Origin: Methanoregula sp. PtaU1.Bin051
GTDB taxonomy: Archaea > Halobacteriota > Methanomicrobia > Methanomicrobiales > Methanospirillaceae
DNA length: 64,000 bases
Assembly (NCBI GenBank): GCA_002067895.1
Contig: MVRE01000003.1
Coordinates: 62,001-126,000 of the forward strand
Direction of reading: 5' to 3'
Part shown: in pieces, positions 1-64,000 of the stretch
How the letters are laid out: every line of letters begins with the position of its first letter
How positions within the stretch are numbered: position 1 is the first letter of the stretch
Made by a program: the position numbers and the translations under genes
Notes under the pieces: generated by a model
Told to the model about the DNA's origin: nothing
The model's input: only the letters and a program-made list of their open reading frames with translations
Database searches by the model: none

Positions 1-1
1 G

Positions 2-2638
2 ACAATCGAGGATTATTTTTCTTTTCGGTTCAAAGAGGGTGAATCGGTCACAAGCTCGAACCTTTACCTTGTTTGCGGCACCCTTTCTACAGATTCGTTA
101 CAGAAGCTTGCAACGACGCTTGCAAATCCACTTATAAACAGGGTCCATATTAAAACGAGATCCGAATACGGCACTAAGGGCATGGATCCTTTCGTGCCAC
201 ATGTCAATCTTAACGAACTTCCGGTTGCAGAGACTGTTGATCTCGACCTGCCGGATCCCGAGCTTGCAAAGCTGGGAAAAGAAGGGATCTATGACCTTGT
301 CACGCAGCACCGGAGAGGACCGCTTGCCCTTGATCTTGCCCAGCTGCATACAATCCGAAACTATTTCTCAAAAAAAGGGAGGAGGCCGACGGATGTCGAG
401 CTTGAGTCCCTTGCTCAGACCTGGAGCGAGCACTGCAAGCATACAATCTTCGCATCTGCAATGGACGACGATATCCCAAACGGCCTCTACAAATCGTGCA
501 TTCAGGCCGCCACTAATAAAATCCGCGAGGAGAGAGGAAAGGATGACATCTGCGTATCAGTTTTTTCGGATAACTCCGGCGCGATCATCTTCGATGACAC
601 ATATCTGGTAACGTATAAAGTGGAGACTCACAACTCGCCGTCCGCTCTGGATCCGTTTGGTGGTGCCCTTACCGGCATTGTCGGGGTGAACCGGGACACT
701 ATCGGGTTCGGTCTCGGTGCAAAACCGTGCCTTAACGTTTACGGCTACTGCACGGGCGATCCGGATACCAATCCAGAACTGTTCCGGGGGAAAAACAGGG
801 TAAACCCCACCCTCTCCCCCCGGCAGATCCTAGACGGGGTTGTCCGTGGTGTCGGTGTCGGCGGAAACTGTTCGGGCATCGCAACGCCGCAGGGCTGGTG
901 CTATTTCCATGAACGGTATGCCGGAAAACCACTCGTGTTTGCCGGAACCGTAGGAGTGATCCCGCGGGAACATGCCGGCAGGAAGCTCTTTGAGAAGCAG
1001 GCAAAAGCCGGCGACCTCATCGTCATGGTGGGGGGCCGCGTGGGAAAGGACGGCATCCATGGTGCTACATTCTCTTCAGAGCCACTTGACCCGCAAAGCC
1101 CGGTCACTGCAGTCCAGATCGGGGATCCGATCACACAGAAGAAATTCTCCGATGTTATCGTAAAGGAAGCACGCGATCTCGGACTGTACCGCAGCATTAC
1201 GGACAACGGGGCTGGCGGCCTGTCCTGCTCTGTTGCAGAGATGGCGAAGGAATGCAACGGCTGCCACGTAGTTCTCGATTCTGTCCCGCTGAAATATCCC
1301 GGGATGGCACCATGGGAGATCTGGATATCAGAGTCACAGGAACGTATGACGCTCGCGGTCCCGAAGGAGAGCCTTGAGGAATTTATGGATCTCATGCAAC
1401 GGCGGGAAGTCGAGGCTACGGTAATCGGCACCTTCACGGATTCCGGAAAATGCGTAGTTACGTGGCATGGTACAGTCGTTATGGACATGGACCTTGACTT
1501 CCTGCATGACGGCCTGCCGAAGAAACACCTGAGAACTACACCGATAAAAAAGACCTACCCGGAGCCGCAAGATGTTTGCCCGGCACGACTGGATGAGATA
1601 ATCCTCTCCATGCTCCGGAGGAAAAACATCTGCTCAAAGGAGTTCATTTCTACCCAGTACGACCATACCGTGCAGGGCGGCCATGTGCTCGGCCCGGTTC
1701 AGGGCAGGGGAAGGGTTCAGGCGGCTGCGACCCTGACAAAGGTTGTCCTGGGATTGAAGAAGGGGGTAGGGTTGTCGCAGGGCCTGTTTCCTTCATATTC
1801 GGAGATTGACCCGTACCTCATGGCAGCCGCAGGGATCGATACTGCAATCCGTGGTCTGATTGCGATTGGAATCCCTCTCGACACCATTGCTCTTCTCGAT
1901 AACTTCTGCTGGTGCTCGTCCGATGATCCCGGAAGGCTCTGGCAGCTGAAGCGGGCTGCACAGGGTTGTTATGATTTTGCGATTACGTTCGGCACGCCGT
2001 TCATATCCGGCAAGGACAGCATGTTCAACGATTTCTCCGGGTTCGATGCCGGCAACAACCCGGTGAAGATATCCATTCCCCCGACACTGCTCATCTCAGC
2101 GATCGGGATCCATCCCGACGTAGCAACGGCCGTTTCCCTTGATGCAAAACTCGAAGGTGATCTTGTTTATGTTGTCGGTGAGACGTCTGCGGAACTTGGC
2201 GGGTCTGAATATTTCGCCCAGCTGGGCGCTCCTGGGAATACCGTCCCTTCGCTGGATGCGGCAAAAGCAAAGATGCGATATCAGAAGATGACCCGGGCGA
2301 TAAACCAAGGTCTCGTTGCATCCACTTATCCGGTCAATTACGGCGGCCTTGGAGTCGCCCTCGCAAAGGTTGCAATTGCAGGCAGGATTGGTATGGATAT
2401 TACCATTCCGTCAGCGATGCGACCGGATTATTACCTCTTCTCCGAGTCGCTGGGCAGGTTTGTCGTCACAATCTCACCGGAGAACAGGGCAGCATTTGAA
2501 GAGATTGCCGGTCCTGACGCTTCGCTGCTGGGGACTGTCGCAGGCAAGGTATTGCGGGTAACTGCCCGAACAACTGTCATCGATGTACCGATAGCCGACC
2601 TCGAAACCGCCTATAAATCGCCGTTCCGGGGGTACTGA
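2..2638 (+). CDS. purL: Phosphoribosylformylglycinamidine synthase, large subunit (PurL), 5' end outside window
   Basis: Synthetase subunit of FGAM synthase, step 4 of purine synthesis, which uses ammonia supplied by PurQ. Visible motifs are TWSEHCKH, HNSPSALDPFGG, DNGAGGLS and GKDSMFND. The reading frame is open from base 2 with no stop. The ATG at 182 lies inside a coding stretch that reads LANPLINRVHI and resembles the end of a PurS domain, so 182 is not the true start. The gene is therefore probably a PurS-PurL fusion with its start upstream of the window (inference). purQ begins 2 bases after the stop. Confidence 0.95.
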   Translation, partial: TIEDYFSFRFKEGESVTSSNLYLVCGTLSTDSLQKLATTLANPLINRVHIKTRSEYGTKGMDPFVPHVNLNELPVAETVDLDLPDPELAKLGKEGIYDLVTQHRRGPLALDLAQLHTIRNYFSKKGRRPTDVELESLAQTWSEHCKHTIFASAMDDDIPNGLYKSCIQAATNKIREERGKDDICVSVFSDNSGAIIFDDTYLVTYKVETHNSPSALDPFGGALTGIVGVNRDTIGFGLGAKPCLNVYGYCTGDPDTNPELFRGKNRVNPTLSPRQILDGVVRGVGVGGNCSGIATPQGWCYFHERYAGKPLVFAGTVGVIPREHAGRKLFEKQAKAGDLIVMVGGRVGKDGIHGATFSSEPLDPQSPVTAVQIGDPITQKKFSDVIVKEARDLGLYRSITDNGAGGLSCSVAEMAKECNGCHVVLDSVPLKYPGMAPWEIWISESQERMTLAVPKESLEEFMDLMQRREVEATVIGTFTDSGKCVVTWHGTVVMDMDLDFLHDGLPKKHLRTTPIKKTYPEPQDVCPARLDEIILSMLRRKNICSKEFISTQYDHTVQGGHVLGPVQGRGRVQAAATLTKVVLGLKKGVGLSQGLFPSYSEIDPYLMAAAGIDTAIRGLIAIGIPLDTIALLDNFCWCSSDDPGRLWQLKRAAQGCYDFAITFGTPFISGKDSMFNDFSGFDAGNNPVKISIPPTLLISAIGIHPDVATAVSLDAKLEGDLVYVVGETSAELGGSEYFAQLGAPGNTVPSLDAAKAKMRYQKMTRAINQGLVASTYPVNYGGLGVALAKVAIAGRIGMDITIPSAMRPDYYLFSESLGRFVVTISPENRAAFEEIAGPDASLLGTVAGKVLRVTARTTVIDVPIADLETAYKSPFRGY

Positions 2639-2640
2639 CC

Positions 2641-3516
2641 ATGATTACCATAAAACAGATCGAGAAGAATCGATCGGGGCGTCAGGATAGGGAAAGCATA
2701 GCAACAGACAATGCACGAGTCGACGCAAAAGCGCTCATCATGAGCGGTTACGGGATCAATTCCGAGATGGAGACGCAGGAGGCACTCGCACGTGCCGGCA
2801 TGAGGTCAGACATTGTCCACATCAATGACCTAATCGCAGAAAGAAAGAGGCTGTCTGACTACCGGCTGCTGGTCTTCCCCGGGGGTTTCTCCTATGGCGA
2901 TGACACCGGTGCCGGCAACGCGTACGCCAACAGGGTGCGTAATAACCTTTGGCGCGATCTGGAGAAATTCCTCGAAGATGATAACCTCGTTTTGGGCATC
3001 TGTAACGGTTTCCAGATCCTCGCAAACCTCGGTCTTGTGCCAGCCTTCGATAAAAAATATGACCGTACGATTGCACTGATGCCCAACAGGATCGGTGTGC
3101 TGGAATGCCGGTTCGTTACCTTAAAACCCGCATCCGGCAGTTTCTGGACAAAAGGAATCGAATGGCTTTACTGCCCGGTCTCCCACGGGGAGGGGAATTT
3201 TTACTGCACCGATGAGACCCTGCAACGGCTGAAAAGACTGGGGATGATCGCGTTCCGGTACTGCCGGGAAGACCTGAGTCCGGCAAACGGGGAGTATCCA
3301 TTCAATCCAAACGGTTCGATCGAAGACATCGCCGGCATCATGTCAGAGGATGGGAAAGTGCTGGGCCTGATGCCCCACCCGGAACGGGCTATGGAGTTTA
3401 CAAACCTGTATGACTGGCCGTACCGGAAAGAAGAACTAAAACGCAGGGGCAGCGATCTGCCACAGGAATCGGTCAATATGCGGTTTTTTAGAAATATTAC
3501 AGGGTATTTCTCGTAA
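2641..3516 (+). CDS. purQ: Phosphoribosylformylglycinamidine synthase, glutaminase subunit (PurQ)
   Basis: Class I glutamine amidotransferase that releases ammonia for PurL. Motifs are FPGGFSYGDD, the nucleophile elbow GICNGFQIL with catalytic Cys near residue 120, and MPHPERA with the His-Glu pair near residue 245. At 291 aa it is longer than the roughly 225 aa stand-alone bacterial PurQ; the extra length includes an N-terminal lead of about 30 residues before KALIMSGYG. It follows purL by 2 bases, so the two are co-transcribed and probably translationally coupled. Confidence 0.95.
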   Translation: MITIKQIEKNRSGRQDRESIATDNARVDAKALIMSGYGINSEMETQEALARAGMRSDIVHINDLIAERKRLSDYRLLVFPGGFSYGDDTGAGNAYANRVRNNLWRDLEKFLEDDNLVLGICNGFQILANLGLVPAFDKKYDRTIALMPNRIGVLECRFVTLKPASGSFWTKGIEWLYCPVSHGEGNFYCTDETLQRLKRLGMIAFRYCREDLSPANGEYPFNPNGSIEDIAGIMSEDGKVLGLMPHPERAMEFTNLYDWPYRKEELKRRGSDLPQESVNMRFFRNITGYFS

Positions 3517-3585
3517 CAATGATTTTTACCTGCACGGCGCATAGTTTACCGCCCTAAAAAAAAGAGGATCCGGCATAGTATAGTG

Positions 3586-4068
3586 CTATTCCGTCATCGA
3601 TGCGTTTACTTTTACGATCAGCTCGTTAAGCATTTTCCCTTCTTTAAGATCCTTTTCCGTAAAGACAAAGACCCCGATTACCTTCATGCCCATGTCCTCA
3701 AGGCGTTTTCGCACGATCCCGGCGGTCTGGCCAGGGTCTCTCCCACAGGTTACAAGGACGATTGCTTTTCTGCCCTCGTAACCCTTCAGCGCGGAGATGG
3801 TCGCGTTAAAGGCAGGTGTCGGCTTGCCCGCCCAGACCGGAGTTCCAAGAATAACGAGATCGTAACCGGCAACATCAATCTTCTGCTGCTCGATGGGATC
3901 CTGCCCGCCCCTGATCGCACGGAGCATTCCGATCGTATACAGGGACAAACCGCCGTAGATCTTTTTTGGCATCACCTCGATCAGATCCGCCCCGCAGGCA
4001 GCCTTAATCTTCTGCGCAAGGGAACGGGTGACGCCGGTATGAGAATGATAAATGACGCACCGTGACAT
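3586..4068 (-). CDS. Flavodoxin-fold protein
   Basis: A 160-aa flavodoxin-like protein. The N-terminus CVIYHSHTGVTRSLA matches the FMN phosphate loop (S/T-x-T-G-x-T), followed by VILGTPVWAGKPTPA, which normally contacts the flavin. Start chosen at ATG 4068 because GGAGTG sits about 8 bases upstream; the open frame continues back to 4155 but those residues look non-coding. It is followed on the same strand by a second related gene at 4165-4644, suggesting tandem duplication and divergence. Likely a cytoplasmic low-potential electron carrier; partner unknown. Confidence 0.8.
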   Translation of the reverse strand: MSRCVIYHSHTGVTRSLAQKIKAACGADLIEVMPKKIYGGLSLYTIGMLRAIRGGQDPIEQQKIDVAGYDLVILGTPVWAGKPTPAFNATISALKGYEGRKAIVLVTCGRDPGQTAGIVRKRLEDMGMKVIGVFVFTEKDLKEGKMLNELIVKVNASMTE

Positions 4069-4164
4069 ACCGGAAGTATCACTCCTATAAGGAAAAAAAG
4101 ATTGGGGGATCGTTTTAGGATACCGGAGGTTGGCGGACGATAAGTACAATATCAAATGTTACGA

Positions 4165-4644
4165 CTATCCGGCCGCCTTAATCAGCGCAACCAGTTCGCG
4201 GGTGTTCTTCTCGTCCTCAATCCCCTTTGCATTGATGGCCATCGTACCGGCCACCTTGAACCAGCGTTGTTCGCACCATCGCGTGAAGGTCTCCTCGCTT
4301 GTACCTGGCATACCGCCATGGGTGAAAAAACCAATGACAGGCTGGCCGGTATATCCCTTGAGCGCGGCGATAGCCGAATGGATGACCGGGGTTGGCTTGA
4401 ATGCCCAGACCGGTGAGCCGAGCACGATGGTATCATAGGGTGCAATATCGATCGATGCCGGCGAGATCGGTACTGTCTCCTCCCCCCGCGATTTACTGCA
4501 CCGGCTTATAAATTTCGTGAACCGGTTATACTCTGTACGATCGAGAACCTCGAGTAAGCGCTCGGCCCCGCATTCCAATGCGACATGCTGGGCAACATGC
4601 CGCGTGTTGCCGGTCTCTGAATGGTAAATAATGCAGATCTTCAT
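4165..4644 (-). CDS. Flavodoxin-like protein, paralogue of the adjacent gene
   Basis: A 159-aa protein starting KICIIYHSETGNTRHVA, again the FMN phosphate-binding loop, with IVLGSPVWAFKPTPV in the middle. It shares the order and spacing of motifs with the neighbour at 3586-4068, including 'PVWA.KPTP' and an 'AALKGYTG' stretch. No Shine-Dalgarno is seen, but a T-rich TATA-like element lies about 29 bases upstream of the ATG (near 4668-4680), so the message may be leaderless. It probably binds FMN and carries electrons; the physiological partner cannot be read from sequence. Confidence 0.78.
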   Translation of the reverse strand: MKICIIYHSETGNTRHVAQHVALECGAERLLEVLDRTEYNRFTKFISRCSKSRGEETVPISPASIDIAPYDTIVLGSPVWAFKPTPVIHSAIAALKGYTGQPVIGFFTHGGMPGTSEETFTRWCEQRWFKVAGTMAINAKGIEDEKNTRELVALIKAAG

Positions 4645-4694
4645 TAAAAACAGAATAGGTGCGCCGGAAATAAAAGATTTCAGAAAAATATGAG

Positions 4695-5750
4695 TTATTT
4701 CCTCCGTGATTTGGTTTTCGCCGCTTTTGGTGTGGGTATTTTGGCAGTCCCCGCAGCCCTATCATTCCTGAACTGGGGCATGAGCGCACGGACCTCGCGC
4801 CCGACCTTCTCGATCTGGTGCTCTTCGTCCGCCTTCGTGAGCGCATTGAAGACCGGGCGGTTGACCATGTTCTCGAGCATCCACTCGCGGGCGAACTTCC
4901 CGCTCTGGATCTCGTAGAGGATCTCCTGCATTGCCTCGTACGCTTCCGGCCCGATAACCCGCGGTCCCCGCGTCAGATCGCCATACTGCGCCGTGTTGCT
5001 GATGAACCTGCGCATGTTGGTAAGCCCTCCCTCGTAGATCAGGTCTACGATCAGCTTCGTCTCGTGAAGAACTTCGAGGTATGCCATTTCGGGCGAATAC
5101 CCGGCATCGACCAGCGTCTCGAATCCTGCCTTGATGAGCGAGGTTGTCCCCCCACAGAGCACTGCCTGTTCACCGAACAGATCGGTCTCGGTCTCTTCGC
5201 GGAACGTAGTTTCGAGCACGACTGCCCGGGTCGCGCCGATCCCCTTTGCATAGGCAAGTGCGATCTTGTGGGCATTGCCGGTCGCATCCTGGTGGACCGC
5301 GATTAGCGCAGGTACGCCCTTGCCTTCCTCATATTGCCGGCGCACCATGGCACCCGGTCCCTTCGGGGCGACCATGATAACATCGGCCGATTTCGGCGGT
5401 ACGATCTGCCCGAAGTGGATGTTGAACCCGTGCGAGAACATCAGGCATTTCTTATCCTTGAGATTTGGCATGATCTCCGCCCGGTAGATTGCCCCCTGAT
5501 GCTCATCCGGAACAAGGATTTGGACGATATCGGACTGCTTAACGGCTTCTGCGACAGGCAGTACCTTCATGCCGTCCTTTGTCGCAGCGTCCCAGCTCTT
5601 TCCTTTGCGCAGGCCGATGACGACGTCGAGACCGGAGTCCCGCAGGTTGAGGGACTGCCCCCTTCCCTGCGAACCGTACCCGATCACGGCGATTCTCTTG
5701 CCCTTCAGGACACCCAGACTGGCATCAGCCTCGTAATATTTCTTGACCAT
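4695..5750 (-). CDS. ilvC: Ketol-acid reductoisomerase
   Basis: Second enzyme of branched-chain amino acid synthesis: Mg-dependent isomerisation and NAD(P)H reduction of acetolactate or acetohydroxybutyrate. The Rossmann motif [11 protein letters not shown] is near residue 20, with [12 protein letters not shown] after it in the cofactor-selecting loop. The C-terminal all-helical domain carries the acidic metal ligands ([11 protein letters not shown]). Start at ATG 5750 follows AAGGGAAG; an upstream in-frame ATG at 5777 is less likely. At 351 aa it is slightly longer than the usual class I form because of a Lys/Ala/Arg-rich tail ([10 protein letters not shown]). Divergent from mptA. Confidence 0.95.
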
Positions 5751-5778
5751 AACGCTTCCCTTTGATATCAGCAACAAA

Positions 5779-5796
5779 GCACATAAATATTATATG
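5779..5796. promoter_or_regulatory. TATA-like element between divergent ilvC and mptA
   Basis: An A/T run reading CATAAATATTATATGG lies about 30 to 40 bases upstream of the ilvC ATG, suitable for an archaeal TATA box serving ilvC with a short leader containing AAGGGAAG. On the other strand it lies about 105 bases upstream of the preferred mptA start. Which strand it drives is inferred from spacing only. Confidence 0.45.
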
Positions 5797-5900
5797 GAAA
5801 AAAACCAATGGCACAGTCTCAGTAGTCACCATACAGGATGCGATAGCTTATTCCGAAGACACGCACCCACGACAAGACGGAGAACCAGTTCACCCGCGAG

Positions 5901-6848
5901 CTGCCAGACATACAGGCAACGTCTCCCGATGTCCGAATCAACCTTACCCGGGTCGGCGTAAAGAACGTAAAAAAACTGGTAGAGGTTGCCCGACCGGAAA
6001 AACGCCCGGTCATCTTCATCTCTACCTTTGACGTCTACGTTGACCTGCCTGGCAGCCTCAAGGGGGCCAACCTCTCGCGGAATTTCGAAGTCATCGATGA
6101 GGTGCTCCAGCAGGCCATCGACGGGGAAGTCAACGAGATCGAGAAACTCTGCAGCGCTGTTGCGCGAAAACTGCTCGACCGGCACGAATACGCGGAACGG
6201 ACTGAAGTGCTGATGCGCAGCGAGTTCATGGTCAAGCGCGAGACGCCGGTCAGCCATACGGCCTGCCACGAGGTCGTCAAGGTTCACGCCCGCGCCATTG
6301 CCCGCAGGACATTCCGGAAACCAATCGTCAGGAAGAGTATCGGTGCGGAAGTGACCGGCATGACCGCATGCCCCTGTGCCCAAAACATCATGAAGGAGCG
6401 TGCGATGCGTGTCCTCCAAGAACTCGATATCGGCCAGGAAAAGATCGACGAGTTCTTCTCTGCAGTCCCTATGGCGACCCATAACCAGCGGGGCAAGGGA
6501 TTCCTCTGCATCGAGACTGACGACGACCAGCATGTCAACCTGGAAAAGATCATTGGTATCCTCAAAGGATCGATGAGCAGCGGCATCTACGAGCTCCTGA
6601 AAAGAGGTGATGAGGGGCAGGTTGTTCTCGCCGCGCACAAGAATCCGCGGTTCGTCGAAGATTGCGTACGGGAGATGGCGAAGATGGTACTCGCGGAGTT
6701 CGATTACCTCTCGGGGGACTCCGTCGTCACCATCAAACAGACCAACGAGGAGAGCATCCACCAGCACGATGCGTATGCCGAGCGGCGGGCCACGCTTGCC
6801 GAGTTGGTCGATGAACTGAACGGTGAACGGCTCAACCGGCAACACTGA
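5901..6848 (+). CDS. mptA: GTP cyclohydrolase MptA (FolE2-like), probable non-AUG start
   Basis: Converts GTP to 7,8-dihydroneopterin 2',3'-cyclic phosphate, first step of tetrahydromethanopterin synthesis. Family motifs are VRINLTRVGVKNV, LPGSLKGANLSRNFEV, EVTGMTACPCAQ with the metal-ligand region, and ATHNQRGKGF. The conserved N-terminus begins about 200 bases before the first in-frame ATG (6102). Upstream, the frame runs to a TAG at 5844-5846 and contains no ATG, GTG or TTG before 6096. CTG 5901 would give PDIQATSPDVRINL, close to family N-termini as I remember them; ATT 5850 with GGATG upstream is the alternative. Product about 315 aa. Confidence 0.88.
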   Translation: MPDIQATSPDVRINLTRVGVKNVKKLVEVARPEKRPVIFISTFDVYVDLPGSLKGANLSRNFEVIDEVLQQAIDGEVNEIEKLCSAVARKLLDRHEYAERTEVLMRSEFMVKRETPVSHTACHEVVKVHARAIARRTFRKPIVRKSIGAEVTGMTACPCAQNIMKERAMRVLQELDIGQEKIDEFFSAVPMATHNQRGKGFLCIETDDDQHVNLEKIIGILKGSMSSGIYELLKRGDEGQVVLAAHKNPRFVEDCVREMAKMVLAEFDYLSGDSVVTIKQTNEESIHQHDAYAERRATLAELVDELNGERLNRQH

Positions 6849-7148
6849 TCCGTTCCGTCCCGGTCAGGTAATTGTTATAATTTAATTTGTTTTTATGTTA
6901 ATACAGTATATTTTTAAATAAAACACAGTTTAAAATAAAAAAAAAATAAGCCGTTTTTCAGGATGTTGCGCTTAATTGACCGGTATTTATGGTTTTTCGT
7001 CCTATCGATCGAGATAAAAAGAGTTATTAGCGGGTTGCGCAAACAAGAGTTGAACGTACTTTGTACGGTCAATTATCTCTGGAGATGAAAGATCTCATTA
7101 ATCATTGTACAGCGCTATGAACAACGCAACATACATGAGGCGATAGCA
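6849..7148 (+). promoter_or_regulatory. Long AT-rich leader/promoter region of the frh operon with a 9-bp inverted repeat
   Basis: Three hundred non-coding bases separate mptA and frhA. Several TATA-like runs occur, the strongest being TATATTTTTAAAT near 6908-6920. AATTGACCG at 6974-6982 is matched by the exact reverse complement CGGTCAATT at 7066-7074; GTTGCGC occurs just before the first arm and again near 7035. GAGG at 7137-7140 lies 8 bases before the TTG start of frhA. If transcription begins near the strongest TATA, the leader would exceed 200 bases and could fold by pairing these arms. Confidence 0.5.
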
Positions 7149-8516
7149 TTGTCGAAAGTTGTAGAGATTTCCCCGACCACAAGACATGAGGGACACTCAA
7201 AACTTGTCTTGAAGGTTAACGACGCCGGAATCATCGAGAAGGGTAACTGGTGCTCCATTACCCCGGTGAGGGGCGTCGAGAAGCTTGCCGTCGGCAAGAC
7301 ACCTGAGCAGGTTCCCAAGATCGCGTCCCGCGTCTGTGGTATCTGCCCGATTGCCCACAACCTCGCGGGCACCGAAGCGATGGAAGCATCCATCAAGTGC
7401 GAGATCCCGAACGATGCAAAGCTGCTCCGTCACATCCTGCAGCTCGCAAACCGGGCTCACAGCATTGCCCTGCACAACATCCTGCTCCTGCCCGACTATT
7501 ACATCCCGGGCACGGAGACCAAGATTAACCCGTTCACACCGGAAGAGCCGGTGCGCTCCGTTGCGAAGCGCATCCAGCGCATCCGAGAGATCGGCCAGAC
7601 CATCGGCCAGATCGCGGCCGGCGACTGCATCCACCCGCGGAACACCCGGGTCGGCGGCATGTACCGGAACGTCTCAGAGCAGGCCAAGACCAAGATGTAC
7701 GACCTCGCGAAGGAAGGACTTACGCTTGCACACCAGCAGGCAGAGTTCATGATCGCAGTCATCCGCAATTACCATAACAGGGATTTCGTGGATGTCGGCG
7801 GCATGAAGGTCCCGATGCCTAAGACCCTTGGGTACCACAACCAGGGTTACCTCGCGACTCATGCATTCTATGGCAGCAGCAGCCTTGACGAGTGCCCCAG
7901 CTGGGACATCCGCAGGTTCAAGGAAGCCCGCCCGTACGACTGGTACATGGGCGAGATGGAAGTAACCCTCGAAGAGCCCAAGTACCCCATCGGCGGCACC
8001 ACCAAGCTCGGCACCAAGACCAACCCGCAGATGGAAGCCTGCACCGGCATCCCGATGTACGACGGCCAGCCTGTCGAGGTCGGCCCGCGTGCACGTCTGG
8101 TCACGTACAAGAACTACGATGAGAAAGGCACTGCCGGCCAGAACATCGCCCGCCAGATGGAGTACCAGGACTGCTTCTACGAGATGATCGATTGTCTCGA
8201 CGAACTCAACCCGAACGGAAAGGTCGTTGCAGACTACATCCCGGACGGCGACGGTTCACTCGGCTGGGCATCAAATGAAGCTCCGCGCGGGACCGATGTC
8301 CATATTGCCCGGGTCAAGGACTGGAAGGTACAGTACTACTCCATGCTCGTCCCGACCACCTGGAACTTCGCGACCTGCAGCGCAGCACTCACCGGTGCTC
8401 CGTGGCAGCTCGCCGAAGTCATCATGCGGGGGTACGACCCCTGTGTGTCATGTGCAACCCACATGATTGTCGTGGATGAGGAGAACAGGCTGGTAGCCCA
8501 GAAACTCATCCAGTGA
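7149..8516 (+). CDS. frhA: Coenzyme F420-reducing [NiFe] hydrogenase, alpha (large) subunit
   Basis: Catalytic Ni-Fe subunit of the soluble F420-reducing hydrogenase, which supplies F420H2 for methanogenesis from H2/CO2. The first Cys pair is in RVCGICPIAHN near residue 65, the second in DPCVSCATH near residue 440. The residues after the second motif (MIVVDEENRLVAQKLIQ) form the C-terminal peptide that the maturation protease removes. Start is TTG 7149, preceded by GAGG; no ATG matches the conserved N-terminus. 455 aa. First gene of frhADGB; frhD follows after 10 bases. Confidence 0.96.
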   Translation: MSKVVEISPTTRHEGHSKLVLKVNDAGIIEKGNWCSITPVRGVEKLAVGKTPEQVPKIASRVCGICPIAHNLAGTEAMEASIKCEIPNDAKLLRHILQLANRAHSIALHNILLLPDYYIPGTETKINPFTPEEPVRSVAKRIQRIREIGQTIGQIAAGDCIHPRNTRVGGMYRNVSEQAKTKMYDLAKEGLTLAHQQAEFMIAVIRNYHNRDFVDVGGMKVPMPKTLGYHNQGYLATHAFYGSSSLDECPSWDIRRFKEARPYDWYMGEMEVTLEEPKYPIGGTTKLGTKTNPQMEACTGIPMYDGQPVEVGPRARLVTYKNYDEKGTAGQNIARQMEYQDCFYEMIDCLDELNPNGKVVADYIPDGDGSLGWASNEAPRGTDVHIARVKDWKVQYYSMLVPTTWNFATCSAALTGAPWQLAEVIMRGYDPCVSCATHMIVVDEENRLVAQKLIQ

Positions 8517-8526
8517 GAGCAGCGCA

Positions 8527-9060
8527 ATGCTGTATTCCGAGATCGTGATAGCAGGGTGCGGAAATCCCCTGTTCGCCGATGACGGATTCGGACCGGCGGT
8601 CATCGAGGAACTCCAGAAACTTGACCTTCCCGACAATGTGAGCGTTGTGGATGCGGGCCTTGGAGGCCCTCATTTTATCTTTTCGCTCCTCGATCCGGAA
8701 GTAACCAAAACGCTGGTGATCATCGATATCGCGGACTTTGGCGAGAAGCCCGGGACGCTGGCAAAATTCCGCGTCGAAGACCTGCCCCCTGGCAGTTACC
8801 GCGACGCCCATTCGTGGGATCTTACCGAACCGCTCCAGCGTATAAAAGATGTTATCGATATCACGGTTGTCGGATGCCAGCCGGCGCGTGTCACCGATCC
8901 CGAAATGGAGATCGGACTCTCGGATGAAGTTTCACAAGCTATACCCAGAACAGTACAATTTGTACTCGATATGGTGGGGATAGATTATGGGACTACTAGA
9001 CCGTATCTTCGGAAGGAAGACCGTCAGCGCGGAACCGCAGAAACCTGCAAAACCGGCTGA
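8527..9060 (+). CDS. frhD: F420-hydrogenase maturation endopeptidase
   Basis: HyaD/HycI-type protease that clips the FrhA C-terminus after nickel insertion. Visible features are the N-terminal VIAGCGNPLFADDGFGP, with nickel-sensing Asp/Glu in the 'GNPLFADDGFGP' loop, DIADFGEKPG in the centre and VVGCQPAR. The last 25 residues (from GIDYG) look low-conservation and overlap the long form of frhG in another frame, so the reading frame may have drifted past the functional end. 177 aa versus about 160 usually. Confidence 0.92.
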   Translation: MLYSEIVIAGCGNPLFADDGFGPAVIEELQKLDLPDNVSVVDAGLGGPHFIFSLLDPEVTKTLVIIDIADFGEKPGTLAKFRVEDLPPGSYRDAHSWDLTEPLQRIKDVIDITVVGCQPARVTDPEMEIGLSDEVSQAIPRTVQFVLDMVGIDYGTTRPYLRKEDRQRGTAETCKTG

Positions 9061-9862
9061 TGCAGCAGCAAAATCTGATACAACAAAAAAGGAGGTTAAG
9101 CCTGTGGCAGATAAGATTACAGTTGGCTATACACACCTGAGTGGGTGTACCGGTTGTACTGTGGCACTCGCAGACAACTATGGCGGACTGTTAACGCTCC
9201 TCGACAAGTACGTCGACCTGAAGTACATGCCGACACTTGCAGACGCAAGGCATATCCAGAAGGTTGATGTCTCGTTCGTCGAGGGTTCAGTCTGTATTAA
9301 TGACAAACTCGCAGTGGAAGAGATTAAGGAAACCCGTGAAAAGTCAGCAGTCGTCGTGGCACTCGGCGGCTGTGCCTGTTACGGCAACATCACCCGGTTC
9401 GGCCGCGGCGGCCAGCAGAACCAGCCGCAGCATGAGGCATACCTGCCGATCGGCGACCTGATCAAGGTGGACGTGTACATCCCCGGATGCGCACCGACCC
9501 CGCAGATGATCCGGAACGTCGCGGTCATGGCATACCTGCTCCTCAAGGGAACCAAGGAACAGAAGGACCTCGCGACCAAGTTCTTAACGCCGCTGATGAA
9601 GGCGACGGAGACGACAAGCGCATGCTTCTGCGACCTTATGGTAAAGGTCATCAACCAGAGCCTGTGCATGGGATGCGGCAGCTGTGCAGCGGCCTGCCCG
9701 GTCAACGCCATCACCATGGAGTACGGCAAGCCGCAGGGCGAACGCGACCTGTGCATCAAGTGCGGGGCCTGCTACAACCAGTGCCCGCGTGCGTGGTACA
9801 GCTTTGACGTTGTCGACAACTACGAGGCCATCAACGAGGCCATCATGGCGGCACTCCAGTGA
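8987..9862 (+). CDS. frhG: F420-reducing hydrogenase, gamma (small, electron-transfer) subunit
   Basis: Iron-sulfur subunit that carries electrons from the NiFe site to FrhB. Small-subunit ligands occur in HLSGCTGC, GGCACYG and PGCAPTP; the C-terminal half has two 4Fe-4S motifs, CMGCGSCAAACP and CIKCGACYNQCP. Two starts are plausible. ATG 8987 adds 39 residues beginning MGLLDRIFGRK and then an Ala/Lys/Pro-rich linker, overlapping frhD by 74 bases. GTG 9104 (VADKITVGY) matches the classical FrhG start and has a perfect GGAGGT 7 bases upstream. The linker reads like real protein, so I keep the long form, but either or both may be used. Confidence 0.93.
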   Translation: MGLLDRIFGRKTVSAEPQKPAKPADAAAKSDTTKKEVKPVADKITVGYTHLSGCTGCTVALADNYGGLLTLLDKYVDLKYMPTLADARHIQKVDVSFVEGSVCINDKLAVEEIKETREKSAVVVALGGCACYGNITRFGRGGQQNQPQHEAYLPIGDLIKVDVYIPGCAPTPQMIRNVAVMAYLLLKGTKEQKDLATKFLTPLMKATETTSACFCDLMVKVINQSLCMGCGSCAAACPVNAITMEYGKPQGERDLCIKCGACYNQCPRAWYSFDVVDNYEAINEAIMAALQ

Positions 9863-9873
9863 AGGTGATTGAA

Positions 9874-10800
9874 ATGGGAGCAGAACTCGGTAAATACAAA
9901 TCATGCGTCTCAGCCCGGACCACCGACAAGGAGATCCTGAAATTCTCGCAGGATGGCGGTATCGTCACATCCCTCTTTGGATTCGCGCTCGACACCGGCA
10001 TCATCGATGGTGCAATCGTTGCGGCGAACAAGGAGTTCTACGAGAAGAACCCGTCAAAGTGCATCCTGGACAACTCGAACTTCGAAATGATCGAGCCCTG
10101 GAGGCCCATCCCGGCGGTCGTGAACACCAAGGCTGAGCTGCTTGCAGCAGCAGGTACAAAGTACAACATCAGCCCGAACGTTGCACTCCTCAAGGAGGCG
10201 ACCCGGGCATTCGGCCTGGACAAGATCGGTATCGTCGGCACCCCCTGCCAGATGCAGGCGGTCCGGAAGGCCCAGCTGTACCCGATCGGTTTCCGCGATG
10301 TCGGCGCAAGCATCGCCCTTGCAGTCGGTATCTTCTGCATGGAGAACTTCCCGTATCAGGGTATCCTCCAGCTCGTGGAAGACCACGCGGCGATGAAGCT
10401 CGATGCGGTCAAGAAGATGGAGATCGGGAAGGGCAAGTTCTGGGTCTACGGCAAGCGCGGACAGGTCGTCTCGCTGCCGCTCAAGGTGACCCACAAGTAC
10501 GAGCAGCCCGGCTGCCACGTCTGCCTCGACTACGTCGCGAACCTCGGGGACATCTCCACCGGTTCCGTCGGCAGTCCTGACGGATGGAGCACCGTCTTTG
10601 TCAGGTCCAAGATCGGGGACTCGGTCTGGGCAAAGGCAATGGCGGCAGGCGTCTTCGAGACCCAGCCGATCGAGAAGGTCAAGCCCGGTCTCGAACTGGT
10701 GACCAAGCTCGCCAACGAGAAGATCACCAAGAATAAGAAGACCCTCGAAGGCCGTGCAACCTTTGGTGTAGGAAAGGCTCTCCGGAACCCCTACATCTAA
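9874..10800 (+). CDS. frhB: F420-reducing hydrogenase, beta subunit (F420-binding flavoprotein)
   Basis: FAD-containing subunit that passes electrons to F420; family features include KFSQDGGIVTSL near the N-terminus, GTPCQMQAVRK in the middle and the Cys pair in PGCHVCLDYVANLGDIS. Start taken as ATG 9874 because AAGGTGAT precedes it at the usual spacing. An in-frame GTG at 9859 overlaps the frhG stop and would add five residues. 308 aa. Last gene of the operon; a run of nine or more T residues just after the stop (from about 10804) is a likely archaeal terminator. Confidence 0.95.
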   Translation: MGAELGKYKSCVSARTTDKEILKFSQDGGIVTSLFGFALDTGIIDGAIVAANKEFYEKNPSKCILDNSNFEMIEPWRPIPAVVNTKAELLAAAGTKYNISPNVALLKEATRAFGLDKIGIVGTPCQMQAVRKAQLYPIGFRDVGASIALAVGIFCMENFPYQGILQLVEDHAAMKLDAVKKMEIGKGKFWVYGKRGQVVSLPLKVTHKYEQPGCHVCLDYVANLGDISTGSVGSPDGWSTVFVRSKIGDSVWAKAMAAGVFETQPIEKVKPGLELVTKLANEKITKNKKTLEGRATFGVGKALRNPYI

Positions 10801-10803
10801 ATT

Positions 10804-10813
10804 CTTTTTTTTT
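10804..10813 (+). terminator. Oligo-T terminator of the frh operon
   Basis: An uninterrupted T run begins a few bases after the frhB stop codon. Archaeal RNA polymerase terminates at such T-tracts without needing a hairpin. Immediately downstream lies hairpin-rich DNA. Confidence 0.6.
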
Positions 10814-10816
10814 CGA

Positions 10817-10883
10817 AGCTTTCGTGCATTTTTCCCCATATGACCACGAAGTGGGCATATGGTTTATTGATACTTCGAAAGCT
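10817..10883. repeat. Nested palindrome (possible cruciform)
   Basis: An outer stem AGCTTTCG (10817-10824) pairs exactly with CGAAAGCT (10876-10883). Inside it CCATATG plus CCAC (10836-10847) pairs with GTGG plus CATATGG (10851-10862) around a GAA loop, with one A/G mismatch. No ORF of note spans it. It opens a run of further hairpins that continues to 10991. Confidence 0.65.
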
Positions 10884-10892
10884 GAGATTCGA

Positions 10893-10991
10893 GAAGACAC
10901 ATCAGTGTCTTCGAGTTATCGAGGGTCGTCAGACCCGAGAAACGAGAAGAATCCGTCAGGATTCTTCGAAGTCCCGAATTTCATCAGAAAT
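10893..10991. repeat. Array of four hairpins with RTCA loops
   Basis: Four consecutive stem-loops: GAAGACAC/GTGTCTTC with loop ATCA (10893-10912); GGGTC/GACCC with loop GTCA (10923-10936); GAAGAATCC/GGATTCTTC with loop GTCA (10946-10967); ATTTC/GAAAT with loop ATCA (10978-10991). The stems differ in sequence yet each is self-complementary, while the loops hold to RTCA. The same design recurs near 18.1, 19.0, 20.05 and 21.13 kb. No gene is seen between frhB and the convergent gene at 11070. Confidence 0.7.
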
Positions 10992-11069
10992 GAGGGAAGA
11001 GGACCGGTTTATTGATTGCCCTACCGCCACTTCCTTGTCGATTTTTTCTTTTATCTCCAGCGCTCCCGG

Positions 11070-11711
11070 TCATGGCCACATCCCCGCAAAGATCCACGCA
11101 GCCGCCCCGATGAACGCGAGGAACCCGAGAAGCGCCGCAACCGCATAGCCCCGGCCAGTGAAGGGGTTCTTCTTCGAGAACCCGAGGAAGGAGTTTGCGT
11201 TGATGAGGTGGAACGCGAGGCCGAGGGAAAGCAGCGGAACGACCAGCGGAGGCGGAGCCGCAAGGACCGTGACGCCGGCATAGAAGGCGAGTTCGATGAC
11301 AAACGCCTGCTTCGGGTAGTTCCAGAGCCCGAGGCCGACCTTTGCATCGTTGCCGGTGCCGAGCACCGGCAGGTCACGAAGGTGTGTCACCACGTCAAGG
11401 ACCCAGTGCGACGCCGAGGCTGCGACAAATACAACGCCCGCGAGAGGGCTCACAACATACGCAATGGCGAGTCCGGGGACAGCAGCGATCAGCGTGCCCA
11501 TAACGAGCGAGTGGGAGTACGGGTACGAGGTGAACCCGATGGCATTCTGGAGCGGGTTGTCGGGGCTGACCGTGACCTTCTCCCTGCCGGTAAGGATTAC
11601 GACCGGCCAGAGCAGGTCGGGGAAGCTGACCCCGAACAGGATGACAAGGGGCGGGACTGTCGGGAAGAGCGCGATGAGGAGGTAGGCAACCGCAAAGTGC
11701 CCGATAAACAT
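11070..11711 (-). CDS. Polytopic membrane protein, possible YdjM/DUF457-type
   Basis: A 213-aa hydrophobic protein with about five membrane segments. Histidines and acidic residues sit near segment ends (GHFAVAYLL at the start, FPDLLWP, YSHSLV, SHWVLDVVTH), as in the YdjM/DUF457 family of predicted membrane-bound metal-dependent hydrolases. The assignment is by motif memory only. Its ATG follows GAGGAG, which overlaps the stop of the small upstream reading frame (11721-11858). A long open frame on the opposite strand is its Arg-rich shadow. Confidence 0.75.
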   Translation of the reverse strand: MFIGHFAVAYLLIALFPTVPPLVILFGVSFPDLLWPVVILTGREKVTVSPDNPLQNAIGFTSYPYSHSLVMGTLIAAVPGLAIAYVVSPLAGVVFVAASASHWVLDVVTHLRDLPVLGTGNDAKVGLGLWNYPKQAFVIELAFYAGVTVLAAPPPLVVPLLSLGLAFHLINANSFLGFSKKNPFTGRGYAVAALLGFLAFIGAAAWIFAGMWP

Positions 11712-11720
11712 ACGGGCTCC

Positions 11721-11858
11721 TCACCCCGGCAGGGCCGGGTAATCGGTGTACCCCTTCGCCTCGCCGGCGTAATAGGTAGCAACGTCAGGATCGTTCAGCG
11801 GCGCACCGGGCTCGAACCATCTCGGGCCGCCAATCGTGTAAGGAGAGAGAAAACTCAT
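11721..11858 (-). pseudogene. Fragment matching the C-terminus of an Old Yellow Enzyme-type reductase
   Basis: A 45-codon reading frame ending EPGAPLNDPDVATYYAGEAK then GYTDYPALPG. The pattern 'GAPLN-PD--T-Y-G---GYTDYP' is the typical C-terminal tail of NADH:flavin oxidoreductases (NemA/Old Yellow Enzyme). The flavin barrel that should precede it is absent: upstream bases run into an A/T-rich promoter-like region. It has its own ATG, so a retained small peptide is possible, but a decayed gene end is simpler. The stop TGA is part of the ribosome-binding region of the next gene. Confidence 0.55.
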
Positions 11859-11958
11859 GAGAGCCGGTACGGGGAAAACCAGATAAACTTTTGCGTACGT
11901 TTCATTTTTTGTTTCGATACCAAAAGGGGATTAACAGGATAGTTCAACGAAGGATCAT

Positions 11959-12177
11959 ATGCCTCTCCTGCCCAACCAGTACATCGGACTTGCCTTTACC
12001 CTCACCCTCCTTTTCGGCGCACTGACCCTTGTCTCCCTTCTCACCACGGCAACGCTGGGCGTCCTCGTGCTGAAAGGGAAGTATGACATCCCCTTTCCCT
12101 GGCACCCGCGGATGGCTGCCGTAACGATCGTGTTTGCCATTGTCCATGTCACCCTCATCGTGGTGCGCTATTTCTGA
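11959..12177 (+). CDS. Small two-helix membrane protein
   Basis: A 72-aa protein with two hydrophobic helices (about residues 8-38 and 50-70) separated by a short polar loop KGKYDIPFPWHPRM. GAAGGATC directly upstream of the ATG serves as ribosome-binding site. A run of nine Ts near 12191-12199 follows the gene. Function unknown; comparable short membrane proteins are common in Methanomicrobiales. It sits immediately upstream of the RNB exoribonuclease, but the T-run argues for separate transcripts. Confidence 0.7.
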   Translation: MPLLPNQYIGLAFTLTLLFGALTLVSLLTTATLGVLVLKGKYDIPFPWHPRMAAVTIVFAIVHVTLIVVRYF

Positions 12178-12227
12178 TCATAAGAACTGCTTTTTTTTAT
12201 TTGGCGCAACAAAAGCTGCACACAGGC

Positions 12228-13700
12228 ATGAAGAAAAAACCTTCGCAGATCGATCTAGCGGCCATCGCTGTCCACGCGATGGAGAAGTACGGTTTTTCAG
12301 CCCGGTACCCGGGTTCCGTCATGCGGGAAGCGACGGATGCTGCCGGCAGGTCGCCCCACCATATTCCAGGCACCCGCGACATGCGGGACCTGCTCTGGTC
12401 CTCCATCGATAACATCGACTCCGGTGACCTCGACCAGCTGGAGCACTGCGAGCGGCTGCCTGATGGCAGGATCCATGTCTTCGTTGCGATCGCAGATGTC
12501 GATGCCTATGTACCGAAAGGATCTGCAACGGACCGGTACGCAGCTCACAACGGCACCTCTGTCTACACCGGCATCACGACATTTCCCATGCTGCCGGACG
12601 TCCTTTCAAAGGGGATTACCTCTCTCCTCCCAGAGCAGGACCGGCTTGCTATTGTCTCGGAATACACTGTGCTTTTCAATGGGGAGCTGCAGTTTGGTGG
12701 GATCTTCCCGGCGCTCGTCCGCAACAAGGCAAAACTCGTGTACGAGGAGACCGGCGACTGGCTCGCAGGGAACGGGGAGCTTCCCGCACGTATCCGGGAC
12801 ACGCCCGGTCTCGAGGCACAGGTCCGGCTCCAGCACGAGCTCTCCCTCCGGCTCCGGAAGGAGCGGATGCAACAGGGTGCGCTCGACCTCGAGACGCTGG
12901 AGGCAAGCCCGGTGATAGAAGACGGCGTTGTCAAAGACTTAATCGTCGTTGCGCCGAACCCGGCCCGGATCATCATCGAGGAGCTGATGGTTGCCGCCAA
13001 CCGCACGATGATAGCAGCGCTGGAGAACGCCGGTCTTCCCGTGATCGAACGGGTCGTACGCACGCCTAAAAATTGGGAGGGGATTGTTGAGACCGCAAAG
13101 GCGCTGGGCGAGCGTCTCCCGAAGACACCGGACGCAAAAGCCCTGTCGGCATTCCTGACAAAAAGGAAAACAGCCGATCCCGAGCGCTTCCCGGACCTTT
13201 CCTTAACCGTTGTCAAGCTCATGGGGCCCGGCGAGTACATGATGCTCCCTCCCGGGGGCGATCCCTATGGCCACTTCGCGCTCGCGGTGACCGATTACAC
13301 GCACGCCACCGCCCCGAACCGGCGTTACCCTGACCTCATCAACCAGCGGCTGATCAAATCGGTCATCCGGCACGAGCCCCCGCCGTATACGCCGGAGGAA
13401 CTCAAGAGTCTTGCCGAACACCTGACCGACCGCGAGAAGGCGGGCAAGAAGGTCGAGCGGTTCATGGGCAAGGCCGCGGCCGCCGTCCTGCTCCGCGACC
13501 GGATCGGCGATGTCTTCAACGGAATCGTCACCGGCGCGGCCGAGAAGGGCACCTATGTCCGCGTGATTGTGCCGCCAGCGGAGGGCCGGGTCGTCGAAGG
13601 CGAGCGAGGGCTGTTTGTCGGGCAGAAGGTAAGAGTCCGGCTGCTCTCGGTAGACGCGTACCGCGCGTTCATCGACTTCGCATTCGTGGAAAAGAGATAG
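12228..13700 (+). CDS. RNB-domain exoribonuclease (RNase II/R family)
   Basis: A 490-aa protein with the RNB catalytic core. The active-site stretch reads SSIDNIDSGDLDQLE, followed by IADVDAYVPKGSATDRYA, the PxR-type region TAPNRRYPDLINQRL, and a C-terminal S1-like domain from about residue 430 (GIVTGAAEKGTYVRV). It is shorter than bacterial RNase R because N-terminal cold-shock domains are missing. Compared with the RNase II/R consensus of four Asp, the fourth position is Gln here; a Gln there may be normal in this subfamily. Start set at ATG 12228; an in-frame TTG at 12201 has no ribosome-binding site. Confidence 0.88.
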   Translation: MKKKPSQIDLAAIAVHAMEKYGFSARYPGSVMREATDAAGRSPHHIPGTRDMRDLLWSSIDNIDSGDLDQLEHCERLPDGRIHVFVAIADVDAYVPKGSATDRYAAHNGTSVYTGITTFPMLPDVLSKGITSLLPEQDRLAIVSEYTVLFNGELQFGGIFPALVRNKAKLVYEETGDWLAGNGELPARIRDTPGLEAQVRLQHELSLRLRKERMQQGALDLETLEASPVIEDGVVKDLIVVAPNPARIIIEELMVAANRTMIAALENAGLPVIERVVRTPKNWEGIVETAKALGERLPKTPDAKALSAFLTKRKTADPERFPDLSLTVVKLMGPGEYMMLPPGGDPYGHFALAVTDYTHATAPNRRYPDLINQRLIKSVIRHEPPPYTPEELKSLAEHLTDREKAGKKVERFMGKAAAAVLLRDRIGDVFNGIVTGAAEKGTYVRVIVPPAEGRVVEGERGLFVGQKVRVRLLSVDAYRAFIDFAFVEKR

Positions 13701-13727
13701 TGATCTGACGGTACATGTAAAATAAGG

Positions 13728-13749
13728 ATGGGGATTTCAACCTCCCCAT
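13728..13749 (+). terminator. Hairpin after the RNB exoribonuclease gene
   Basis: ATGGGGA (13728-13734) and TCCCCAT (13743-13749) form a perfect 7-bp stem with an 8-base loop, 27 bases after the stop codon. No T-run follows directly, so it may stabilise the 3' end rather than terminate. Confidence 0.5.
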
Positions 13750-13772
13750 GCCCGCGGCGCGGCCCGAGAGGT

Positions 13773-13846
13773 ATCAATCGTCATTTCAGCGAAGAGAGCC
13801 TTGTGGCTCTCTTCTTGTGTTCCTTCGTCACACAACGATGATTGAT
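13773..13846. repeat. Three-way-junction-like palindrome between convergent genes
   Basis: A 12-bp outer stem (13773-13784 with 13835-13846; one mismatch, one G-T pair) encloses two hairpins: GAAGAGAGCC/GGCTCTCTTC with loop TTGT (13791-13814) and TTGTGT/ACACAA around a 9-base loop (13815-13835, sharing its last base with the outer stem). It lies between the convergent RNB and DUF2124 genes. The first stem begins GAAGA like the hairpins at 10.9 and 19-21 kb, but the loop differs. It could be a bidirectional 3' structure or a small structured RNA. Confidence 0.55.
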
Positions 13847-13932
13847 TTGAAAAGTTTATCAGAACTTCGAACACCGCGCCGGGAGGATTATCGCAGTGGG
13901 AGAGAAATTATGAAAATAAATTCTGTAATTAC

Positions 13933-14418
13933 CTATTTTTTCGTCACCGTGACCGGGTCGATTGTCGCATCGATCATCAGGTCGAACGAGAATGTATCCA
14001 GCCAGCCGGCCTTCTCGAACATGCTCATGAAGCAGACACCGATCACCTTCACGTTGCCGTGTTTTTTGATCAGCGCCTGCACCTGCTCCTTCTTCACCGG
14101 CACGTCCGGCATCGCAAGCCCGCCCATTATCACGAGGGCTTTCGGGTGCAGCGCAGCCGGCCCGCCGGAGACCTGCATGCCGATATCCGGGACGTTTACG
14201 ATCTTCTTCGCCTTGGTCTCATCGAGAAGCGGGGTGAAGACCTGCTCGGCCTTCAGCCCCCGGATCGCGACCGCGAGCAGCTCGACAAACGGCGTGCAGG
14301 TTCCTGCGCAGCCATAGTACGCGATCTGGTCGCCTTCAGAAAGACCGATGGACTGGCAGTATTCCTTGAACGGGCGCAGGATGCCGGGGACGCTCTTGTA
14401 TACTTCCTTCTGTGCCAT
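13933..14418 (-). CDS. Conserved methanogen protein, DUF2124-like
   Basis: A 161-aa soluble protein. The segment IAYYGCAGTCTPFVELLA and the later ALVIMGGLAMPDVPV match my memory of the DUF2124 family, found mainly in methanogens, with an alternating beta/alpha pattern like a Rossmann-type fold. Several Cys are conserved-looking (YYGCAGTC, VIGVCFMSMFEKAGW). No Shine-Dalgarno is visible; an A/T box about 28 bases upstream suggests a leaderless mRNA. Function is not known. Confidence 0.7.
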   Translation of the reverse strand: MAQKEVYKSVPGILRPFKEYCQSIGLSEGDQIAYYGCAGTCTPFVELLAVAIRGLKAEQVFTPLLDETKAKKIVNVPDIGMQVSGGPAALHPKALVIMGGLAMPDVPVKKEQVQALIKKHGNVKVIGVCFMSMFEKAGWLDTFSFDLMIDATIDPVTVTKK

Positions 14419-14495
14419 ACAACGCAGTTTTCCCGCCGGGATGATAATAATTGTTACCTGATGCGGCTGTTATTAAAAAAAAGGATGCGATCCTG

Positions 14496-14789
14496 TCAGA
14501 GCCACTCGCGGTCAATCACCCGGATCGTTGCACCGGTTACCTCCCGGAGGATCAGCGATACCGCGAGGAGCGCCGAGAGGCTTGCGATCAGGAAGAGACC
14601 TGAACCGATTGGTTCCGGGATTGGGATGACACTGAGCCGGAAGAGATCGAAGACCACATACAGGGTAAAGGTGAGCGCAATCAGCCAGCCGTATGCCTTC
14701 CTGCCCAATGCCGCGATCCGGATCGCCAGAATGATAACGGCAGTTTCGATGATGACAGAGATGGCCTGAATACCAACACTTATTTCCAT
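14496..14789 (-). CDS. Small membrane protein, three predicted helices
   Basis: A 97-aa hydrophobic protein with helices at about residues 5-28, 33-53 and 62-82, ending in a charged tail (RVIDREWL). Nothing marks a catalytic site. It stands alone, with DUF2124 downstream on the same strand and a divergent gene upstream. I do not recognise the family. Confidence 0.6.
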   Translation of the reverse strand: MEISVGIQAISVIIETAVIILAIRIAALGRKAYGWLIALTFTLYVVFDLFRLSVIPIPEPIGSGLFLIASLSALLAVSLILREVTGATIRVIDREWL

Positions 14790-14903
14790 GGTCTCCGGTT
14801 TGCCGCTCAGAGTAAAAGCCCATTGGATCGCACTGCAAAAAGATACCCGGATAATATCTCGTCACCTATTAGTGCCGGGAAGCAAAAAAGGGGGGATGGG
14901 ATT

Positions 14904-15407
14904 ATGACAGGCGAAGATTCCGGGAGAGATTGGACTGCGGGGGCGCTTGCCGATGCAGCAAAGGACTGGATCGCGATCGACGGCCTCTGGTTCCAGGCGG
15001 TCGAGCAGGCGTACGGGATGGATGTTGCCGTCGCGCTGGACTGCAAAGTGTGGGAGCAGTTTGCGGCAATCGAGGCGGGGCGGATCAAAAAGCGGCTCAA
15101 ATTGCCGGAAGCCGGCGGGCTTTCCTCGCTTGATGCCGCACTCCGGGCGCGCCTCGTCCATAACGTGAATACCTTCACAATCGAGCGACCTGACAGCCAT
15201 ACACTCGTCTTTACGATCACCGGTTGCCGCGTCCAGTCCGCCCGCCAACGTAAAAAAATGGCACTATTCCCGTGCCGGCCGGTCGGGCTTACGGAATTCC
15301 CGGCCTTTGCCCGGGCAATCGATCCCCGCATCAGGACTGAATGCCTCTCCTGCCCGCCGGATACATTGCCGGGCGTACCCTACTGCCGCTGGAGGTTCAC
15401 GATGTGA
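14904..15407 (+). CDS. Conserved hypothetical protein, possibly DUF6125-type
   Basis: A 167-aa soluble protein. The N-terminal half contains DGLWFQAVEQAYGMDVAVAL then KVWEQFAAIEAGRIKKRL, which resembles the DUF6125 family ('Leu-Trp-Phe-x-x-Val-Glu...Trp-Glu-x-Phe'). The C-terminal half has paired cysteines (ITGCRVQSAR, FPCRP, ECLSCPPD, YCRW), suggesting a bound metal or Fe-S cluster (inference). Start at ATG 14904 follows GGGGAT; the frame is open back to 14823 but those codons look non-coding. Function unknown. Confidence 0.65.
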   Translation: MTGEDSGRDWTAGALADAAKDWIAIDGLWFQAVEQAYGMDVAVALDCKVWEQFAAIEAGRIKKRLKLPEAGGLSSLDAALRARLVHNVNTFTIERPDSHTLVFTITGCRVQSARQRKKMALFPCRPVGLTEFPAFARAIDPRIRTECLSCPPDTLPGVPYCRWRFTM

Positions 15408-15753
15408 TCCTGCAATGGTAAAGTAACCGGTTCCTGTAAAAAAATCCTCTTTTACCGCCGCAGCATCCACTTTTTCCTAGAGTTTTCCGGAACCTGCCGA
15501 AATTGCGGTTTTACCGCAAATAAACTACCGGCAGGTTTATACAACCATAGTCAGTTCATCCAAGAAGAGGGGGCTGCCTGAGGAGAGACTCAAACGGAAC
15601 AGGTGTTGCAGACAACTGTGGGATTCATTTTTTTACCCTATCGTCTCTCCGCAAGGCCCTGTCTCTCCACAGGCTCCGGGCCCGCGGCTCTGGATCTTTT
15701 AATCTGTCCGGACATCACAAGTACCGTACCTGAAAATACTGGTGACTGCAACC
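15408..15753. other. Non-coding interval upstream of the STAS gene
   Basis: About 345 bases with no convincing gene. A TATA-like GGTTTATACAACC lies near 15534, and GCGGTTTTACCGC near 15506 is a short palindrome. If the TATA element is the promoter, the STAS leader is close to 200 bases long. Confidence 0.45.
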
Positions 15754-16098
15754 ATGGCGCTCTGCACTGTACAAAACGAGGGAGGGATCGCTCTTGTCGT
15801 CATGCCCCTCCAGATAGACCATGTCACTTCGACGGGACTGGAAGCTGAGCTGAAGGAGATCATGGCAAAAGTACCGAAAGCAATCCTCTGCGATTTCTCG
15901 CAGACCAAGTATATCTCGAGCTCCGGGCTCCGTGTGATCCTTCTCATCGCTAAGCTGAACAAAGAAACCGGAGGAACATTCGGCCTGTACTCCCTTTCGC
16001 CATTCGTTGCGCACATCTTCGGTATATCGGGGTTCTCGAAGATCATGCCGATCTACGAGTCCAAGGATGCGGCAGTCAAAGCCGTCTCGGGCAAGTAG
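15754..16098 (+). CDS. STAS-domain protein (anti-sigma-factor antagonist-like)
   Basis: A 114-aa single STAS domain. ILCDFSQTKYISSSGLRVIL carries the conserved 'D-S---I-SSGL' signature with the serine that is phosphorylated in SpoIIAA-type proteins. Archaea have no sigma factors, so it presumably acts in a phospho-switch with an unseen kinase or phosphatase (inference). Start at ATG 15754 has GGTGA 8 bases upstream; an in-frame GTG at 15742 is possible. It heads a stretch with a small membrane protein, a TPR protein and a Ras-like GTPase. A T-run after the stop (about 16150-16160) may terminate it. Confidence 0.85.
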   Translation: MALCTVQNEGGIALVVMPLQIDHVTSTGLEAELKEIMAKVPKAILCDFSQTKYISSSGLRVILLIAKLNKETGGTFGLYSLSPFVAHIFGISGFSKIMPIYESKDAAVKAVSGK

Positions 16099-16293
16099 AC
16101 GAGAGTGTTGCGGCCGAGCGGCAGTGCGGCAATTTCCTGCCGCAGCCATTTTTTTTTTTTTGGATATCAACCGTTAACCGTCGGGTTATATTTTTTTTCC
16201 CTGTCGCTGAGGGGTTCTCACCAGAGAGGATCCGTTCCCCGCACCTTCCCGGAACATTTTCCGGAGGGATTAAGTTGTAAGAGACCGATCCTC

Positions 16294-16512
16294 ATGAGAG
16301 ACATGTCAGATGAATGGGTCACGAAAGTGACCCCTGCAAGGATTACCGTTGCCCTTATCACCGGCTTGATGCTCGGGTTCCTGCTTCAGGTAGTCCTCCT
16401 GATCTTCAACCAGTGGCTGCTCGCCCCGCTGATGTTTTTACTTGTCGGGGGCGGCGGGATCGTTGTCTTTGTTTTCTGGATGCAGCGGCAGCCGGACCTT
16501 ATCCCGCAATAA
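16294..16512 (+). CDS. Small membrane protein
   Basis: About 72 aa with two helices: ITVALITGLMLGFLLQVVLL and a second one beginning LLAPLMFLLVGGGGIVVFVF. The polar N-terminus reads MSDEWVTKVTP; start may be ATG 16294 or 16303. A TATA-like GGTTATATTTT lies near 16185. Function unknown. The convergent TPR gene begins its 3' end 37 bases downstream. Confidence 0.6.
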   Translation: MRDMSDEWVTKVTPARITVALITGLMLGFLLQVVLLIFNQWLLAPLMFLLVGGGGIVVFVFWMQRQPDLIPQ

Positions 16513-16549
16513 CAGCAAGGTACCGGTATCATGCGTAATCCCATGGCAC

Positions 16550-17296
16550 TCAGCGGACCATCGGGTCTGTGCCCCCCGTGAGCTCCCGCGCTTTTGTAAA
16601 AGCCTGCATCGCAAGGTTGTCCCGGCCTGTCCTGCTGTAGCAGATCCCGAGATTGCTCCACGCGGTCGCGTCGCCGGGATCGATCGCGAGCGCTTCCTGC
16701 AACACCTCTTCAGCGTCAGCATAATGCTTGAGACGGGCGAGCACCACACCCTTGTTGGTGAGCACGATTGCAACCCCCGGGTTCATCGCGAGGCACTCGT
16801 TGTAGCAGGCGAGCGCCTCATCAAGCTCGCCGAGATCGGCGAGGGAGACCCCTTTGTTGTAGAGCGCCTTAGGGTATTTCGGCCGGATCCGGAGCGTCTC
16901 GTCAAAACATTTGATCGCGCCAATCCGGTCGCCCTGCTGGTACAGTGCATTGCCTTTCATGAAATACGCCTCGGCATGATCCGGCTTTTTGGAGATAGCC
17001 GCGTCGAAACAGGGTACAGCCTCTGCATTTTGCGCGAGCCGGAAGAGGGCGAGCCCCCGTATGAAGTGGGCGTCTGCCATCTGCGGGTCAATTTTTAACG
17101 CCTGGTCGCAGCAGACGATCGCTTCATGGAAGAGGCCGAGGCGGTCGAGGCTCGCTGCAAGGGCGACAAACGCATCCGCGTTGCCCGGCTCAAGGGCAAG
17201 AATCTGCTCGAACAAAGGGATTGCCTCGGCGTACCGCCCAGCGCAGACGTAGGCGCTGCCGGAACAATACCGCCTGCGGATCTCTTCCCTGTCCAT
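16550..17296 (-). CDS. Tetratricopeptide repeat protein
   Basis: A 248-aa protein made almost wholly of about seven 34-residue TPR units; recurring 'A---F--AL-I-P-----W-N-G' patterns include CFDETLRIRPKYPKALYNKG and ALAIDPGDATAWSNLGICYS. No signal peptide or catalytic motif, so it is probably a cytoplasmic protein-interaction scaffold. Start at ATG 17296 (MDREEIRRRY) has AGGGG at good distance; the frame is open to 17377 but those residues are unlikely. The GTPase gene lies upstream on the same strand. Confidence 0.88.
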   Translation of the reverse strand: MDREEIRRRYCSGSAYVCAGRYAEAIPLFEQILALEPGNADAFVALAASLDRLGLFHEAIVCCDQALKIDPQMADAHFIRGLALFRLAQNAEAVPCFDAAISKKPDHAEAYFMKGNALYQQGDRIGAIKCFDETLRIRPKYPKALYNKGVSLADLGELDEALACYNECLAMNPGVAIVLTNKGVVLARLKHYADAEEVLQEALAIDPGDATAWSNLGICYSRTGRDNLAMQAFTKARELTGGTDPMVR

Positions 17297-17416
17297 GAGA
17301 GGCATTCCCCTGCCGTTTGTAGAGATTGATCTGGGTTTGCAGTAACTAATAAAACGTCCGGTTCCGATTGTTGCCAAGTAATGGCGGACAATCTTTTTTT
17401 CAAAGGCCGGGGCCGG

Positions 17417-17929
17417 TCAGCCTATGCGATGGTTATTCCCATGCCGCCCGGGGGGCAGCGTTGCGACGAACTCCTTAAGCACGGCCTCGCACTCCGGGCG
17501 TTTCCTTGCCGATGCCTGTACTACTCTGGCAGAGCTGATTTTTTCCTTCAACTGATCCGGCTGCGCACCGATTTCTTCACACTTGTTGAGCACGACCATA
17601 AAGGGGATCTTCGCTGCTGAGAGGGAGTCATGGAGGTGGGCGACGAACTCGTCATACTGGCCGGTCGCATCGACGAGCAGGATCGCCCCGTCCATGCCCC
17701 GGCCGATCACCTTGCGGGCGAACTCGAACCGCTCCTGCCCTGGTGTCCCGAACAGGTATACCTGCCGCCCGCCGACCTCAATCTTCCCGTAATCGAGCGC
17801 GATCGTCGTCGTCCCACCGGTGCACGGGGCCTCGATGTGCTTTGAGCCCGGATCGAGCGTTTTGATGAGTGTGGTCTTCCCCGCACCAAAGGCCCCGAAT
17901 ACGACGATCTTGAGCCGGTCGGCTTCCAT
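17417..17929 (-). CDS. Ras-like small GTPase (MglA/Rab-type)
   Basis: A 170-aa P-loop GTPase. G1 is GAFGAGKT near residue 13, G3 is GTPGQERF where most relatives have D-T-x-G-Q, and G4 is VVLNKCE (N-K-x-D position occupied by C-E). Start set at ATG 17929 (MEADRLKIVVFG); upstream codons in frame overlap hairpin DNA and look non-coding. Prokaryotic relatives are regulated by partners such as roadblock proteins, none of which is seen here. The substitution of Gly for Asp in G3 is worth noting, since that Asp contacts the Mg site. Confidence 0.85.
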   Translation of the reverse strand: MEADRLKIVVFGAFGAGKTTLIKTLDPGSKHIEAPCTGGTTTIALDYGKIEVGGRQVYLFGTPGQERFEFARKVIGRGMDGAILLVDATGQYDEFVAHLHDSLSAAKIPFMVVLNKCEEIGAQPDQLKEKISSARVVQASARKRPECEAVLKEFVATLPPGRHGNNHRIG

Positions 17930-18072
17930 TGGTATGCATGGGCGGGAAAGATCGATGAGGGTTTCGGTTGGGCAGGAAGGAAAAATGATTTTTTTCGAAT
18001 ATGGAGGGCTGCGGGAGGATTTAATAAAATATTTTACAGAACGCTCTAGGGGGCCGCGCCTTCGCAGTCGAA

Positions 18073-18174
18073 GAATTCTCGCGAATTCGATCGAAGACTG
18101 GTAGTCTTCTCCTGTCTCAAGTCTGATGACTTTCGACATTCTCCAATCAATCCTCGCTGATGCGATGATTGATT
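18073..18174. repeat. Array of hairpins, TGAT-loop (minus-strand RTCA) type
   Basis: Four stem-loops in series: GAATTC/GAATTC with loop TCGC (18073-18088); GAAGACT/AGTCTTC with loop GGT (18093-18109); AAGTC/GACTT with loop TGAT (18119-18132); and AATCAATC...CGC / GCG...GATTGATT with loop TGAT (18145-18174). TGAT is the reverse complement of ATCA, so the last two match the 10.9 kb family read on the minus strand. They lie upstream of the minus-strand GTPase gene. Confidence 0.6.
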
Positions 18175-18855
18175 CCCCGCTGCGTGGGCCCTACCGTCGG
18201 AGAAGTAGATGGCCGGAAGTACCATTGATCTCCAGCTCCCCATGAGTGCCGGAAAACAGTGGATCCGGATTGAGGGGCGGACTCTGAGGTTTGGATCCGG
18301 ACCCCTTATTTCCCCGTTTCTGGCGATCTGCAGCCTGACTTTGAGAACGATCCTGTCTCCAATTAGCGCTATTTGATGATATTTTGGGGCATGAAACAGC
18401 CCCTGATAGCATTAAGGGGGGCAGAAATAGACAGATCCGAAAACAATATTGTCGGTTTTTGATGAATTATTGTCAAAAAGGCCATTTTTTAGGGGCCGGG
18501 AACAGACAGTGAACAATTGCCACCGTCGGAGAATTCAGGAAAGGGAAGATCCTGATTCCCGGTGGCCAGGCCAGATCACCTGGAAAGTGCCGAATCCAAA
18601 ACAGGGGTTTTTCCCTATTCAACGTATCCCAGGTCACCCGGAAAAGTATCATCCGCTGAAACAGGTTTATACTGGCCGGTTTATCTCTAAGGAAATCCCG
18701 CTGGTTCTCAGTTCCGGCTGATTAAAACAATAATTGGGGAAACTTGTCCCAAAAACCCCAGAAACAGGCCGGTCCGGAAGTTCCGGTTTTCCTGAAAATA
18801 CGCCCAAATTGAGCCCGGATTACAATTTTTATACATTGGAAGGGGTGAGGTCCTA
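18175..18855. other. Non-coding interval with no convincing gene
   Basis: About 680 bases. The longest frame (18449-18721, plus strand) encodes a Pro/Arg/His-rich 90-residue sequence with no recognisable fold and begins inside an A/T-rich stretch without a ribosome-binding site. GGATCCGGA words recur (near 18260 and 18292). A TATA-like TTTTTATACATT near 18824-18835 lies about 25 bases before the TTG at 18856. It may be decayed sequence at the edge of the accessory island. Confidence 0.5.
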
Positions 18856-19116
18856 TTGAGCGCCTGTTATACCGGGATTTCCCACGATGGCTGGAATGGG
18901 GTATCCTTTACGTGTGACGCTGCCGTGATCCGGGCACAGGAATTTTTTGTAGAAATCCGGTTTTACGGGGAGATTTTTACTCTAACCTTTCCTGATGCCG
19001 CAGGCAAAGGGAAAGTTATGAGAAGATTGCGCCAGCGATCTTCGAGTCACGAAAAGGTTGCGCCAGCAATCCTTGAGTGCGAGAAGATCACATCAGTGAT
19101 CTTCGAGTGGCAATAA
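18856..19116 (+). CDS. Doubtful 86-aa ORF running through a repeat copy
   Basis: TTG start preceded by GGGGTGAGG and a TATA-like box 25 bases upstream, so the transcription and translation signals look real. The first 30 residues (MSACYTGISHDGWNG...) are unfamiliar. From about residue 33 onward the codons coincide with the dispersed repeat that also occurs at 19.97 kb, where the same bases are not in an equivalent frame. This may be a small gene whose 3' half was replaced by the repeat, or a chance frame. Confidence 0.25.
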   Translation: MSACYTGISHDGWNGVSFTCDAAVIRAQEFFVEIRFYGEIFTLTFPDAAGKGKVMRRLRQRSSSHEKVAPAILECEKITSVIFEWQ

Positions 19117-19135
19117 ATTTTTGATGCGGCGCGTG
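18953..19135 (+). repeat. Dispersed repeat copy A (three GAAGA hairpins)
   Basis: Shares with copy B (19976-20095) the words AAATCCGGTTTTAC, then CCTTTCCTGATGCCGCAGGC, then GTTA...AGAAGATTGC and a final ATGCGGCGCG. Copy A holds three stem-loops: GAAGATTGC/GCGATCTTC with loop GCCA (19022-19043), AAGGTTGC/GCAATCCTT with loop GCCA (19054-19074, one bulge), and GAAGATCAC/GTGATCTTC with loop ATCA (19083-19104). An additional imperfect stem AACCTTTCC/GGGAAAGTT lies just before them. Confidence 0.7.
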
Positions 19136-19237
19136 ATCCAAAATCATGTTCATATTAACCGTGCCCCGGTACTGTCAATGCCTTAATATTCCAAACCGCT
19201 TATTGATCTGGTAACGGAAATTCCCGTGATCCGGTCT

Positions 19238-19531
19238 ATGAAAAAAATCACTACAATCAAAAAAATCCTTCAGGATCACAAGGCAGCCATCCGCGACCGG
19301 TATAACGTCAGCAGGATCGGCATCTTCGGATCGTATGTCAGGGGGGATACCCACCGGACAAGCGACGTTGACGTACTTGTCGAGTTCTCCGAACCAATAA
19401 GCCTCATCCAGCTGGTCTCGCTTGAAAATTATCTGACGGATCTCATCGGGATCAAGGTCGACGTCGTCCCCCGGGAAGACATCCGCAGCGAGATTAAGGA
19501 CTCTATCCTCCGTGAAGCCGTATACGTATGA
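19238..19531 (+). CDS. mntA: MntA-like nucleotidyltransferase (minimal NTase antitoxin)
   Basis: A 97-aa MNT-family nucleotidyltransferase. [20 protein letters not shown] shows the G-S-x(10)-D-x-D active site intact, with the third acidic residue probably in KVDVVPRED. In characterised MNT/HEPN pairs the enzyme AMPylates a tyrosine of the HEPN toxin. Start at ATG 19238 (GTG 19226 also in frame). It overlaps hepT by ATGA, as typical of two-gene toxin-antitoxin operons. Flanked on both sides by copies of the dispersed repeat. Confidence 0.9.
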
Positions 19532-19893
19532 GAGAGAAGCAGCGCAATATCCGGATTTTTTTAAAGGACATCATCGATAATATCCGCAGGATCCAACGGT
19601 TCACGCAGGAGATCACGTACGAAGAATTCCATGCCGATGAGAAAACATTGTTCGCTTCGATCCAGTGTATCGAGATCATCGGCGAGGCCGCAAAGCACAT
19701 CCCGAAGTCCCTGCGATCCCGGCATCCCGAAGTTCCCTGGAACGATATGGCGGGCATGCGGGACAAACTGATCCACGCGTATTTCGGGACGGATCCCATC
19801 CGTGTCTGGAAAGCAGCAAAGGAGGACCTGCCCATAATGCTGCCCCATATACAGAAGGCCCTCACCGAGCTTGAACAGGACAACAAACCATAA
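19528..19893 (+). CDS. hepT: HepT-like HEPN toxin (DUF86)
   Basis: A 121-aa all-helical HEPN protein. The RNase motif R-x(4)-H is in [14 protein letters not shown], and the tyrosine two residues after the His is the site AMPylated by MntA in studied systems. [15 protein letters not shown] is another DUF86 signature. It begins within the last codon of mntA. An inverted repeat follows the stop at 19901-19925. Confidence 0.92.
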
Positions 19894-19900
19894 GGAAAAA

Positions 19901-19925
19901 ATCCGGCCATTTTACGCGGCCGGAT
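19901..19925 (+). terminator. Hairpin after hepT
   Basis: ATCCGGCC (19901-19908) and GGCCGGAT (19918-19925) form a perfect 8-bp GC-rich stem 8 bases after the hepT stop codon, a likely 3' end of the module. Confidence 0.55.
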
Positions 19926-19975
19926 TATTCCGGAATGTGGTGCACTCGATCCATGAGCGCGTACGGGTTGGTAAA

Positions 19976-20190
19976 AATCCGGTTTTACTGGGAGATTTTG
20001 CACGAACCTTTCCTGATGCCGCAGGCGAAGGGAAGGTTAGAGAAGATTGCATCAGCAATCTTCGAATGCAATGTGTTTTAAATGCGGCGCGGTGGTACAG
20101 AAATCAGAAAAGATAAAATCGGAAGTATTTTCAGATTGCATTCTGATAATCGACGAATTGAATCAATACTCTCAGCAAGGAAAACGAGGT
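19976..20190 (+). repeat. Dispersed repeat copy B with leader-like extension
   Basis: The first part matches copy A: AAATCCGGTTTTAC, CCTTTCCTGATGCCGCAGGC, then a single perfect hairpin GAAGATTGC/GCAATCTTC with loop ATCA (20042-20063) and ATGCGGCGCG. An imperfect stem AACCTTTCC/GGGAAGGTT precedes it. The second part, from about 20100 (AGAAAAGATAAAATCGGAAG ... GATAATCGAC), recurs at 21190-21272 upstream of another small gene. It ends just before the small lipoprotein gene at 20198 and may carry its promoter. Confidence 0.65.
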
Positions 20191-20197
20191 TGAGGAT

Positions 20198-20461
20198 ATG
20201 AAAAAGATCGCAGTTACCGCAATAGTAGTGACGCTTATCTGTGTGATAATAATTGCAGGATGCACAAGTCAAGAACCGACATTAACAAATTCTCCTCTAA
20301 AGGACGACGTAACAATAATGACCACTACATCAACGCCGACGGTGAATGTGACCCCCATGTACACTAATGAAAGGTGGGCATCTAATGAAAGGTGGGCATG
20401 CGAAACTAAGGAGAATGTAGAGCGAGCAGCTGAAGAAGGGATGAAATGGTTAGCATTATAA
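20198..20461 (+). CDS. Small lipoprotein, array member 1
   Basis: An 87-aa precursor: basic N-terminus, hydrophobic core, then lipobox IIAGC with Cys at residue 24, so the mature form (about 64 aa) is a lipid-anchored extracellular peptide. After the Cys comes SQEPTLTNSPLKDDV and a Thr/Pro stretch STPTVNVTP also found in the next two genes. The codons for NERWAS are an 18-base tandem duplication. GAGGTTGAGG precedes the ATG. Composition is A/T-rich compared with housekeeping genes. Function unknown. Confidence 0.7.
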   Translation: MKKIAVTAIVVTLICVIIIAGCTSQEPTLTNSPLKDDVTIMTTTSTPTVNVTPMYTNERWASNERWACETKENVERAAEEGMKWLAL

Positions 20462-20529
20462 CTCTTGCTTAGATATTCGGCAAATTGAGACGATATACTC
20501 AATCAGGTTGATAAAAAACGAGGTGAAGT

Positions 20530-20769
20530 ATGGAAAGAAAACCAATTATAATCATTGCGATAATTATCATCGCGATCTTGGTACTCCTGCTTGTTGTTAT
20601 CTCTTTTCCTCCAAGGGAAGATGTTAAATTCCAGACACCCACACCAACACCAACTGTGAACGTAACTCCAACGAAGTGTACTGGTGAGGCATGGGCGTGC
20701 GCCCAGATGGAGGCGGCCCAAAAGGGGGCGGACAGGATCAACAAGGGAATTGATTATCAGGGAAAATAG
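20530..20769 (+). CDS. Small membrane-anchored protein, array member 2
   Basis: A 79-aa protein with an Ile/Leu-only N-terminal helix (PIIIIAIIIIAILVLLLVVI), no lipobox Cys, then REDVKFQTPTPTPTVNVTPT. The Thr/Pro/Asn segment is shared with members 1 and 3, so it is a paralogue whose lipoprotein signal has become, or replaced, a signal anchor. GAGGTGA lies at normal distance before the ATG. The upstream leader shares GGCAAATTGAGA...ACTCAATCAG with the leader of the gene at 21312. Confidence 0.65.
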   Translation: MERKPIIIIAIIIIAILVLLLVVISFPPREDVKFQTPTPTPTVNVTPTKCTGEAWACAQMEAAQKGADRINKGIDYQGK

Positions 20770-20835
20770 GGGGACAAACACAAAGTGTTGCAACGAGACC
20801 TGCGATCAGGAAACTATGAAAATGAGGTGAAGGAC

Positions 20836-21066
20836 GTGAAAAAGATCGTATTTGGTGTCATAATTATGATGCTCATCTGTGTGATGAGCATTGCAGGATG
20901 CATTAGCCAAGAACCGACGACAAAATACTCTCCTCCAAAGGAAGATGTAATGATAAAGACCCCCACACCAATGCCAACTGTGAACGTGAGCCCAACGCGC
21001 ACTGGGGAATATGACGATTTGGTTTATTCCGTTTTGGAGGAAAGCAAAAAAATAAGAGGGACTTAA
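20836..21066 (+). CDS. Small lipoprotein, array member 3
   Basis: A 76-aa precursor, GTG start with GAGGTGA upstream. The signal peptide reads VKKIVFGVIIMMLICVMSIA, lipobox SIAGC, then SQEPTTKYSPPKEDVMIKTP and PTPMPTVNVSPT. It aligns over most of its length with member 1 and through the Thr/Pro region with member 2. The C-terminus is charged and unrelated to the others. An in-frame TTG at 20785 would add 17 residues with no signal-peptide logic and is rejected. Confidence 0.68.
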   Translation: MKKIVFGVIIMMLICVMSIAGCISQEPTTKYSPPKEDVMIKTPTPMPTVNVSPTRTGEYDDLVYSVLEESKKIRGT

Positions 21067-21107
21067 GGTTAGTCTCTTAAAATTACTTATAATTGAAAAA
21101 AATCGCA

Positions 21108-21272
21108 AGCGAGTGGAAGGTTATGAGAAGATTGCATCAGCAATCTTCGAATGCAATAGAAACGGGCTGCGGCATGGTGACGCAAAGATCAGAAAAAATA
21201 AAATCGAAAACATTTTCAGTTCGTGCTCCGATAATCGACAAATTGAGATAATACGCTCAATCAGAAATGCGG
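21108..21272 (+). repeat. Dispersed repeat copy C
   Basis: Contains GTGGAAGGTTATGAGAAG followed by the same perfect hairpin as copy B, GAAGATTGC/GCAATCTTC with loop ATCA (21127-21148), then CGAATGCAAT. The second half, AGATCAGAAAAAATAAAATC through GATAATCGACAAATTGAGA, parallels the extension of copy B. It precedes the gene at 21312 as copy B precedes that at 20198. Confidence 0.65.
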
Positions 21273-21311
21273 GAAAACAAAAATCTGCTAATGATGTGGT
21301 TAGAGGCAATG

Positions 21312-21563
21312 ATGAGAAAGAAAATACTGCTTGTGGTGATTGCTGCTATGCTGCTTGTAGCATCAGTATATGCTGTGTCTTCGCAAGACACGGTCGATCG
21401 AGCTATAAAACATGCAGATGATGAAGCTTCACAGAAGACGGTTGATCGAGCAATGGAAAGTGCGAACTCCGAATCCTCACAAAAAGCCCCTTTAGAGTCG
21501 GTTGGAATCGTAATTGGAATTGGTTCAGCTGTCGCCATTAACAGACTTCGAAAAAGGCTGTAG
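21312..21563 (+). CDS. Small secreted protein with P(L/I)ES-hydrophobic-basic tail, member 1
   Basis: An 83-aa precursor: signal peptide (MRKKILLVVIAAMLLVASVYA), then two copies of a short unit, DTVDRAIKHADDEAS and KTVDRAMESANSESS, then APLESVGIVIGIGSAVAIN and the basic end RLRKRL. The order motif, short hydrophobic stretch, Arg/Lys tail resembles sorting signals read by archaeosortases, though this motif is not one I know. Start at ATG 21312 with GAGG 5 bases upstream; in-frame ATGs at 21309 and 21267 exist. Confidence 0.62.
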   Translation: MRKKILLVVIAAMLLVASVYAVSSQDTVDRAIKHADDEASQKTVDRAMESANSESSQKAPLESVGIVIGIGSAVAINRLRKRL

Positions 21564-21621
21564 CAACAAGATTCGTAATCAGAAGGGCACGAAAAGAAAA
21601 TGTTAGGCAAGTAGGTGAATT

Positions 21622-21909
21622 ATGAAATTTACGACTATTGTACTGATCTTTGCATTGCTTGTTGCGCTAACTATTATAACGGTAAGTGCGACCGCATCGA
21701 ATGACGGCTCTGTACAAAATGTTATCGATCAAAGGGCTGCAGAAAGAAGATCTGGAAACAACACCGGTGAAGGCTCTGTAGAACACGTTGTCGATCAAAG
21801 AGCCGCAGAGAGAGCTGGAAATCAACAGTCACCAATTGAATCTGCTGTGATTGTTGGCGGGCTGGTAATTGCAGCAAAAAACGCGTATAAATTTAGAAAG
21901 CAGCGTTGA
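21622..21909 (+). CDS. Small secreted protein with P(L/I)ES-hydrophobic-basic tail, member 2
   Basis: A 95-aa precursor with signal peptide (MKFTTIVLIFALLVALTIIT...), two repeats SVQNVIDQRAAERRSGN and SVEHVVDQRAAERAGN, then SPIESAVIVGGLVIAA and the basic end KFRKQR. It has the same layout as the gene at 21312 though sequence identity outside the tail is low; 'V-D-A' is common to both repeat types. AGGTGA precedes the ATG. The fusA operon, convergent, ends 40 bases downstream. Confidence 0.65.
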   Translation: MKFTTIVLIFALLVALTIITVSATASNDGSVQNVIDQRAAERRSGNNTGEGSVEHVVDQRAAERAGNQQSPIESAVIVGGLVIAAKNAYKFRKQR

Positions 21910-21949
21910 AACTAGATCAGCAAACCTGACGATAAAAAATATTATAAAT

Positions 21950-24145
21950 TTACCCCGCGAGATAATCGCTCGGGGTCGGCATCTGCTCTTTCAGACCCTT
22001 CCGCTTCCGGATCGCGATCACGACATCCTTGACCATATTGTTGGGCACGAGCTCGAAGCCCGAGAACTCGGTGTTCCACATGGCCCGGCCCTCGGTTGCG
22101 GACCGGATGTCGCCGGCAAACCCGAAGAGTTCGGCGACCGGTGCCTTGCCGACGACCGTGATCGTGTCGCCCTCGCTCTGCATGTCGAAGACCTGGCCGC
22201 GCCGGCCCTGGATCTGGGAGGTTGCCGCGCCCATCTGCTCCATGGGGACTGTGATCTGGATCTTCTGGACGGGCTCGAGAAGCGAATCGCCGGCTAACAG
22301 CATGCCGCCCTTGATCGCAGCCCTGACCGCCGGGATGACCTGCGCCGGGCCGCGGTGGATCGCGTCCTCATGCAGCTTGACGTCGACAAGCCGCATTTTC
22401 AGGTTCTGGACCGGCTCGTCCGCGAGCGGGCCGCCCGCGAGGGCCTCGTGGATGCCCTCGATGATAAGCTCCATCGTCTCGTTGAGGTACTGGATACCTT
22501 TGGTCATATCGATGAGTATATTGGTGCCCTTGATGTCCTTGACGTTCTTGGCTTCGTCCTTGTCCATACCCGCCTTGATCAGTACGTCGCGGCGCTCGAG
22601 GTTCTGCTGGTTCATCGAGACCTCGCCACTCTTGATCAGGTTCACGATCTCGTCCGGCAGCGGCTCGAGGTCGAAGTAGAACCGGTTGTGCCGGTTCGGG
22701 GACTTGCCTTCCACAGACTCGACTTTACCGGTAATCGTCTCGCGGTACACCACGATCGGTTCCGAGGTGACGATCTCGACACCCTTGTCGCGCTTGATAC
22801 GGCCGGTGATGATCTCAAGGTGCAGCTCGCCCATCCCCGAAATCAGGTGCTCACCGGTCTCTTCGTTGATAGCAATACCAAGTGTCGGGTCCTCCTTAGC
22901 TACCTGCCGGAGCACCTCTACGAGCTTGGGCAGGTCCTTCATGTTCTTCGCTTCCACGGCAACAGTCATGACCGGTTCCGAGTAGTGCTTGAGAGACTCG
23001 AACGGCGTAACTTCCAGGAGCGTTGAAACGGTCGAACCCACGATCGCGTCCTTGAGACCGGTGACCGCGGCAATGTTGCCCGCGACAATCTCTTCGACCT
23101 CGACCCGCTTCGGCCCCATGAAGATGCCGACCTGTTGCAGCCGGTTCTCCTTCTTTGCCGTTCCCATCACGTACAGGCTGTCGCCCCGCTTGAGGCTTCC
23201 CGAGAAGAGACGCCCGGTCGCGACCTCCCCTGCGTGCGGGTCGAAAGAGATATCGGTCACCATCAGTGCGACCGGACCTTTAGGGTCGCAGGCGAGCATG
23301 GCTTTGCCTTCCTTGGACTCCTTGTCCCCGTGCCAGATAACGTTGACCCGGCGCGGCTGGGCATCGAGCGGGTCAGGGAGGTGGTGCACGACCATGTCGA
23401 GCACGACCTCGGAGAGCGGGCTCTTCTTGGCGAGATACTTCATGTCGCCCTCGCGACATTTCTGGTACACCTCCTTGAACGAGATCCCGCTCTTCTTCAT
23501 GAAAGGCACCGAGATCGCCCAATTGTATAGGGCCGAACCGAACGCCACGGTTCCCTGCGCCGCGTCCAGCTTCCAGCCCTTGTTGTAAGCCTCCTCGTTC
23601 ATCCCCTTGATCAGCTTGTTCACCTTGTCGATGACCTTCCCAAGCCGGATCTGCATCTCCATCTCGTCCACTTTCAGCTCGTTGATGAGCCGGTCGACCT
23701 TGTTGATGAAGAGGACCGGGCGCACCTGCTCCTTCAGTGCCTGCCGCAGCACCGTCTCGGTCTGAGGCATTGTACCCTCGACCGCATCGACCAGCACAAC
23801 CGCACCGTCAACCGCACGCATCGCGCGGGTGACGTCCCCGCCGAAATCGACGTGGCCGGGCGTGTCGATCATGTTGATGAGATACTCCTGCCCCTCATAC
23901 TCGTGCACCATCGAGACGTTGCTCGCGTCGATCGTGATGCCGCGGGCCTGCTCCTCCTCGTCGGAGTCCATGAAGAGCTGCTTGCCTGCAAGCTCCTCCG
24001 AGATGATGCCGGCGCCTGCGAGCAGGTTGTCGGACAGGGTGGTCTTCCCGTGATCGATATGGGCTACGATACCGATGTTCCGAATGTGCTTCGGATCCTT
24101 CATAAGCTCGACTACGCGCTCTACCGTTTTTTTGCCGCGGGTCAT
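21950..24145 (-). CDS. fusA: Translation elongation factor aEF-2
   Basis: A 731-aa ribosomal translocase. GTPase motifs are [27 protein letters not shown] and NKVDRLINE. The C-terminal domain contains [16 protein letters not shown], where the His in 'AIHRG' is the one converted to diphthamide in archaea. Start at ATG 24145 ([11 protein letters not shown]) has GGTG 6 bases upstream; an in-frame GTG at 24157 is part of that element. Third gene of rps12-rps7-fusA; no tuf or rps10 follows, since the repeat-rich island begins after the stop. Confidence 0.97.
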
Positions 24146-24168
24146 AAAAAACACCAAAAAAGGTATGG

Positions 24169-24759
24169 TTATCGGGCGGACTTGGCAATCCGCTCGCGTT
24201 CTTCCTTCTTGTTCACCGAGTAAGCCTTCACATCGCCTTTTGAAGCAGCAATGAGCTCGTCAGCGAGGATTGCGCTTGCACTCTTCTTGCTCGAGCTCGA
24301 TGCCTTCAGGGTTGCCTCTGCAATGAACCCGATCGCAGTGTTGACCCTGCGTAAGGGGGCAGTATCGACAGACTTGGGGACATTGATGCCGCCGTATTTC
24401 AGCCGGACGGTCTCTTCCCGGGGACCGGTGTTAGCGATCGCGTCGACCAGCACTTGGATCGGGTTCTGTTTCGTCTTTTTGTGGATGATATCGAACGCGT
24501 CGCTCACGATCCGGGTTGCAAGCTGCTTCTTGCCGGTATTGTTCTCGGACTGCATCAGCTTGTTGATGAGCCGCTCGACGATCATCATGTTGCCTTTGGA
24601 AAATTCCTGCTGGGTGTATTTCCCGCAGGTGTGGGGGATGATCTGGGGGGTGAGGTTGACGTACCGAACGAGTGCCGGGTCGTTGATCTTAACTTCCCCG
24701 GCATCCCAGCGGTTGAAGAGAAGTTTTTTCGCTTCAACCTTGCTCTCCGCTTCCGCCAT
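24169..24759 (-). CDS. rps7: 30S ribosomal protein S7
   Basis: A 196-aa S7. Characteristic stretches are [40 protein letters not shown] and [20 protein letters not shown]. It binds the 3' major domain of 16S rRNA and contacts the E-site. Start at ATG 24759 has GGTGAT 6 bases upstream; two other ATGs directly before it are in frame. It is separated from rps12 by 5 bases. Confidence 0.96.
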
Positions 24760-24764
24760 CATGA

Positions 24765-25193
24765 TCACCTGCGCGGTTTCTCCTTCCTGCCGATGACCAT
24801 CTCGTGGAGGCTGACGTTGTTCACCTTTGTGACGACGTACCGTACGCCGGGAATGTCGCCCATCGAACGGCCGAGCCGGCCGCCGATACCTTCGATCTCG
24901 ACTTCATCATGCTCATCGATGAAATTGATCGCGCCGTCTCCGACCGCGAACGCAGTAACCTGCCTTCCGTTCTTAATCAGCTGCACGCGAACACATTTCC
25001 GGATCGCGGAATTCGGCTGTTTTGCCTCGACACCAATCTTCTCCAGTACAATCCCGCGCGCCTGAGGAGCCCCTTCTAGGGGATCCGATTTCACATCGAG
25101 ATTGAGTTCCCTGCGGGCATAGTTCTTGTCGGCCCACCGGAACTTATGAGAGTCCCGAACCAGTTTTCTGGCTGCAAATTTACCCTGTCCCAT
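24765..25193 (-). CDS. rps12: 30S ribosomal protein S12
   Basis: A 142-aa S12 (S23e type). Signature [20 protein letters not shown] carries the decoding-centre loop, with [18 protein letters not shown] after it. GAGG lies 7 bases before the ATG. A TATA box AGTATATATCT near 25246-25257 on the minus strand is well placed to drive the rps12-rps7-fusA transcript. Confidence 0.97.
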
Positions 25194-25245
25194 TCAATGT
25201 CCTCATATTATTGTTTAGTATCGTGATCAATACGCCACGCTTTGA

Positions 25246-25340
25246 GATATATACTAGCGCGATGAACCGATTTATAAATTGTGGCAACCCTTCTGCCAGC
25301 CGGTAACTATTGGCGCGCACTCATAATAATATTATATCAT
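25246..25340. promoter_or_regulatory. Divergent promoters: rps12 operon (minus) and queD operon (plus)
   Basis: Minus strand: AGTATATATCT at about 25246-25257, 55 to 60 bases from the rps12 start. Plus strand: AATATTATATCAT at 25328-25340, centred about 27 bases before the queD ATG (25361), which fits a leaderless queD mRNA; a second box TTTATAAATT lies near 25270-25280. Assignments rest on spacing. Confidence 0.55.
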
Positions 25341-25360
25341 GCAACGGCAGAGTACTACCG

Positions 25361-25792
25361 ATGATTACCGGGCTTTACAAGGAAGTGCAGTTCGACGCAA
25401 GCCACCGTCTCCTCCACTATAAGGGAAAGTGTGCGAACCTACACGGCCACCGCTGGAAGGCCGAAGTCTGGATGGAAGGGGAGCCTGACGAAAAAACCGG
25501 CATCCTTATCGACTACAATACGATCAAGGAAATTGTCTGCCGGTTCGATCACCAGATTATCCTCAACGAGGCCGATCCGATGATCGCGTGCATCAACAAG
25601 TACCAGCAGGTGATCGTAACGCCCGGCGAGCCCACGAGCGAGCTGCTCGCAGTCCTGATAAAAAACGACCTACAGGAATACTGCCGCGCGCAGAACCTCT
25701 CCGCAAAGGTTGTGAAGGTCCGGATCTGGGAGTCGCCGAACTGTTACGCCGAGGTCGCCGGCAGTACATTACCGTCACGGGCGTGCGGATGA
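25361..25792 (+). CDS. queD: 6-carboxytetrahydropterin synthase (QueD), archaeosine/preQ0 pathway
   Basis: A 143-aa PTPS/QueD-family protein. Zinc-binding histidines appear in FDASHRLLHY and NLHGHRWKAEV; CRFDHQIILNE supplies the catalytic His/Asp region; and RIWESPNCYAEV the substrate-binding Glu. In archaea it makes 6-carboxytetrahydropterin on the way to preQ0, which is inserted as archaeosine at position 15 of tRNA. Start ATG 25361; queE overlaps its stop by ATGA. Confidence 0.92.
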   Translation: MITGLYKEVQFDASHRLLHYKGKCANLHGHRWKAEVWMEGEPDEKTGILIDYNTIKEIVCRFDHQIILNEADPMIACINKYQQVIVTPGEPTSELLAVLIKNDLQEYCRAQNLSAKVVKVRIWESPNCYAEVAGSTLPSRACG

Positions 25793-26397
25793 GAATCAGC
25801 GAGATCTTTTATAGCATCCAGGGCGAGGGGAGGAACCAGGGGGCGCCGGCGCTCTTCATCCGTCTCGCCGGTTGCAACCTGCACTGCCGCTGGTGCGACA
25901 CGGAGTACGCTCTTACGGGCGGCGAGGAGATGAGCGCAGATGGTATCCTTGCCGAGGTTTCGCGTGCAAACCCCCGGCTGGTCTGTATCACGGGCGGCGA
26001 GCCGCTCCTGCAGACGGATGCACTCATCCCGGTCCTCAAAGAACTCCATAAAAGGGGGATTGCCATCGAGATCGAGACCAACGGTACGCTTGACTTCGCA
26101 AGCCTCCAGCCATACGCCACGATCTGCATGGACGTGAAGTGCCCGTCATCGGGGGAGGAAAGCGACCTGTCCCTTCTGTCCAAGATCCGGAAGGAGGACT
26201 CAGTGAAGTTCGTTGTCAGTGGTGAGGACGACTGCCGGTACGCACGGGAGGTCGTGAGTGTGCACCCGGTCAAAGGACAGGTCTTCTTCTCGCCGGTCTG
26301 GGGTGCGGATACCGCACCGATTGTCCGGTACATTATCAGGAACGATTTGCCGGTCCGGTTCCAGCTCCAGCTCCACAAAATTGTCGGTGTGAAATGA
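25789..26397 (+). CDS. queE: 7-carboxy-7-deazaguanine synthase (QueE)
   Basis: A 202-aa radical SAM enzyme making the 7-deazapurine ring from carboxytetrahydropterin. The cluster motif is [12 protein letters not shown] (C-x3-C-x2-C), preceded by [19 protein letters not shown]; the SAM-binding ITGGEPLLQ follows. Start at ATG 25789 inside the end of queD. Overlap with both neighbours (ATGA at each side) implies one tightly coupled queDEC transcript. Confidence 0.94.
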
Positions 26398-27062
26398 TGA
26401 AGGCGGTCTGCTTAATCTCGGGCGGGATGGACTCGGCAACACTGGCGTACCTTGCAAAGAGCGAGGGGTACGACATCCTCGCCCTCCACCTGAATTACGG
26501 GCAGAGGACGGAAAAAAAAGAGCGGAGCTGCGCACAGAAGATTGCACAGGATCTCAGCGCAAAGGAGTTTGTCGAGGTTGGCATCAGGTACCTCGCGCAG
26601 TTCGGCGCAAGCAGCCTTACGGACAGGATGATCCCGGTCGAGGACTTCGACCCGGCCCGGGCACACCTGCCCAACACGTACGTGCCGTTCCGGAACGCGA
26701 ACCTGCTCTCAATCGCAACGAGTTACGCTGAGTCTCGGGATGCGGACGCGATCTTCATTGGTGTCCAGTCACTCGATTACTCCGGTTACCCGGACTGCCG
26801 CCCTCAGTTCATCGAGGCGTTCCAGCGGGTGATCGAGCTTGGGACAAAGGATGCCACAATAATCGCCCTTAAAACCCCCTTCATCCGCATGAACAAGACG
26901 GATATCCTGAAACTGGGGATTAAACTCGGTGTCCCGTACGAGCATACGTGGTCCTGCTACCGGAATGAGGATACCGCCTGTGGCACCTGCGGGTCGTGCC
27001 ATTTCCGGCGAGAGGCCTTCGAGGCTCTCGGGATGAGGGACCCCATCCCGTACGAGGTGTGA
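26394..27062 (+). CDS. queC: 7-cyano-7-deazaguanine (preQ0) synthase
   Basis: A 222-aa ATP-dependent PP-loop enzyme converting carboxydeazaguanine to preQ0. The PP-loop is [12 protein letters not shown] near residue 8; C-terminal zinc ligands are in [20 protein letters not shown]. It completes the preQ0 branch with queD and queE. A second ATG three bases after the first could also be used. Confidence 0.95.
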
Positions 27063-27557
27063 ATGGAGCTCTTCCGCGGAAGGCGTCTCTGGGCCGAGAA
27101 AAAGACGATCCGGTTACCAACGGGCACAGAGCGGGAGAAGATCATCATCCATCCCGGCCATGCGGTCGCGGTCCTGCCTGTTGAGAACTCAATTGTCAAG
27201 CTCCTCCGCCAGTACCGGTACGCGGTGGAGCAGTACATTATCGAGGCGCCGGCAGGGACGCTTGAGCCCGGCGAGGAGCCGGATGCCTGCGCCCGCCGCG
27301 AGCTGATCGAGGAGACGGGGTATGCAGCGGAAACAATCGTGCCGCGCGGGTTCATCTGGACAACGCCGGGGTTCACCGATGAAAAGATCTACCTCTTCGA
27401 GGCGCGGGGCCTTTCCCCCTCGTCGGAGTACGGGAAGGACGAGGACGAGATCATCGAGGTTGTAGATGTTCACGTGCTGGCTCTCGATGCAATGATCCGG
27501 GACGGCACCATCTGCGATGCGAAGACGATCGCGCTCATCCACCGTTGTTTCAGGTGA
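27063..27557 (+). CDS. Nudix hydrolase, ADP-ribose pyrophosphatase type
   Basis: A 164-aa Nudix protein. The box G-x5-E-x7-R-E-U-x-E-E-x-G is complete: GTLEPGEEPDACARRELIEE followed by TGY. It lies after APAGT, as in ADP-ribose pyrophosphatases, and YRYAVEQYIIEAPAG upstream supports that subfamily. The ATG directly abuts the queC stop, so it is translated with the preQ0 genes, though no direct pathway link is known. Confidence 0.88.
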   Translation: MELFRGRRLWAEKKTIRLPTGTEREKIIIHPGHAVAVLPVENSIVKLLRQYRYAVEQYIIEAPAGTLEPGEEPDACARRELIEETGYAAETIVPRGFIWTTPGFTDEKIYLFEARGLSPSSEYGKDEDEIIEVVDVHVLALDAMIRDGTICDAKTIALIHRCFR

Positions 27558-27564
27558 TGCCATT

Positions 27565-28476
27565 TTGCGCGTGCAACCCTCTCCGGTCCCTGCATTTTTT
27601 ATCTTACTTCTCATTGCAGGCATTTGTCTTGCAGGGTGTACCGGAAAGAGATCAGAACCGGCATACTCAGTAGACAGCTCAGGAAAGCTCTCGGTTTCCT
27701 GCCCGGTCGCGACGGTATCGGAAGACGTCCTCGTAAAGAACGAGACGTACACGAAAAGCAGGATAGTGTTCCATACGCAGGACGGCGATGTGGTTACTTA
27801 TCTATCAGCGCCGGAAAAACCGCTCGTGGCGGTTGTGTACGTCCCAGGTGCCGGGGAGACGGTCGCGGCGCACGGCGAACGGATGCTCCGGTATGCAAAG
27901 GCGGGCTATGCCTTCCTGTACGTTGACATCCGGGGCAACGGCGGCGGGACTGCAGGGCTGCCGTTCGGGCAGCAGCTGATCCAGTCAGATTATGCGAAAT
28001 TCGGGGCAGGCAGATGGCCCCAGTATTACGAGACCATCTGCGACCTGTCGGAAGCCCGCAGGTACCTCGCAGATCGATACAATGTCCCGGTCTATGCCAT
28101 GGGGTCGAGCAACGGCGGGCGGTACGCGGTGATTGCGGCTGCCACAGACCCGGCATTTGCCGGCTATATCGGGATCTCGACATCGGACTGGGGGCTTTAC
28201 GACTCGATCACCGCGCAGGACATTACGGGTGATCCTGTCCGGTTTGCCGCATCGGTCGAGCCATCCACGTACATCGCGTCCATATCGCCGCGCCCAGTAT
28301 GGATTCTCCATTCGCATTCGGACACAATCATCCCGTTCGATAGCGGAAAGGACCTCTATGAGCTGGCGGGCGAGCCGAAGGCGCTGATCGAATTTGCCGG
28401 CGCCCACGGCATCAACTCCGATGCCGATGATCGCATCCTCTCAGAATGGGCGCAAATTTATGGCACGCGCGGGTAA
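27565..28476 (+). CDS. Lipoprotein with alpha/beta-hydrolase domain
   Basis: A 303-aa exported hydrolase. The signal peptide ends in lipobox ICLAGC (Cys near residue 25), placing the enzyme on the outer face of the membrane. The nucleophile elbow is AMGSSNGGRYAV (G-x-S-x-G); VVYVPGAGETV supplies the oxyanion strand; a late Asp in ILHSHSDTIIPFDSGKDL and His in FAGAHGIN complete a catalytic triad. Start is TTG 27565, with GGTGAT 6 bases before it. Substrate unknown; peptidase S9-like or esterase activity is possible. Confidence 0.8.
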   Translation: MRVQPSPVPAFFILLLIAGICLAGCTGKRSEPAYSVDSSGKLSVSCPVATVSEDVLVKNETYTKSRIVFHTQDGDVVTYLSAPEKPLVAVVYVPGAGETVAAHGERMLRYAKAGYAFLYVDIRGNGGGTAGLPFGQQLIQSDYAKFGAGRWPQYYETICDLSEARRYLADRYNVPVYAMGSSNGGRYAVIAAATDPAFAGYIGISTSDWGLYDSITAQDITGDPVRFAASVEPSTYIASISPRPVWILHSHSDTIIPFDSGKDLYELAGEPKALIEFAGAHGINSDADDRILSEWAQIYGTRG

Positions 28477-28509
28477 ACAGATATGAGATTTCCATAACCG
28501 GGAACATTT

Positions 28510-29781
28510 ATGGCTGAAGCAGTGGAGATGGACGACGCGCGAAAGCGCTACGAGTTCAAGAAAAAACTGGAGAGCCTCGAATCGATGCAGGGGAGCGGCA
28601 CGGAGCTCATCTCGCTCTATATTCCCCCGAACAAGCAGATCCATGATGTGACTGCACAGCTGCGCGACGAGTTCGGCCAGTGCGCCAATATCAAGAGCAA
28701 GCAGACCAGAACGAACGTCCAGAGCGCGATCTCCTCCATCCTCTCGCGGCTGAAGTACTACAAGACACCGCCGCCAAACGGCATGGCGGTCTTCTGCGGG
28801 AGCCATCAGCTCGGCGGCGACAGGACGGATTTCTCGTGCACGGTTGTCGACCCGCCCGAGCCCCTGAACATCTCTATGTACCGGTGCAGCTCCAATTTCG
28901 AGCTCGAACCGTTGAAGCAGATGCTCGAGGAGAAGAGCGTTTATGGCCTTCTCGTGCTCGACCGACGCGAGGCGTACTGGGGTTTTTTACGGGGCAACCG
29001 GATCGACCCGGTCGGCGGTATAACATCGACCGTACCCGGTAAGCAGCGCAAGGGCGGTCAGTCGAGCGTCCGGTTCCAGCGGTTGCGCGAGATCGCGATC
29101 AACGATTTCTACACCAAGATCGGCGAGCGGGCGAGCGCCATCTTCATGGCGGAGAAGGACTTCTTCAACCGGTTCAAGGGCGTGCTGATCGGGGGCCCGA
29201 GCCCGACCAAGGAAGAATTCGAGGCCGGCAACTACCTCCACCACGAGCTCCAGAAGCGGATCATCGGGCTATTCGACGTCGCGTACACCAACGAGAGCGG
29301 CCTCCCCGAGCTCGTGGACGCGGCAAAGGATGCGTTAAAAGGCATGGAGGTCGTGAAAGAGAAGGCATTCATGGACAAATTTTTAAAGGAACTCGTAAAA
29401 GACGGGGGGCTTGCCGCATACGGTGAGGAGAGTATCCGCAAAAACCTCGAGATCGGGGCTGTCGACACCCTGCTCCTCTCGGGCAGCCTGCGCAAGTCGC
29501 GCCTGAAGATCAAGTGCCAGAGCTGTGATTATTCTGAGGAGAGAACTGTCAGCGTGGAGCCGGGAAAAGATACCAGGGATATCCCCCTCGGATCCTGCCC
29601 GAAGTGCACGGCCCCGCTCGTCCTTGAAGAGGAGAATGATATCATCGACGAACTTACAAAACTTGCCGATGCGTCCAGTGCAAAGATCGAGATCATCTCG
29701 GATGACTTCGAGGAGGGGTCGATCCTCTTTTCGGCATTCGGCGGGATCGCGGCCATCCTCCGCTACAGGACGGGGTTCTGA
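28510..29781 (+). CDS. prf1: Archaeal peptide chain release factor aRF1
   Basis: A 423-aa class I release factor of the eRF1 family. ANIKSKQTR holds the NIKS stop-codon-reading motif and RKGGQSSVRFQR the GGQ motif that triggers peptidyl-tRNA hydrolysis. The C-terminal domain has a zinc-ribbon-like pair (IKCQSCDYS ... SCPKCTAP). The stop codon overlaps the argS start (TGATG). Confidence 0.96.
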   Translation: MAEAVEMDDARKRYEFKKKLESLESMQGSGTELISLYIPPNKQIHDVTAQLRDEFGQCANIKSKQTRTNVQSAISSILSRLKYYKTPPPNGMAVFCGSHQLGGDRTDFSCTVVDPPEPLNISMYRCSSNFELEPLKQMLEEKSVYGLLVLDRREAYWGFLRGNRIDPVGGITSTVPGKQRKGGQSSVRFQRLREIAINDFYTKIGERASAIFMAEKDFFNRFKGVLIGGPSPTKEEFEAGNYLHHELQKRIIGLFDVAYTNESGLPELVDAAKDALKGMEVVKEKAFMDKFLKELVKDGGLAAYGEESIRKNLEIGAVDTLLLSGSLRKSRLKIKCQSCDYSEERTVSVEPGKDTRDIPLGSCPKCTAPLVLEEENDIIDELTKLADASSAKIEIISDDFEEGSILFSAFGGIAAILRYRTGF

Positions 29782-31451
29782 TGCTGCGTGAGGCAAGAGA
29801 GGTCGTGGAACGGGCTCTTAAGGAAAAGACCGGGCTTTCCGACGTTGCGCTCGCGGACGGCGGGGAGCACGCCGACCTCGCGACAACTGTTGCGTTCGCG
29901 CTCGCAATAATCCGAAAGCAGCCGCCGGTGAAGATTGCAGCGGAGATCACACAGGCGCTGGCTGCCGACCCTGCATTAAAAGCCCTTGATATCGCGGTCG
30001 AGACGAAAGGGCCGTACATCAACTTCCGTTTCGGCAGCGCGTATGTCAGGGGATCTTTAAAAGCCGCAGTGCAGCCCGGCTATGGATCGCTCCCGAAGAG
30101 ACAGGAGAGGGTCGTGCTCGAACACACGAGCGCCAACCCCAACGGCCCCCTCCACGTCGGTCACATCCGGAACTCCATCATCGGCGACACGCTTGCCCGC
30201 GCCTTCCGGAAAGCCGGTTACCGGCTCGAGGTCCAGTACTATGTCAACGACATGGGCCGGCAGATCGCGATCGTTGTCTGGGGATTTACTAACCTTGACT
30301 CCGGGCAGCAGCCGGGCGAGAAGGAAGATGCCCATATCGCCCGGGTCTACATCGCGGCGAACCGGGAGATCGAAAAGGATGAAGGAATCACGCAGCAGGT
30401 CGACAAACTGATGCAGCTCGTGGAAGGCGGCGATGCGGCAACCGTGAAGAAGTTCCGGAAAGAGGTGGCCCGCTGCCTCGACGGGTTTGCCGTTACCTTA
30501 AAAGACCTCAATGTCGCCCACGACCGGTTCGTCTGGGAGAGCGACTTTGTCCGGAACGGGGACACGGCGCGGATCATCGGGCTTGTGAAAAAACTCCCGC
30601 AGGCCCGCGAGGAGGAGACGCTTGCCCTCGACCTCTCGGAGTTCGGCTTTACTAACAAGTACGTGATCCGCAGGAGTGACGGCACCTCGGTCTACGCTGC
30701 CCGCGACCTCGCCTACCATGCCTGGAAGTCCCGGAACTTCGACCGTGCGATCGACGTGCTCGGCGCCGACCACAAGCTGATCGGCGCCCAGCTCATCTGC
30801 ACTTTAAAACTTCTCGGCGAGAAGCCGCCCGAGATCGTCCACTTCGAGTTCGTCTCGCTCCCCGAGGGCTCGATGTCCACTCGGGCCGGTAAGTTCGTCT
30901 CGGCCGATGACCTGATCGCCGAAGTGACGAAGCAGGCGTTTGACGAGGTTACCGTGCGGAGGCCGGAACTTCCCGAGGATCAGCGTCGCACGATCGCAAA
31001 GTCCGTCGCCCTTGCCGCAATCCGCTACGATATTGTGAAGGTCTCGCCCGAGAAGAGCACGGTCTTTGACTGGAAGGAGGCGCTCGACTTCGAGCGGCAG
31101 AGCGGCCCGTACATCCAGTACGCCCATGCACGGGCCTGCAGCATTCTCGAAAAAGCCGGAGAGTTTCCGGAATGCTACGATCTTGCTGACGAGTCCGAGA
31201 TCACGCTCGCAAAGCAGCTCGCACGGTTCCCTGCCGTGATTCAAAACGTCGTTTCAGACCTCCGCCCGCACCTGCTCGCGATCTACGCCCGCGAGGTTGC
31301 CGACACCTTCAACTCGTTCTACCACTTCGAGCCGGTCTTAAAGAGCGAAGGGAAGGTCAGGGACCGCCGGCTGACTCTTGTGAAAGCGGTGCAGAACACG
31401 CTTAAGGAAGCGCTTGAGACGCTCGGGATCGATGCCGTCCGGACCATGTGA
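29781..31451 (+). CDS. argS: Arginyl-tRNA synthetase
   Basis: A 556-aa class I synthetase. The HIGH-like motif is NPNGPLHVGHIRNS; SMSTRAGKFVSADDL occupies the KMSKS position in the form usual for ArgRS lacking a canonical KMSKS. The N-terminal additional domain (residues 1-85) and C-terminal DALR anticodon domain are both present. Translationally linked to prf1 upstream and overlapped by taw1 at the 3' end. Confidence 0.96.
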   Translation: MLREAREVVERALKEKTGLSDVALADGGEHADLATTVAFALAIIRKQPPVKIAAEITQALAADPALKALDIAVETKGPYINFRFGSAYVRGSLKAAVQPGYGSLPKRQERVVLEHTSANPNGPLHVGHIRNSIIGDTLARAFRKAGYRLEVQYYVNDMGRQIAIVVWGFTNLDSGQQPGEKEDAHIARVYIAANREIEKDEGITQQVDKLMQLVEGGDAATVKKFRKEVARCLDGFAVTLKDLNVAHDRFVWESDFVRNGDTARIIGLVKKLPQAREEETLALDLSEFGFTNKYVIRRSDGTSVYAARDLAYHAWKSRNFDRAIDVLGADHKLIGAQLICTLKLLGEKPPEIVHFEFVSLPEGSMSTRAGKFVSADDLIAEVTKQAFDEVTVRRPELPEDQRRTIAKSVALAAIRYDIVKVSPEKSTVFDWKEALDFERQSGPYIQYAHARACSILEKAGEFPECYDLADESEITLAKQLARFPAVIQNVVSDLRPHLLAIYAREVADTFNSFYHFEPVLKSEGKVRDRRLTLVKAVQNTLKEALETLGIDAVRTM

Positions 31452-32331
31452 TGCCCTGAGAAGGCAGGGCTACCAGTTCTTTTCTTCGCAATCGTCGGCG
31501 GCGCTCAAGCCCTGCATGTGGTGCAAGCGGGCGCTTGCCGGCGGCGACATGTGCTACAAGCACCAGTTCTACGGGATTGCCAGCCACCGCTGCGTCCAGA
31601 TGACCCCGACGCTCCGCTGCAACCAGCGCTGCCTCTTCTGCTGGCGGTCGTTCGAGCACGAGGTGACCGCAGAGGAGGAGTGCCCGCCGGACGTGATCCT
31701 TACCGGCATCCGCCGGCTCCAGAAGAAGGCGCTCGCCGGCTACAACGCAGTCCTCGACAACACAGTAACGGACGAGAAGTGGCAGGAGGCGCTCGACCCG
31801 AAGCACGTTGCAATCTCCCTCTCGGGCGAACCCACGCTCTACTCCAGGCTCCCGGAGCTGATCGATCTCTTCAACGCGAACGGTTACACGACGTTCCTCG
31901 TCAGCAACGGGACGAACCCGGATGTTCTTGAACGGTGCAGGGCATACCAGACGTACGTCTCGCTGGACGCACCGGACGAAGAGACGTACCGTAAAGTCTG
32001 CCGCCCGCTCGCCGACACGTGGGAGCTGGTGAACGAGAGCCTGCGCCTGCTGGGGAAATGCCGCTCCGCAGTGCGGATCACGCTTGTTGCCGGCCTCAAC
32101 GATGTCACGCCGGCGAAGTACGCGGCGATCCTGCAGGAATCGGGGGCCCGGTTTGTTGAAGTGAAAGGATATATGTATCTGGGATACAGTAGAAACCGGT
32201 TACAGCGGAAGAACATGCCGGAGCACGACGCCGTCCGTGCGTTTGCGGAAAAGATTGCCGCGGCGTGCGATTATAGAGTCCGCGACGAGAACCGGCTGAG
32301 CAGGGTTGTCTGTCTGGAGCGTGAGGGATGA
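31432..32331 (+). CDS. taw1: tRNA 4-demethylwyosine synthase (Taw1/TYW1)
   Basis: A radical SAM enzyme that forms the tricyclic base on m1G37 of tRNA-Phe from pyruvate. Motifs: [20 protein letters not shown] at the N-terminus (second Fe-S site), then [19 protein letters not shown] with C-x3-C-x2-C, and [13 protein letters not shown] 31432 lies inside argS and gives 299 aa; the family N-terminus (RRQGYQFF) begins later, at in-frame CTG 31456, and there is no ATG at that point. No strong ribosome-binding site favours either. It overlaps sepS by ATGA. Confidence 0.93.
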
Positions 32332-33977
32332 GGTTTGACCCGGAGGAATGGAAGAAGCGATCGCATGAGAACTTCGAGAAGGCGTGGCACGACGGACTGT
32401 CCGTGCTGACCCCGCCGGGGCAGGCCGGGAAGTACCCCCGGCACACATACCCGCGGGCGCAGGCCCACCCGGTCTTTGCGACCATCCAGCGGCTGCGCGA
32501 GACCTACCTTTCGCTCGGGTTCTCCGAGGTTGAGAACCCGGTGATTGTCGAGGAGCAGGACATCTACCGGCAGTTCGGCCCGGAGGCGATGGCGGTGCTG
32601 GACCGGGTCTTCTACCTCGGCGGCCTGCCGCGGCCGAACGTCGGGATCTCGCGGCGGCAGCTGGACGAGATCAACGACCTGTTGAAAAGCCACCGGAGCC
32701 CTCTTGCCCACAGCGACACGGACCCGGCAAAAGCCCACCCGGCAGGACATTACAAGCCCATGGCCCCGGAGACCGAGGAGAAACTCCGGGAGACTCTCCA
32801 CGCGTACAAGAAGTCCGAGATCGATGGCGATGAACTCACGATCGAGCTTGCAAAGGTGCTGGGTGTTGACGACGGACTCGTCGTACACATCCTCGACTCC
32901 GTCTTCCCGGAGTTCCGCAATCTTGCCCCTGAGTCCTCGCGCTCGACCCTGCGAAGCCACATGACGAGCGGGTGGTTCTTAACGCTGGGCGCGATCTGGG
33001 AGAAGTCCCCGCTGCCCCTCCGGCTATTCTCGGTCGACCGCTGCTTCCGGCGCGAGCAGGCGGAAGGCCCCACCCGGCTCATGACCTACCATTCGGCCTC
33101 GTGCGTTGTCGCCGGCGAGGACATAACCAACGAGGACGGCAAGGCGGTTAGCGAAGCCCTCCTCTCCGCGTTCGGGTACACGGACTTCCGTTTCCAGCCG
33201 GACGAGAAGCGCTCCAAGTACTACATGCCCGGCTCCCAGACCGAGGTGTACGCCCGGCACCCGGTCCACGACTGGGTCGAGGTGGCGACCTTCGGCATGT
33301 ACTCGCCGTCCGCGCTCGCGGAGTACGGCATCGGGATCCCGGTCATGAACCTCGGGCTCGGCGTTGAGCGGCTCGCCATGATCGCGTACGGCGGGTCCGA
33401 CATCCGGCAGGTCTGCTACCCCCAGTTCTTCCCCCACCCGCTTTCCGACCGCGAACTCGCCAGTGCTATCCATCTCCGCGAGGAGCCGTCAACACCGGAA
33501 GGAAAGATGCTCGCTGAGGCCATCGTGCGGGTCGCCGCAGCGAACGCAAACGCACAGGGCCCCTGCTCCTTCGATGCCTGGGAGGGCTCCCTGTACGGCA
33601 CGCCAATCAAGGTCACGGTCGAGGAGCAGGAATCGACCGCGAAACTCTGCGGGCCGGCGTGCGGAAACGAGATCTTCGTGCACGCAGGATCCATCCTCGG
33701 CGTGCCCGATGTGGAGAAGTGGATGCAGGTCCGCACGGAAGGCGTGAATGTCGGGATCACCTACCTCGACGCTGTCGCCGCATACGCCGCGGCCCGGATC
33801 GAAGGGGCGGCCCGGTGCGGGAAACCGGCCGTCGTGCAGGTCAAGATGGCGAAGCTTCCCAGCGACATCAACGTCCGGATCGAGGACTACGCGATGCGCT
33901 TCATCACGGACAACAAGAAGAAGGTCGACCTGCGGGGGCCGGTGTTCTTGGCGGTCAGGTCGGTTGTCAAAGAATAA
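32328..33977 (+). CDS. sepS: O-phosphoserine-tRNA(Cys) ligase (SepRS)
   Basis: A 549-aa class II synthetase that charges tRNA-Cys with O-phosphoserine in methanogens; SepCysS, not in this window, then converts it to Cys-tRNA. Recognised by the N-terminus [20 protein letters not shown], motif 2-like [18 protein letters not shown], and motif 3 [16 protein letters not shown]. It ends a four-gene overlapping set, prf1-argS-taw1-sepS, all concerned with decoding. A T-run (TGTTTTTTT) follows the stop. Confidence 0.95.
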
Positions 33978-33986
33978 TCTGTTTTT

Positions 33987-34952
33987 TTACGCCCGGTCCT
34001 GCAAAAAGATCCGGCGGTGGATGATCCGCCACGAGAGGATCAGCTGGACGATATCGGTTGCCGTCACTTTCTTGCGATGGGCGAACATCTCGATGGGGTG
34101 GACGCCGGTCTGCCGCTCCACGGTCTTTTCGAGGGCCCGGATCGTCTCGTAATTCATCTCGCCGTCAAAGGTTAACGCCCGCATCCGCTCGCAGGCGTTC
34201 TCCTTGTTCGAGAACTCGATTAAGAAATCCCCGTTATGGAACGAGAGGAGCGAGTGGAGGTCGATGGTAAGGTCGATGTCCGCAATCGCCTTCCTCATCT
34301 GGTTCTGCAGAAGCGAGATCTGGTAGACGTTTCTTTCCGCCCCCTTCTCTTTCCCGTATTTCGAGTACCGGATCTCGATGACAGCATCGGCGCTACAGCG
34401 CTGCGGTGCGATAAACTCGTCGTAGTCCTTCTCGCGCCGTGCAATCTCCACGCCGACTTCATCGGAGGAGTACCCGCGTTTCTCCATGTCCCGGCGCCGC
34501 TTCCACTCGTACTTCACCTCCTTTTCCGGGTCGACAAAGACCGAGAAGTCCATGAGCTCGCACAGGTGCGGGGTATAGAGCGTATGCAGGCCTTCGAGAA
34601 TTAGGATCTTCTTCGCGGTAAAGGGGACTGGCAAATCAAACCGGCCGGTGCTGTGGTTGTACACCGGTTTTTCTATCGTCCTTCCCTCTTTGAGTGCGGC
34701 AATATCCGATTCCAGCTGTGCGATATTGTTGGCATCGGGATGCAGGGGGGTGATGTCGCGGCGCCTGCGTTCCTCACGGTCGTACCTATGGTAATCGTCG
34801 AGCGTTATCGTCGCAACGAGATCGGGGCCGAAGATCTGGCGGATGGCGTTCGTAAAAGTCGTCTTGCCTGACCCGGAATCGCCGGCAACGCCGATGGTGA
34901 AGACAATCGGGGACTTGGCGATGATCTCCTTGAAATTCGGGTGGGCGCTCAT
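33987..34952 (-). CDS. prk: Archaeal phosphoribulokinase / uridine kinase-like
   Basis: A 321-aa P-loop kinase with GVAGDSGSGKTTFTN near residue 22, ITLDDYHRYDREERRRRDIT (catalytic Asp and ribulose-phosphate contacts), HPDANNI, EKPVYNHSTGRFD and ILILEGLHTLY. This pattern and length match the Methanospirillum-type enzyme shown to make ribulose-1,5-bisphosphate in the reductive hexulose-phosphate pathway. A uridine kinase would be shorter. No RuBisCO gene lies in this window. Its 3' end converges on sepS with a 9-base gap. Confidence 0.85.
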   Translation of the reverse strand: MSAHPNFKEIIAKSPIVFTIGVAGDSGSGKTTFTNAIRQIFGPDLVATITLDDYHRYDREERRRRDITPLHPDANNIAQLESDIAALKEGRTIEKPVYNHSTGRFDLPVPFTAKKILILEGLHTLYTPHLCELMDFSVFVDPEKEVKYEWKRRRDMEKRGYSSDEVGVEIARREKDYDEFIAPQRCSADAVIEIRYSKYGKEKGAERNVYQISLLQNQMRKAIADIDLTIDLHSLLSFHNGDFLIEFSNKENACERMRALTFDGEMNYETIRALEKTVERQTGVHPIEMFAHRKKVTATDIVQLILSWRIIHRRIFLQDRA

Positions 34953-35050
34953 GTCAGCTGTACCAGCGTGAGACGTCCGGCTATTAAGGTTCTGTCAAGG
35001 TGGCTTTCCCTGCTCCGGCTCTTTTCAGGAATATGGTTCCGGTCGGTTTT

Positions 35051-35121
35051 GTTAGAAAATAATAACAAATATTGTTAGAAATGGATAACATTTATATGGT
35101 TCTGTGTTAGAAATAGATAAC
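35051..35121. promoter_or_regulatory. Three 16-bp operator-like sites around a TATA box
   Basis: GTTAGAAAATAATAAC (35051-35066), GTTAGAAATGGATAAC (35074-35089) and GTTAGAAATAGATAAC (35106-35121) are variants of one site with palindromic ends GTTA...TAAC. A TATA box TTTATATG at 35091-35098 sits between sites 2 and 3, so site 3 covers the predicted transcription start. The GTG start of the DUF2178 gene is at 35126, consistent with a leaderless message. The XRE repressor encoded downstream is the obvious candidate ligand (inference). Confidence 0.75.
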
Positions 35122-35125
35122 ATAC

Positions 35126-35524
35126 GTGGTGAAACCTGTGAAACAGAGAAATCTCTATCGGATTATTGTCGGGTTAGTTATGATCGTCAGCGGTGTCGTA
35201 TCGATCCTGACGATGGGAAACGAGGTTGTCATCGGCATTGTTCTACTCTGCCCTGGTATTGCATTCCTGATTACCGGAATTATTCGTCACCGGAGATACG
35301 GTGACGATCCGGAATCGGATGAACGGTCGAAGAAGATCGGTGCATATGGACTATCCTATGCCTGGCTGACCGGGCTCTTCTTCATGTTCGGCCTTTTCTG
35401 GCTGGATTACCTCAGCATCTTTAAGCTCAGTGCACAGAATGCACTTGCCCTGTCAATCCTTGTCCTTGCCATCTCTGCTGTGCTCTATCCCGTATATATC
35501 TCAAGGCGCGGGGATGTCGACTAA
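35126..35524 (+). CDS. DUF2178-type membrane protein
   Basis: A 132-aa protein with four hydrophobic segments in two pairs, separated by a charged loop RHRRYGDDPESDERSKKIGA. This acidic/basic loop before 'YGLSYAWL' is the typical DUF2178 arrangement. GTG 35126 is preferred; other GTGs follow at 35129 and 35138. Together with the XRE gene 26 bases downstream it forms a pair common in archaea and bacteria, whose job is not known; the membrane protein may modulate the regulator. Confidence 0.78.
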   Translation: MVKPVKQRNLYRIIVGLVMIVSGVVSILTMGNEVVIGIVLLCPGIAFLITGIIRHRRYGDDPESDERSKKIGAYGLSYAWLTGLFFMFGLFWLDYLSIFKLSAQNALALSILVLAISAVLYPVYISRRGDVD

Positions 35525-35550
35525 GATCATGATGCACGGAGGAATCCGCA

Positions 35551-35784
35551 ATGCAGACGAGGATTAAGGAGTACCGCACCCAGCTCTCCCTGACGCAGGA
35601 AGAGCTGGCACGAAAAGTGGGCGTTCGCAGGGAGACGATCGTATTCCTCGAGCAGGGGAAGTACAACCCCTCGCTCCGGCTCGCCCACGACATTGCGGTC
35701 GCGCTCGGCGCAAAGATCGACGAGCTCTTCATCTTTGACGATGAGGTGCCGGGGCCGGAGAGCCGGGTCGTGCTCGTGGATTAA
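35551..35784 (+). CDS. XRE-family helix-turn-helix regulator
   Basis: A 77-aa DNA-binding protein: the HTH spans residues 5-58 ([20 protein letters not shown] ... [15 protein letters not shown]), followed by LFIFDDE. Close in form to the YozG/Cro-like regulators that accompany DUF2178 membrane proteins. A GGAGG element (GGAGGAATCC) lies about 10 bases before its ATG. Likely autoregulates the operon through the 16-bp sites at 35051-35121. Its end overlaps the convergent helicase gene by 4 bases. Confidence 0.9.
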
Positions 35785-38102
35785 TCCGGCCGGATCGCCG
35801 CGATCGGCCAGGCCCTGCCCCCTTCCTGCAACGGTAATTTTTCCTCTTCTTTTCCTGCAAGCGAATCCAGGATCGTGATCGTCGCTTCCTTATCAAGCGG
35901 GACATTGTCGTTCCCGCACTTGGGGGAGTAGATGCAGGACGGGCAGCCGGCATCGCAGCGGCAGTCGCGGACGAGGGAACGCGATGCGCTGAAGAGGTCG
36001 GGGAGCAGCCCGAACGCCTTTTCGGCGAGCCCGATCCCACCCTCATACCCGTCATAGACGAAGACCGTGGGCTCCCCCGCATCCCCATACGCGGGGACCG
36101 AGAGCCCGCCGATGTCCCAGCGGTCGCACAGGACAAAGAGCGGCATCATCGCGATAATCGCGTGCTCGGCGCCGTGCAGCCCGCCGGCAAGGTCAAGCCC
36201 GGCTGAAACGGTGCGCTGTTCGGCAGCCGTCGGCAGGACGAACCAGAACGCTTTCGTCCGGAACGTGAGCGGCGGGAGATCCAGAGGCTCCACGCCGAGA
36301 ACCGTGTCCTTCCGCTTGATCTTGTAACAGGTGTACCTCTCGGTCACTTCCACGTCGCCGAATGCACACTCCGCACCGTTGATGGTTTTCTTTTCTGTCG
36401 TATCGATGATGGACAGGTCAATCTCTTTCATCGGCTGGGTGTAATAGTCGACATCCGTCTCGGCAACCCGGATCGTATGCGATGCAAGGTCCATCTCCGT
36501 AACAATGTAGGTCACTCCCTGGTGGAGCATGATCGCGCCATCGTGGGCCTCGCGGTAGGCCTGCGCCCGGTCCATTGTCTCGAGGAGGTTTCCGCTGCAG
36601 ACCACGCGGAAGCTTTCCGCTGACAGCCCATCGAGCCGGACCGCATCGGTCGCCCGGCCCCGGCCTGTGTACACGATCCCCCGCCGGGTCTCGCGCAGGA
36701 GCCCGGCTGCGACAAGATCTCCGGTCATCGCTGTAAAAGATTCCCCGAAGAATTCGCTGTCCGCCTCAGGGCGGAGCGGGAGCTCCGCGGCAGCGCAGAG
36801 GATGTGCCCGGAGACGATGTAGGGATTTTCCGAATCGACGATGATGTGCTCAGAAGGGCGCGAGAAGAACTCGTCCGGGTGGTTCATGAAGAACTGGTCG
36901 AGCGGGTCCTGCTTGGCGACGAGGATTGCAACCGACTCCCGGCCGTTGCGACCCGCCCTTCCGGCCTGCTGCCGGGTGGACATCATCGTCCCGGGATATC
37001 CGGCGATGATCACCGCGTCGAGGGACCCGACATCGATCCCCAGCTCGAGCGCGTTGGTCGCAACAAGCCCCTTCATCCGCCCCTCCTTGAGCTGCCGCTC
37101 GAGCAGCCTCCGTTCTTCCGGAAGGTACCCTGCCCGGTACGATGCGATCGTCGCCGCGAGCCGTTCCGAGGTCCTCTTTGCGTCCTCGCGTGCCCAGAGT
37201 GCGACGAGCTCGGTCATCTTCCGGGAGCCGGTGAAGCAGAGTGTCTGGAGATCGGATTTTACGCACGAGAGCAGGAGGTCCTTGGTCTCGTTTAGGGTCG
37301 AGCGTTCCGCGATGCCGTCATAGAACGGGTTGAACAGGATCGTATGCTTCCTCCCCCGCGGCGACCCGTCGTCTGCGATATGCTCGAAGGTCCGGCCGGT
37401 GAGGTTGTACGAGAATTCAGCCGGGTTGGCAAGCGTTGCCGATGAGAGAACGATCTGCGGGTCGGATCCGTAGTGCCGGCAGAGCCGGAGGAGCCGCCGG
37501 ATCAGGAACGAGACATGGGACCCGAAGACGCCGCGGTACCGGTGGGCTTCGTCGATCACGACAAACGAGAGACCGGAGAGGAAAAACTGCCACTTCACGT
37601 GCCATGGCAGGACCTGGTGCAGCTCGTAGGGGTTGGTCAGCACGATCCGGGCGTGCTCGCGGATCGCCGCCCGCTTTGACTGGGGGGTGTCGCCGTCATA
37701 GATCGCCGGCTTTGCGTCGATCCCGGTGTATCCGGCCAGCCGTTCGAGAGTTGCGAGCTGGTCGTTTGCGAGCGCTTTTGTCGGGTAGATATAGAGGGCG
37801 CGGGAATTATTGTCGGCCGCGAGCCGGGAAAGGACCGGGATGTTGAACGCAAGCGTCTTGCCGCTCGCCGTGGGGGTCGTGATGATGATGTTGCTTCCAC
37901 GACCGCAGGCATTGATCGCGTCGCACTGGTGGGTGTAGAGCCGGATCCCGTATCCGGAGAGGTACGCGGCGATCGCCTCGTGAGGCGATGCCTCAAGTAT
38001 CCCGTACCGGGGCAGTTCCGGCCCGGCCGCCCGGGTATGGACTGCCCGCCGCCGGTAGACTGGGTTTGCGGAGATCTGGTGGAGCAGGTCAGCAATTGCC
38101 AT
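35781..38102 (-). CDS. DEAD/DEAH-box helicase with C-terminal Cys cluster, MrfA (YprA)-like
   Basis: A 773-aa superfamily 2 helicase. Walker A is [12 protein letters not shown] near residue 75, Walker B is [11 protein letters not shown], motif [11 protein letters not shown], motif [12 protein letters not shown]. The C-terminus carries [18 protein letters not shown], the four-Cys zinc site of the DUF1998/MZB domain typical of YprA/Hrq1 proteins. Start at ATG 38102 overlaps the upstream nuclease gene by 14 bases; an open extension to 38723 is only the shadow of that gene. In Bacillus the matching pair MrfA-MrfB repairs mitomycin-type DNA damage. Confidence 0.9.
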
Positions 38103-39198
38103 ACGTTTCACCGATGAGGCGGAAGAAGACCATCGCGAGCGAGAGGACGTCCTGCCGGTTGTGCGTGACGATCGGGACCAGCGGGCCGCAGTTGCCGGTC
38201 CTGAGGTACGTGTCGTAGAACTCCGGGACCATCTGGCCGGGAACGTCATCCTTGCGGACAATGCCGAAGAGCTCCCTCTCCAGCGCGGAGAGGCGCAGGG
38301 ACGGGTACCGGTTCCGCCACATCCCCCGTGCAAAGTGCAGGCAGTCGAAATGCGGGATGCCGGACACCACGCCCAGCCCATAATACGCAAGCCGTTCCTG
38401 AAGGTACGGGAGGTCGAATGCCTTGCCGTTGTAGGTGACGAGTGCAGAGCGGTCGTCGGAAAGGTGGCTGAGCGCCGCGAAAAGGGCTGCCGGTTCCTCA
38501 TCCACCGACCGCAGGAGGTACTGGCTGATCGCGAGGTGCCGTCCCTCGACTGTTCCGACACCGATGAGGATGACCGGGCGGGAGAAGAGCCCGAGCGTCT
38601 CGATATCGACAAACACAAAATCCTCCGGCTCGTGGAATCCTGCCGCGCCGAGCACCATCGGGTGCGACCGCTGGTGCCGCGAACCAATAAGTTCCATGAT
38701 GCCGGCCGATGTCGGCTCTTCAAGCTTCCGGATCACCCGGCCGGCAGCCGGCCGGAACCGGGGGTGCCGTGCAAGGTCGCGGATAGTCGCATACCCCCGT
38801 GCCTTCAGCCGGCGCTCGGTCGCCTTCCCGATCCCATGCACGAGGGTCAGGTCGCGCCAGACCCCGGTGAAATATTCTTCGGGATCGATCCGGGCCTGCG
38901 CGATGGGGTGCCGGCTCCGGAGGGAAAAACTGTTCCCGGCCTCGTTCTCTTCAACGGTCCCTGAGAAGACCTCTTCGAACGGGCGGTTGCGGTACCGTTC
39001 AAGGAGGGCGGCAAGCATCCGCTGTGCTTCCGTTTGCTCTGATGCATAGAGGCAGCTTCTGAACAGGTTCGTGCCGAAGACGTTACCGTCCCGGACAACC
39101 TCATACTCACGGAGAGCCCCGATCCGCTGCTGCCAGGCCTCGCCGATCCGGGAGCTGGCCGGTACTGCTGCCATCGTCCTGATCAGACATCTGGACAT
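38089..39198 (-). CDS. DEDD-type exonuclease with helix-hairpin-helix, MrfB (YprB)-like
   Basis: About 369 aa. The nuclease domain shows FVFVDIETLGLF (D-x-E), ALVTYNGKAFDLPYL and HNRQDVLSLAMV, i.e. the acidic set of RNase H-like exonucleases. A helix-hairpin-helix precedes it (LVHGIGKATERRLKARGYAT). Domain order and pairing with the helicase match Bacillus YprB. Start at 39198 or 39174; no strong ribosome-binding site distinguishes them. The two genes overlap, so the products are made together. Confidence 0.88.
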   Translation of the reverse strand: MSRCLIRTMAAVPASSRIGEAWQQRIGALREYEVVRDGNVFGTNLFRSCLYASEQTEAQRMLAALLERYRNRPFEEVFSGTVEENEAGNSFSLRSRHPIAQARIDPEEYFTGVWRDLTLVHGIGKATERRLKARGYATIRDLARHPRFRPAAGRVIRKLEEPTSAGIMELIGSRHQRSHPMVLGAAGFHEPEDFVFVDIETLGLFSRPVILIGVGTVEGRHLAISQYLLRSVDEEPAALFAALSHLSDDRSALVTYNGKAFDLPYLQERLAYYGLGVVSGIPHFDCLHFARGMWRNRYPSLRLSALERELFGIVRKDDVPGQMVPEFYDTYLRTGNCGPLVPIVTHNRQDVLSLAMVFFRLIGETYGNC

Positions 39199-39334
39199 TC
39201 CATGGTTAAATCCATAACCGCACGGGGCGAAAGTGATACGAACACGAAAGCGGCCTGCCCCCTCATGGAAAAGGGCAGACACGGAAGCGTCCGGCTCTCG
39301 CCGGACCGATTGTTGTAAAACCAGGAGATTCATT

Positions 39335-40105
39335 GTGGATGTCAGGGGATTTTTAATCGATCTTGACGGCGTCCTGTATGTCGGGGAAAAGGCGATCGAT
39401 GGCGCACGCGAAGCGATTGGGCTGTTAAAAGAGAGAGGCTACCGGTTCAGGTTCGTTTCGAATACGACCCGGAAGTGCCGGAGCACGATCGCGGAACGTC
39501 TGTCCCGGATGGGATTTTCAATTAACGAGACTTCCATCTTCACGCCCCCGCTCGCCGCGATCGCAAAGATGAATGCGGAGGGAAAGCACCGTTGCATGCT
39601 CATTACGACTGGCGATGTCCACAAGGACTTCGAGCAATGGTGCGAAAAAGATACAGGATCAGATGCTATCGATTACGTTGTCGTCGGAGATGCGGGAGAG
39701 GCGATGACATACGAGAAGCTCAACCGTGCGTTCCGGCTCATCAATGCCGGCGCCGAGCTCATCGCACTTGAAAAGGACCGCTTCTGGATGGCACCGGACG
39801 GGCTGATGCTCTCGGCCGGTCCTTTTGTCGCCGCACTCGAATTTGCGACCGGAAAAAGCGCCACCATCATGGGAAAACCCTCGCGGCAGTTCTTCGATAT
39901 GGCGCTTCGCGACATGGGACTGCCGGCAGACCAGGTTGCCATGATCGGGGACGACATCATCACCGATATCGCCGGGGCGCGGAAGGCGGGGATGAGGGCG
40001 GTCCTTGTCCGGACCGGCAAGTATTCGAAAAGTGCACTTGACGGGGCTGCCATCAAACCGACTGCCGTCATCGACTCGATCGCGAAGATTGGAGAGATCC
40101 TGTAA
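39335..40105 (+). CDS. HAD-superfamily IIA phosphatase (NagD/LHPP-like)
   Basis: A 256-aa phosphatase. The nucleophile motif is FLIDLDGVLYVG near residue 6, motif II FVSNTT, and motif IV MIGDDIITDIAGA, with the C2-type cap between. The layout fits LHPP or the archaeal HAD-IIA branch (TIGR01458-like). Start is GTG 39335 with AGGAGAT about 6 bases upstream; upstream in-frame ATG 39233 belongs to the divergent gene's region. Substrate unknown. Confidence 0.86.
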   Translation: MDVRGFLIDLDGVLYVGEKAIDGAREAIGLLKERGYRFRFVSNTTRKCRSTIAERLSRMGFSINETSIFTPPLAAIAKMNAEGKHRCMLITTGDVHKDFEQWCEKDTGSDAIDYVVVGDAGEAMTYEKLNRAFRLINAGAELIALEKDRFWMAPDGLMLSAGPFVAALEFATGKSATIMGKPSRQFFDMALRDMGLPADQVAMIGDDIITDIAGARKAGMRAVLVRTGKYSKSALDGAAIKPTAVIDSIAKIGEIL

Positions 40106-40110
40106 AAACC

Positions 40111-40127
40111 GTCAGGATTTTTCTGAC
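40111..40127. terminator. Short hairpin between convergent genes
   Basis: GTCAG (40111-40115) pairs with CTGAC (40123-40127) across a T-rich loop, 5 bases after the HAD gene stop; a TCCTTTTTTC run follows. It may serve both the HAD gene and the convergent methyltransferase. Confidence 0.45.
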
Positions 40128-40181
40128 AGTACTTGATCCTTTTTTCAATGCTCTTCCTGTCCGGAGCTCCCTGCACCAGAC

Positions 40182-41090
40182 CTAAGCGTCGCCATCGATA
40201 AGTTCAGGATCCGGAAAACCGGAAACCTGTTCGCAGCCGCCAGATGCCAGTAATAGACGCCGGAAAGCCGACTCGCAATACTGCCGGGATATATCGATCC
40301 CGATGTACCTGCGCTGCTGTTTCAGGGCGGCAAGCGTCGTCGTCCCGGCGCCGTTGAACGGGTCGAGCACGATATCGTTCCGGTACGAGAAGAGCTTGAT
40401 CAGCCTGCGGGGCAGCTCCTCCGGAAACATCGCCGGGTGGTTGTGATCCTTCATCCGGATCTCCGGCGGGAACGTCCAGCGCCCGATCACCCACTCTTTG
40501 AACTCCTCCGCCGTGATGTCGATGTCCTCGCGCCGCCCGGCCTTCCTGTGTGTCTCCTTGTCGAAGACCTCGATATACTCCCACGTGTACTTGATGTAGG
40601 GCATGGATGGCGACTTCCAGCTTCCCCACGCAGTATACTTTGCGTTGTAGTTGTTCTTCTCCCAGAGAAACTCCGCTTTCCACAGGAGCCCCAGCTGCCG
40701 GAGCTGAGCGGAGATGATATGATGTGTCGGGACATAGTCCGAAAAAAGCGGCTGGACATTGACCGCGATCCGTCCGCCGGGCTTCAGCACGCGGGCGCAT
40801 TCCGACCAGACCCCGAAGAGCTTCTTGAAATACTCGTTCCATTCGTAGGTGTCGTTTTTCGGGTCGCTTGCATAGGAATGGCCGAAGTTGTAGGGCGGCG
40901 AGGTGATGACAAGATCAACGCTCTCCCCGGGCATGCGGGAGAGTATTGTTTCCGCATCCCCGCAGAAGATGCGGTTGACATACGGCAGGATTCCTTCGGG
41001 TTCCCTGACCAGCCGTGATTTTTTAGCCTGCTTGGTCCCCTTCCGGATCCGTTCCTTGCCCGGCTTATCCTTCACCTTTTCAGGCCGCAT
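40182..41090 (-). CDS. Solitary DNA methyltransferase (beta-class, N4-cytosine or N6-adenine)
   Basis: A 302-aa amino-methyltransferase. Catalytic motif IV is LVITSPPYNFGHSY (TSPPY, most often N4-cytosine); motif I, placed late, is DIVLDPFNGAGTTTLAALKQ with RRYIGIDIS after it. Catalytic region before SAM region defines the beta class. No restriction endonuclease gene adjoins it, so it is a solitary modification enzyme or a remnant of a restriction system. The Lys/Arg-rich first 25 residues may be a DNA-binding tail or an over-long start. Confidence 0.88.
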   Translation of the reverse strand: MRPEKVKDKPGKERIRKGTKQAKKSRLVREPEGILPYVNRIFCGDAETILSRMPGESVDLVITSPPYNFGHSYASDPKNDTYEWNEYFKKLFGVWSECARVLKPGGRIAVNVQPLFSDYVPTHHIISAQLRQLGLLWKAEFLWEKNNYNAKYTAWGSWKSPSMPYIKYTWEYIEVFDKETHRKAGRREDIDITAEEFKEWVIGRWTFPPEIRMKDHNHPAMFPEELPRRLIKLFSYRNDIVLDPFNGAGTTTLAALKQQRRYIGIDISRQYCESAFRRLLLASGGCEQVSGFPDPELIDGDA

Positions 41091-41214
41091 CGGTCCACTG
41101 GTCCTGTGTACAGTTCCGTCCCGGATATGTTAAAGAATGGCGGTCGTTGCCTGATGGATGGCACAGTAACAAGCGTTTAATCCTGCCATCGACATACACT
41201 GTTCCGATTGTCCT

Positions 41215-41946
41215 ATGCTGCATATTGAAGACCTGCATGTGAAGGTAGGGGACAAGGAAGTCCTGCACGATATCAACCTTCACATCGGGGAAGGCGAGAC
41301 CCATGTCCTCTTAGGGCCCAACGGATCGGGCAAGACGACGCTTCTCATGACGATCATGGGTTTTTCCAATTACGTGATCACCGAGGGAAAAATCGTTTTC
41401 AAAGGGGAGGACGTGACCATGATGCACGCCCACGAGCGGGCACAGCGGGGGATTGGGATGCTCTTCCAGCGGCCCCCGACGATTTCCGGCCTGAAGCTCG
41501 GGAAGCTCTTAACCGCAATATCGAAGGATAAGAAAGAGGATATCCCGAAGCTTGCCGAATCCGTCCACATGGACAGGTTCCTTGAGCGTGATATCAACAA
41601 GGGGTTCTCCGGCGGCGAGATCAAGCGCAGCGAAGTCCTGCAGCTGATGATCCAGAACCCGGACTTCGTCATGCTGGACGAACCGGAGAGCGGTGTCGAC
41701 CTCGAGAACATCTCGCTCATCGGCACCGCGATCGGCTCGCTGCTCGAGAAGGAGAAGCACATCGTCAAGCGGCAGAAGAGCGGGCTTGTCATCACCCATA
41801 CCGGGTATATCCTCGATTACCTCGAAACCGACCGGGGCCATGTCATGTGCGACGGGATGATCAAATGCCACGGGAATCCCCGCGAAATTTTAAAGGACAT
41901 CAAGCAGCGCGGGTACAGGGAGTGTCTCGAATGCCGCCAGACCTGA
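41215..41946 (+). CDS. sufC: Fe-S cluster assembly ATPase SufC
   Basis: A 243-aa ABC-type ATPase of the SUF scaffold. Walker A GPNGSGKTTL near residue 37, Q-loop LFQRPPTISG, signature KGFSGGEIKRSE and Walker B FVMLDEPESGVD are intact. No membrane partner is nearby; with SufB it forms the minimal SufBC scaffold of anaerobic archaea. sufB begins 16 bases before the end of sufC. Confidence 0.95.
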   Translation: MLHIEDLHVKVGDKEVLHDINLHIGEGETHVLLGPNGSGKTTLLMTIMGFSNYVITEGKIVFKGEDVTMMHAHERAQRGIGMLFQRPPTISGLKLGKLLTAISKDKKEDIPKLAESVHMDRFLERDINKGFSGGEIKRSEVLQLMIQNPDFVMLDEPESGVDLENISLIGTAIGSLLEKEKHIVKRQKSGLVITHTGYILDYLETDRGHVMCDGMIKCHGNPREILKDIKQRGYRECLECRQT

Positions 41947-43046
41947 TCCCGACCCCGCTCTCCAAGGCCGACCAGGAACGTCTCGCCCAGTCGGGAATCG
42001 ACCTTGCCATGAGGAACCGGTGCGGCAGCTACCTCCAGATGGACCAGGACATTGTCCACTCAGAATGCTCGCAGGAGGGCATCGAGGTCTTAACCTACAA
42101 GAAGGCGATGGAAAAGTACGACTGGATGAAGGATTATGCATGGAAGGTCGTCTCGCCGGACAAGGACGAGATCACGAAGTACGTTGCAGCACAGAAGGAC
42201 CCGAAGGGGTACGTGATCCTCGCCCATAAGGGATCGTCCAACATCCTCCCCATTCAGGCCTGCCTGTATCTCGGCCGGCAGCAGATCCAGCATGTCCACA
42301 ACATCATCATCGCGGAGGAGGGCGCCGAACTCCACATCATCTCGGGATGCACGAGCGGCGCCCACGTCGGCAAAGGCGGGGCCCACTACGGCATCTCGGA
42401 GTTCTACGTGAAGAAGAACGCAAAGATCAGCTTTACCATGATCCACAACTGGACGGAGGATATCGAGGTCTTCCCGCGGAGCGCATCCGTTGTCGAGGAG
42501 AACGGGGTGTTCCTCTCCAACTATGTCTGCATGCAGCCGGTGAAAAAGGTGCAGATGTACCCGACGGCGACACTGAAGGGGGAGAACTCGGTTGCACGGT
42601 TCTCGAGCATCGTGATCGCCTCGCCAACATCATATATGGACCTCGGCTCCCGGGCAATCCTTGAAGGGAAAGGGGCGAGCGCGGAGCTGATCACCCGGGC
42701 GATAACGAAGGGCGGGACGATTATCTCCCGCGGCCACATCCTAGGCAAGACTGCAGGCACCCGCGGGCACCTCGAATGCAAAGGCCTGATCCTGCAGGAC
42801 GGCAGGATCTACGCGATCCCGGAGATCGAGGGCAATGTCGTCGGCACCGAGCTCTCCCACGAGGCTGCGGTCGGCAAGCTGGCAAAGGAGGAGATCGAGT
42901 ACTTGATGTCCCGGGGCCTCGACGAGGACGAGGCAACTGCAACCATCATCCGCGGTTTCCTTGATGTTAAAATCTCCGGGCTTCCCGAGGCGCTCCAGAA
43001 ACAGATTGACGCATCCATCGACGTGGCGGAGAAATCCGGGTTCTGA
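41931..43046 (+). CDS. sufB: Fe-S cluster assembly scaffold SufB
   Basis: A 371-aa SufB/SufD-fold protein. Start ATG 41931 (MPPDLIPTPLS) has GGGAGTG upstream and overlaps sufC. The right-handed beta-helix core is seen in GAELHIISGCTSGAHVG, and the C-terminal LSHEAAVGKLAKEEIEYLMS is the family signature with the conserved His. It lacks a SufD partner, so it probably works as a homodimer with SufC. Confidence 0.94.
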   Translation: MPPDLIPTPLSKADQERLAQSGIDLAMRNRCGSYLQMDQDIVHSECSQEGIEVLTYKKAMEKYDWMKDYAWKVVSPDKDEITKYVAAQKDPKGYVILAHKGSSNILPIQACLYLGRQQIQHVHNIIIAEEGAELHIISGCTSGAHVGKGGAHYGISEFYVKKNAKISFTMIHNWTEDIEVFPRSASVVEENGVFLSNYVCMQPVKKVQMYPTATLKGENSVARFSSIVIASPTSYMDLGSRAILEGKGASAELITRAITKGGTIISRGHILGKTAGTRGHLECKGLILQDGRIYAIPEIEGNVVGTELSHEAAVGKLAKEEIEYLMSRGLDEDEATATIIRGFLDVKISGLPEALQKQIDASIDVAEKSGF

Positions 43047-43060
43047 AAAAAATCATACGC

Positions 43061-43711
43061 ATGACACAATTCCCGCGTGACGACGAACGACGGCGCATGG
43101 TGGAACGCCAGATCGAGGCGCGGGGGATCAAAAACCCGCTCGTCCTTACCGCGATGCGGGAGGTCCCCCGCCACCTCTTCATCCCGCCGCCGTACGACCG
43201 TGCCGCCTACGACGACTGCCCGCTTCCCATCGGAAACGGGCAGACCATCTCCCAGCCATATATCGTCGCGCTCATGACCGAGATGCTCGATCCCGCTCCG
43301 GAGGATAACGTGCTCGAGATCGGTGCGGGAACCGGTTACCAGGCCGCGATCCTCTCCCGGATCGTCAGGAGGGTGACAACCATCGAACGTCTTGAGCCTG
43401 TCGCTGCACTTGCGAGGAAGAACCTCGAAAATCTTGGTATCCTGAATGTCAAGGTTATCAAGGGCGATGGCACGCTCGGCTATCCCCCCGATGCCCCATA
43501 CAATGCGATCATCGTCACCGCTGCAACACCGGAGATTCCGCAGCCGTTGATCGACCAGCTTGCGGAGGGCGGACGGCTCGTGGCACCCGTTGGCGGGAGA
43601 GATATCCAGGAACTGGAGAAGCTGGTCAGGCACGGGAGTTCGATTAAGCGCTCATATTATGGCGGCGTCAGGTTCGTCCCTCTCATCGGGCAGCACGGCT
43701 GGGGGGCGTGA
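43061..43711 (+). CDS. pcm: Protein-L-isoaspartate O-methyltransferase
   Basis: A 216-aa SAM-dependent repair enzyme for isoaspartyl residues. Motifs: MVERQIEARGIKNP at the N-terminus, PLPIGNGQTISQPYIVA (substrate loop), VLEIGAGTGYQAAIL (SAM motif I) and AIIVTAATPEIPQPL. The stop overlaps the GTG start of the next gene, so the two are coupled. Confidence 0.95.
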   Translation: MTQFPRDDERRRMVERQIEARGIKNPLVLTAMREVPRHLFIPPPYDRAAYDDCPLPIGNGQTISQPYIVALMTEMLDPAPEDNVLEIGAGTGYQAAILSRIVRRVTTIERLEPVAALARKNLENLGILNVKVIKGDGTLGYPPDAPYNAIIVTAATPEIPQPLIDQLAEGGRLVAPVGGRDIQELEKLVRHGSSIKRSYYGGVRFVPLIGQHGWGA

Positions 43712-44325
43712 TCCCAGTGAAGATCCACGATGTCAGCCGTCCGCTGTTCAGGGGGGATATCGTCTATCCCGGTGATCTTGCGCCCTCGTTCCGGCAGGAA
43801 GAGCGGGGCCTGTACCTGATCAGTGACCTCCATTTCAGCAGCCATGCCGGCACCCATATCGATGCCCCCGTACATTACCTGAAGACGGGGATGACCATCG
43901 ATGAGATCCCCCTTGATATGCTGATCGGGAAATGCCGGGTCATCGATGTGCGGAAGGCAGGAAGTACGATAACGGCGTCTCACCTGTCCGGCAGGATCTC
44001 TGGCACTGAGCGGATCCTGCTGAAGACCGAGTTTGCCGGAAAGACCGGCTTTTATTCCGAATATTCCCACCTTTCGCTGGATGCCGCACAGCTCCTGACG
44101 GGATCCGGCATGAAATGCATCGGGATCGATTCCCCGTCGATCGAGGCCTGCCAGTGCGATGGCTCGGTGCATCGGGAACTCTTAAGCCATAACTGTATCA
44201 TCATCGAACTCCTCGACCTTGAAGAGATCCGCGAGGGGGATTACATGATGGCGGCACTTCCGCTTCGTCTCGCCGGGGTCGACGGCGCCCCTGCACGGGT
44301 CGTGCTCATCGAAACGGATGGCTGA
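43708..44325 (+). CDS. Cyclase-family hydrolase (kynurenine formamidase-like)
   Basis: A 205-aa metal-dependent hydrolase. SSHAGTHIDAPVHYLKTG contains the H-x-G-T-H-x-D-x-P-x-H metal-binding motif of the cyclase/KynB family; SPSIEACQ and HRELLSHNCIIIELL follow at family positions. Start GTG 43708 overlaps pcm; the next gene starts right after its stop. Methanogens lack tryptophan catabolism by kynurenine, so the natural substrate is probably another amide, ester or lactone (inference). Confidence 0.85.
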   Translation: MIPVKIHDVSRPLFRGDIVYPGDLAPSFRQEERGLYLISDLHFSSHAGTHIDAPVHYLKTGMTIDEIPLDMLIGKCRVIDVRKAGSTITASHLSGRISGTERILLKTEFAGKTGFYSEYSHLSLDAAQLLTGSGMKCIGIDSPSIEACQCDGSVHRELLSHNCIIIELLDLEEIREGDYMMAALPLRLAGVDGAPARVVLIETDG

Positions 44326-44937
44326 ATGGTCATGAATATCATCGAAGAATCAGTAAAAAAACTGGAGGAGGCCATCCATGACACCGGCTGCGATGACGGG
44401 GCAGTCACGCTCCGGCGCAACCCGGATGCAGTTAACTGCCAGTACGAGCGCGGTGCATGCATGGAATCCTGCTATGGAGGACGGACCGGGGAATTTGTCA
44501 CGTCGGATCCGGTTGAAGCGACAACGAAAATCTCCTTCATGTTCGGAGCCGAGCTCACCAGGCCGCAGGCAAAGAGTGCGGCCTGTGCAATCCTCAACGT
44601 GCTCACGGTGTTTCTCTGCATGAGCCGAGGGGTCCGGGCCTGCCAGAAACCTGCGCATCGGCCCTGCCTCACGGAGTTGAAGGAAAAAATTACCGGAAAG
44701 CGCGTATACTCTGTCGAACCGATCCCGGTTCTTGGCTATGAACTCGGCAGCTCTGTCGCACCCGATCCTCAGAGCGCCGATATAATCCTCATCAACAACG
44801 AAGGTCTGGTCAATGAACAGGTATCGGAGATTATCCGGGAGTATCGCGGGAAGAAGGAGATACTCTGCATCGGCCCTTCGACATCGGGTGTGGCGGGCCT
44901 GGAACGGTTGGAGCGTTTCTGCCCCTATGGCACATAG
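44326..44937 (+). CDS. Unrecognised Cys-rich protein, possible DUF364-like C-terminus
   Basis: A 203-aa protein. The N-terminal half is rich in cysteine, with clusters CQYERGACMESC and CMSRGVRACQKPAHRPC plus an isolated AACAIL, suggesting a bound metal or Fe-S cluster. The C-terminal third (SADIILINNEGLVNEQVSEI ... ILCIGPSTSG) looks like a Rossmann-type half domain and faintly recalls DUF364 proteins. It abuts the previous gene with no gap and precedes glmM by 52 bases. I cannot name the family. Confidence 0.65.
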   Translation: MVMNIIEESVKKLEEAIHDTGCDDGAVTLRRNPDAVNCQYERGACMESCYGGRTGEFVTSDPVEATTKISFMFGAELTRPQAKSAACAILNVLTVFLCMSRGVRACQKPAHRPCLTELKEKITGKRVYSVEPIPVLGYELGSSVAPDPQSADIILINNEGLVNEQVSEIIREYRGKKEILCIGPSTSGVAGLERLERFCPYGT

Positions 44938-44989
44938 AACAGATGGTTTTAAGGATAAGACTAATCCGCTGCACACGAGATGATTAAGC

Positions 44990-46240
44990 ATGCTCTTTGG
45001 GTCATCCGGGATCCGGCAGAAGTATGGCCAGCAGCTTGTTGAGACGGCCATCTCCGTAGGTTCTGCGCTTGCCGCCCGATCGAAAGATACTGTGATCGGG
45101 ATGGATACCCGCACGACGAGCCCCGTACTGCTGCATGCGGTTCTCTCGGGTATCCTCGGATCAGGGGGGATAGCACATACAGCAGGTATCGCCCCGACAC
45201 CCTCAATTGCATTTGCCGCACGGGATTTTTCTGCCGGGTGCATGATTACGGCATCCCACAACCCTGAAGAGTACAACGGCCTCAAGCTCTTCAACCCCGA
45301 TGGATCATCTTTTACCTGGGAGCAGCAGCAGGATCTGGAAAAGGATTTGAAGAGGCCTTGTTGGGCGGACTGGAAAAACCAGGGATCAAAGAGAGAGATT
45401 GACGCCATTGCCCCGCATTCGGCAGCAATTCTCTCCAAGGTTTCTGTAAATGAAGGGATGCGTGTCGTCCTCGACTGCGGAAACGGGGCCGGATGCAAGA
45501 TCTCTCCCTTCCTCCTTGCCGATGCCGGTGTACAGGCCATCCAGCTCAACTGCAACCCTTCGGGCCACTTCTCCCGCCCATCGGAACCACTGGAGAAGAA
45601 CCTCCCGTATATCGGCGAGATGGTGAAAAAGACCGGTTCCAGATGCGCTATAGTCCATGACGGGGATGCCGACCGGATGATGGCGTTCGACAACAGGGGC
45701 AGGTATATTGACGGCGATCACCTGCTGATGTTGTTTGCGCGATACATCGGTGCGAAACGTGTGGTCACGACAAGCGATGCCTCGATGCTCATTGAGGACA
45801 TCGCCGAAGTCCGGCGGACGCCGGTCGGCGATGCGTTCGTTTCGGAAGAACTCCGTTCGTGGGGGGACATGGGGGGTGAGCCGTCCGGTGCATGGATCTT
45901 CCCGAAGATTTCCTTCTGTCCGGACGGGCCGTTTGCTGCTGCACTTTTCTGTGAGATTGCCTCTGAGATGAATGTTGCAGATGCGATTGATGCGATGCCC
46001 GCGTATCCGATCATCCGGCAGTCGTTGGAATCCAAGACGGCACGGGAAACGGTAATTGCCATTGGCGCAAAGAACCCGACTGATGGTATCCGGATCGAGG
46101 AAGACGATGCGTGGTGCCTGATCCGGGCAAGCGGGACCGAACCGAAGATCCGGATCACGGCCGAAGGCAGGACGAAACAGGCGGCCGATGCCATGTTCGA
46201 ACGCGGCCGTTCTCTCGTGAAACAGGCAAAAACGCCTTAA
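44990..46240 (+). CDS. glmM: Phosphoglucosamine/phosphomannomutase
   Basis: A 416-aa alpha-D-phosphohexomutase. Catalytic serine in MITASHNPEEYNGLK, metal loop IVHDGDADRM, sugar-binding GGEPSGAW and phosphate-binding RASGTEPKIRI, in canonical order. Given that glmS and nucleotidyltransferases follow in the same operon, conversion of glucosamine-6-P to glucosamine-1-P is the likely role, although archaeal members can also act on mannose or glucose phosphates. The first ~35 residues are shorter than in bacterial GlmM. Confidence 0.92.
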   Translation: MLFGSSGIRQKYGQQLVETAISVGSALAARSKDTVIGMDTRTTSPVLLHAVLSGILGSGGIAHTAGIAPTPSIAFAARDFSAGCMITASHNPEEYNGLKLFNPDGSSFTWEQQQDLEKDLKRPCWADWKNQGSKREIDAIAPHSAAILSKVSVNEGMRVVLDCGNGAGCKISPFLLADAGVQAIQLNCNPSGHFSRPSEPLEKNLPYIGEMVKKTGSRCAIVHDGDADRMMAFDNRGRYIDGDHLLMLFARYIGAKRVVTTSDASMLIEDIAEVRRTPVGDAFVSEELRSWGDMGGEPSGAWIFPKISFCPDGPFAAALFCEIASEMNVADAIDAMPAYPIIRQSLESKTARETVIAIGAKNPTDGIRIEEDDAWCLIRASGTEPKIRITAEGRTKQAADAMFERGRSLVKQAKTP

Positions 46241-46263
46241 ACATTGCAGGCTGAGCTGTACGT

Positions 46264-47463
46264 ATGCAGTGTGTCGTGCTCGCTGCCGGTGAGGGAAAAA
46301 GGATGCGCCCTCTCACAGCGAAGCGCCCGAAAGTGATGCTCCCGCTGGCAAACCAACCGATGATGGAACATCTCGTTGCCGCTGCACGGGAAGCCGGCAT
46401 TACGGATTTCGTCTTCGTGGTCGGGTACGGTGAACGGGAGATCCGCCGGCATTTTGGGGACGGATCACGATATGGAATCAGTATTTCGTATACCCCGCAG
46501 CGCCACCAGCAGGGTACAGCAGATGCACTGAATGCCGCACGGGAAGATATCTCCGGCCCGTTCATCCTCATGAATGGGGATATGATCGTACATTCAGAAG
46601 ATATCAGGGCAATATGCGAAAAGAAAGCGCCCTGTATGGGGGTCTTCACAACCGACCATCCGCAGGATTACGGCGTTGTCGTGGTGGAGGGTGGGATCGT
46701 GACTGCACTTGAGGAGAAATCAAAAAAACCGAAAAGCAGGCTGATCAATGCCGGTATTTATCTGTTTGATCCCGGAATATTCGAATACGTCGATGATGTC
46801 ATCCCCTCACCGCGTGGTGAACTTGAGCTAACCGATGCCCTTGCAGGATACATCGGCCAGAAAAAAATGACCGCTTATCAACTCTCTTATTGGCTTGATG
46901 TTGGGGAGCCATGGGACATGCTGAATGCAAATGCCGCCCTTTTGGCACGGATAGATGGCGAGAACAAAGGGACTGTCGAAGAGAACGTCACGTTGAACGG
47001 ACCCGTCTCGATCGGTGAGGGGACAGTATTGAAATCCGGCACATATATTGAAGGCCCATGCTGTATCGGCAGGGATTGCAGGATAGGTCCCCATGCTTAC
47101 ATCCGCGGAGCAACCAGTATAGGTAACAACTGCCATATCGGGCACTGTTCCGAGATTAAGAACTCCATCATCATGGAAAAATCCAGGATCCCCCATTTCA
47201 ACTACATCGGGGACAGTATCATCGGAAGCGATTGCAATTTTGGCGCAGGGACCAAGATCGCCAATCTCCGCCATGACCACGGAACTATTAAGGTTGCCGG
47301 GAAAGACAGCAGGAGAGTGAAGTTCGGCGCGATCGTTGGTGACAATGTCCAGTTCGGGATCAATTGCTCCATTAATGTAGGGGCGGTTATAGGAAGCAAT
47401 GCAAAATTCGCACCCGGCAGCTATATCGAAGGCCAGATCGGGGAGAACTCATTCATACGGTAG
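46264..47463 (+). CDS. glmU: Bifunctional GlmU-like sugar-phosphate nucleotidyltransferase/acetyltransferase
   Basis: A 399-aa protein. The nucleotidyltransferase domain begins CVVLAAGEGKRMRPLTAKRPK; the metal Asp is in ILMNGDMIV. From about residue 240 a left-handed beta-helix of hexapeptide repeats runs to the end (GPVSIGEGTVLKSGTYIEGP, ... GAGTKIANLRHD). It contains the acetyltransferase-type turn near NFGAGTKIANLRHDHG, as in archaeal ST0452-type enzymes. Probable role: GlcN-1-P acetylation and UDP-GlcNAc formation. A paralogue follows 7 bases after the stop. Confidence 0.9.
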   Translation: MQCVVLAAGEGKRMRPLTAKRPKVMLPLANQPMMEHLVAAAREAGITDFVFVVGYGEREIRRHFGDGSRYGISISYTPQRHQQGTADALNAAREDISGPFILMNGDMIVHSEDIRAICEKKAPCMGVFTTDHPQDYGVVVVEGGIVTALEEKSKKPKSRLINAGIYLFDPGIFEYVDDVIPSPRGELELTDALAGYIGQKKMTAYQLSYWLDVGEPWDMLNANAALLARIDGENKGTVEENVTLNGPVSIGEGTVLKSGTYIEGPCCIGRDCRIGPHAYIRGATSIGNNCHIGHCSEIKNSIIMEKSRIPHFNYIGDSIIGSDCNFGAGTKIANLRHDHGTIKVAGKDSRRVKFGAIVGDNVQFGINCSINVGAVIGSNAKFAPGSYIEGQIGENSFIR

Positions 47464-47470
47464 GTGACAG

Positions 47471-48625
47471 ATGCAGGCAGTCATACTTGCAGCAGGGGAG
47501 GGAATGCGGGTCAGGCCGCTTACCCGGAGCAGGCCGAAAGCGTTGATCCCGGTGGCAAACCGCCCCATCATAGGATATGTGATCGATGCGCTGATCGAGA
47601 ACGGGATCCGGGACATCATCGTTGTCACCGGGTATCGCAAGGAGCAGGTAACAAGGTTCTTGAACCAGCTCGACGTCCCGGTGACCGTAGTCGTTCAGGA
47701 CAAACAGCTGGGCACCGCCCATGCCCTTCGATGTGCGGAACCGAAGATCAAAGGTGATTTCCTGCTCCTTCCCGGCGATAATTACATCGACCCGGGTTCG
47801 ATCGCCAAGATCCGTGATACCCGGAATGCGATGCTCTTAAAGGAACACCCGAACCCGTCCAATTTCGGTGTCGTCCTGCTGCATGAGGGGTATGTTACAG
47901 AGATCCTGGAAAAACCGCTGGAGTCCCCGAGCTTCATGGTGAGCACCGGTATCTTCTCCCTGACCCCATCGTTCTTCGATTACATCCGTGGCAATGATAT
48001 TACCGATGCTATTACGAATATGATCGGGAACGGCGAGAAGATCCAGGGCATAATCGCAGATGACTGGCAGGATGCCATCTATCCCTGGGACCTTTTAAAA
48101 ATGAACACCCGCCTCCTCCCCTATGTCAAACCGGGAAAGGATGGCATGGTCAGCCGTAACGCAATTATCACCGGATCAGTCCGTATCGGGAAAGGATCGA
48201 CAATCGGCCCCGGTACCGTTATCACCGGGCCCGTTATCATCGGAAACGATTGCGAGATCGGCGCCCACTGCTCTATAATGCCCAACACCAGCATCGGTGC
48301 CAGGGTAAAGATTGAGCCGTTCTGCCTTATAGGCAACGCCCTTGTCATGGATGACTGCTCGATCGGTTCACATTCCCGGGTCGTGGATGCGGTTATCGGG
48401 GAAGGATCTGTGCTCTCCAATCACGTGACGACCTGCACGAGCGCCTCCCTGATGGAGATCGGCGGATCGGTTGTCAGGCCGGCATTCGGCGCGATCCTTG
48501 GCGACGAGGTCCGGGCCGGCTCATTTACGACATTCAAGAACTGCATCGTCGGAAACAATGCTACCATTGAGGACGGGAACCGGGTCATCTCGTCCGGCAT
48601 TCCTGACGATGCTCTGGTGATCTGA
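47471..48625 (+). CDS. Second GlmU-like nucleotidyltransferase with hexapeptide domain
   Basis: A 384-aa paralogue of the preceding gene: AVILAAGEGMRVRPLTRSRP at the N-terminus, LLLPGDNYIDPGSI for the metal site, then hexapeptide repeats from about residue 230. It lacks the 'GAGTKIANLRHDHG' acetyltransferase-type turn of its neighbour, having AFGAILGDEVRAGSFTTFKN instead, so it may only transfer nucleotides (for example UTP or dTTP to glucose-1-P). The adjoining pair implies duplication and division of labour. glmS starts one base after its stop. Confidence 0.88.
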   Translation: MQAVILAAGEGMRVRPLTRSRPKALIPVANRPIIGYVIDALIENGIRDIIVVTGYRKEQVTRFLNQLDVPVTVVVQDKQLGTAHALRCAEPKIKGDFLLLPGDNYIDPGSIAKIRDTRNAMLLKEHPNPSNFGVVLLHEGYVTEILEKPLESPSFMVSTGIFSLTPSFFDYIRGNDITDAITNMIGNGEKIQGIIADDWQDAIYPWDLLKMNTRLLPYVKPGKDGMVSRNAIITGSVRIGKGSTIGPGTVITGPVIIGNDCEIGAHCSIMPNTSIGARVKIEPFCLIGNALVMDDCSIGSHSRVVDAVIGEGSVLSNHVTTCTSASLMEIGGSVVRPAFGAILGDEVRAGSFTTFKNCIVGNNATIEDGNRVISSGIPDDALVI

Positions 48626-48626
48626 C

Positions 48627-50366
48627 GTGTGCGGGATCGTCGGATATATCGGAAGGAGGAAGGCTGCACCCATCGTAATTGAAGGACTGAAAAAGCTCGA
48701 GTACCGCGGGTATGACTCATTTGGGATCGCAACACAGGGAAAGAAGATCGGGATCTGTAAGCATGAAGGAAAGATATCGGAGAACTCGGGATCGGCACTG
48801 AACCTGAAAGGTACGACTGGTATCGGGCACACGCGCTGGGCCACCCACGGAGTGCCCAACGATGTCAATGCCCATCCCCATACAGACTGCACTAACAGGA
48901 TTGCAGTTGTCCATAATGGCATCATTGAAAATTATGCTGAACTAAAGCGTCAGCTCATCTCCAAGGGGCATACGTTCCGGTCGGAGACCGATACGGAAGT
49001 CATCGCACACCTGATCGAGGAACAGTATAAGGGCGACCTCCTCTCAGCAGTCAGCGACGCGGTCCCGTATCTGAAAGGCTCCTTTGCTATTCTTGCCATC
49101 TCCTCCGAAGAGAATCGTATTGTTGCCGTGCGGTACGCAAGCCCGCTCGTCCTTGGTATCGGGGATAACGAGCTCTTTGCCGCATCTGATATGACGCCTG
49201 TGCTCGAACACACAGAACGGGCCGTCTTTCTGGAAGACGGGGATATTGCCGATCTCTCGCGGGAAAAGGTTACGATCTATCACGGGAAGGAGGTCGTAGA
49301 GCGGCCAATGGAGCTCATCGACTGGTCGATCGAGGATACGAAAAAAGGCGGGTTCCCCCACTATATGCTCAAGGAGATCTACGAGCAGCCGCAGGCGTTT
49401 TACAATTCCGTCCGTGCCTGCACGAAAGAGACCCTGCCGGCAATCATAGGAAAACCATCGTCGGTCACGCTCGTTGCCTGCGGGTCGTCATACAACGCGG
49501 GGCTGATCTTCAAATACCTCCTTGAAGAGTCATGCGGCATCCCTGCCCGTCTCGAATATGCTTCTGAGTTCAAGTACTTCCCGCCCCCGGTAAGCGGTCT
49601 CGTCATCGGGATTACCCAGTCCGGGGAGACTGCGGATACCATTTCGGCCCTAAAACAGGCAAAAACGCACAACTGCCGGACACTTGCGATAACGAACGTC
49701 CTGGGCAGCTCGGTCAGCAGGATCTCCGATGCAACCGTTTATATGCGGGCCGGTCCCGAGATCAGTGTTGCCGCGACGAAATCGTTCACTGCCCAGCTTG
49801 CCGTCCTGATGCAGCTGATCAACTGCCTCTGCGAGGATCGGGCAGGAGATTTCCTGCTCCACGGTCATCGTGCTATCGAGGAAGTCCTGTTAAAGGATCT
49901 CACGGCCGCTGTCGCACTCTGCAGGAAGGCTGCGAGCATCTTTTATGTCGGCCGCGGACCGTTCTACCCCGTATCGCTGGAAGGGGCGCTCAAGATGAAA
50001 GAGATCTCCTACATCCATGCGGAAGGCTATGCAGCCGGTGAACTCAAGCACGGGCCTTTTGCGCTCCTTACTCCGGAAACACCTGTCGTAGCCATCTGTA
50101 TGCCTGACGACACATACGGCGTGATGATCTCCAATATCAAGGAGATGATGGCCCGGGGGGCACCGGTGATCGTGCTGGGTCCTGAGGGTGACAAGGAGCT
50201 TATCGATATCGCCGATATCTTCATCCCGCTTCCCAAATCCCACAAGTTCCTGCAGGTATTGACAAGCCTTGTTGTCCTCCAGCTCCTCGCATACCATACT
50301 GCAGTTGCATTGGGCAGGGATGTCGACAAGCCCCGGAACCTTGCAAAGAGCGTGACAGTGGAATAG
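48627..50366 (+). CDS. glmS: Glutamine-fructose-6-phosphate aminotransferase
   Basis: A 579-aa enzyme making glucosamine-6-P. Start GTG 48627 is fixed because the mature protein must begin with catalytic Cys2 (M-CGIVGYIG). The glutaminase domain includes GHTRWATHG and VVHNGIIENY; two SIS domains follow (ACGSSYNAG, ITQSGETADT, SLEGALKMKEISYIHAEGYA); the C-terminus PRNLAKSVTVE is invariant. No ribozyme leader is seen or expected. A hairpin follows the stop. Confidence 0.96.
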   Translation: MCGIVGYIGRRKAAPIVIEGLKKLEYRGYDSFGIATQGKKIGICKHEGKISENSGSALNLKGTTGIGHTRWATHGVPNDVNAHPHTDCTNRIAVVHNGIIENYAELKRQLISKGHTFRSETDTEVIAHLIEEQYKGDLLSAVSDAVPYLKGSFAILAISSEENRIVAVRYASPLVLGIGDNELFAASDMTPVLEHTERAVFLEDGDIADLSREKVTIYHGKEVVERPMELIDWSIEDTKKGGFPHYMLKEIYEQPQAFYNSVRACTKETLPAIIGKPSSVTLVACGSSYNAGLIFKYLLEESCGIPARLEYASEFKYFPPPVSGLVIGITQSGETADTISALKQAKTHNCRTLAITNVLGSSVSRISDATVYMRAGPEISVAATKSFTAQLAVLMQLINCLCEDRAGDFLLHGHRAIEEVLLKDLTAAVALCRKAASIFYVGRGPFYPVSLEGALKMKEISYIHAEGYAAGELKHGPFALLTPETPVVAICMPDDTYGVMISNIKEMMARGAPVIVLGPEGDKELIDIADIFIPLPKSHKFLQVLTSLVVLQLLAYHTAVALGRDVDKPRNLAKSVTVE

Positions 50367-50375
50367 ATCCCAAAG

Positions 50376-50403
50376 GGCAGCTGGCAGGCTCTTATCAGCT
50401 GCC
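50376..50403 (+). terminator. Hairpin terminator after glmS
   Basis: GGCAGCTG (50376-50383) and CAGCTGCC (50396-50403) form a perfect 8-bp stem with a 12-base loop, 9 bases after the glmS stop. It probably separates the glm transcript from aglB, which has an A/T-rich promoter region immediately downstream. Confidence 0.6.
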
Positions 50404-50501
50404 AATGAGAAAGCGGTTCTAGTTTATCCAATTATTAGATCTATCCAAATCTATTTGTGTTCACTTTTTTAAACCTAAAGAGACAGGACAAGGTAGATCT
50501 G

Positions 50502-53099
50502 ATGTTATCGTTATCTGATAAGAAAAAAGAGATTGTTATCATAACTTTGATAATCTTTTTTTCATTGTTCGCACTCTGGCTCCGTTTAATCCCGATGCTC
50601 AATTTGGGCAATAGTGATATCCTTACTCTCGTGGGTAGTGATGATCCCCTCTATAACCTCCGGCAGGTAGAACAGGTCCTCCATAATTTCCCTGGATATG
50701 CATGGTTTGATGCGATGACCCACTTCCCCGACGGCGATTTTATCTATTGGGGACCCTTGTTCACCTATATCCTTGTGATAGCCTGCATGATCGCGGGGGC
50801 TGTAACCCGGCCGGAAATTATCGGGGCAACCCTCCTCGTCCCCCCGATCCTAGCAACGATCCTCGTCCCGATCATGTATTATGTCGGTAAATCGTGTGGG
50901 GACTGGAAGACCGGGCTGCTCTCATCAGGTTTCATCGCAGTCGTTTCAGGCCAGTACTTCTACCGCTCTTTCTACGGTTATCTTGATCACCATATCGCCG
51001 AAGTGTTCTTCGCGACAATTTTCTGCCTGACCTATATCTATGCACTCAAGGAAGCACGGGCGGCGGAGATCGATATCAAAAACAAGGGATCCCTGAAAAA
51101 GCCGGCTCTTTTCGCATTCATGGCAGGCATCGCCTACCTCCTTGGCCTGTTCACGATGCCGACCATGATCCTCTTTGCAATGATCGTGGCCATCTTCACC
51201 CTGATCCAGTTCGTTATCGACTTCTATCGCAGAGACGACAGCAAATATCTGGTTCTGATCAACAGCGTGATATTCGGTGTCGCAGTCATCGGTTTACTGC
51301 TTTTCGGAATCAAATCCATGGATCAGATTAGCCTTGCGGTATATTCCGTGGGCCATATCTATGCTTACCTGAGCTTAATTGGAGGGACTCTAGCACTCTG
51401 GCTCGTCGCAAAGGCTCTAAAAACACACAACAGGCACATCTACCCTCTTCTACTGGTATGTATTGGTGGGGCGGTAAGCCTTTTTCTCCTTATCCTCAGC
51501 CCTGACATTTTCAATCTCCTTATAACGAGCTTCTTTGCATTCTTCGGGCAGGCAGCAGAAGTCCTGACAGTACAGGAAGCCCGCGCATGGGATATATCAA
51601 TGGCATGGCAGACATTCAACTACGGCCTTGTCCTTATGGCCTTCGGTCTCGTCATACTGGCATATAAAAATATTAAAGAAGAGCACCCCCACCAAGTCTT
51701 CGCCCTCGTCTGGTCTGTAATTATCCTCATCTCCACATGGCAACACATACGATACGAATATTACCTTGCCGTCAACGTTGCACTTCTGTCAGCGGTAACC
51801 GTCACCTTTGCCTTCGATATAAGCTGGCCGGATATCTCCCGAAGAATCATCAGGAAGAGTGCAGCTACCCCTGGTAAAGAGGAACAAGTGACCGTCACTC
51901 CAGAGGGAAAACGGGGAAAGAGAGGAAAAAAGGAACGAATAAAACAGGACGCACGTCAATCCGACAGGACTCTCATTCAATACGGAGTTCTTTTCCTCAT
52001 ATCCGTAGTCGCGATTCTGTTTGTTATCACATCTGTCAACTATAGTTATACCAATGCGTCTTCGGGCGTGATCCAGATGAATCCCGACTGGCGTGAGTCG
52101 CTTGAATGGCTTGGTAACAACACGCCGTCCACGGGAGTCGATTATTATGCCATCTACGAGCAGAAGACCTACAAATACCCGGCCCAAGCATATGGCGTAA
52201 TGTCATGGTGGGATTATGGTCATATGATCACATTTCTCGCAAAAAGGATCCCCAATGCAAACCCGTTCCAGCGCGGGGTTGCCGGGGATACCGGGGCCGC
52301 TTCCTTCTTTATGACAACATCTGAGGATGCTGCAAATACCATAGCTGACAAGCTGGGCACACAGTATGTGATTACTGATATTGAAATGGATTCTGGCAAA
52401 TTCTGGGCGATGTCAACATGGTTCAATAATTCTAAAGGTATCACGCCCTACCAGACATATTTTGCAGTACCAGATCCGACCCAATCGTCCGCTTATGAAC
52501 AGGTCCTCCTTAACAACCAGAACTATTACCTGACGATGGTCTCCCGGCTCCATAATTTTGACGGATCTATTGCCCAACCAGACCAAATATATTACATTGA
52601 GTATATAGATCCGTCAATATCGAAGGTATCGATCCCGGTCGTCACGAATGCAGAAGTTATGAATGCAACTGCTGCCAAAATCCGTGTCAGCCAGTACAAC
52701 CTCAAGGCACCAGAAGGTTATCATGCGGTTGCGATGAGCCCTGCGATTTACCTGCCTGTCGATACTGTGCCGGCTCTCCGCCATTACCGGCTTGTCCATG
52801 AATCGCCAACAAATGTCTTCAACGTAAAAATCCCGGACATCAAGTACGTCAAGGTCTTCGAATATGTCAAGGGTGCCCATATCAAGGGAGAGGGAATGAT
52901 CGAAGTACCAATCATTACCAATACCGGCCGTACGTTCACTTACCGGCAGCAGAGCGTTAATGGCGAGTTTATCGTACCATATTCGACAACCGGATGCCCC
53001 TACAATGTCAGGGCAACCGGAAATTACCGGGTTGTCGGGAAAGACAAACAATATGCCGTATCGGAAGAGGCTGTTGTGAACGGACTTACTGTCTCATAA
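50502..53099 (+). CDS. aglB: Oligosaccharyltransferase AglB (STT3 family)
   Basis: An 865-aa membrane enzyme that transfers lipid-linked glycans to Asn of exported proteins. About 13 hydrophobic helices fill the first 540 residues, with VGSDDPLYNLRQVE holding the first acidic motif and YGYLDHHIAEV the second. The soluble domain carries GVMSWWDYGHMITFLAKRIP, i.e. the WWDYG signature. A Lys/Arg/Gly-rich loop (GKRGKRGKKERIKQ) is unusual and lies just before the last helix. Start at ATG 50502 has AAGGTAGATC upstream. It uses UDP-GlcNAc-derived glycans in relatives, fitting the glm genes before it. Confidence 0.94.
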   Translation: MLSLSDKKKEIVIITLIIFFSLFALWLRLIPMLNLGNSDILTLVGSDDPLYNLRQVEQVLHNFPGYAWFDAMTHFPDGDFIYWGPLFTYILVIACMIAGAVTRPEIIGATLLVPPILATILVPIMYYVGKSCGDWKTGLLSSGFIAVVSGQYFYRSFYGYLDHHIAEVFFATIFCLTYIYALKEARAAEIDIKNKGSLKKPALFAFMAGIAYLLGLFTMPTMILFAMIVAIFTLIQFVIDFYRRDDSKYLVLINSVIFGVAVIGLLLFGIKSMDQISLAVYSVGHIYAYLSLIGGTLALWLVAKALKTHNRHIYPLLLVCIGGAVSLFLLILSPDIFNLLITSFFAFFGQAAEVLTVQEARAWDISMAWQTFNYGLVLMAFGLVILAYKNIKEEHPHQVFALVWSVIILISTWQHIRYEYYLAVNVALLSAVTVTFAFDISWPDISRRIIRKSAATPGKEEQVTVTPEGKRGKRGKKERIKQDARQSDRTLIQYGVLFLISVVAILFVITSVNYSYTNASSGVIQMNPDWRESLEWLGNNTPSTGVDYYAIYEQKTYKYPAQAYGVMSWWDYGHMITFLAKRIPNANPFQRGVAGDTGAASFFMTTSEDAANTIADKLGTQYVITDIEMDSGKFWAMSTWFNNSKGITPYQTYFAVPDPTQSSAYEQVLLNNQNYYLTMVSRLHNFDGSIAQPDQIYYIEYIDPSISKVSIPVVTNAEVMNATAAKIRVSQYNLKAPEGYHAVAMSPAIYLPVDTVPALRHYRLVHESPTNVFNVKIPDIKYVKVFEYVKGAHIKGEGMIEVPIITNTGRTFTYRQQSVNGEFIVPYSTTGCPYNVRATGNYRVVGKDKQYAVSEEAVVNGLTVS

Positions 53100-53167
53100 A
53101 ATCCGGCATCGTTAATTGTTGCCAACCAATCCCTTTTTTAATGACCAGCAAAACACGGTATATAACA

Positions 53168-54151
53168 ATGCCTACTGAGTGCAGGGCAATATCGGGGTCC
53201 ATCTTTTCCGGGCACGATATGGAATCTCATGACGAATCCAGTATACGCCTGCGTGACGCTATGGCTGGAGTCCCCAATGACGTCCCGGTGATTGCCCCCG
53301 TTGCTGCTCCAGTTGACGACCTTCTCCGTGTCCATAGTCAGGGATATATTCGCATGATTCAGGATCTCTGTAGTCATGGGGGACAGCATTTCATTGATCC
53401 CAATACATACATCACATCCAAATCGTTTGACGTTGCTTCCTATGCTGCAGGGGCCACGATTCAGGCAGTTAACATTACCCTTGACGGTATGCACTGCTTT
53501 GCCCTCGTACGCCCCCCGGGGCATCACGCAGAACCGGACCGTGCCATGGGTTTCTGTCTCTTCAACAATGCCGCGATTGCAGCATCGGCAGCACTTGACC
53601 GTGTGCGTCGCGTGGCGATTCTGGACTGGGACCTCCATCACGGAAACGGGACCCAGAAAATCTTTTATACCGATGACCGGGTGCTCTTTTGCTCCATCCA
53701 CCAGGGTAACTCTTTTCCCCGCACCGGCTGGGTTGATGAAATCGGCGCAGGCCCCGGCAGGGGTTATAATATCAATGCCCCGATACGCGCCGGTGCGACG
53801 ATTGCAGATTACCGGGCTGTCTTTGAAGAGGTTTTTTTACCGGCAATTGGCCGGTTTTCTCCGGATACCCTGATAGTATCCGCAGGACAGGACGCACTCG
53901 CGGATGATCCCCGGAGCGGCATGCGTCTTTACCCGGAAGATTATGGATCCTTGACCTCACTTGTCGCAGGTGCGATAAGGATCCCGCTTGCACTTGTTCT
54001 TGAAGGGGGTTACGGACCTTCCCACCGTGCTGCAATTCATTCTGTCTTTTCTGCCCTGAAAGGGGAGTACCGGTTGCCGGAACGCAATCAGCAGGACGTG
54101 CGGCAGAGTACCTGGCAGATTATAAACGTACTGAAAACACTCATCATGTGA
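53168..54151 (+). CDS. Histone deacetylase / acetoin-utilisation family hydrolase
   Basis: A 327-aa zinc hydrolase of the arginase-deacetylase fold. Active-site segments: LVRPPGHHAEPDRAMGFCLF, ILDWDLHHGNGTQKIF (Zn Asp and His), and IVSAGQDALADDP (Zn Asp); a late Tyr lies in LEGGYG. Start at 53168 or 53141. Archaeal members may deacetylate proteins such as Alba, or small amides; which applies here cannot be told. The stop overlaps the start of the DUF2098 gene. Confidence 0.88.
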   Translation: MPTECRAISGSIFSGHDMESHDESSIRLRDAMAGVPNDVPVIAPVAAPVDDLLRVHSQGYIRMIQDLCSHGGQHFIDPNTYITSKSFDVASYAAGATIQAVNITLDGMHCFALVRPPGHHAEPDRAMGFCLFNNAAIAASAALDRVRRVAILDWDLHHGNGTQKIFYTDDRVLFCSIHQGNSFPRTGWVDEIGAGPGRGYNINAPIRAGATIADYRAVFEEVFLPAIGRFSPDTLIVSAGQDALADDPRSGMRLYPEDYGSLTSLVAGAIRIPLALVLEGGYGPSHRAAIHSVFSALKGEYRLPERNQQDVRQSTWQIINVLKTLIM

Positions 54152-54492
54152 TGGTACAGGCACGAAACATTTTTTATAGCCGGGACCTATTGTCACGTAT
54201 GCATGCCGACGATGTTGTGCCGGGAATGAGGGTGCGGTACCCGCGGACAGGCACCACGGGAACCGTGCAGCGGATTGAGACGCTAAAAGGAAAGACCTAT
54301 GCCGAGCTGGACAGCACCCATCTCTTCTATGCAACAGACCAGCTGATACCGGCAGAGATGACGGAAAAGGTAAATCAGACGATCATTTCGGATGTAAAAA
54401 AAGTGATAGAGCAGGAAAGGGCTTATGCTGCCGGCTCCGAGCTACAGGAGGCACTGAAAAATATCGACCAGAGCTGCGAGGGTGGGGGCTAA
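54151..54492 (+). CDS. DUF2098-like small protein
   Basis: A 113-aa protein with a compact beta-rich core DVVPGMRVRYPRTGTTGTVQ then RIETLKGKTYAELDSTHLFYA, resembling KOW/SH3-like barrels and the methanogen family DUF2098, followed by a helical tail. ATG 54151 overlaps the previous stop. An internal ATG at 54199, 23 bases below TATA-like TTTTTTATAG, could give a shorter form from its own leaderless message. The end overlaps the convergent nikR by 4 bases. Confidence 0.7.
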   Translation: MVQARNIFYSRDLLSRMHADDVVPGMRVRYPRTGTTGTVQRIETLKGKTYAELDSTHLFYATDQLIPAEMTEKVNQTIISDVKKVIEQERAYAAGSELQEALKNIDQSCEGGG

Positions 54493-54911
54493 TCCTCTAC
54501 TCCGATTGTCGTCAGTTTTACAGATTCGACACCTTTCTGGGACATCAGACGCTCGGCAAGCGCCTTGAGCTGGGTACCGTCTCCTCTGAGCAGGATAACC
54601 TCAAGGCAACGGGACTCGGATACGTGAGAATGGAGCGATGCCTGAATTATTGCCTTGAACTCGTGCTGTATATCTGTCAGAACAACTAGCAAACCCCGCT
54701 GGTCATGATCATAGATCATGGTGATCACTCCCTGCCTATCTCCCTTGACGTCCGCCATCCATTTGTAGTACTGGATATAACTGCGGATAGCATCCCTGAT
54801 CCCTTCGGAACGTGAAGAGTACCCTCGGTAATTGATTATCTCATCGAACTTGTCAAGGAGATGTTTAGGTAAGGATATACCTATACGGGAGAGCTCACTG
54901 TCTATTGTCAT
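54489..54911 (-). CDS. nikR: Nickel-responsive regulator NikR
   Basis: A 140-aa ribbon-helix-helix/ACT repressor. The N-terminal RHH is RIGISLPKHLLDKFDEII. The nickel ligands H...H-x-H...C are present in QHEFKAIIQASLHSHVSESR followed by the Cys in CLEVILLRG. In relatives it represses nickel uptake when nickel is sufficient, relevant here because hydrogenases and methyl-CoM reductase need nickel. Start ATG 54911 has GAGGT 5 bases upstream. No nickel transporter is in this window. Confidence 0.93.
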   Translation of the reverse strand: MTIDSELSRIGISLPKHLLDKFDEIINYRGYSSRSEGIRDAIRSYIQYYKWMADVKGDRQGVITMIYDHDQRGLLVVLTDIQHEFKAIIQASLHSHVSESRCLEVILLRGDGTQLKALAERLMSQKGVESVKLTTIGVED

Positions 54912-55096
54912 AAAAGACCTCAACCTGATGTCTCTTTATGCTGTTTTTAACATTTCGATCCGGTATTAGTAACACATGGTATTATTTTCCGTAGTGGGAG
55001 ATTTAACCGATAAAAGCGGCTGTTAATAATCAATTACTTACGCCAATTACCGGTGAAAACCGCTGGAATTGCAGTTGGACTGGTATGTATAAGTAT

Positions 55097-55112
55097 AATC
55101 GTTATATATAGT
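55097..55112 (+). promoter_or_regulatory. TATA box of the aIF2-gamma/rpoE cluster
   Basis: CGTTATATATAGTATA lies about 28 bases before the TTG at 55133, the spacing expected if transcription begins at or next to the start codon. This supports a leaderless message and the otherwise unusual TTG start. Confidence 0.6.
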
Positions 55113-55132
55113 ATACAGAGGTTCGATTTCAA

Positions 55133-56368
55133 TTGCATGATGTGACGATTCCCAGTGTCAATATCGGGGTTGTGGGACATGTCGACCATGGCAAGACCAC
55201 ACTCGTCAATGCGCTGACCGGGACATGGACCGACCGGCACAGCGAAGAGATCAAGCGAGGTATCTCTATCCGGCTTGGGTATGCCGATGCGACATTCTAT
55301 AAATGCGAGGGTTGCTCTGGATCCGATGCTTTTTCCACACGGACCGAATGCCCCGGATGCAATGGACGTGGGAAACCATTCCGATCCATCTCATTTGTCG
55401 ATGCTCCCGGGCACGAGACGCTGATGGCGACGATGCTCTCCGGTTCGGCGCTTATGGATGGTGCGATGTTAGTCATTTCCGCGTCTGAAAAATGCCCGCA
55501 GCCGCAGACCAAGGAACATTTAATGGCCCTTGAGCTGGTTGGGATCAGCAAGATCGTGATTGTCCAGAACAAGATCGATGTGGTCAGCCAGACAGAAGCG
55601 ATCGCAAACTACGAACAGATCCGGGCATTTGTCAAGGGGACTATCGCGGAGAACGCCCCGATCATCCCCGTCTCCGCCCAGAAAGGGATCAATATGGGGG
55701 CTCTTGTGGAGGCACTTGATGCGATCATCCCGGAGCCAAAGCGCGACCCGGAAGCCCAACCGGTCATGCTGGTAGCTCGGTCCTTTGATGTCAATAAACC
55801 AGGCAGCAACTGGAACGAAATCAAAGGCGGTGTGATCGGGGGTTCGCTCATCCGTGGCAACCTTAGGGAAGGGGAAGATATAGAGATCCGCCCGGGCCGT
55901 CAGTTGCAGGTAGAGAACCGAATCCGCTGGGAACCGATAATAACCACCATAACCTCTATCAATGCCGGTTCGAAAAAAGTTGATGTGGCAACACCGGGCG
56001 GCCTTCTCGGGATCGGCACAAAACTGGACCCGGCCCTGACAAAGAGCGACGCGCTGGCAGGACAGGTTGTCGGGCATCCGGGTAAGCTTCCGCCGGTCTG
56101 GGATCGGCTAAAATGCAGGGTCACCCTTATGGAGAGGGTTGTTGGGGCGACCAGCGAACTCGCCATTGAGCCTTTAAAACACAATGAACCCCTCATGCTC
56201 TCGGTTGGTACGGCTGTCACAGTTGGTGTCGTCACTAACACGAAGAAGGATACAGTTGAAATCCATCTCAAGCGACCGGTATGTGCCGATCTCGGGGCAC
56301 GGATTGCAATCAGCCGGCAGGTGGGAGCACGCTGGCGCTTAATCGGTATGGGTGTGCTGGCCGAGTGA
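55133..56368 (+). CDS. eif2g: Translation initiation factor aIF2, gamma subunit
   Basis: A 411-aa GTPase that delivers initiator tRNA. Motifs: [30 protein letters not shown] and VQNKIDVV; the zinc knuckle CEGCSGSD ... CPGCNGRG lies near residues 60-80. The TTG start at 55133 is favoured because an upstream TATA box fits leaderless transcription and the conserved [11 protein letters not shown] follows directly. The stop overlaps the PIN gene by GTGA. Confidence 0.95.
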
Positions 56369-56748
56369 GTGTGCTCCTCGACACGAATGCGCTTATGGCC
56401 CCGGCGCAATTTCGGATCGACTTATTCGATGAGCTGCGCCTTCTTCTGGGATCTTTCGAACCGCTTGTCCTTGAAGATGCGGTCAAAGAACTCACCGGCA
56501 TTTCATCCGGAAGTGGGCGGGACAGCGCAGCCGCGCGCTATGGGCTTGCGCTCGCAGAAAAGTGCACGATCGTCAATCTGGATGAGCCGGTCCATGGAGG
56601 GGTTGACGATCAGGTAATCGCATACGCTGATAAAACCCGGTGTTATGTGGTCACCAATGACCGGCACCTGCGCAAAGCTCTGCTTGCGCGAGGGATCGGT
56701 GTTATATCCATGCGAAAACAGAAAAGACTGGAACTGATACAAAGTTAG
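56365..56748 (+). CDS. PIN-domain nuclease, Fcf1/Utp24-like
   Basis: A 127-aa PIN domain. Acidic residues are at LLDTNALMAP (first Asp near residue 6), LVLEDAVKEL, and the pair GVDDQVIAYADK plus YVVTNDRHLR. The 'LDTNALMAPAQFRIDLFDEL' start is typical of the archaeal Fcf1-like PIN found beside aIF2-gamma and rpoE, implicated in rRNA processing in eukaryotes. GTG start at 56365 overlaps the upstream stop. Unlike VapC toxins it has no antitoxin partner. Confidence 0.85.
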   Translation: MSVLLDTNALMAPAQFRIDLFDELRLLLGSFEPLVLEDAVKELTGISSGSGRDSAAARYGLALAEKCTIVNLDEPVHGGVDDQVIAYADKTRCYVVTNDRHLRKALLARGIGVISMRKQKRLELIQS

Positions 56749-56756
56749 GGTGTTGT

Positions 56757-57395
56757 ATGTACTATAAAGTGCGGTTGGAGGATAAGGTGAGGGTGCCACC
56801 GAACCGTCTCGGCGAAAAGCTTGAGAAGGTGATTCTGGATGTCCTGCAGGAACAGCTGGAAGGGAGCATCGACAAGGAGATTGGAATCTTTATCTGTGTT
56901 ACCAAAGTGAACGATGTCGGAGAGGGAGAACTTGTCCCCGGTGATGGCGGTGTGTATTACGATGTAAAATTCGAAGCGCTTGTTCTCCGGCTTGGGCTGC
57001 AGGAAGTGATCGAAGGCCTCGTAGTCGAAACAACGAGTTTCGGGGCATTTGTCTCCCTCGGCCCCATCGATGCGATGCTGCATGTCAGCCAGATTTCCGA
57101 TGAATATATCAACTATGATGAGAAGAATGCACGCCTGAACTGCCAGGACTCGAAGCGTTTCATAGGTGTTGGAGACTCTGTGCGCGCCAGAGTTGTTACA
57201 CTCTCATTGAACGAGCGGGAACCTCGCGATAGCAAGATCGGGCTTACCATGCGACAGGCGGGGCTGGGAACAGCGCTCTGGCTCCAGGAAGACATGGAGG
57301 CGGAGAAAGAGAGGGAGAAAGATCATCCGCCAGAGAAGAAGGAAAGGGGAACAACCCGAAAGTCCAGAGGAAAAGGGAATGCCACCGGCGAATAA
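56757..57395 (+). CDS. rpoE: DNA-directed RNA polymerase subunit E' (Rpo7)
   Basis: A 212-aa stalk subunit that pairs with Rpo4 and helps promoter opening and termination. N-terminal RNP-like domain begins MYYKVRLEDKVRVPPNRLGE; the S1 domain starts at VIEGLVVETTSFGAFVSLGP. The Lys/Glu-rich C-terminal tail of about 35 residues is longer than usual. spt4 starts inside its last codons. Confidence 0.95.
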   Translation: MYYKVRLEDKVRVPPNRLGEKLEKVILDVLQEQLEGSIDKEIGIFICVTKVNDVGEGELVPGDGGVYYDVKFEALVLRLGLQEVIEGLVVETTSFGAFVSLGPIDAMLHVSQISDEYINYDEKNARLNCQDSKRFIGVGDSVRARVVTLSLNEREPRDSKIGLTMRQAGLGTALWLQEDMEAEKEREKDHPPEKKERGTTRKSRGKGNATGE

Positions 57396-57585
57396 GAAGA
57401 AACAGGGAAAGGTATGCCGCGACTGTCACCGGGTCGTTGATGGCGAAAACTGCGTGGTATGCGGAACGGCAAATATAAGCGAGGACTGGGCAGGCTATCT
57501 CGTTATTATCGACCCTGAGCATTCCGACGTGGCCAAAAAAATGAATATCAAGCTTCCTGGTCGTTACGCCCTGAAGGTCCGCTGA
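57379..57585 (+). CDS. spt4: Transcription elongation factor Spt4
   Basis: A 68-aa zinc protein that forms the Spt4-Spt5 clamp on RNA polymerase. The zinc ribbon is CRDCHRVVDGENCVVCGTAN, followed by WAGYLVIIDPEHSDVAKKM. It overlaps rpoE by 17 bases and the next gene by one. Confidence 0.95.
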   Translation: MPPANKKKQGKVCRDCHRVVDGENCVVCGTANISEDWAGYLVIIDPEHSDVAKKMNIKLPGRYALKVR

Positions 57586-58070
57586 TGCTCACCCTCCCAG
57601 AAAACAACCGCCATTTTTTTAAGGAGCCGTTTGGGGAACTCTTCACGAATTTATCGGAAGTTATTCCCCGCCTTTCCGGCCATATCCTTTATACTGTCGG
57701 CGATGTCGTTACTCATAACGTCATAAAACAGGGGATTGTACCTTCTATTGCGATTGTAGACGGGCATACGATGAGGTCCCCCTGCAAGAAAAATCCTCCC
57801 ATAACCGGCCGGCATATCGGGGTGAAGAATCCGGCAGGATCGCTGACTGATGAACTAATTGCCGGGATAATGGATGCGATAAAAAACCCTCCGGCTACAA
57901 TCGATGTCACCGGGGAGGAAGATCTCGCGGTAATCCCGCTTGTACTTGAAGCACCGATCGGTTCGATTGTACTCTATGGGCAGCCGTACAAAGGAGTTGT
58001 CTTACGCCCCGTTGACCATGAGGCAAAAAGACTGGCAAAGGAGCTTCTCGCTCACTTTATCATCTCGTAA
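57585..58070 (+). CDS. GTP-dependent dephospho-CoA kinase (DUF359)
   Basis: A 161-aa protein of the family shown in Thermococcus to catalyse the last step of archaeal CoA synthesis with GTP. Family motifs: YTVGDVVTHNVIKQGIVPSI followed by AIVDGHTMRSPC, VKNPAGSLTDELI, VTGEEDLAVIPLVLEAPIGS and VLYGQPYKGVV. Its place after spt4 is conserved in archaea. The first bases overlap the spt4 stop. Confidence 0.92.
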   Translation: MLTLPENNRHFFKEPFGELFTNLSEVIPRLSGHILYTVGDVVTHNVIKQGIVPSIAIVDGHTMRSPCKKNPPITGRHIGVKNPAGSLTDELIAGIMDAIKNPPATIDVTGEEDLAVIPLVLEAPIGSIVLYGQPYKGVVLRPVDHEAKRLAKELLAHFIIS

Positions 58071-58189
58071 CCGCAGGGTTGTCTATTGGCGGCTTCCTAC
58101 AGCCAAGTCACGATTCCCCCGTCTTAAAATAATCAGCGGGAGATGCCATATTTTAAATAAGCCGCTTGCCAATAATTACAGGATATTCG

Positions 58190-58486
58190 ATGGACTTTGA
58201 GATAACCTCCGATACCAGAAACGAACTTTTGTCCCGGCGGGAACTGCGGTTCACACTTCGTTATGATGGTGCGACCCCTTCGCGCCTCCAAGTCATCGGC
58301 AAACTGTGCGCACTCGCAAACGTCAAGGAGCAGCAGGTCGTGCTTGATACGCTCAAGAGCAGCTTCGGCATGACGGAATTGACCGGTGAGGCACGGATTT
58401 ACGATACGGAAGAGGGCAGGAAGAAGACGGAACGTGCACACCTGATGGAACGCGGCATTCCCAAGAAGCAGGAAGGGGCTGCTTAA
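58190..58486 (+). CDS. rps24e: 30S ribosomal protein S24e
   Basis: A 98-aa protein: [20 protein letters not shown] is the family signature, and the tail [19 protein letters not shown] is typical. A TATA box TATTTTAAATAA at 58147-58158 lies 30 to 40 bases upstream, so a new transcript may begin here. Start ATG 58190; the frame is open back to 58166. Confidence 0.94.
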
Positions 58487-58490
58487 AGCC

Positions 58491-58670
58491 ATGGCAGCAA
58501 AGAAAGCAGCAGTAAAAGCGACCGGGCGCGGTGCCTACTTCAAGGTCGAAGCTGGCAAAGTCACAATTGTAAAGAAATACTGTCCGCGCTGTGGGCCAGG
58601 CGTCATGATGGCAGATCATAAGGACCGGACTGCCTGCGGGAAATGCGGATATACAGAATTTAAAAAATAA
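58491..58670 (+). CDS. rps27ae: 30S ribosomal protein S27ae
   Basis: A 59-aa zinc-ribbon protein, easily missed because of its length. Reads [20 protein letters not shown], then [19 protein letters not shown] and [11 protein letters not shown], with the four Cys of the zinc site. It lies 4 bases after rps24e and 6 before kae1. Confidence 0.95.
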
Positions 58671-58676
58671 ATTTTC

Positions 58677-60248
58677 ATGCCTGTTTTTGGGCAGGTCCTG
58701 GGAATTGAAGGGACGGCATGGAACCTTTCCGCTGCTGTTTTCGATACCGATCTCATCGCCATCGTCTCCCGACCGTACCGGCCTCCACAGGGGGGCATCC
58801 ACCCACGCGAAGCAGCACAGCACCATGCTTCGGTTATGGGTGAAGTGATCAACTCGGTTTTAGATGATCATAAGAAGATCACTGGTATCGCATTCTCGCA
58901 GGGACCGGGGCTTGGGCCATGTCTTCGAACGGTTGCAACGGCAGCACGGTCGCTCGCTCTCGCCCTTGACGTGCCTCTCGTCGGTGTCAACCACTGTGTT
59001 GCCCATATCGAGATCGGGCGGTTTGCTACCGGGTGTTCCGACCCGATCGTGCTGTATGCCAGCGGGGCAAATACACAGGTGATTGGGTACCTCAACGGGA
59101 GATACCGGATTTTTGGCGAGACGCTCGACATCGGTATCGGGAATGCACTGGACAAGTTTGCACGGTCGAAAGGCCTCCCTCACCCGGGCGGCCCGGCGAT
59201 CGAACAGCTGGCAGAGAAGGGAAAGTACGTCCAGCTGCCGTACACCGTCAAGGGGATGGACCTCGCATTCTCGGGGCTGATGTCGGCAGCAAAAGAAAGC
59301 CAGACTTCCCTTGAGGACGTGTGCCATTCGTTCCAGGAAACGGCTTTTGCAATGTGTGCCGAGGTGACAGAACGCGCCCTTTCGCTATCGGCTAAGAACG
59401 AGGTGCTCCTTGTGGGAGGCGTGGGTGCGAACCGGCGGCTACAGGAGATGCTCCGCATCATGTGCGATGATCGCGGGGCGGAATTCTTTGTCCCCGAACA
59501 GAAATACCTTGGGGACAACGGGGCCATGATCGCATACACCGGCCGGCTGATGCTTGAATCCGGGCAGTCACTCCCGATAGAATCCTCGCAGATCAATCCC
59601 TCGTTCCGTTCCGACCAGGTGGATGTGACCTGGATGCCTCCGGAGCGATCTGTCAGGGATCAGCTTGAAGGATCAGGCATGACAGCTCGCGGGGCCGAGG
59701 CGATCGTGGAATTCAAGGGAAAGGCTGTTGTAAAACGCCGTCTGTCCAAGCGGTACCGGGTACCGGCCCTGGATGCGCAGTTAATTGCTGAGAGAACCAG
59801 AGCTGAAGCCCGGCTGATCGCCGCTGCACGCAGGGCCGGCGTGTCTACACCGATTATCCATGACATAACAACCGATACAATTATCATGGACAGAGTTGAC
59901 GGTCTGCTCCTGACACAGGGGTTGTCAGCCGACTCCGTGCGGAATGCAGGAAAAGTGGTAGGAAAACTGCACGCTGCTGGTATCATGCACGGGGACCTGA
60001 CCACCAGTAATATTATCATGGAAAATGACCGCTGTGTCCTTATTGATTTTGGCCTTTCCCAGGCAACAACGGAGCTCGAGCAGCGGGGCGTGGATCTCCA
60101 TGTCTTCTTCCAGACACTCACGAGCACTGCAGTCGATTCCATGGCGCTTAAAAACGCATTCTGCGAGGGTTACCGTGAAACATTTGCCGGCGCTGATGAA
60201 GTGATCACCCGCGAGCATGAGATCGAACTTCGGGGGCGGTATCTCTGA
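58677..60248 (+). CDS. kae1-bud32: Kae1-Bud32 fusion: tRNA t6A synthase and its kinase
   Basis: A 523-aa fusion of two KEOPS subunits. Kae1 (residues 1 to about 325) has metal-binding VNHCVAHIEIG and LPHPGGPAIEQ; with Sua5/TsaC it forms t6A37 in ANN-decoding tRNAs. Bud32 (about 330-523) is a small atypical kinase with GAEAIVEFKGKAVVKRRLSK, IMHGDLTTSNIIM and VLIDFGLSQ. The fused form is common in Euryarchaeota. Its stop overlaps the CTG start of the next gene. Confidence 0.96.
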   Translation: MPVFGQVLGIEGTAWNLSAAVFDTDLIAIVSRPYRPPQGGIHPREAAQHHASVMGEVINSVLDDHKKITGIAFSQGPGLGPCLRTVATAARSLALALDVPLVGVNHCVAHIEIGRFATGCSDPIVLYASGANTQVIGYLNGRYRIFGETLDIGIGNALDKFARSKGLPHPGGPAIEQLAEKGKYVQLPYTVKGMDLAFSGLMSAAKESQTSLEDVCHSFQETAFAMCAEVTERALSLSAKNEVLLVGGVGANRRLQEMLRIMCDDRGAEFFVPEQKYLGDNGAMIAYTGRLMLESGQSLPIESSQINPSFRSDQVDVTWMPPERSVRDQLEGSGMTARGAEAIVEFKGKAVVKRRLSKRYRVPALDAQLIAERTRAEARLIAAARRAGVSTPIIHDITTDTIIMDRVDGLLLTQGLSADSVRNAGKVVGKLHAAGIMHGDLTTSNIIMENDRCVLIDFGLSQATTELEQRGVDLHVFFQTLTSTAVDSMALKNAFCEGYRETFAGADEVITREHEIELRGRYL

Positions 60249-60805
60249 AGATAACGGTCGTCACCGGTAACGCCCACAAGGCAAAGGAGGTCGCAGAGTT
60301 CTTTGCCGGGAGTGCAGAGATCACGCATGTCAACCTCGATTGCCCGGAGCACCGTGATGATGATGTACAAAAAATTGCAACCGGGAAAGCGGAATTTGCC
60401 TACCAGCAGCTGAAGACGCCGCTGATCGTTGACGATACGGCGTTTTCCATCACGGCATTCGGTGGGTTCCCCGGCCCTTACGCTGCATACGTCCTCAAGA
60501 CACTCGGGAATCACGGCATCCTGAAGCTGATGGAGGGAATCTCAGACCGGAGTGCCAGCTTTACGACTGCAATCGCATTTGCCGATGATGGAATCCTGCG
60601 GGTTTTCACTGGTTCAATCTACGGGACGCTGACAACAGAGCCGCGGGGAACTAACGGATTCGGGTATGATCCGATCTTCTCTCTTTCCGATGGGAGGACG
60701 CTTGCCGAACTGTCGCTTACAGAGAAAAGCGCAATCTCGCACCGTGCAAGGGCGCTTTCAGCTTTTAAGGCGTGGTTTCTGGACAGGTACGGCAGCAGCC
60801 GGTAA
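60245..60805 (+). CDS. XTP/dITP diphosphatase (HAM1/RdgB family), CTG start
   Basis: Removes non-canonical purine NTPs such as ITP and XTP. Reads KITVVTGNAHKAKEVAEFF, then PLIVDDTAFSITAFGGFPGP, TTEPRGTNGFGYDPIF and AISHRARALSAF, so the whole family is present over 186 aa. The first ATG in frame is at 60530, in the middle of the domain. Upstream, between a TGA at 60218 and the conserved start, there is no ATG, GTG or TTG. The CTG at 60245 (CTGAAG) sits exactly at the conserved N-terminus and overlaps the kae1 stop as CTGA, analogous to ATGA coupling. Confidence 0.9.
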   Translation: MKITVVTGNAHKAKEVAEFFAGSAEITHVNLDCPEHRDDDVQKIATGKAEFAYQQLKTPLIVDDTAFSITAFGGFPGPYAAYVLKTLGNHGILKLMEGISDRSASFTTAIAFADDGILRVFTGSIYGTLTTEPRGTNGFGYDPIFSLSDGRTLAELSLTEKSAISHRARALSAFKAWFLDRYGSSR

Positions 60806-60860
60806 CGCAAATGGTTAAAAGCTCCGGCATCATTTATAATAGGACAGGAGAGTTCATACA

Positions 60861-61007
60861 ATGGTAAAGTTCCCGGAGGCCGAGGCGCGGCTCCTCAATG
60901 TCAAGATCTGTATGCACTGCAACGCACGCAACGCAATCCGTGCAACCAGCTGCCGCAAGTGCGGGTACAAGAACCTGCGCCCCAAGAACAAGGAAAGAAA
61001 GGCATAA
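60861..61007 (+). CDS. rpl40e: 50S ribosomal protein L40e
   Basis: A 48-aa zinc protein: [20 protein letters not shown] provides the four Cys, followed by the basic tail [19 protein letters not shown] lies about 10 bases before the ATG. It ends the conserved translation cluster; the next gene is convergent. Confidence 0.95.
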
Positions 61008-61173
61008 TCATCATCGACATTTCTGCTTTTTTCTCTTCGTTTTTTCCGATATCCGCCAAACTTCTGCACGTCCCATTCACCTTGGATATAAGGAACAGCA
61101 AGGCTGTGAATTGTCCCGTAATTAATCCGATTTTTTCTCGGTATGGCATTTTCTCGGTATGGCATTGAGAGGA

Positions 61174-61824
61174 TCAGGCAGAGTAATATGTTACCCGTTT
61201 CCCCTTTTTAGCATATTCGCCGGCAAAGGTCTCGAGATTCCGCTTGTACCCGATCCGGTCGGCAAAGCCGAGATCCCTGAGCTTCTGGCGCACCCGCATC
61301 ACGTCGGCTTCATCCGCCCAGTCCTTTGTGTATACATAAATCACCTTCCGGGTGTCCCGCGAATCCGGATTCGGCTTTGCGGTGGAGACCTTGGTCGAGA
61401 TCCCCAGTTCGCCGGCTACAGTAGCATCACGGATCTTAATCCATGCGGCATCAACCATTTCCGGTTCGGTGAAGATGAGCCACTTGCCCGCATTTTCGTC
61501 CTCAATTGCTTCAGGCGGACTGGCCGGCGCATCCTGGACGATCCAGTACATCTGAGTTGTTTTAGACGGTACAACACCTTCCCCATTGCAGATCATGTCA
61601 TAGATCGTGCCGGTCTGTGAAAAGCGCATGGCAAGGGCTTCCGCCAGCTGGGGATATTCCCCGGAGAAAAGGGTATAAATATCTTCGAACTCACTTCTGA
61701 AGTCGATTCCCTGCTCAACGAGAGAGTAGAGATATTTGCCGCGTTGCTGCAGCTCTTTGTTGAGGAGATGCTCGAAGATCCCGTACCCGACATCCGCAAG
61801 TGCCCCGGGGTCGGCGTCTGTCAT
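61174..61824 (-). CDS. BLES03/DUF1917-like protein (putative phosphothreonine lyase fold)
   Basis: A 216-aa protein. The C-terminal two thirds match the BLES03/DUF1917 family by GKWLIFTEPEMVDAAWIKIR, LGISTKVSTAKPN and VIYVYTKDWADEADVMRVRQ. The family is annotated as having a phosphothreonine lyase-like fold, but activity is unproven. The N-terminal 85 residues are helical and acidic. I see no functional tie to its neighbours, L40e (convergent) and htpX (divergent). Confidence 0.75.
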   Translation of the reverse strand: MTDADPGALADVGYGIFEHLLNKELQQRGKYLYSLVEQGIDFRSEFEDIYTLFSGEYPQLAEALAMRFSQTGTIYDMICNGEGVVPSKTTQMYWIVQDAPASPPEAIEDENAGKWLIFTEPEMVDAAWIKIRDATVAGELGISTKVSTAKPNPDSRDTRKVIYVYTKDWADEADVMRVRQKLRDLGFADRIGYKRNLETFAGEYAKKGKRVTYYSA

Positions 61825-61970
61825 ACCTATTCTTCATGCATTGCAATAAAAAAATAGTTTCCGATTTCCTGCATACAGGATCCAGACTCGATGCCAGATA
61901 ATTTTTCCGCCGGTATTCCTTTGGCAGGGTCGAATTCTTTAAAAGTGTATCCGTCGAAATAATACCAACT

Positions 61971-62852
61971 ATGATCTGGAAACGTGACTGGGGTCTGACG
62001 GGCAGGGTCTGGCTGACGATGTTCCTCCTGCTTATCGTCTACCTTGTATTCCTTGCGGTACTCTGGATGCTCGGGATTGGCACTTCGTTCCTGATCCTGA
62101 TCGCGGTCGGCATGGCATTCATCCAGTACTTCTTCTCGGACAAGCTAGTACTCTGGACAACAGGATCGCGTATTGTTGAGGAGGACGAGTTCCCCGAACT
62201 CCACAGAACAATTGAGAAACTCTGCAGGGAAGCTGACCTCCCAAAGCCGAAGGTTGCCATCATGCAGAGCCCGGTGCCGAACGCGTTTGCAACCGGAAGG
62301 AGCCCGAAACATGCTGTTGTTGCCTGCACCGACTCGATCATGCGCCTGCTCTCCCGCGATGAACTGGAAGCGGTGCTCGCCCATGAGCTTGCACATGTGA
62401 AGAACCGGGATATCCTGACGCTGACCATTGCGAGCTTTATATCGATGATTGCAGCTATCATTATGCAGAATTTCCTCTTTGCCTCGCTCTTTGACCGGCG
62501 CGAGGGCGGTGCCGGGGCATGGATCATCGCCGGTATCGTTGCGATGATCGTCTGGTTTGTCTCCAATCTCCTCATCATGGCCCTGTCGCGGTACCGCGAA
62601 TTTGCTGCCGATCGCGGCAGTGCCTACATCACCCGGAACCCAAAAGCCCTGATCTCTGCACTTAACAAGATTAGCGGCAGGATGGATGCCGTCCCCCCGG
62701 AATACAAGGCAAAGGTCGAGGGTGCCAACGCGTTCTTCATCATCCCTGCGCTCTCGGGCAATACCTTAATGGAGCTTTTCTCCACCCACCCGGCCCTTGA
62801 GAAGCGGATCGCAAACCTTGAGAAGGTCGAGGCCGAACTCCGCGGGTACTGA
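61971..62852 (+). CDS. htpX: HtpX-family membrane zinc metalloprotease
   Basis: A 293-aa M48 peptidase for membrane protein quality control. Two N-terminal helices (LTMFLLLIVYLVFLAVLWML and the next), the zinc motif LAHELAHVKNRD near residue 140, two further helices, and the third ligand Glu in YREFAADRGSAY. FSTHPALEKRIANL closes the family signature. A TATA-like CTTTAAAAG about 30 bases upstream of the ATG suggests a leaderless mRNA. T-rich sequence follows the stop. Confidence 0.93.
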   Translation: MIWKRDWGLTGRVWLTMFLLLIVYLVFLAVLWMLGIGTSFLILIAVGMAFIQYFFSDKLVLWTTGSRIVEEDEFPELHRTIEKLCREADLPKPKVAIMQSPVPNAFATGRSPKHAVVACTDSIMRLLSRDELEAVLAHELAHVKNRDILTLTIASFISMIAAIIMQNFLFASLFDRREGGAGAWIIAGIVAMIVWFVSNLLIMALSRYREFAADRGSAYITRNPKALISALNKISGRMDAVPPEYKAKVEGANAFFIIPALSGNTLMELFSTHPALEKRIANLEKVEAELRGY

Positions 62853-63277
62853 CCGGCCCTTACCTCGATAATCTTTTTTTCTATTTTCTTTACAGAAGAG
62901 GTTGCTGGCCTGTACTACAATTGGTTCACAGACTTCGTAAAGGGCATCAGATAATTCTCTGAAAAAACCAGACTGCCAGTGCAATGATAAGCCCGGTGTT
63001 GATTGCTGCGCAGAACAGGAATGCCCTGTTCAACGGATCGGCAAGAAACGCTGATATTTTCGGACCGGGCCACTGTTCATTTGACAAGACAAACACATAT
63101 ATCCATCATGCATCTAGCCTTAATATCCTCCGGTCCGAGCATAACCCGGGTAATACACAATCTCTTGTCTGAATTGAAGGCTATGTACCGGCATGCTTTA
63201 GGATAAGCGGCCGTAACTGCCGTCATACCTATGGCAATCATTAATACTCCCCCTCTCCAAAATTGTAAAGCACCACT
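62853..63277. other. Interval between htpX and the tRNA genes
   Basis: 425 bases with no large gene. It begins with a T-rich run (62872-62892) that probably terminates htpX and contains one small minus-strand reading frame described separately (62947-63087). The 180 bases before tRNA-Gly show nothing coding; a tRNA promoter is expected there. Confidence 0.5.
62947..63087 (-). CDS. Possible tiny single-helix membrane protein
   Basis: A 46-aa reading frame from TTG 63087 (or GTG 63096, 49 aa): polar start SNEQWPGPKISAFLADPLNR, then the hydrophobic segment FLFCAAINTGLIIALAVWFF and the end QRII. The pattern 'FLADPLNR-F' before one membrane helix looks like a conserved small protein rather than chance, but I know no family name. 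No ribosome-binding site is evident, and the start codon is uncertain. Confidence 0.45.
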   Translation of the reverse strand: MSNEQWPGPKISAFLADPLNRAFLFCAAINTGLIIALAVWFFQRII

Positions 63278-63348
63278 GCATCGATGGTCTAGAGGCATGA
63301 CTTAGGCCTTCCAAGCCTATAGCCCGGGTTCGATTCCCGGTCGATGCA
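63278..63348 (+). tRNA. tRNA-Gly(TCC)
   Basis: 71 nt. Acceptor stem GCATCGA/TCGATGC with discriminator A; anticodon arm TAGGC-CTTCCAA-GCCTA gives anticodon TCC; T arm CCGGGTTCGATTCCCGG. No intron; CCA not encoded. Confidence 0.96.
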
Positions 63349-63352
63349 TTGC

Positions 63353-63426
63353 GGGCTCGTGGTCTAGCTGGTTATGACGTCGCCTTCACACGGCGGAGGT
63401 CTCGAGTTCGAATCTCGACGAGCCCA
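63353..63426 (+). tRNA. tRNA-Val(CAC)
   Basis: 74 nt. Acceptor GGGCTCG/CGAGCCC with discriminator A; anticodon loop TTCACAC flanked by TCGCC/GGCGG gives anticodon CAC; T arm TCGAGTTCGAATCTCGA. It lies 4 bases after tRNA-Gly, so the two are co-transcribed. No intron, CCA not encoded. Confidence 0.96.
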
Positions 63427-63496
63427 TCGCTGTTTTCGTGCTTATTTCATTCAGCAATAACCTCTTTTGTCTTGCGTATAAATCATCCAGTACGCT

Positions 63497-63916
63497 ATGA
63501 AACGCTTCATCATTGTTGGCATTATTAGCGGACTTCTCTTTGGTCTTCTCGATGGGATCATCAATGCTAATCCAATCGCGATGGGGTTCTATGAAGTCCA
63601 CTCCCCCTTGGCGCGGGCCTCGATTAATGTCCCTGCCGGGATTGTCATCGATCTTGCGTACGGGTTTATTCTCGCAGGATTGTTCCTCTTGTTTTATGCG
63701 AGTCTGCCCGGGAGGACGGGGTTGCAGAAAGGGATCAGTTATGCAGTCGTGATCTGGTTTCTGAGGGTTGTGATGTCCGTTCTCTCACAGTGGATGATGT
63801 ATATCATACCGACCACAGCGCTACTCTATACGCTAATCGCCGGGCTCATCGAGATGCTGGCTCTGGGGATCTTCTATGGTCTGATGCTGAAGCCGGCGGT
63901 CTCGCAGGGGGCTTGA
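63497..63916 (+). CDS. Membrane protein of unknown family, four helices
   Basis: A 139-aa hydrophobic protein. Helices cover about residues 3-23, 48-70, 80-103 and 108-130; small polar links include INANPIAMGFYEVHSP and SLPGRTGLQKG. No catalytic motif. It starts 70 bases after tRNA-Val with no clear ribosome-binding site. Nothing recognisable follows to the window end. Confidence 0.65.
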   Translation: MKRFIIVGIISGLLFGLLDGIINANPIAMGFYEVHSPLARASINVPAGIVIDLAYGFILAGLFLLFYASLPGRTGLQKGISYAVVIWFLRVVMSVLSQWMMYIIPTTALLYTLIAGLIEMLALGIFYGLMLKPAVSQGA

Positions 63917-64000
63917 AATATAAGCGTACCCCATATTCTCATGTGCCGGTTATACCCTTTTTCGTCTTCCGGTATACCATACCTTGGAAGATCGCAATAT

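Follow-up and report, generated by a model that had tools for sequence, protein, structure and literature searches.

A conserved ATT as the proposed initiation codon of mptA in Methanoregula sp. PtaU1.Bin051 and its relatives

The mptA gene of Methanoregula sp. PtaU1.Bin051 raises the question of where its translation begins. The window, the whole stretch of 64,000 nucleotides that was analysed, had been read earlier from its letters and open reading frames only, and this sequence-only reading claimed that no ATG, GTG or TTG precedes the codons for the conserved VRINLTRVGVKNV stretch. That claim was borne out in the mptA frame downstream of TAG 5844. The other landmarks pointed out upstream, namely TAG 5844, ATT 5850 and CTG 5901 in the mptA frame and GGATG upstream (5836-5840), all read as claimed. 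On the other hand, the codons named as the first GTG (6096) and ATG (6102) were misread: position 6096 starts a GAT, 6102 is a GTG, and the first in-frame ATG lies at 6213. The features of the locus are as follows.

5785..5794, + strand: TATA-like element AAATATTATA, a putative promoter element 65 nt upstream of the ATT
5836..5844, + strand: Shine-Dalgarno-like block GGATGCGAT, conserved at -14 to -6
5838..5846, + strand: ATG CGA TAG, a two-codon open frame within the Shine-Dalgarno-like block, read in the mptA frame
5850..5852, + strand: ATT, the proposed mptA initiation codon, assigned as initiator in 66 of 97 family genomes
5853..5900, + strand: putative 16-codon lineage-specific N-terminal extension, based on pN/pS in the genus of the window (g1) and absent in 18 of the 20 other-family genomes read
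5901..6848, + strand: mptA core, GTP cyclohydrolase MptA, matching TIGR00294 and PF02649

The mptA locus and its missing canonical start

The product is assigned to MptA by a TIGR00294 score of 438.9 bits, above the curated cut-off of 220 and covering the whole model (positions 1-301 of 302). This match begins at 5904, while the Pfam match (PF02649) begins one residue ahead of it, at the Leu encoded by 5901. The genome carries a single copy of mptA, the rest of which is open. The first canonical start beyond the last in-frame stop, GTG 6102, falls within the conserved core, and starting there would cost the first 66 residues covered by TIGR00294. Thus mptA has no canonical start at its N-terminus, as would be expected of an AUU-initiated gene of the infC and pcnB kind. 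An in-frame ATG that the sequence-only reading had not mentioned (5838) sits directly ahead of the TAG; the resulting two-codon frame is probably incidental.

We screened the window for stop-to-stop open reading frames (ORFs) of at least 120 codons in which the first canonical start lies at least 25 codons from the upstream stop. This screen gave 66 ORFs, 65 of which were scanned with Pfam (63389-63784 was left out), and 15 of these had matches at E ≤ 0.001. The best match began before the first canonical start only in mptA and in a HAM1-type gene at 60245; in ORF 26226-27059, a secondary match below the cut-off starts one residue early, but the best match, QueC, does not. The missing canonical start at mptA is more than chance.

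The ATT and its surroundings among relatives

The gene was searched for in 61 genomes and then in 108 genomes of the window's family, 98 of which carried mptA. The N-terminal region was readable in 97 of them (G116, whose match lacks the N-terminus, was left out), and initiator offsets were assigned by hand from the aligned loci. The assigned initiator was ATT in 66 genomes, ATG in 25, ATA in five and GTG in one, counts that do not represent independent events as the sequences are related. The comparison of sister-species mptA starts that had been proposed earlier thus found the ATT to be common to most of the family genomes read. The ATT genomes span nine genera (g1, g5, g8, g9, g10, g11, g13, g15 and g16), and comparable entries in named collections are mainly metagenome assemblies of Methanoregula and Methanolinea, with Methanospirillum farther off. 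The ATT stands 17 codons ahead of the conserved Leu in g1 and g5, 12 codons in the other ATT genera and 18 in G094. An in-frame stop lies two codons ahead of it in 33 of the 66 genomes.

A canonical in-frame start near the ATT was absent from 32 of the 66 ATT genomes, the window's own included, and present at varying places in the other 34. The six g1 relatives read carry TTG at -19 or ATG at -21 (codons before the Leu), which leaves the window's genome as the sole g1 member of the seven without a canonical in-frame codon nearby. Since these nearby alternatives differ from species to species in both position and type whereas the ATT stays, the ATT is favoured.

The 25 ATG rows are mixed. In g4 and g6 (seven genomes), the extension is missing and only one codon separates the ATG from the codon just ahead of the Leu, so that the start is at -2, while upstream ATG starts were found in g12 (nine), g2 (two) and one clade of g5 (seven). 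The place matching the ATT is occupied by ATG in g2 and by GTG in g17. In the g5 clade, the ATG lies two codons ahead of the old site, where the former ATT now reads ATT in three genomes, ATA in three and ATC in one. Among the ATA rows, that of G020 is a doubtful initiator with GTG codons upstream. In G109 (locus L089, g12), ATA was observed where the close relatives G036 and G117 carry the mptA ATG, possibly a switch from an ATG to an ATA start. In three genomes of three genera, G066 (L065), G130 (L083) and G102 (L050), one base appears to be missing between GCGATG and ATT, so that an ATG comes into frame two codons ahead of the ATT; these are possibly natural switches from AUU to AUG. Outside the family, 20 of the 24 same-order genomes with a match were read (G040, G051, G052 and G057 were left out), and 18 of these 20 start with ATG two codons ahead of the Leu; in G038 and G048, both of family f3, the ATG is farther upstream.

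Alignment of 62 rows revealed two conserved islands, GG[AG][TA]GCGAT at -14 to -6 and a T at -1 together with the ATT, the conservation of the ATT/ATA column owing partly to how the rows were selected. The AUU is thus conserved along with an upstream Shine-Dalgarno-like block, and the T at -1 is found in 60 of the 66 ATT genomes. Because the 16S rRNA gene of the own genome is truncated, with only its first half present (G000:C13:198924-199662) near the end of a contig of 199,689 bases, the 16S 3' end of the relatives G004, G032 and G019 (GGATCACCTCCT) was used; G034 gave no match. This end pairs with the block: GGATGCGAT matches its complement, GGAGGTGAT, at seven of nine positions, with a duplex energy of -6.8 kcal/mol. 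Of the 66 ATT genomes, 65 have a TATA-like motif, picked by eye, at a distance of 49-77 nt ahead of the ATT, the exception being G028 on a short contig. Judging from its position and the spacing usual in archaea, the mptA leader is probably about 20-45 nt long. The two stretches usable for folding the RNA over the start folded no better than shuffles (z = -0.18 and -0.46), and no AAU or CUA anticodon that would mark a dedicated tRNA occurs among the 39 tRNA matches in this genome. Downstream, the gene at 7149-8516 (+ strand), which we take to be frhA, has its first canonical start, a TTG, behind GAGGCGATAGCA / GAGGCGAT, and the Shine-Dalgarno-like block ahead of it resembles that of mptA.

The third base of the assigned initiator is constrained. 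In an ordinary Ile codon, the third base should drift; among the AT[TCA] initiators, it was T in 66 genomes, A in five and never C, whereas these genes otherwise use ATC most often for Ile (140 ATC, 62 ATT and 49 ATA). On the tree (41 rows), the third base of the initiator changed four times, only between T and A, as against 8, 13 and 10 changes in three conserved Ile codons of mptA, which mostly read ATC.

The codons between the ATT and the core evolve as coding sequence in most of the genera compared. In g1, the extension gave a pN/pS of 0.19, with 48, 16 and 141 differences at the first, second and third codon positions, while the same bases read in the shifted frames gave 1.28 and 2.91. 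The values were 0.17 in g16, 0.53 in g5 and 0.57 in g15, with higher values for the shifted frames in each; in g9 (0.92), no protein-level selection was seen. The mptA core ranged from 0.02 to 0.07. As a control, eight codons upstream in the same frame gave 0.60 in g1 (two pairs only), 0.93 in g5, 0.63 in g15 and 0.56 in g16, and this upstream region is not neutral in every genus. Pairs differing at more than 45% of bases were dropped, keeping 21 of 21 pairs in g1, 153 of 406 in g5, 43 of 55 in g9, 35 of 55 in g15 and 6 of 6 in g16; genera represented by fewer than three genomes were left out, as were the g5 rows whose offset differed. By these ratios, selection acts at the protein level on codons 5853-5900 in the genus of the window.

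Alternative readings and the history of the AUU start

From these comparisons, we consider it very probable that mptA is translated from AUU 5850 to give an MptA of 332 residues that carries a short lineage-specific extension, and that this is a real feature rather than a base error. The suggestion that a non-AUG codon is used is thereby supported by the conserved ATT and block and by a reading frame that is conserved in most of the genera tested. Two such codons had been put forward, and only ATT 5850 stands up. A start at CTG 5901, which would give the family-like N-terminus LPDIQ, agrees with the PF02649 match beginning at that very residue (and TIGR00294 at the next), with the ATG two codons earlier in most outgroups, and with the seeming use of CTG at the HAM1-type gene of the window. 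Nevertheless, the aligned codon in the 66 ATT genomes is CTG in 28, TTG in 19, TTA in six, CTT in six, CTC in four and CTA in three, it changes 18 times on the tree, and the codons 5853-5900 ahead of it appear selected as protein in g1. We read it as an ordinary Leu codon, and its use as the start is highly improbable. An error of sequencing or assembly, or decay of the gene, is the most remote of the explanations weighed: the window's genome is a 23-contig assembly, but the ATT occurs at the same place in 66 genomes, and the same anatomy is seen in the single-contig genomes G004, G011, G032 and G105-G107. Decay is at odds with the open remainder of a single-copy gene. The base error or frameshift offered earlier as the other way out is accordingly unsupported.

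The ATG codons upstream of the ATT allow three further readings. Ribosomes that finish the two-codon frame ATG CGA TAG beside the ATT might re-initiate there, and an ATG at -12 does occur in 29 of the 66 ATT genomes, with a stop before the ATT in 26. This ATG is, however, restricted to g1 and g5, the other ATT genera having mostly GGGAG or GGAGAG at this place, and it coincides with the Shine-Dalgarno-like block; the ATT would remain the start codon under re-initiation too, which we regard as distinctly unlikely. It is very unlikely that ribosomes begin at the out-of-frame ATG 7 nt ahead of the ATT and then shift frame by +1. Although this ATG is found in 49 of the 66 ATT genomes, and G066, G130 and G102 appear to be one base short so that it falls in frame, it is not conserved as programmed frameshifting would have it: 17 of the 66 lack an ATG at -7. 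Three of these carry it in frame instead, and the 17 also take in the whole of g1 (seven genomes, with that of the window) and the g10, g11 and g16 rows with ATT. Besides, the shifted frame stops at once in many g5 genomes, though not in others, and no conserved slippery site was seen in the aligned loci. Hardly any weight can be given to a start at ATG 5838 with readthrough of TAG 5844 by pyrrolysine or a suppressor. ATG CGA TAG does fall in the mptA frame, with ATG CGA TGA in its place in most g5 genomes, but the ATG is missing in 37 of the 66 ATT genomes and the third codon elsewhere is TAG, TGA, TCA or TTA. PylS exceeded its curated cut-off in none of the 108 family genomes (one of 14 control genomes passed), and the 39 tRNA genes found by matching in the window's genome include no CUA anticodon.

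If translation starts at AUU 5850, GGATGCGAT would position the 30S subunit in a leader a few tens of nucleotides long, and initiator tRNA-Met (anticodon CAU) would then pair with the first two bases of the AUU. A fourth pair, between the U at -1 and A37, would perhaps add to this. MptA would then begin with Met at the AUU. The AUU and the N-terminal extension would have arisen in an ancestor of most of the family and been kept, with later changes to ATG, GTG or ATA in some lineages. A quick protein tree of 69 rows, which takes in 58 of the 97 family rows (the rest having no full-length sequence) and from which the f3 loci L200 and L201 are missing, gathered every row whose initiator is not AUG into a single group of 55, which includes the later ATG rows. 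The support of this group was modest (SH-aLRT 84), and at least six changes between ATT and other codons were counted. On this tree, one early gain of the AUU with later losses is the simplest reading.

Known AUU starts and the possible role of AUU in mptA

Several AUU starts are described in bacteria. That of Escherichia coli infC, encoding IF3, is presented as functional and as regulating expression (PMC1780047). By sequence comparison, mptA appears to resemble infC in using AUU as a start codon, but the infC product is a bacterial factor that discriminates against AUU and controls itself, whereas MptA is an archaeal cofactor-biosynthesis enzyme. Autoregulation of the infC type, in which the product is a start-codon fidelity factor, does not fit a product that is a GTP cyclohydrolase by family match. 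In E. coli pcnB (printed pncB in the text, pcnB in the reference title), AUU is described as limiting expression (PMC1780047); this gene is like mptA in lying outside translation initiation, though it is bacterial. An AUU start is assumed for lepA of Borrelia burgdorferi and Bacillus licheniformis (PMC1780047). As in mptA, it was deduced from sequence, with no canonical start restoring the full-length protein, but these are isolated bacterial cases, and the passages of PMC1780047 on them describe no family-wide conservation. Compared with the MptA family (TIGR00294, PF02649), the core of mptA here matches fully, whereas the proposed AUU and 16-codon extension set it apart from the ATG two codons before the Leu found in most other-family genomes. 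Searches of the open-licence PMC literature, judged by titles and the beginnings of abstracts, brought up no report of an AUU start in an archaeal mptA, and subscription journals could hold some.

In archaea, discrimination against start codons other than the canonical ones is favoured by aIF1 (PMC6237735). Weak pairs at the third base, AUU/CAU among them, yielded very little product in a reconstituted E. coli system (PMC10158994), and AUU may be a poor initiator in mptA. AUU starts are very rare: a reconstruction covering 36 groups of bacterial and archaeal genomes found a change to AUU in one of 61,358 ancestral AUG starts (PMC5622118). Since aIF1 favours such discrimination, the AUU should lower initiation in mptA, and the lowered efficiency would set a low level of the first enzyme of the methanopterin pathway. 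We prefer this low expression as the reason for the AUU, ranking it above coupling to the translational state, the bolder idea. The latter, for which we see limited odds, holds that the AUU might have been kept as a control point that couples the first methanopterin enzyme to initiation fidelity or translational state, given the discrimination by aIF1. It would be an infC-type counterpart for cofactor supply, near-cognate starts forming a used but under-annotated regulatory layer in Methanomicrobiales with the HAM1-type CTG as a second case.

If the AUU start is true, its conservation on a single-copy gene in nine genera offers a clear natural test case for archaeal start-codon selection, and gene callers restricted to ATG, GTG and TTG would mis-start MptA in such genomes.

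The other ORF singled out by the window screen is the following.

60245-60805, + strand: HAM1-type (XTP/dITP diphosphatase-like) gene with an apparent CTG start, from Pfam; no canonical start before the match

The HAM1-type gene was matched in 61 of 61 genomes, and 30 loci were fetched, of which 29, from this family and others of its order, were readable. The aligned start codon was CTG in 13 and GTG in 16 of these. Because of this apparent CTG start, near-cognate starts in this genome are probably not confined to mptA. In the sequence CTGA, this CTG shares two bases with the stop codon TGA that ends the preceding open frame, presumably kae1-bud32-like.

Follow-up and report, generated by a model that had tools for sequence, protein, structure and literature searches.

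The 64 kb window (the whole stretch of DNA analysed here) carries five consecutive small genes that, in the account we favor, probably specify a lineage-restricted set of small cell-envelope proteins, made up of two families and expanded through recent tandem duplication within an AT-rich insertion (Table 1). An earlier reading of the letters alone (the sequence-only reading) had called five adjacent genes of 76–95 aa here, proposing homologue searches, a synteny comparison and dN/dS among the paralogues as checks; all five of its frames were found.

Table 1. Features of the AT-rich insertion and of the small-gene array, in window coordinates
Feature	Position	Strand	Description
AT-rich insertion, about 3.95 kb	18000-21945 (edges approximate)	.	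between small GTPase gene and EF-2
Dispersed intergenic repeat copy	18946-19146	+	three hairpin units at 19020-19108, GAAGATTGC..CAGCGATCTTC; 100 bp at 87% to 19968-20065
MntA-like nucleotidyltransferase antitoxin	19238-19531	+	PF01909 E=6.6e-18; GSX10DXD present; under NCBIfam MntA cut-off
HepT-like RNase toxin	19528-19893	+	PF01934 E=3.5e-28; RX4HXY (RDKLIHAY) present; under NCBIfam HepT cut-off
Dispersed repeat, full copy, two stem-loops	19900-20092	+	193 bp at 90% identity to G000:C8:9578-9770
Leader of member 1	20083-20197	+	duplicated before member 4, partly before member 2
Member 1	20198-20461	+	87 aa, ATG; predicted lipobox signal peptide (IAGC), T/P linker PTVNVTP, C-terminal amphipathic helix with 6-residue tandem repeat
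Member 2	20530-20769	+	79 aa, ATG; predicted N-terminal membrane anchor without lipobox, linker PTVNVTP, C-terminal helix
Member 3	20836-21066	+	76 aa, GTG start; predicted lipobox signal peptide (IAGC), linker PTVNVSP, short C-terminal helix
Second hairpin and leader copy	21104-21264	+	upstream of member 4
Member 4	21312-21563	+	83 aa, ATG; predicted signal peptide, two 16-residue helical repeats (TVDRA...), PLES, C-terminal hydrophobic segment, basic tail
Member 5	21622-21909	+	95 aa, ATG; predicted signal peptide, two 22-residue repeats (VxDQRAAER), PIES, C-terminal hydrophobic segment, basic tail

An insertion absent from four congeners holds the array

The gap between EF-2 and the small GTPase gene is 96–106 bp in four congeners and about 4 kb here, and remnants of the congeners' short gap can still be aligned at the insertion edges. 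GC content is 0.40–0.51 within the insertion and 0.54–0.60 in the flanks. No integrase, transposase, immunity gene or maturation enzyme was recognised among the insertion ORFs. The uninterrupted EF-2/GTPase arrangement is kept in sister species, and the array would offer a clear case of small envelope genes arising and duplicating in one archaeal lineage. The picture previously drawn of local duplication and fast divergence, in a repeat island beside toxin–antitoxin genes, is supported.

The congeners (L056, L057, L058, L059) carry, adjoining the GTPase gene, a gene for a cyclophilin-like lipoprotein that is missing at window positions 16550–18139; a search with only the first 60 residues of this protein returned one weak match elsewhere in the genome, such that loss of the gene is unproven.

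The small frames are probably translated

Antisense ORFs of similar or greater length overlap members 2–4, so that ORF length alone is no proof of coding. A Shine–Dalgarno (SD) match of 4–7 bases stands upstream of all five starts (GAGGTGA for members 2 and 3, AGGTGA for member 5, five matching bases for member 1 and GAGG for member 4), as the sequence-only reading had noted. Its assignment of signal sequences to every member holds insofar as an N-terminal hydrophobic segment is present in 5/5; member 2 is without a clear cleavage site and reads as a bare membrane anchor. A strict filter (70–110 aa, a 15-residue stretch near the start with mean Kyte–Doolittle hydropathy of 2 or more, SD of at least 5) applied to both strands of the window passes four of the five array members and no other ORF; all five members pass once the SD condition is removed. 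Among 1000 dinucleotide shuffles of the array there were 0 matches with the SD condition and a mean of 0.005 without it. With a looser filter (50–120 aa, SD of at least 4), 44 matches were obtained in 444 kb sampled from part of the array contig and from sister-genome stretches, the array accounting for five within 1.7 kb; the one other cluster in this sample (L109, 3552–6774) looks like a conserved membrane-complex operon. The small ORFs at 20198–21909 are probably real genes.

Substitutions between the duplicated copies point the same way. Members 1 and 3 differ with pS 0.38 and pN 0.22, the internal repeat of member 4 with pS 0.75 and pN 0.21, and that of member 5 with pS 0.39 and pN 0.12; pooling these three comparisons gives pS 0.45 against pN 0.20 (Fisher p=0.0003), with 32 of the 67 differences at codon position 3 (p=0.01). 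Taken by itself, the comparison of members 1 and 3 fails to distinguish the annotated frame from one shifted frame, which scores alike. The internal duplications all preserve the frame (18 bases in member 1, at 20364–20399; 48 bases, or 16 codons, in member 4; 66 bases, or 22 codons, in member 5), and here too the earlier description of an 18-base tandem repeat and of duplicated repeats in members 4 and 5 was accurate. The excess of synonymous over nonsynonymous changes between copies argues that the frames are probably translated, with their sequence under loose constraint only, and together with the SD sites it is consistent with the expression that had been thought probable.

Two paralogue groups with different architectures

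Judged by layout, the array is two paralogue groups (members 1–3 and 4–5), not a single family. We considered a common origin for the two; hhalign aligns their signal peptides only (18.8% probability), and shared ancestry is therefore unsupported.

Identity to member 1 in the alignment is 43% for member 2 and 50% for member 3 (whose DNA matches that of member 1 at 75% identity over 176–186 bp), and the three have in common a signal or anchor, an acidic stretch, a Thr/Pro linker containing PTVNV(T/S)P and a divergent tail. A C-terminal helix is less clearly common to them than the signal/anchor and linker: the tail of member 1 is modelled as a helix, at low overall confidence (structure models of array proteins gave mean pLDDT values of 59 and 63, both low), and the tails of members 1 and 2 show a sizeable hydrophobic moment. 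These two members also have E-x-WAC in common, past the linker. The T-to-S change in the linker of member 3 leaves the N-X-T/S sequon intact. As the sequence-only reading had it, members 1 and 3 combine an N-terminal signal with a lipobox and its invariant cysteine (IAGC after the hydrophobic core), which member 2 does not. Signal peptides with a lipobox are frequent in some euryarchaea, and Sec is the predicted lipoprotein route in non-halophilic euryarchaea (PMC2945643). Members 1 and 3 resemble euryarchaeal lipobox lipoproteins in having a short start with positive charge, a hydrophobic core and the IAGC lipobox; the array members are much shorter, with no recognisable domain, and in member 2 the lipobox was either lost or never present.

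At the DNA level, the genome has exactly three occurrences of PTVNV(T/S)P, one in each of members 1–3. In two genomes of another genus of the order (G050 and G055), large surface proteins (L087 and L096) contain PTVNVTP as long tandem linkers, with runs of PTVNVTPT, an N-X-T sequon per unit and, in some proteins, fasciclin-like domains. Members 1–3 resemble such surface proteins with Thr/Pro linkers, fasciclin-like or otherwise, from related genera in their sequon-bearing PTVNV(T/S)P unit and predicted export; the larger proteins have many tandem units and large globular domains, whereas members 1–3 have one unit and a short predicted helix. The N-terminal module of member 1 gives weak matches to many larger ORFs in nearly every related genome, and the similarity of members 1–3 beyond this genome is, on these comparisons, a generic signal-plus-linker likeness to larger surface ORFs only.

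Members 4 and 5, at 27% identity, are built alike: each has a signal peptide followed by two short repeats, then P(L/I)ES, a hydrophobic segment and a basic tail. Their ends, a hydrophobic segment followed by a basic tail, are like those of PGF-CTERM archaeosortase substrates, but they have no PGF, and P(L/I)ES precedes the hydrophobic segment instead. The genome encodes one archaeosortase/exosortase-family protein and a PGF-CTERM protein; TIGR04126 (PGF-CTERM) matches four places in the genome at E<=1, one of them over the cut-off and none in the array, and an NCBIfam scan of members 4 and 5 gave no CTERM match. We set aside an archaeosortase route for these two proteins, as their C-termini have no PGF motif and do not match the PGF-CTERM model.

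The array is probably restricted to one lineage

No homologue of the array was found in 60 relatives, elsewhere in the array's own genome, or in GTDB contigs, viral contigs, phages, plasmids or PDB sequences, and a two-row profile of members 4 and 5 returned no relative at E<=0.001 in 232 genomes of the order (the class-level search covered the same 232 genomes). Three matches to members 4 and 5 at E 0.001–0.006, in genus g21, were partial, fell in frames of 302–888 codons and in one case contained an internal stop; we attribute them to chance. Family libraries gave nothing over cut-off for members 1–5 and only weak matches elsewhere. The homologue search thus came back empty outside this genome, and there is no cross-species conservation. 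The sequence-only reading had held that frames not conserved in relatives, coupled with a lack of transcripts or peptides, would count against the genes; on the first of these points, the whole insertion is indeed absent from sister species, but we read this as lineage restriction. The array is best taken as lineage-restricted rather than spurious because of the combined SD, signal-peptide and substitution evidence.

A model for anchoring and display

The frames, SD sites, signals, paralogy and insertion are visible in the DNA; expression, export, anchoring, topology and glycosylation are predicted. Members 1 and 3 would undergo Sec export and then lipid anchoring at the lipobox cysteine, with the Thr/Pro linker and its N-X-T/S sequon (a putative glycosylation site) holding a short C-terminal helix off the membrane. 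Member 2 would display its helix equivalently on a linker, held by a membrane anchor that stays uncleaved. After export, members 4 and 5 would be retained by the C-terminal hydrophobic segment and basic tail, leaving two short helical repeats exposed. The role is most likely that of a dispensable envelope accessory with loosely constrained sequence, any specific function being only putative. Genes as short as these may be missed by automatic annotation and, if expressed, would be useful for studying the origin of new secreted microproteins and the switch between lipid and membrane-helix anchoring among paralogues.

Alternative explanations and the neighboring MntA-HepT pair

The small frames could instead be decaying copies, no longer functional, of the N-terminal module with which larger surface lipoproteins begin (signal peptide plus Thr/Pro linker), as the weak matches of the member 1 module to larger ORFs, the use of PTVNVTP elsewhere as a linker of large surface proteins, and a divergence between members 1 and 3 (75%) on par with that of the non-coding leaders (77%) would all allow. 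Five intact frames with SD sites, the E-x-WAC shared by members 1 and 2 beyond the linker, the different and complete architecture of members 4 and 5, and the pooled synonymous excess make this unlikely in our judgement. Still less probable are spurious frames within a non-coding repeat region: the want of homologues and the overlapping antisense ORFs would fit, but 0/1000 shuffles pass the strict filter, and both the SD sites and the codon-position bias argue for coding. A viral remnant encoding Rz1-type spanin-like lysis lipoproteins is suggested by members 1 and 3, which match Rz-like spanins weakly (best E=0.0014; PF17531 E=0.0026), yet the PF17531 score of 18.1 bits falls short of the Pfam cut-off of 25, the matches cover signal peptide, lipobox and linker only, and no holin, endolysin or other viral or lysis gene was recognised among the insertion ORFs. 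Archaea of the host's group have no outer membrane, which would leave outer-membrane spanins without a target and further counts against this reading; we give it almost no weight.

The neighboring toxin–antitoxin genes raise the question of a link to conflict. GSX10DXD and RX4HXY are the signature motifs of MntA and HepT (PMC7641770); the former is present in the PF01909 protein and the latter in the adjacent PF01934 protein, such that the pair at 19238–19893 is by motif a complete two-gene MntA-HepT type VII module, although both proteins score below NCBIfam's stricter equivalog cut-offs. The two genes are adjacent and overlapping; the array proteins are unrelated to the pair. Mobile or conflict-islet cargo, in which the array would supply small secreted effectors or peptides with immunity or maintenance tied to MntA-HepT, draws on the complete motifs within the insertion, on repeat copies flanking the pair (18946–19045 and 19968–20065, 87% alike), on the fast divergence of the paralogues and on a match of the MNT protein to PADLOC candidate family PDC-S09. 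We nonetheless consider it distinctly improbable, given that no gene for mobility, immunity or maturation was recognised in the insertion, that defence, phage, plasmid and viral collections gave nothing over cut-off for members 1–5 and no link to conflict, and that in studied pairs HepT is neutralised by its own MntA (PMC7641770). The conflict locus or small-peptide system put forward in the sequence-only reading accordingly found no counterpart in the family and defence libraries or the phage, plasmid and viral collections searched, its one basis being proximity to the toxin–antitoxin pair. We place very little credence in the broader idea that the five proteins jointly form an undescribed archaeal surface-peptide system, for example in contact-dependent interference or signalling, with lipid- and membrane-anchored variants kept by MntA-HepT.

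Dispersed repeats and duplicated leaders

A repeat bearing the hairpin GAAGATTGCATCAGCAATCTTC occurs in several copies in the insertion; the hairpin pattern is present five times in this genome and in 0/60 relatives. The dispersed repeat measures about 190 bp and has two stem-loops, its window copies lying within 18946–21152; an Rfam scan of window positions 14000–26000 gave no match. The full copy on another contig (G000:C8:9578–9770, L075) has a cation-efflux-like gene on one side and small unknown ORFs on the other, with no array genes. The leader of member 1, hairpin included, matches 21104–21259 at 77% over 156 bp, and a 44 bp piece of it lies before member 2 at 20463–20506. Since copies of both hairpin and leader precede members 1 and 4, and a fragment of the leader precedes member 2, two transcription units (members 1–3 and 4–5) appear plausible.

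The leaders of members 2 and 4 each contain a perfect inverted repeat, TTGAG-N8-CTCAA (20485–20502 and 21243–21260), that is degraded before member 1. As the two copies are inherited from one sequence and the third is degraded, we do not count it as an operator; it is possibly regulatory, or possibly a mere duplication. Besides the repeat in member 1, the window's only other tandem repeat is a perfect 16-base unit in 2.1 copies at 61133–61166 (TTTTCTCGGTATGGCA).
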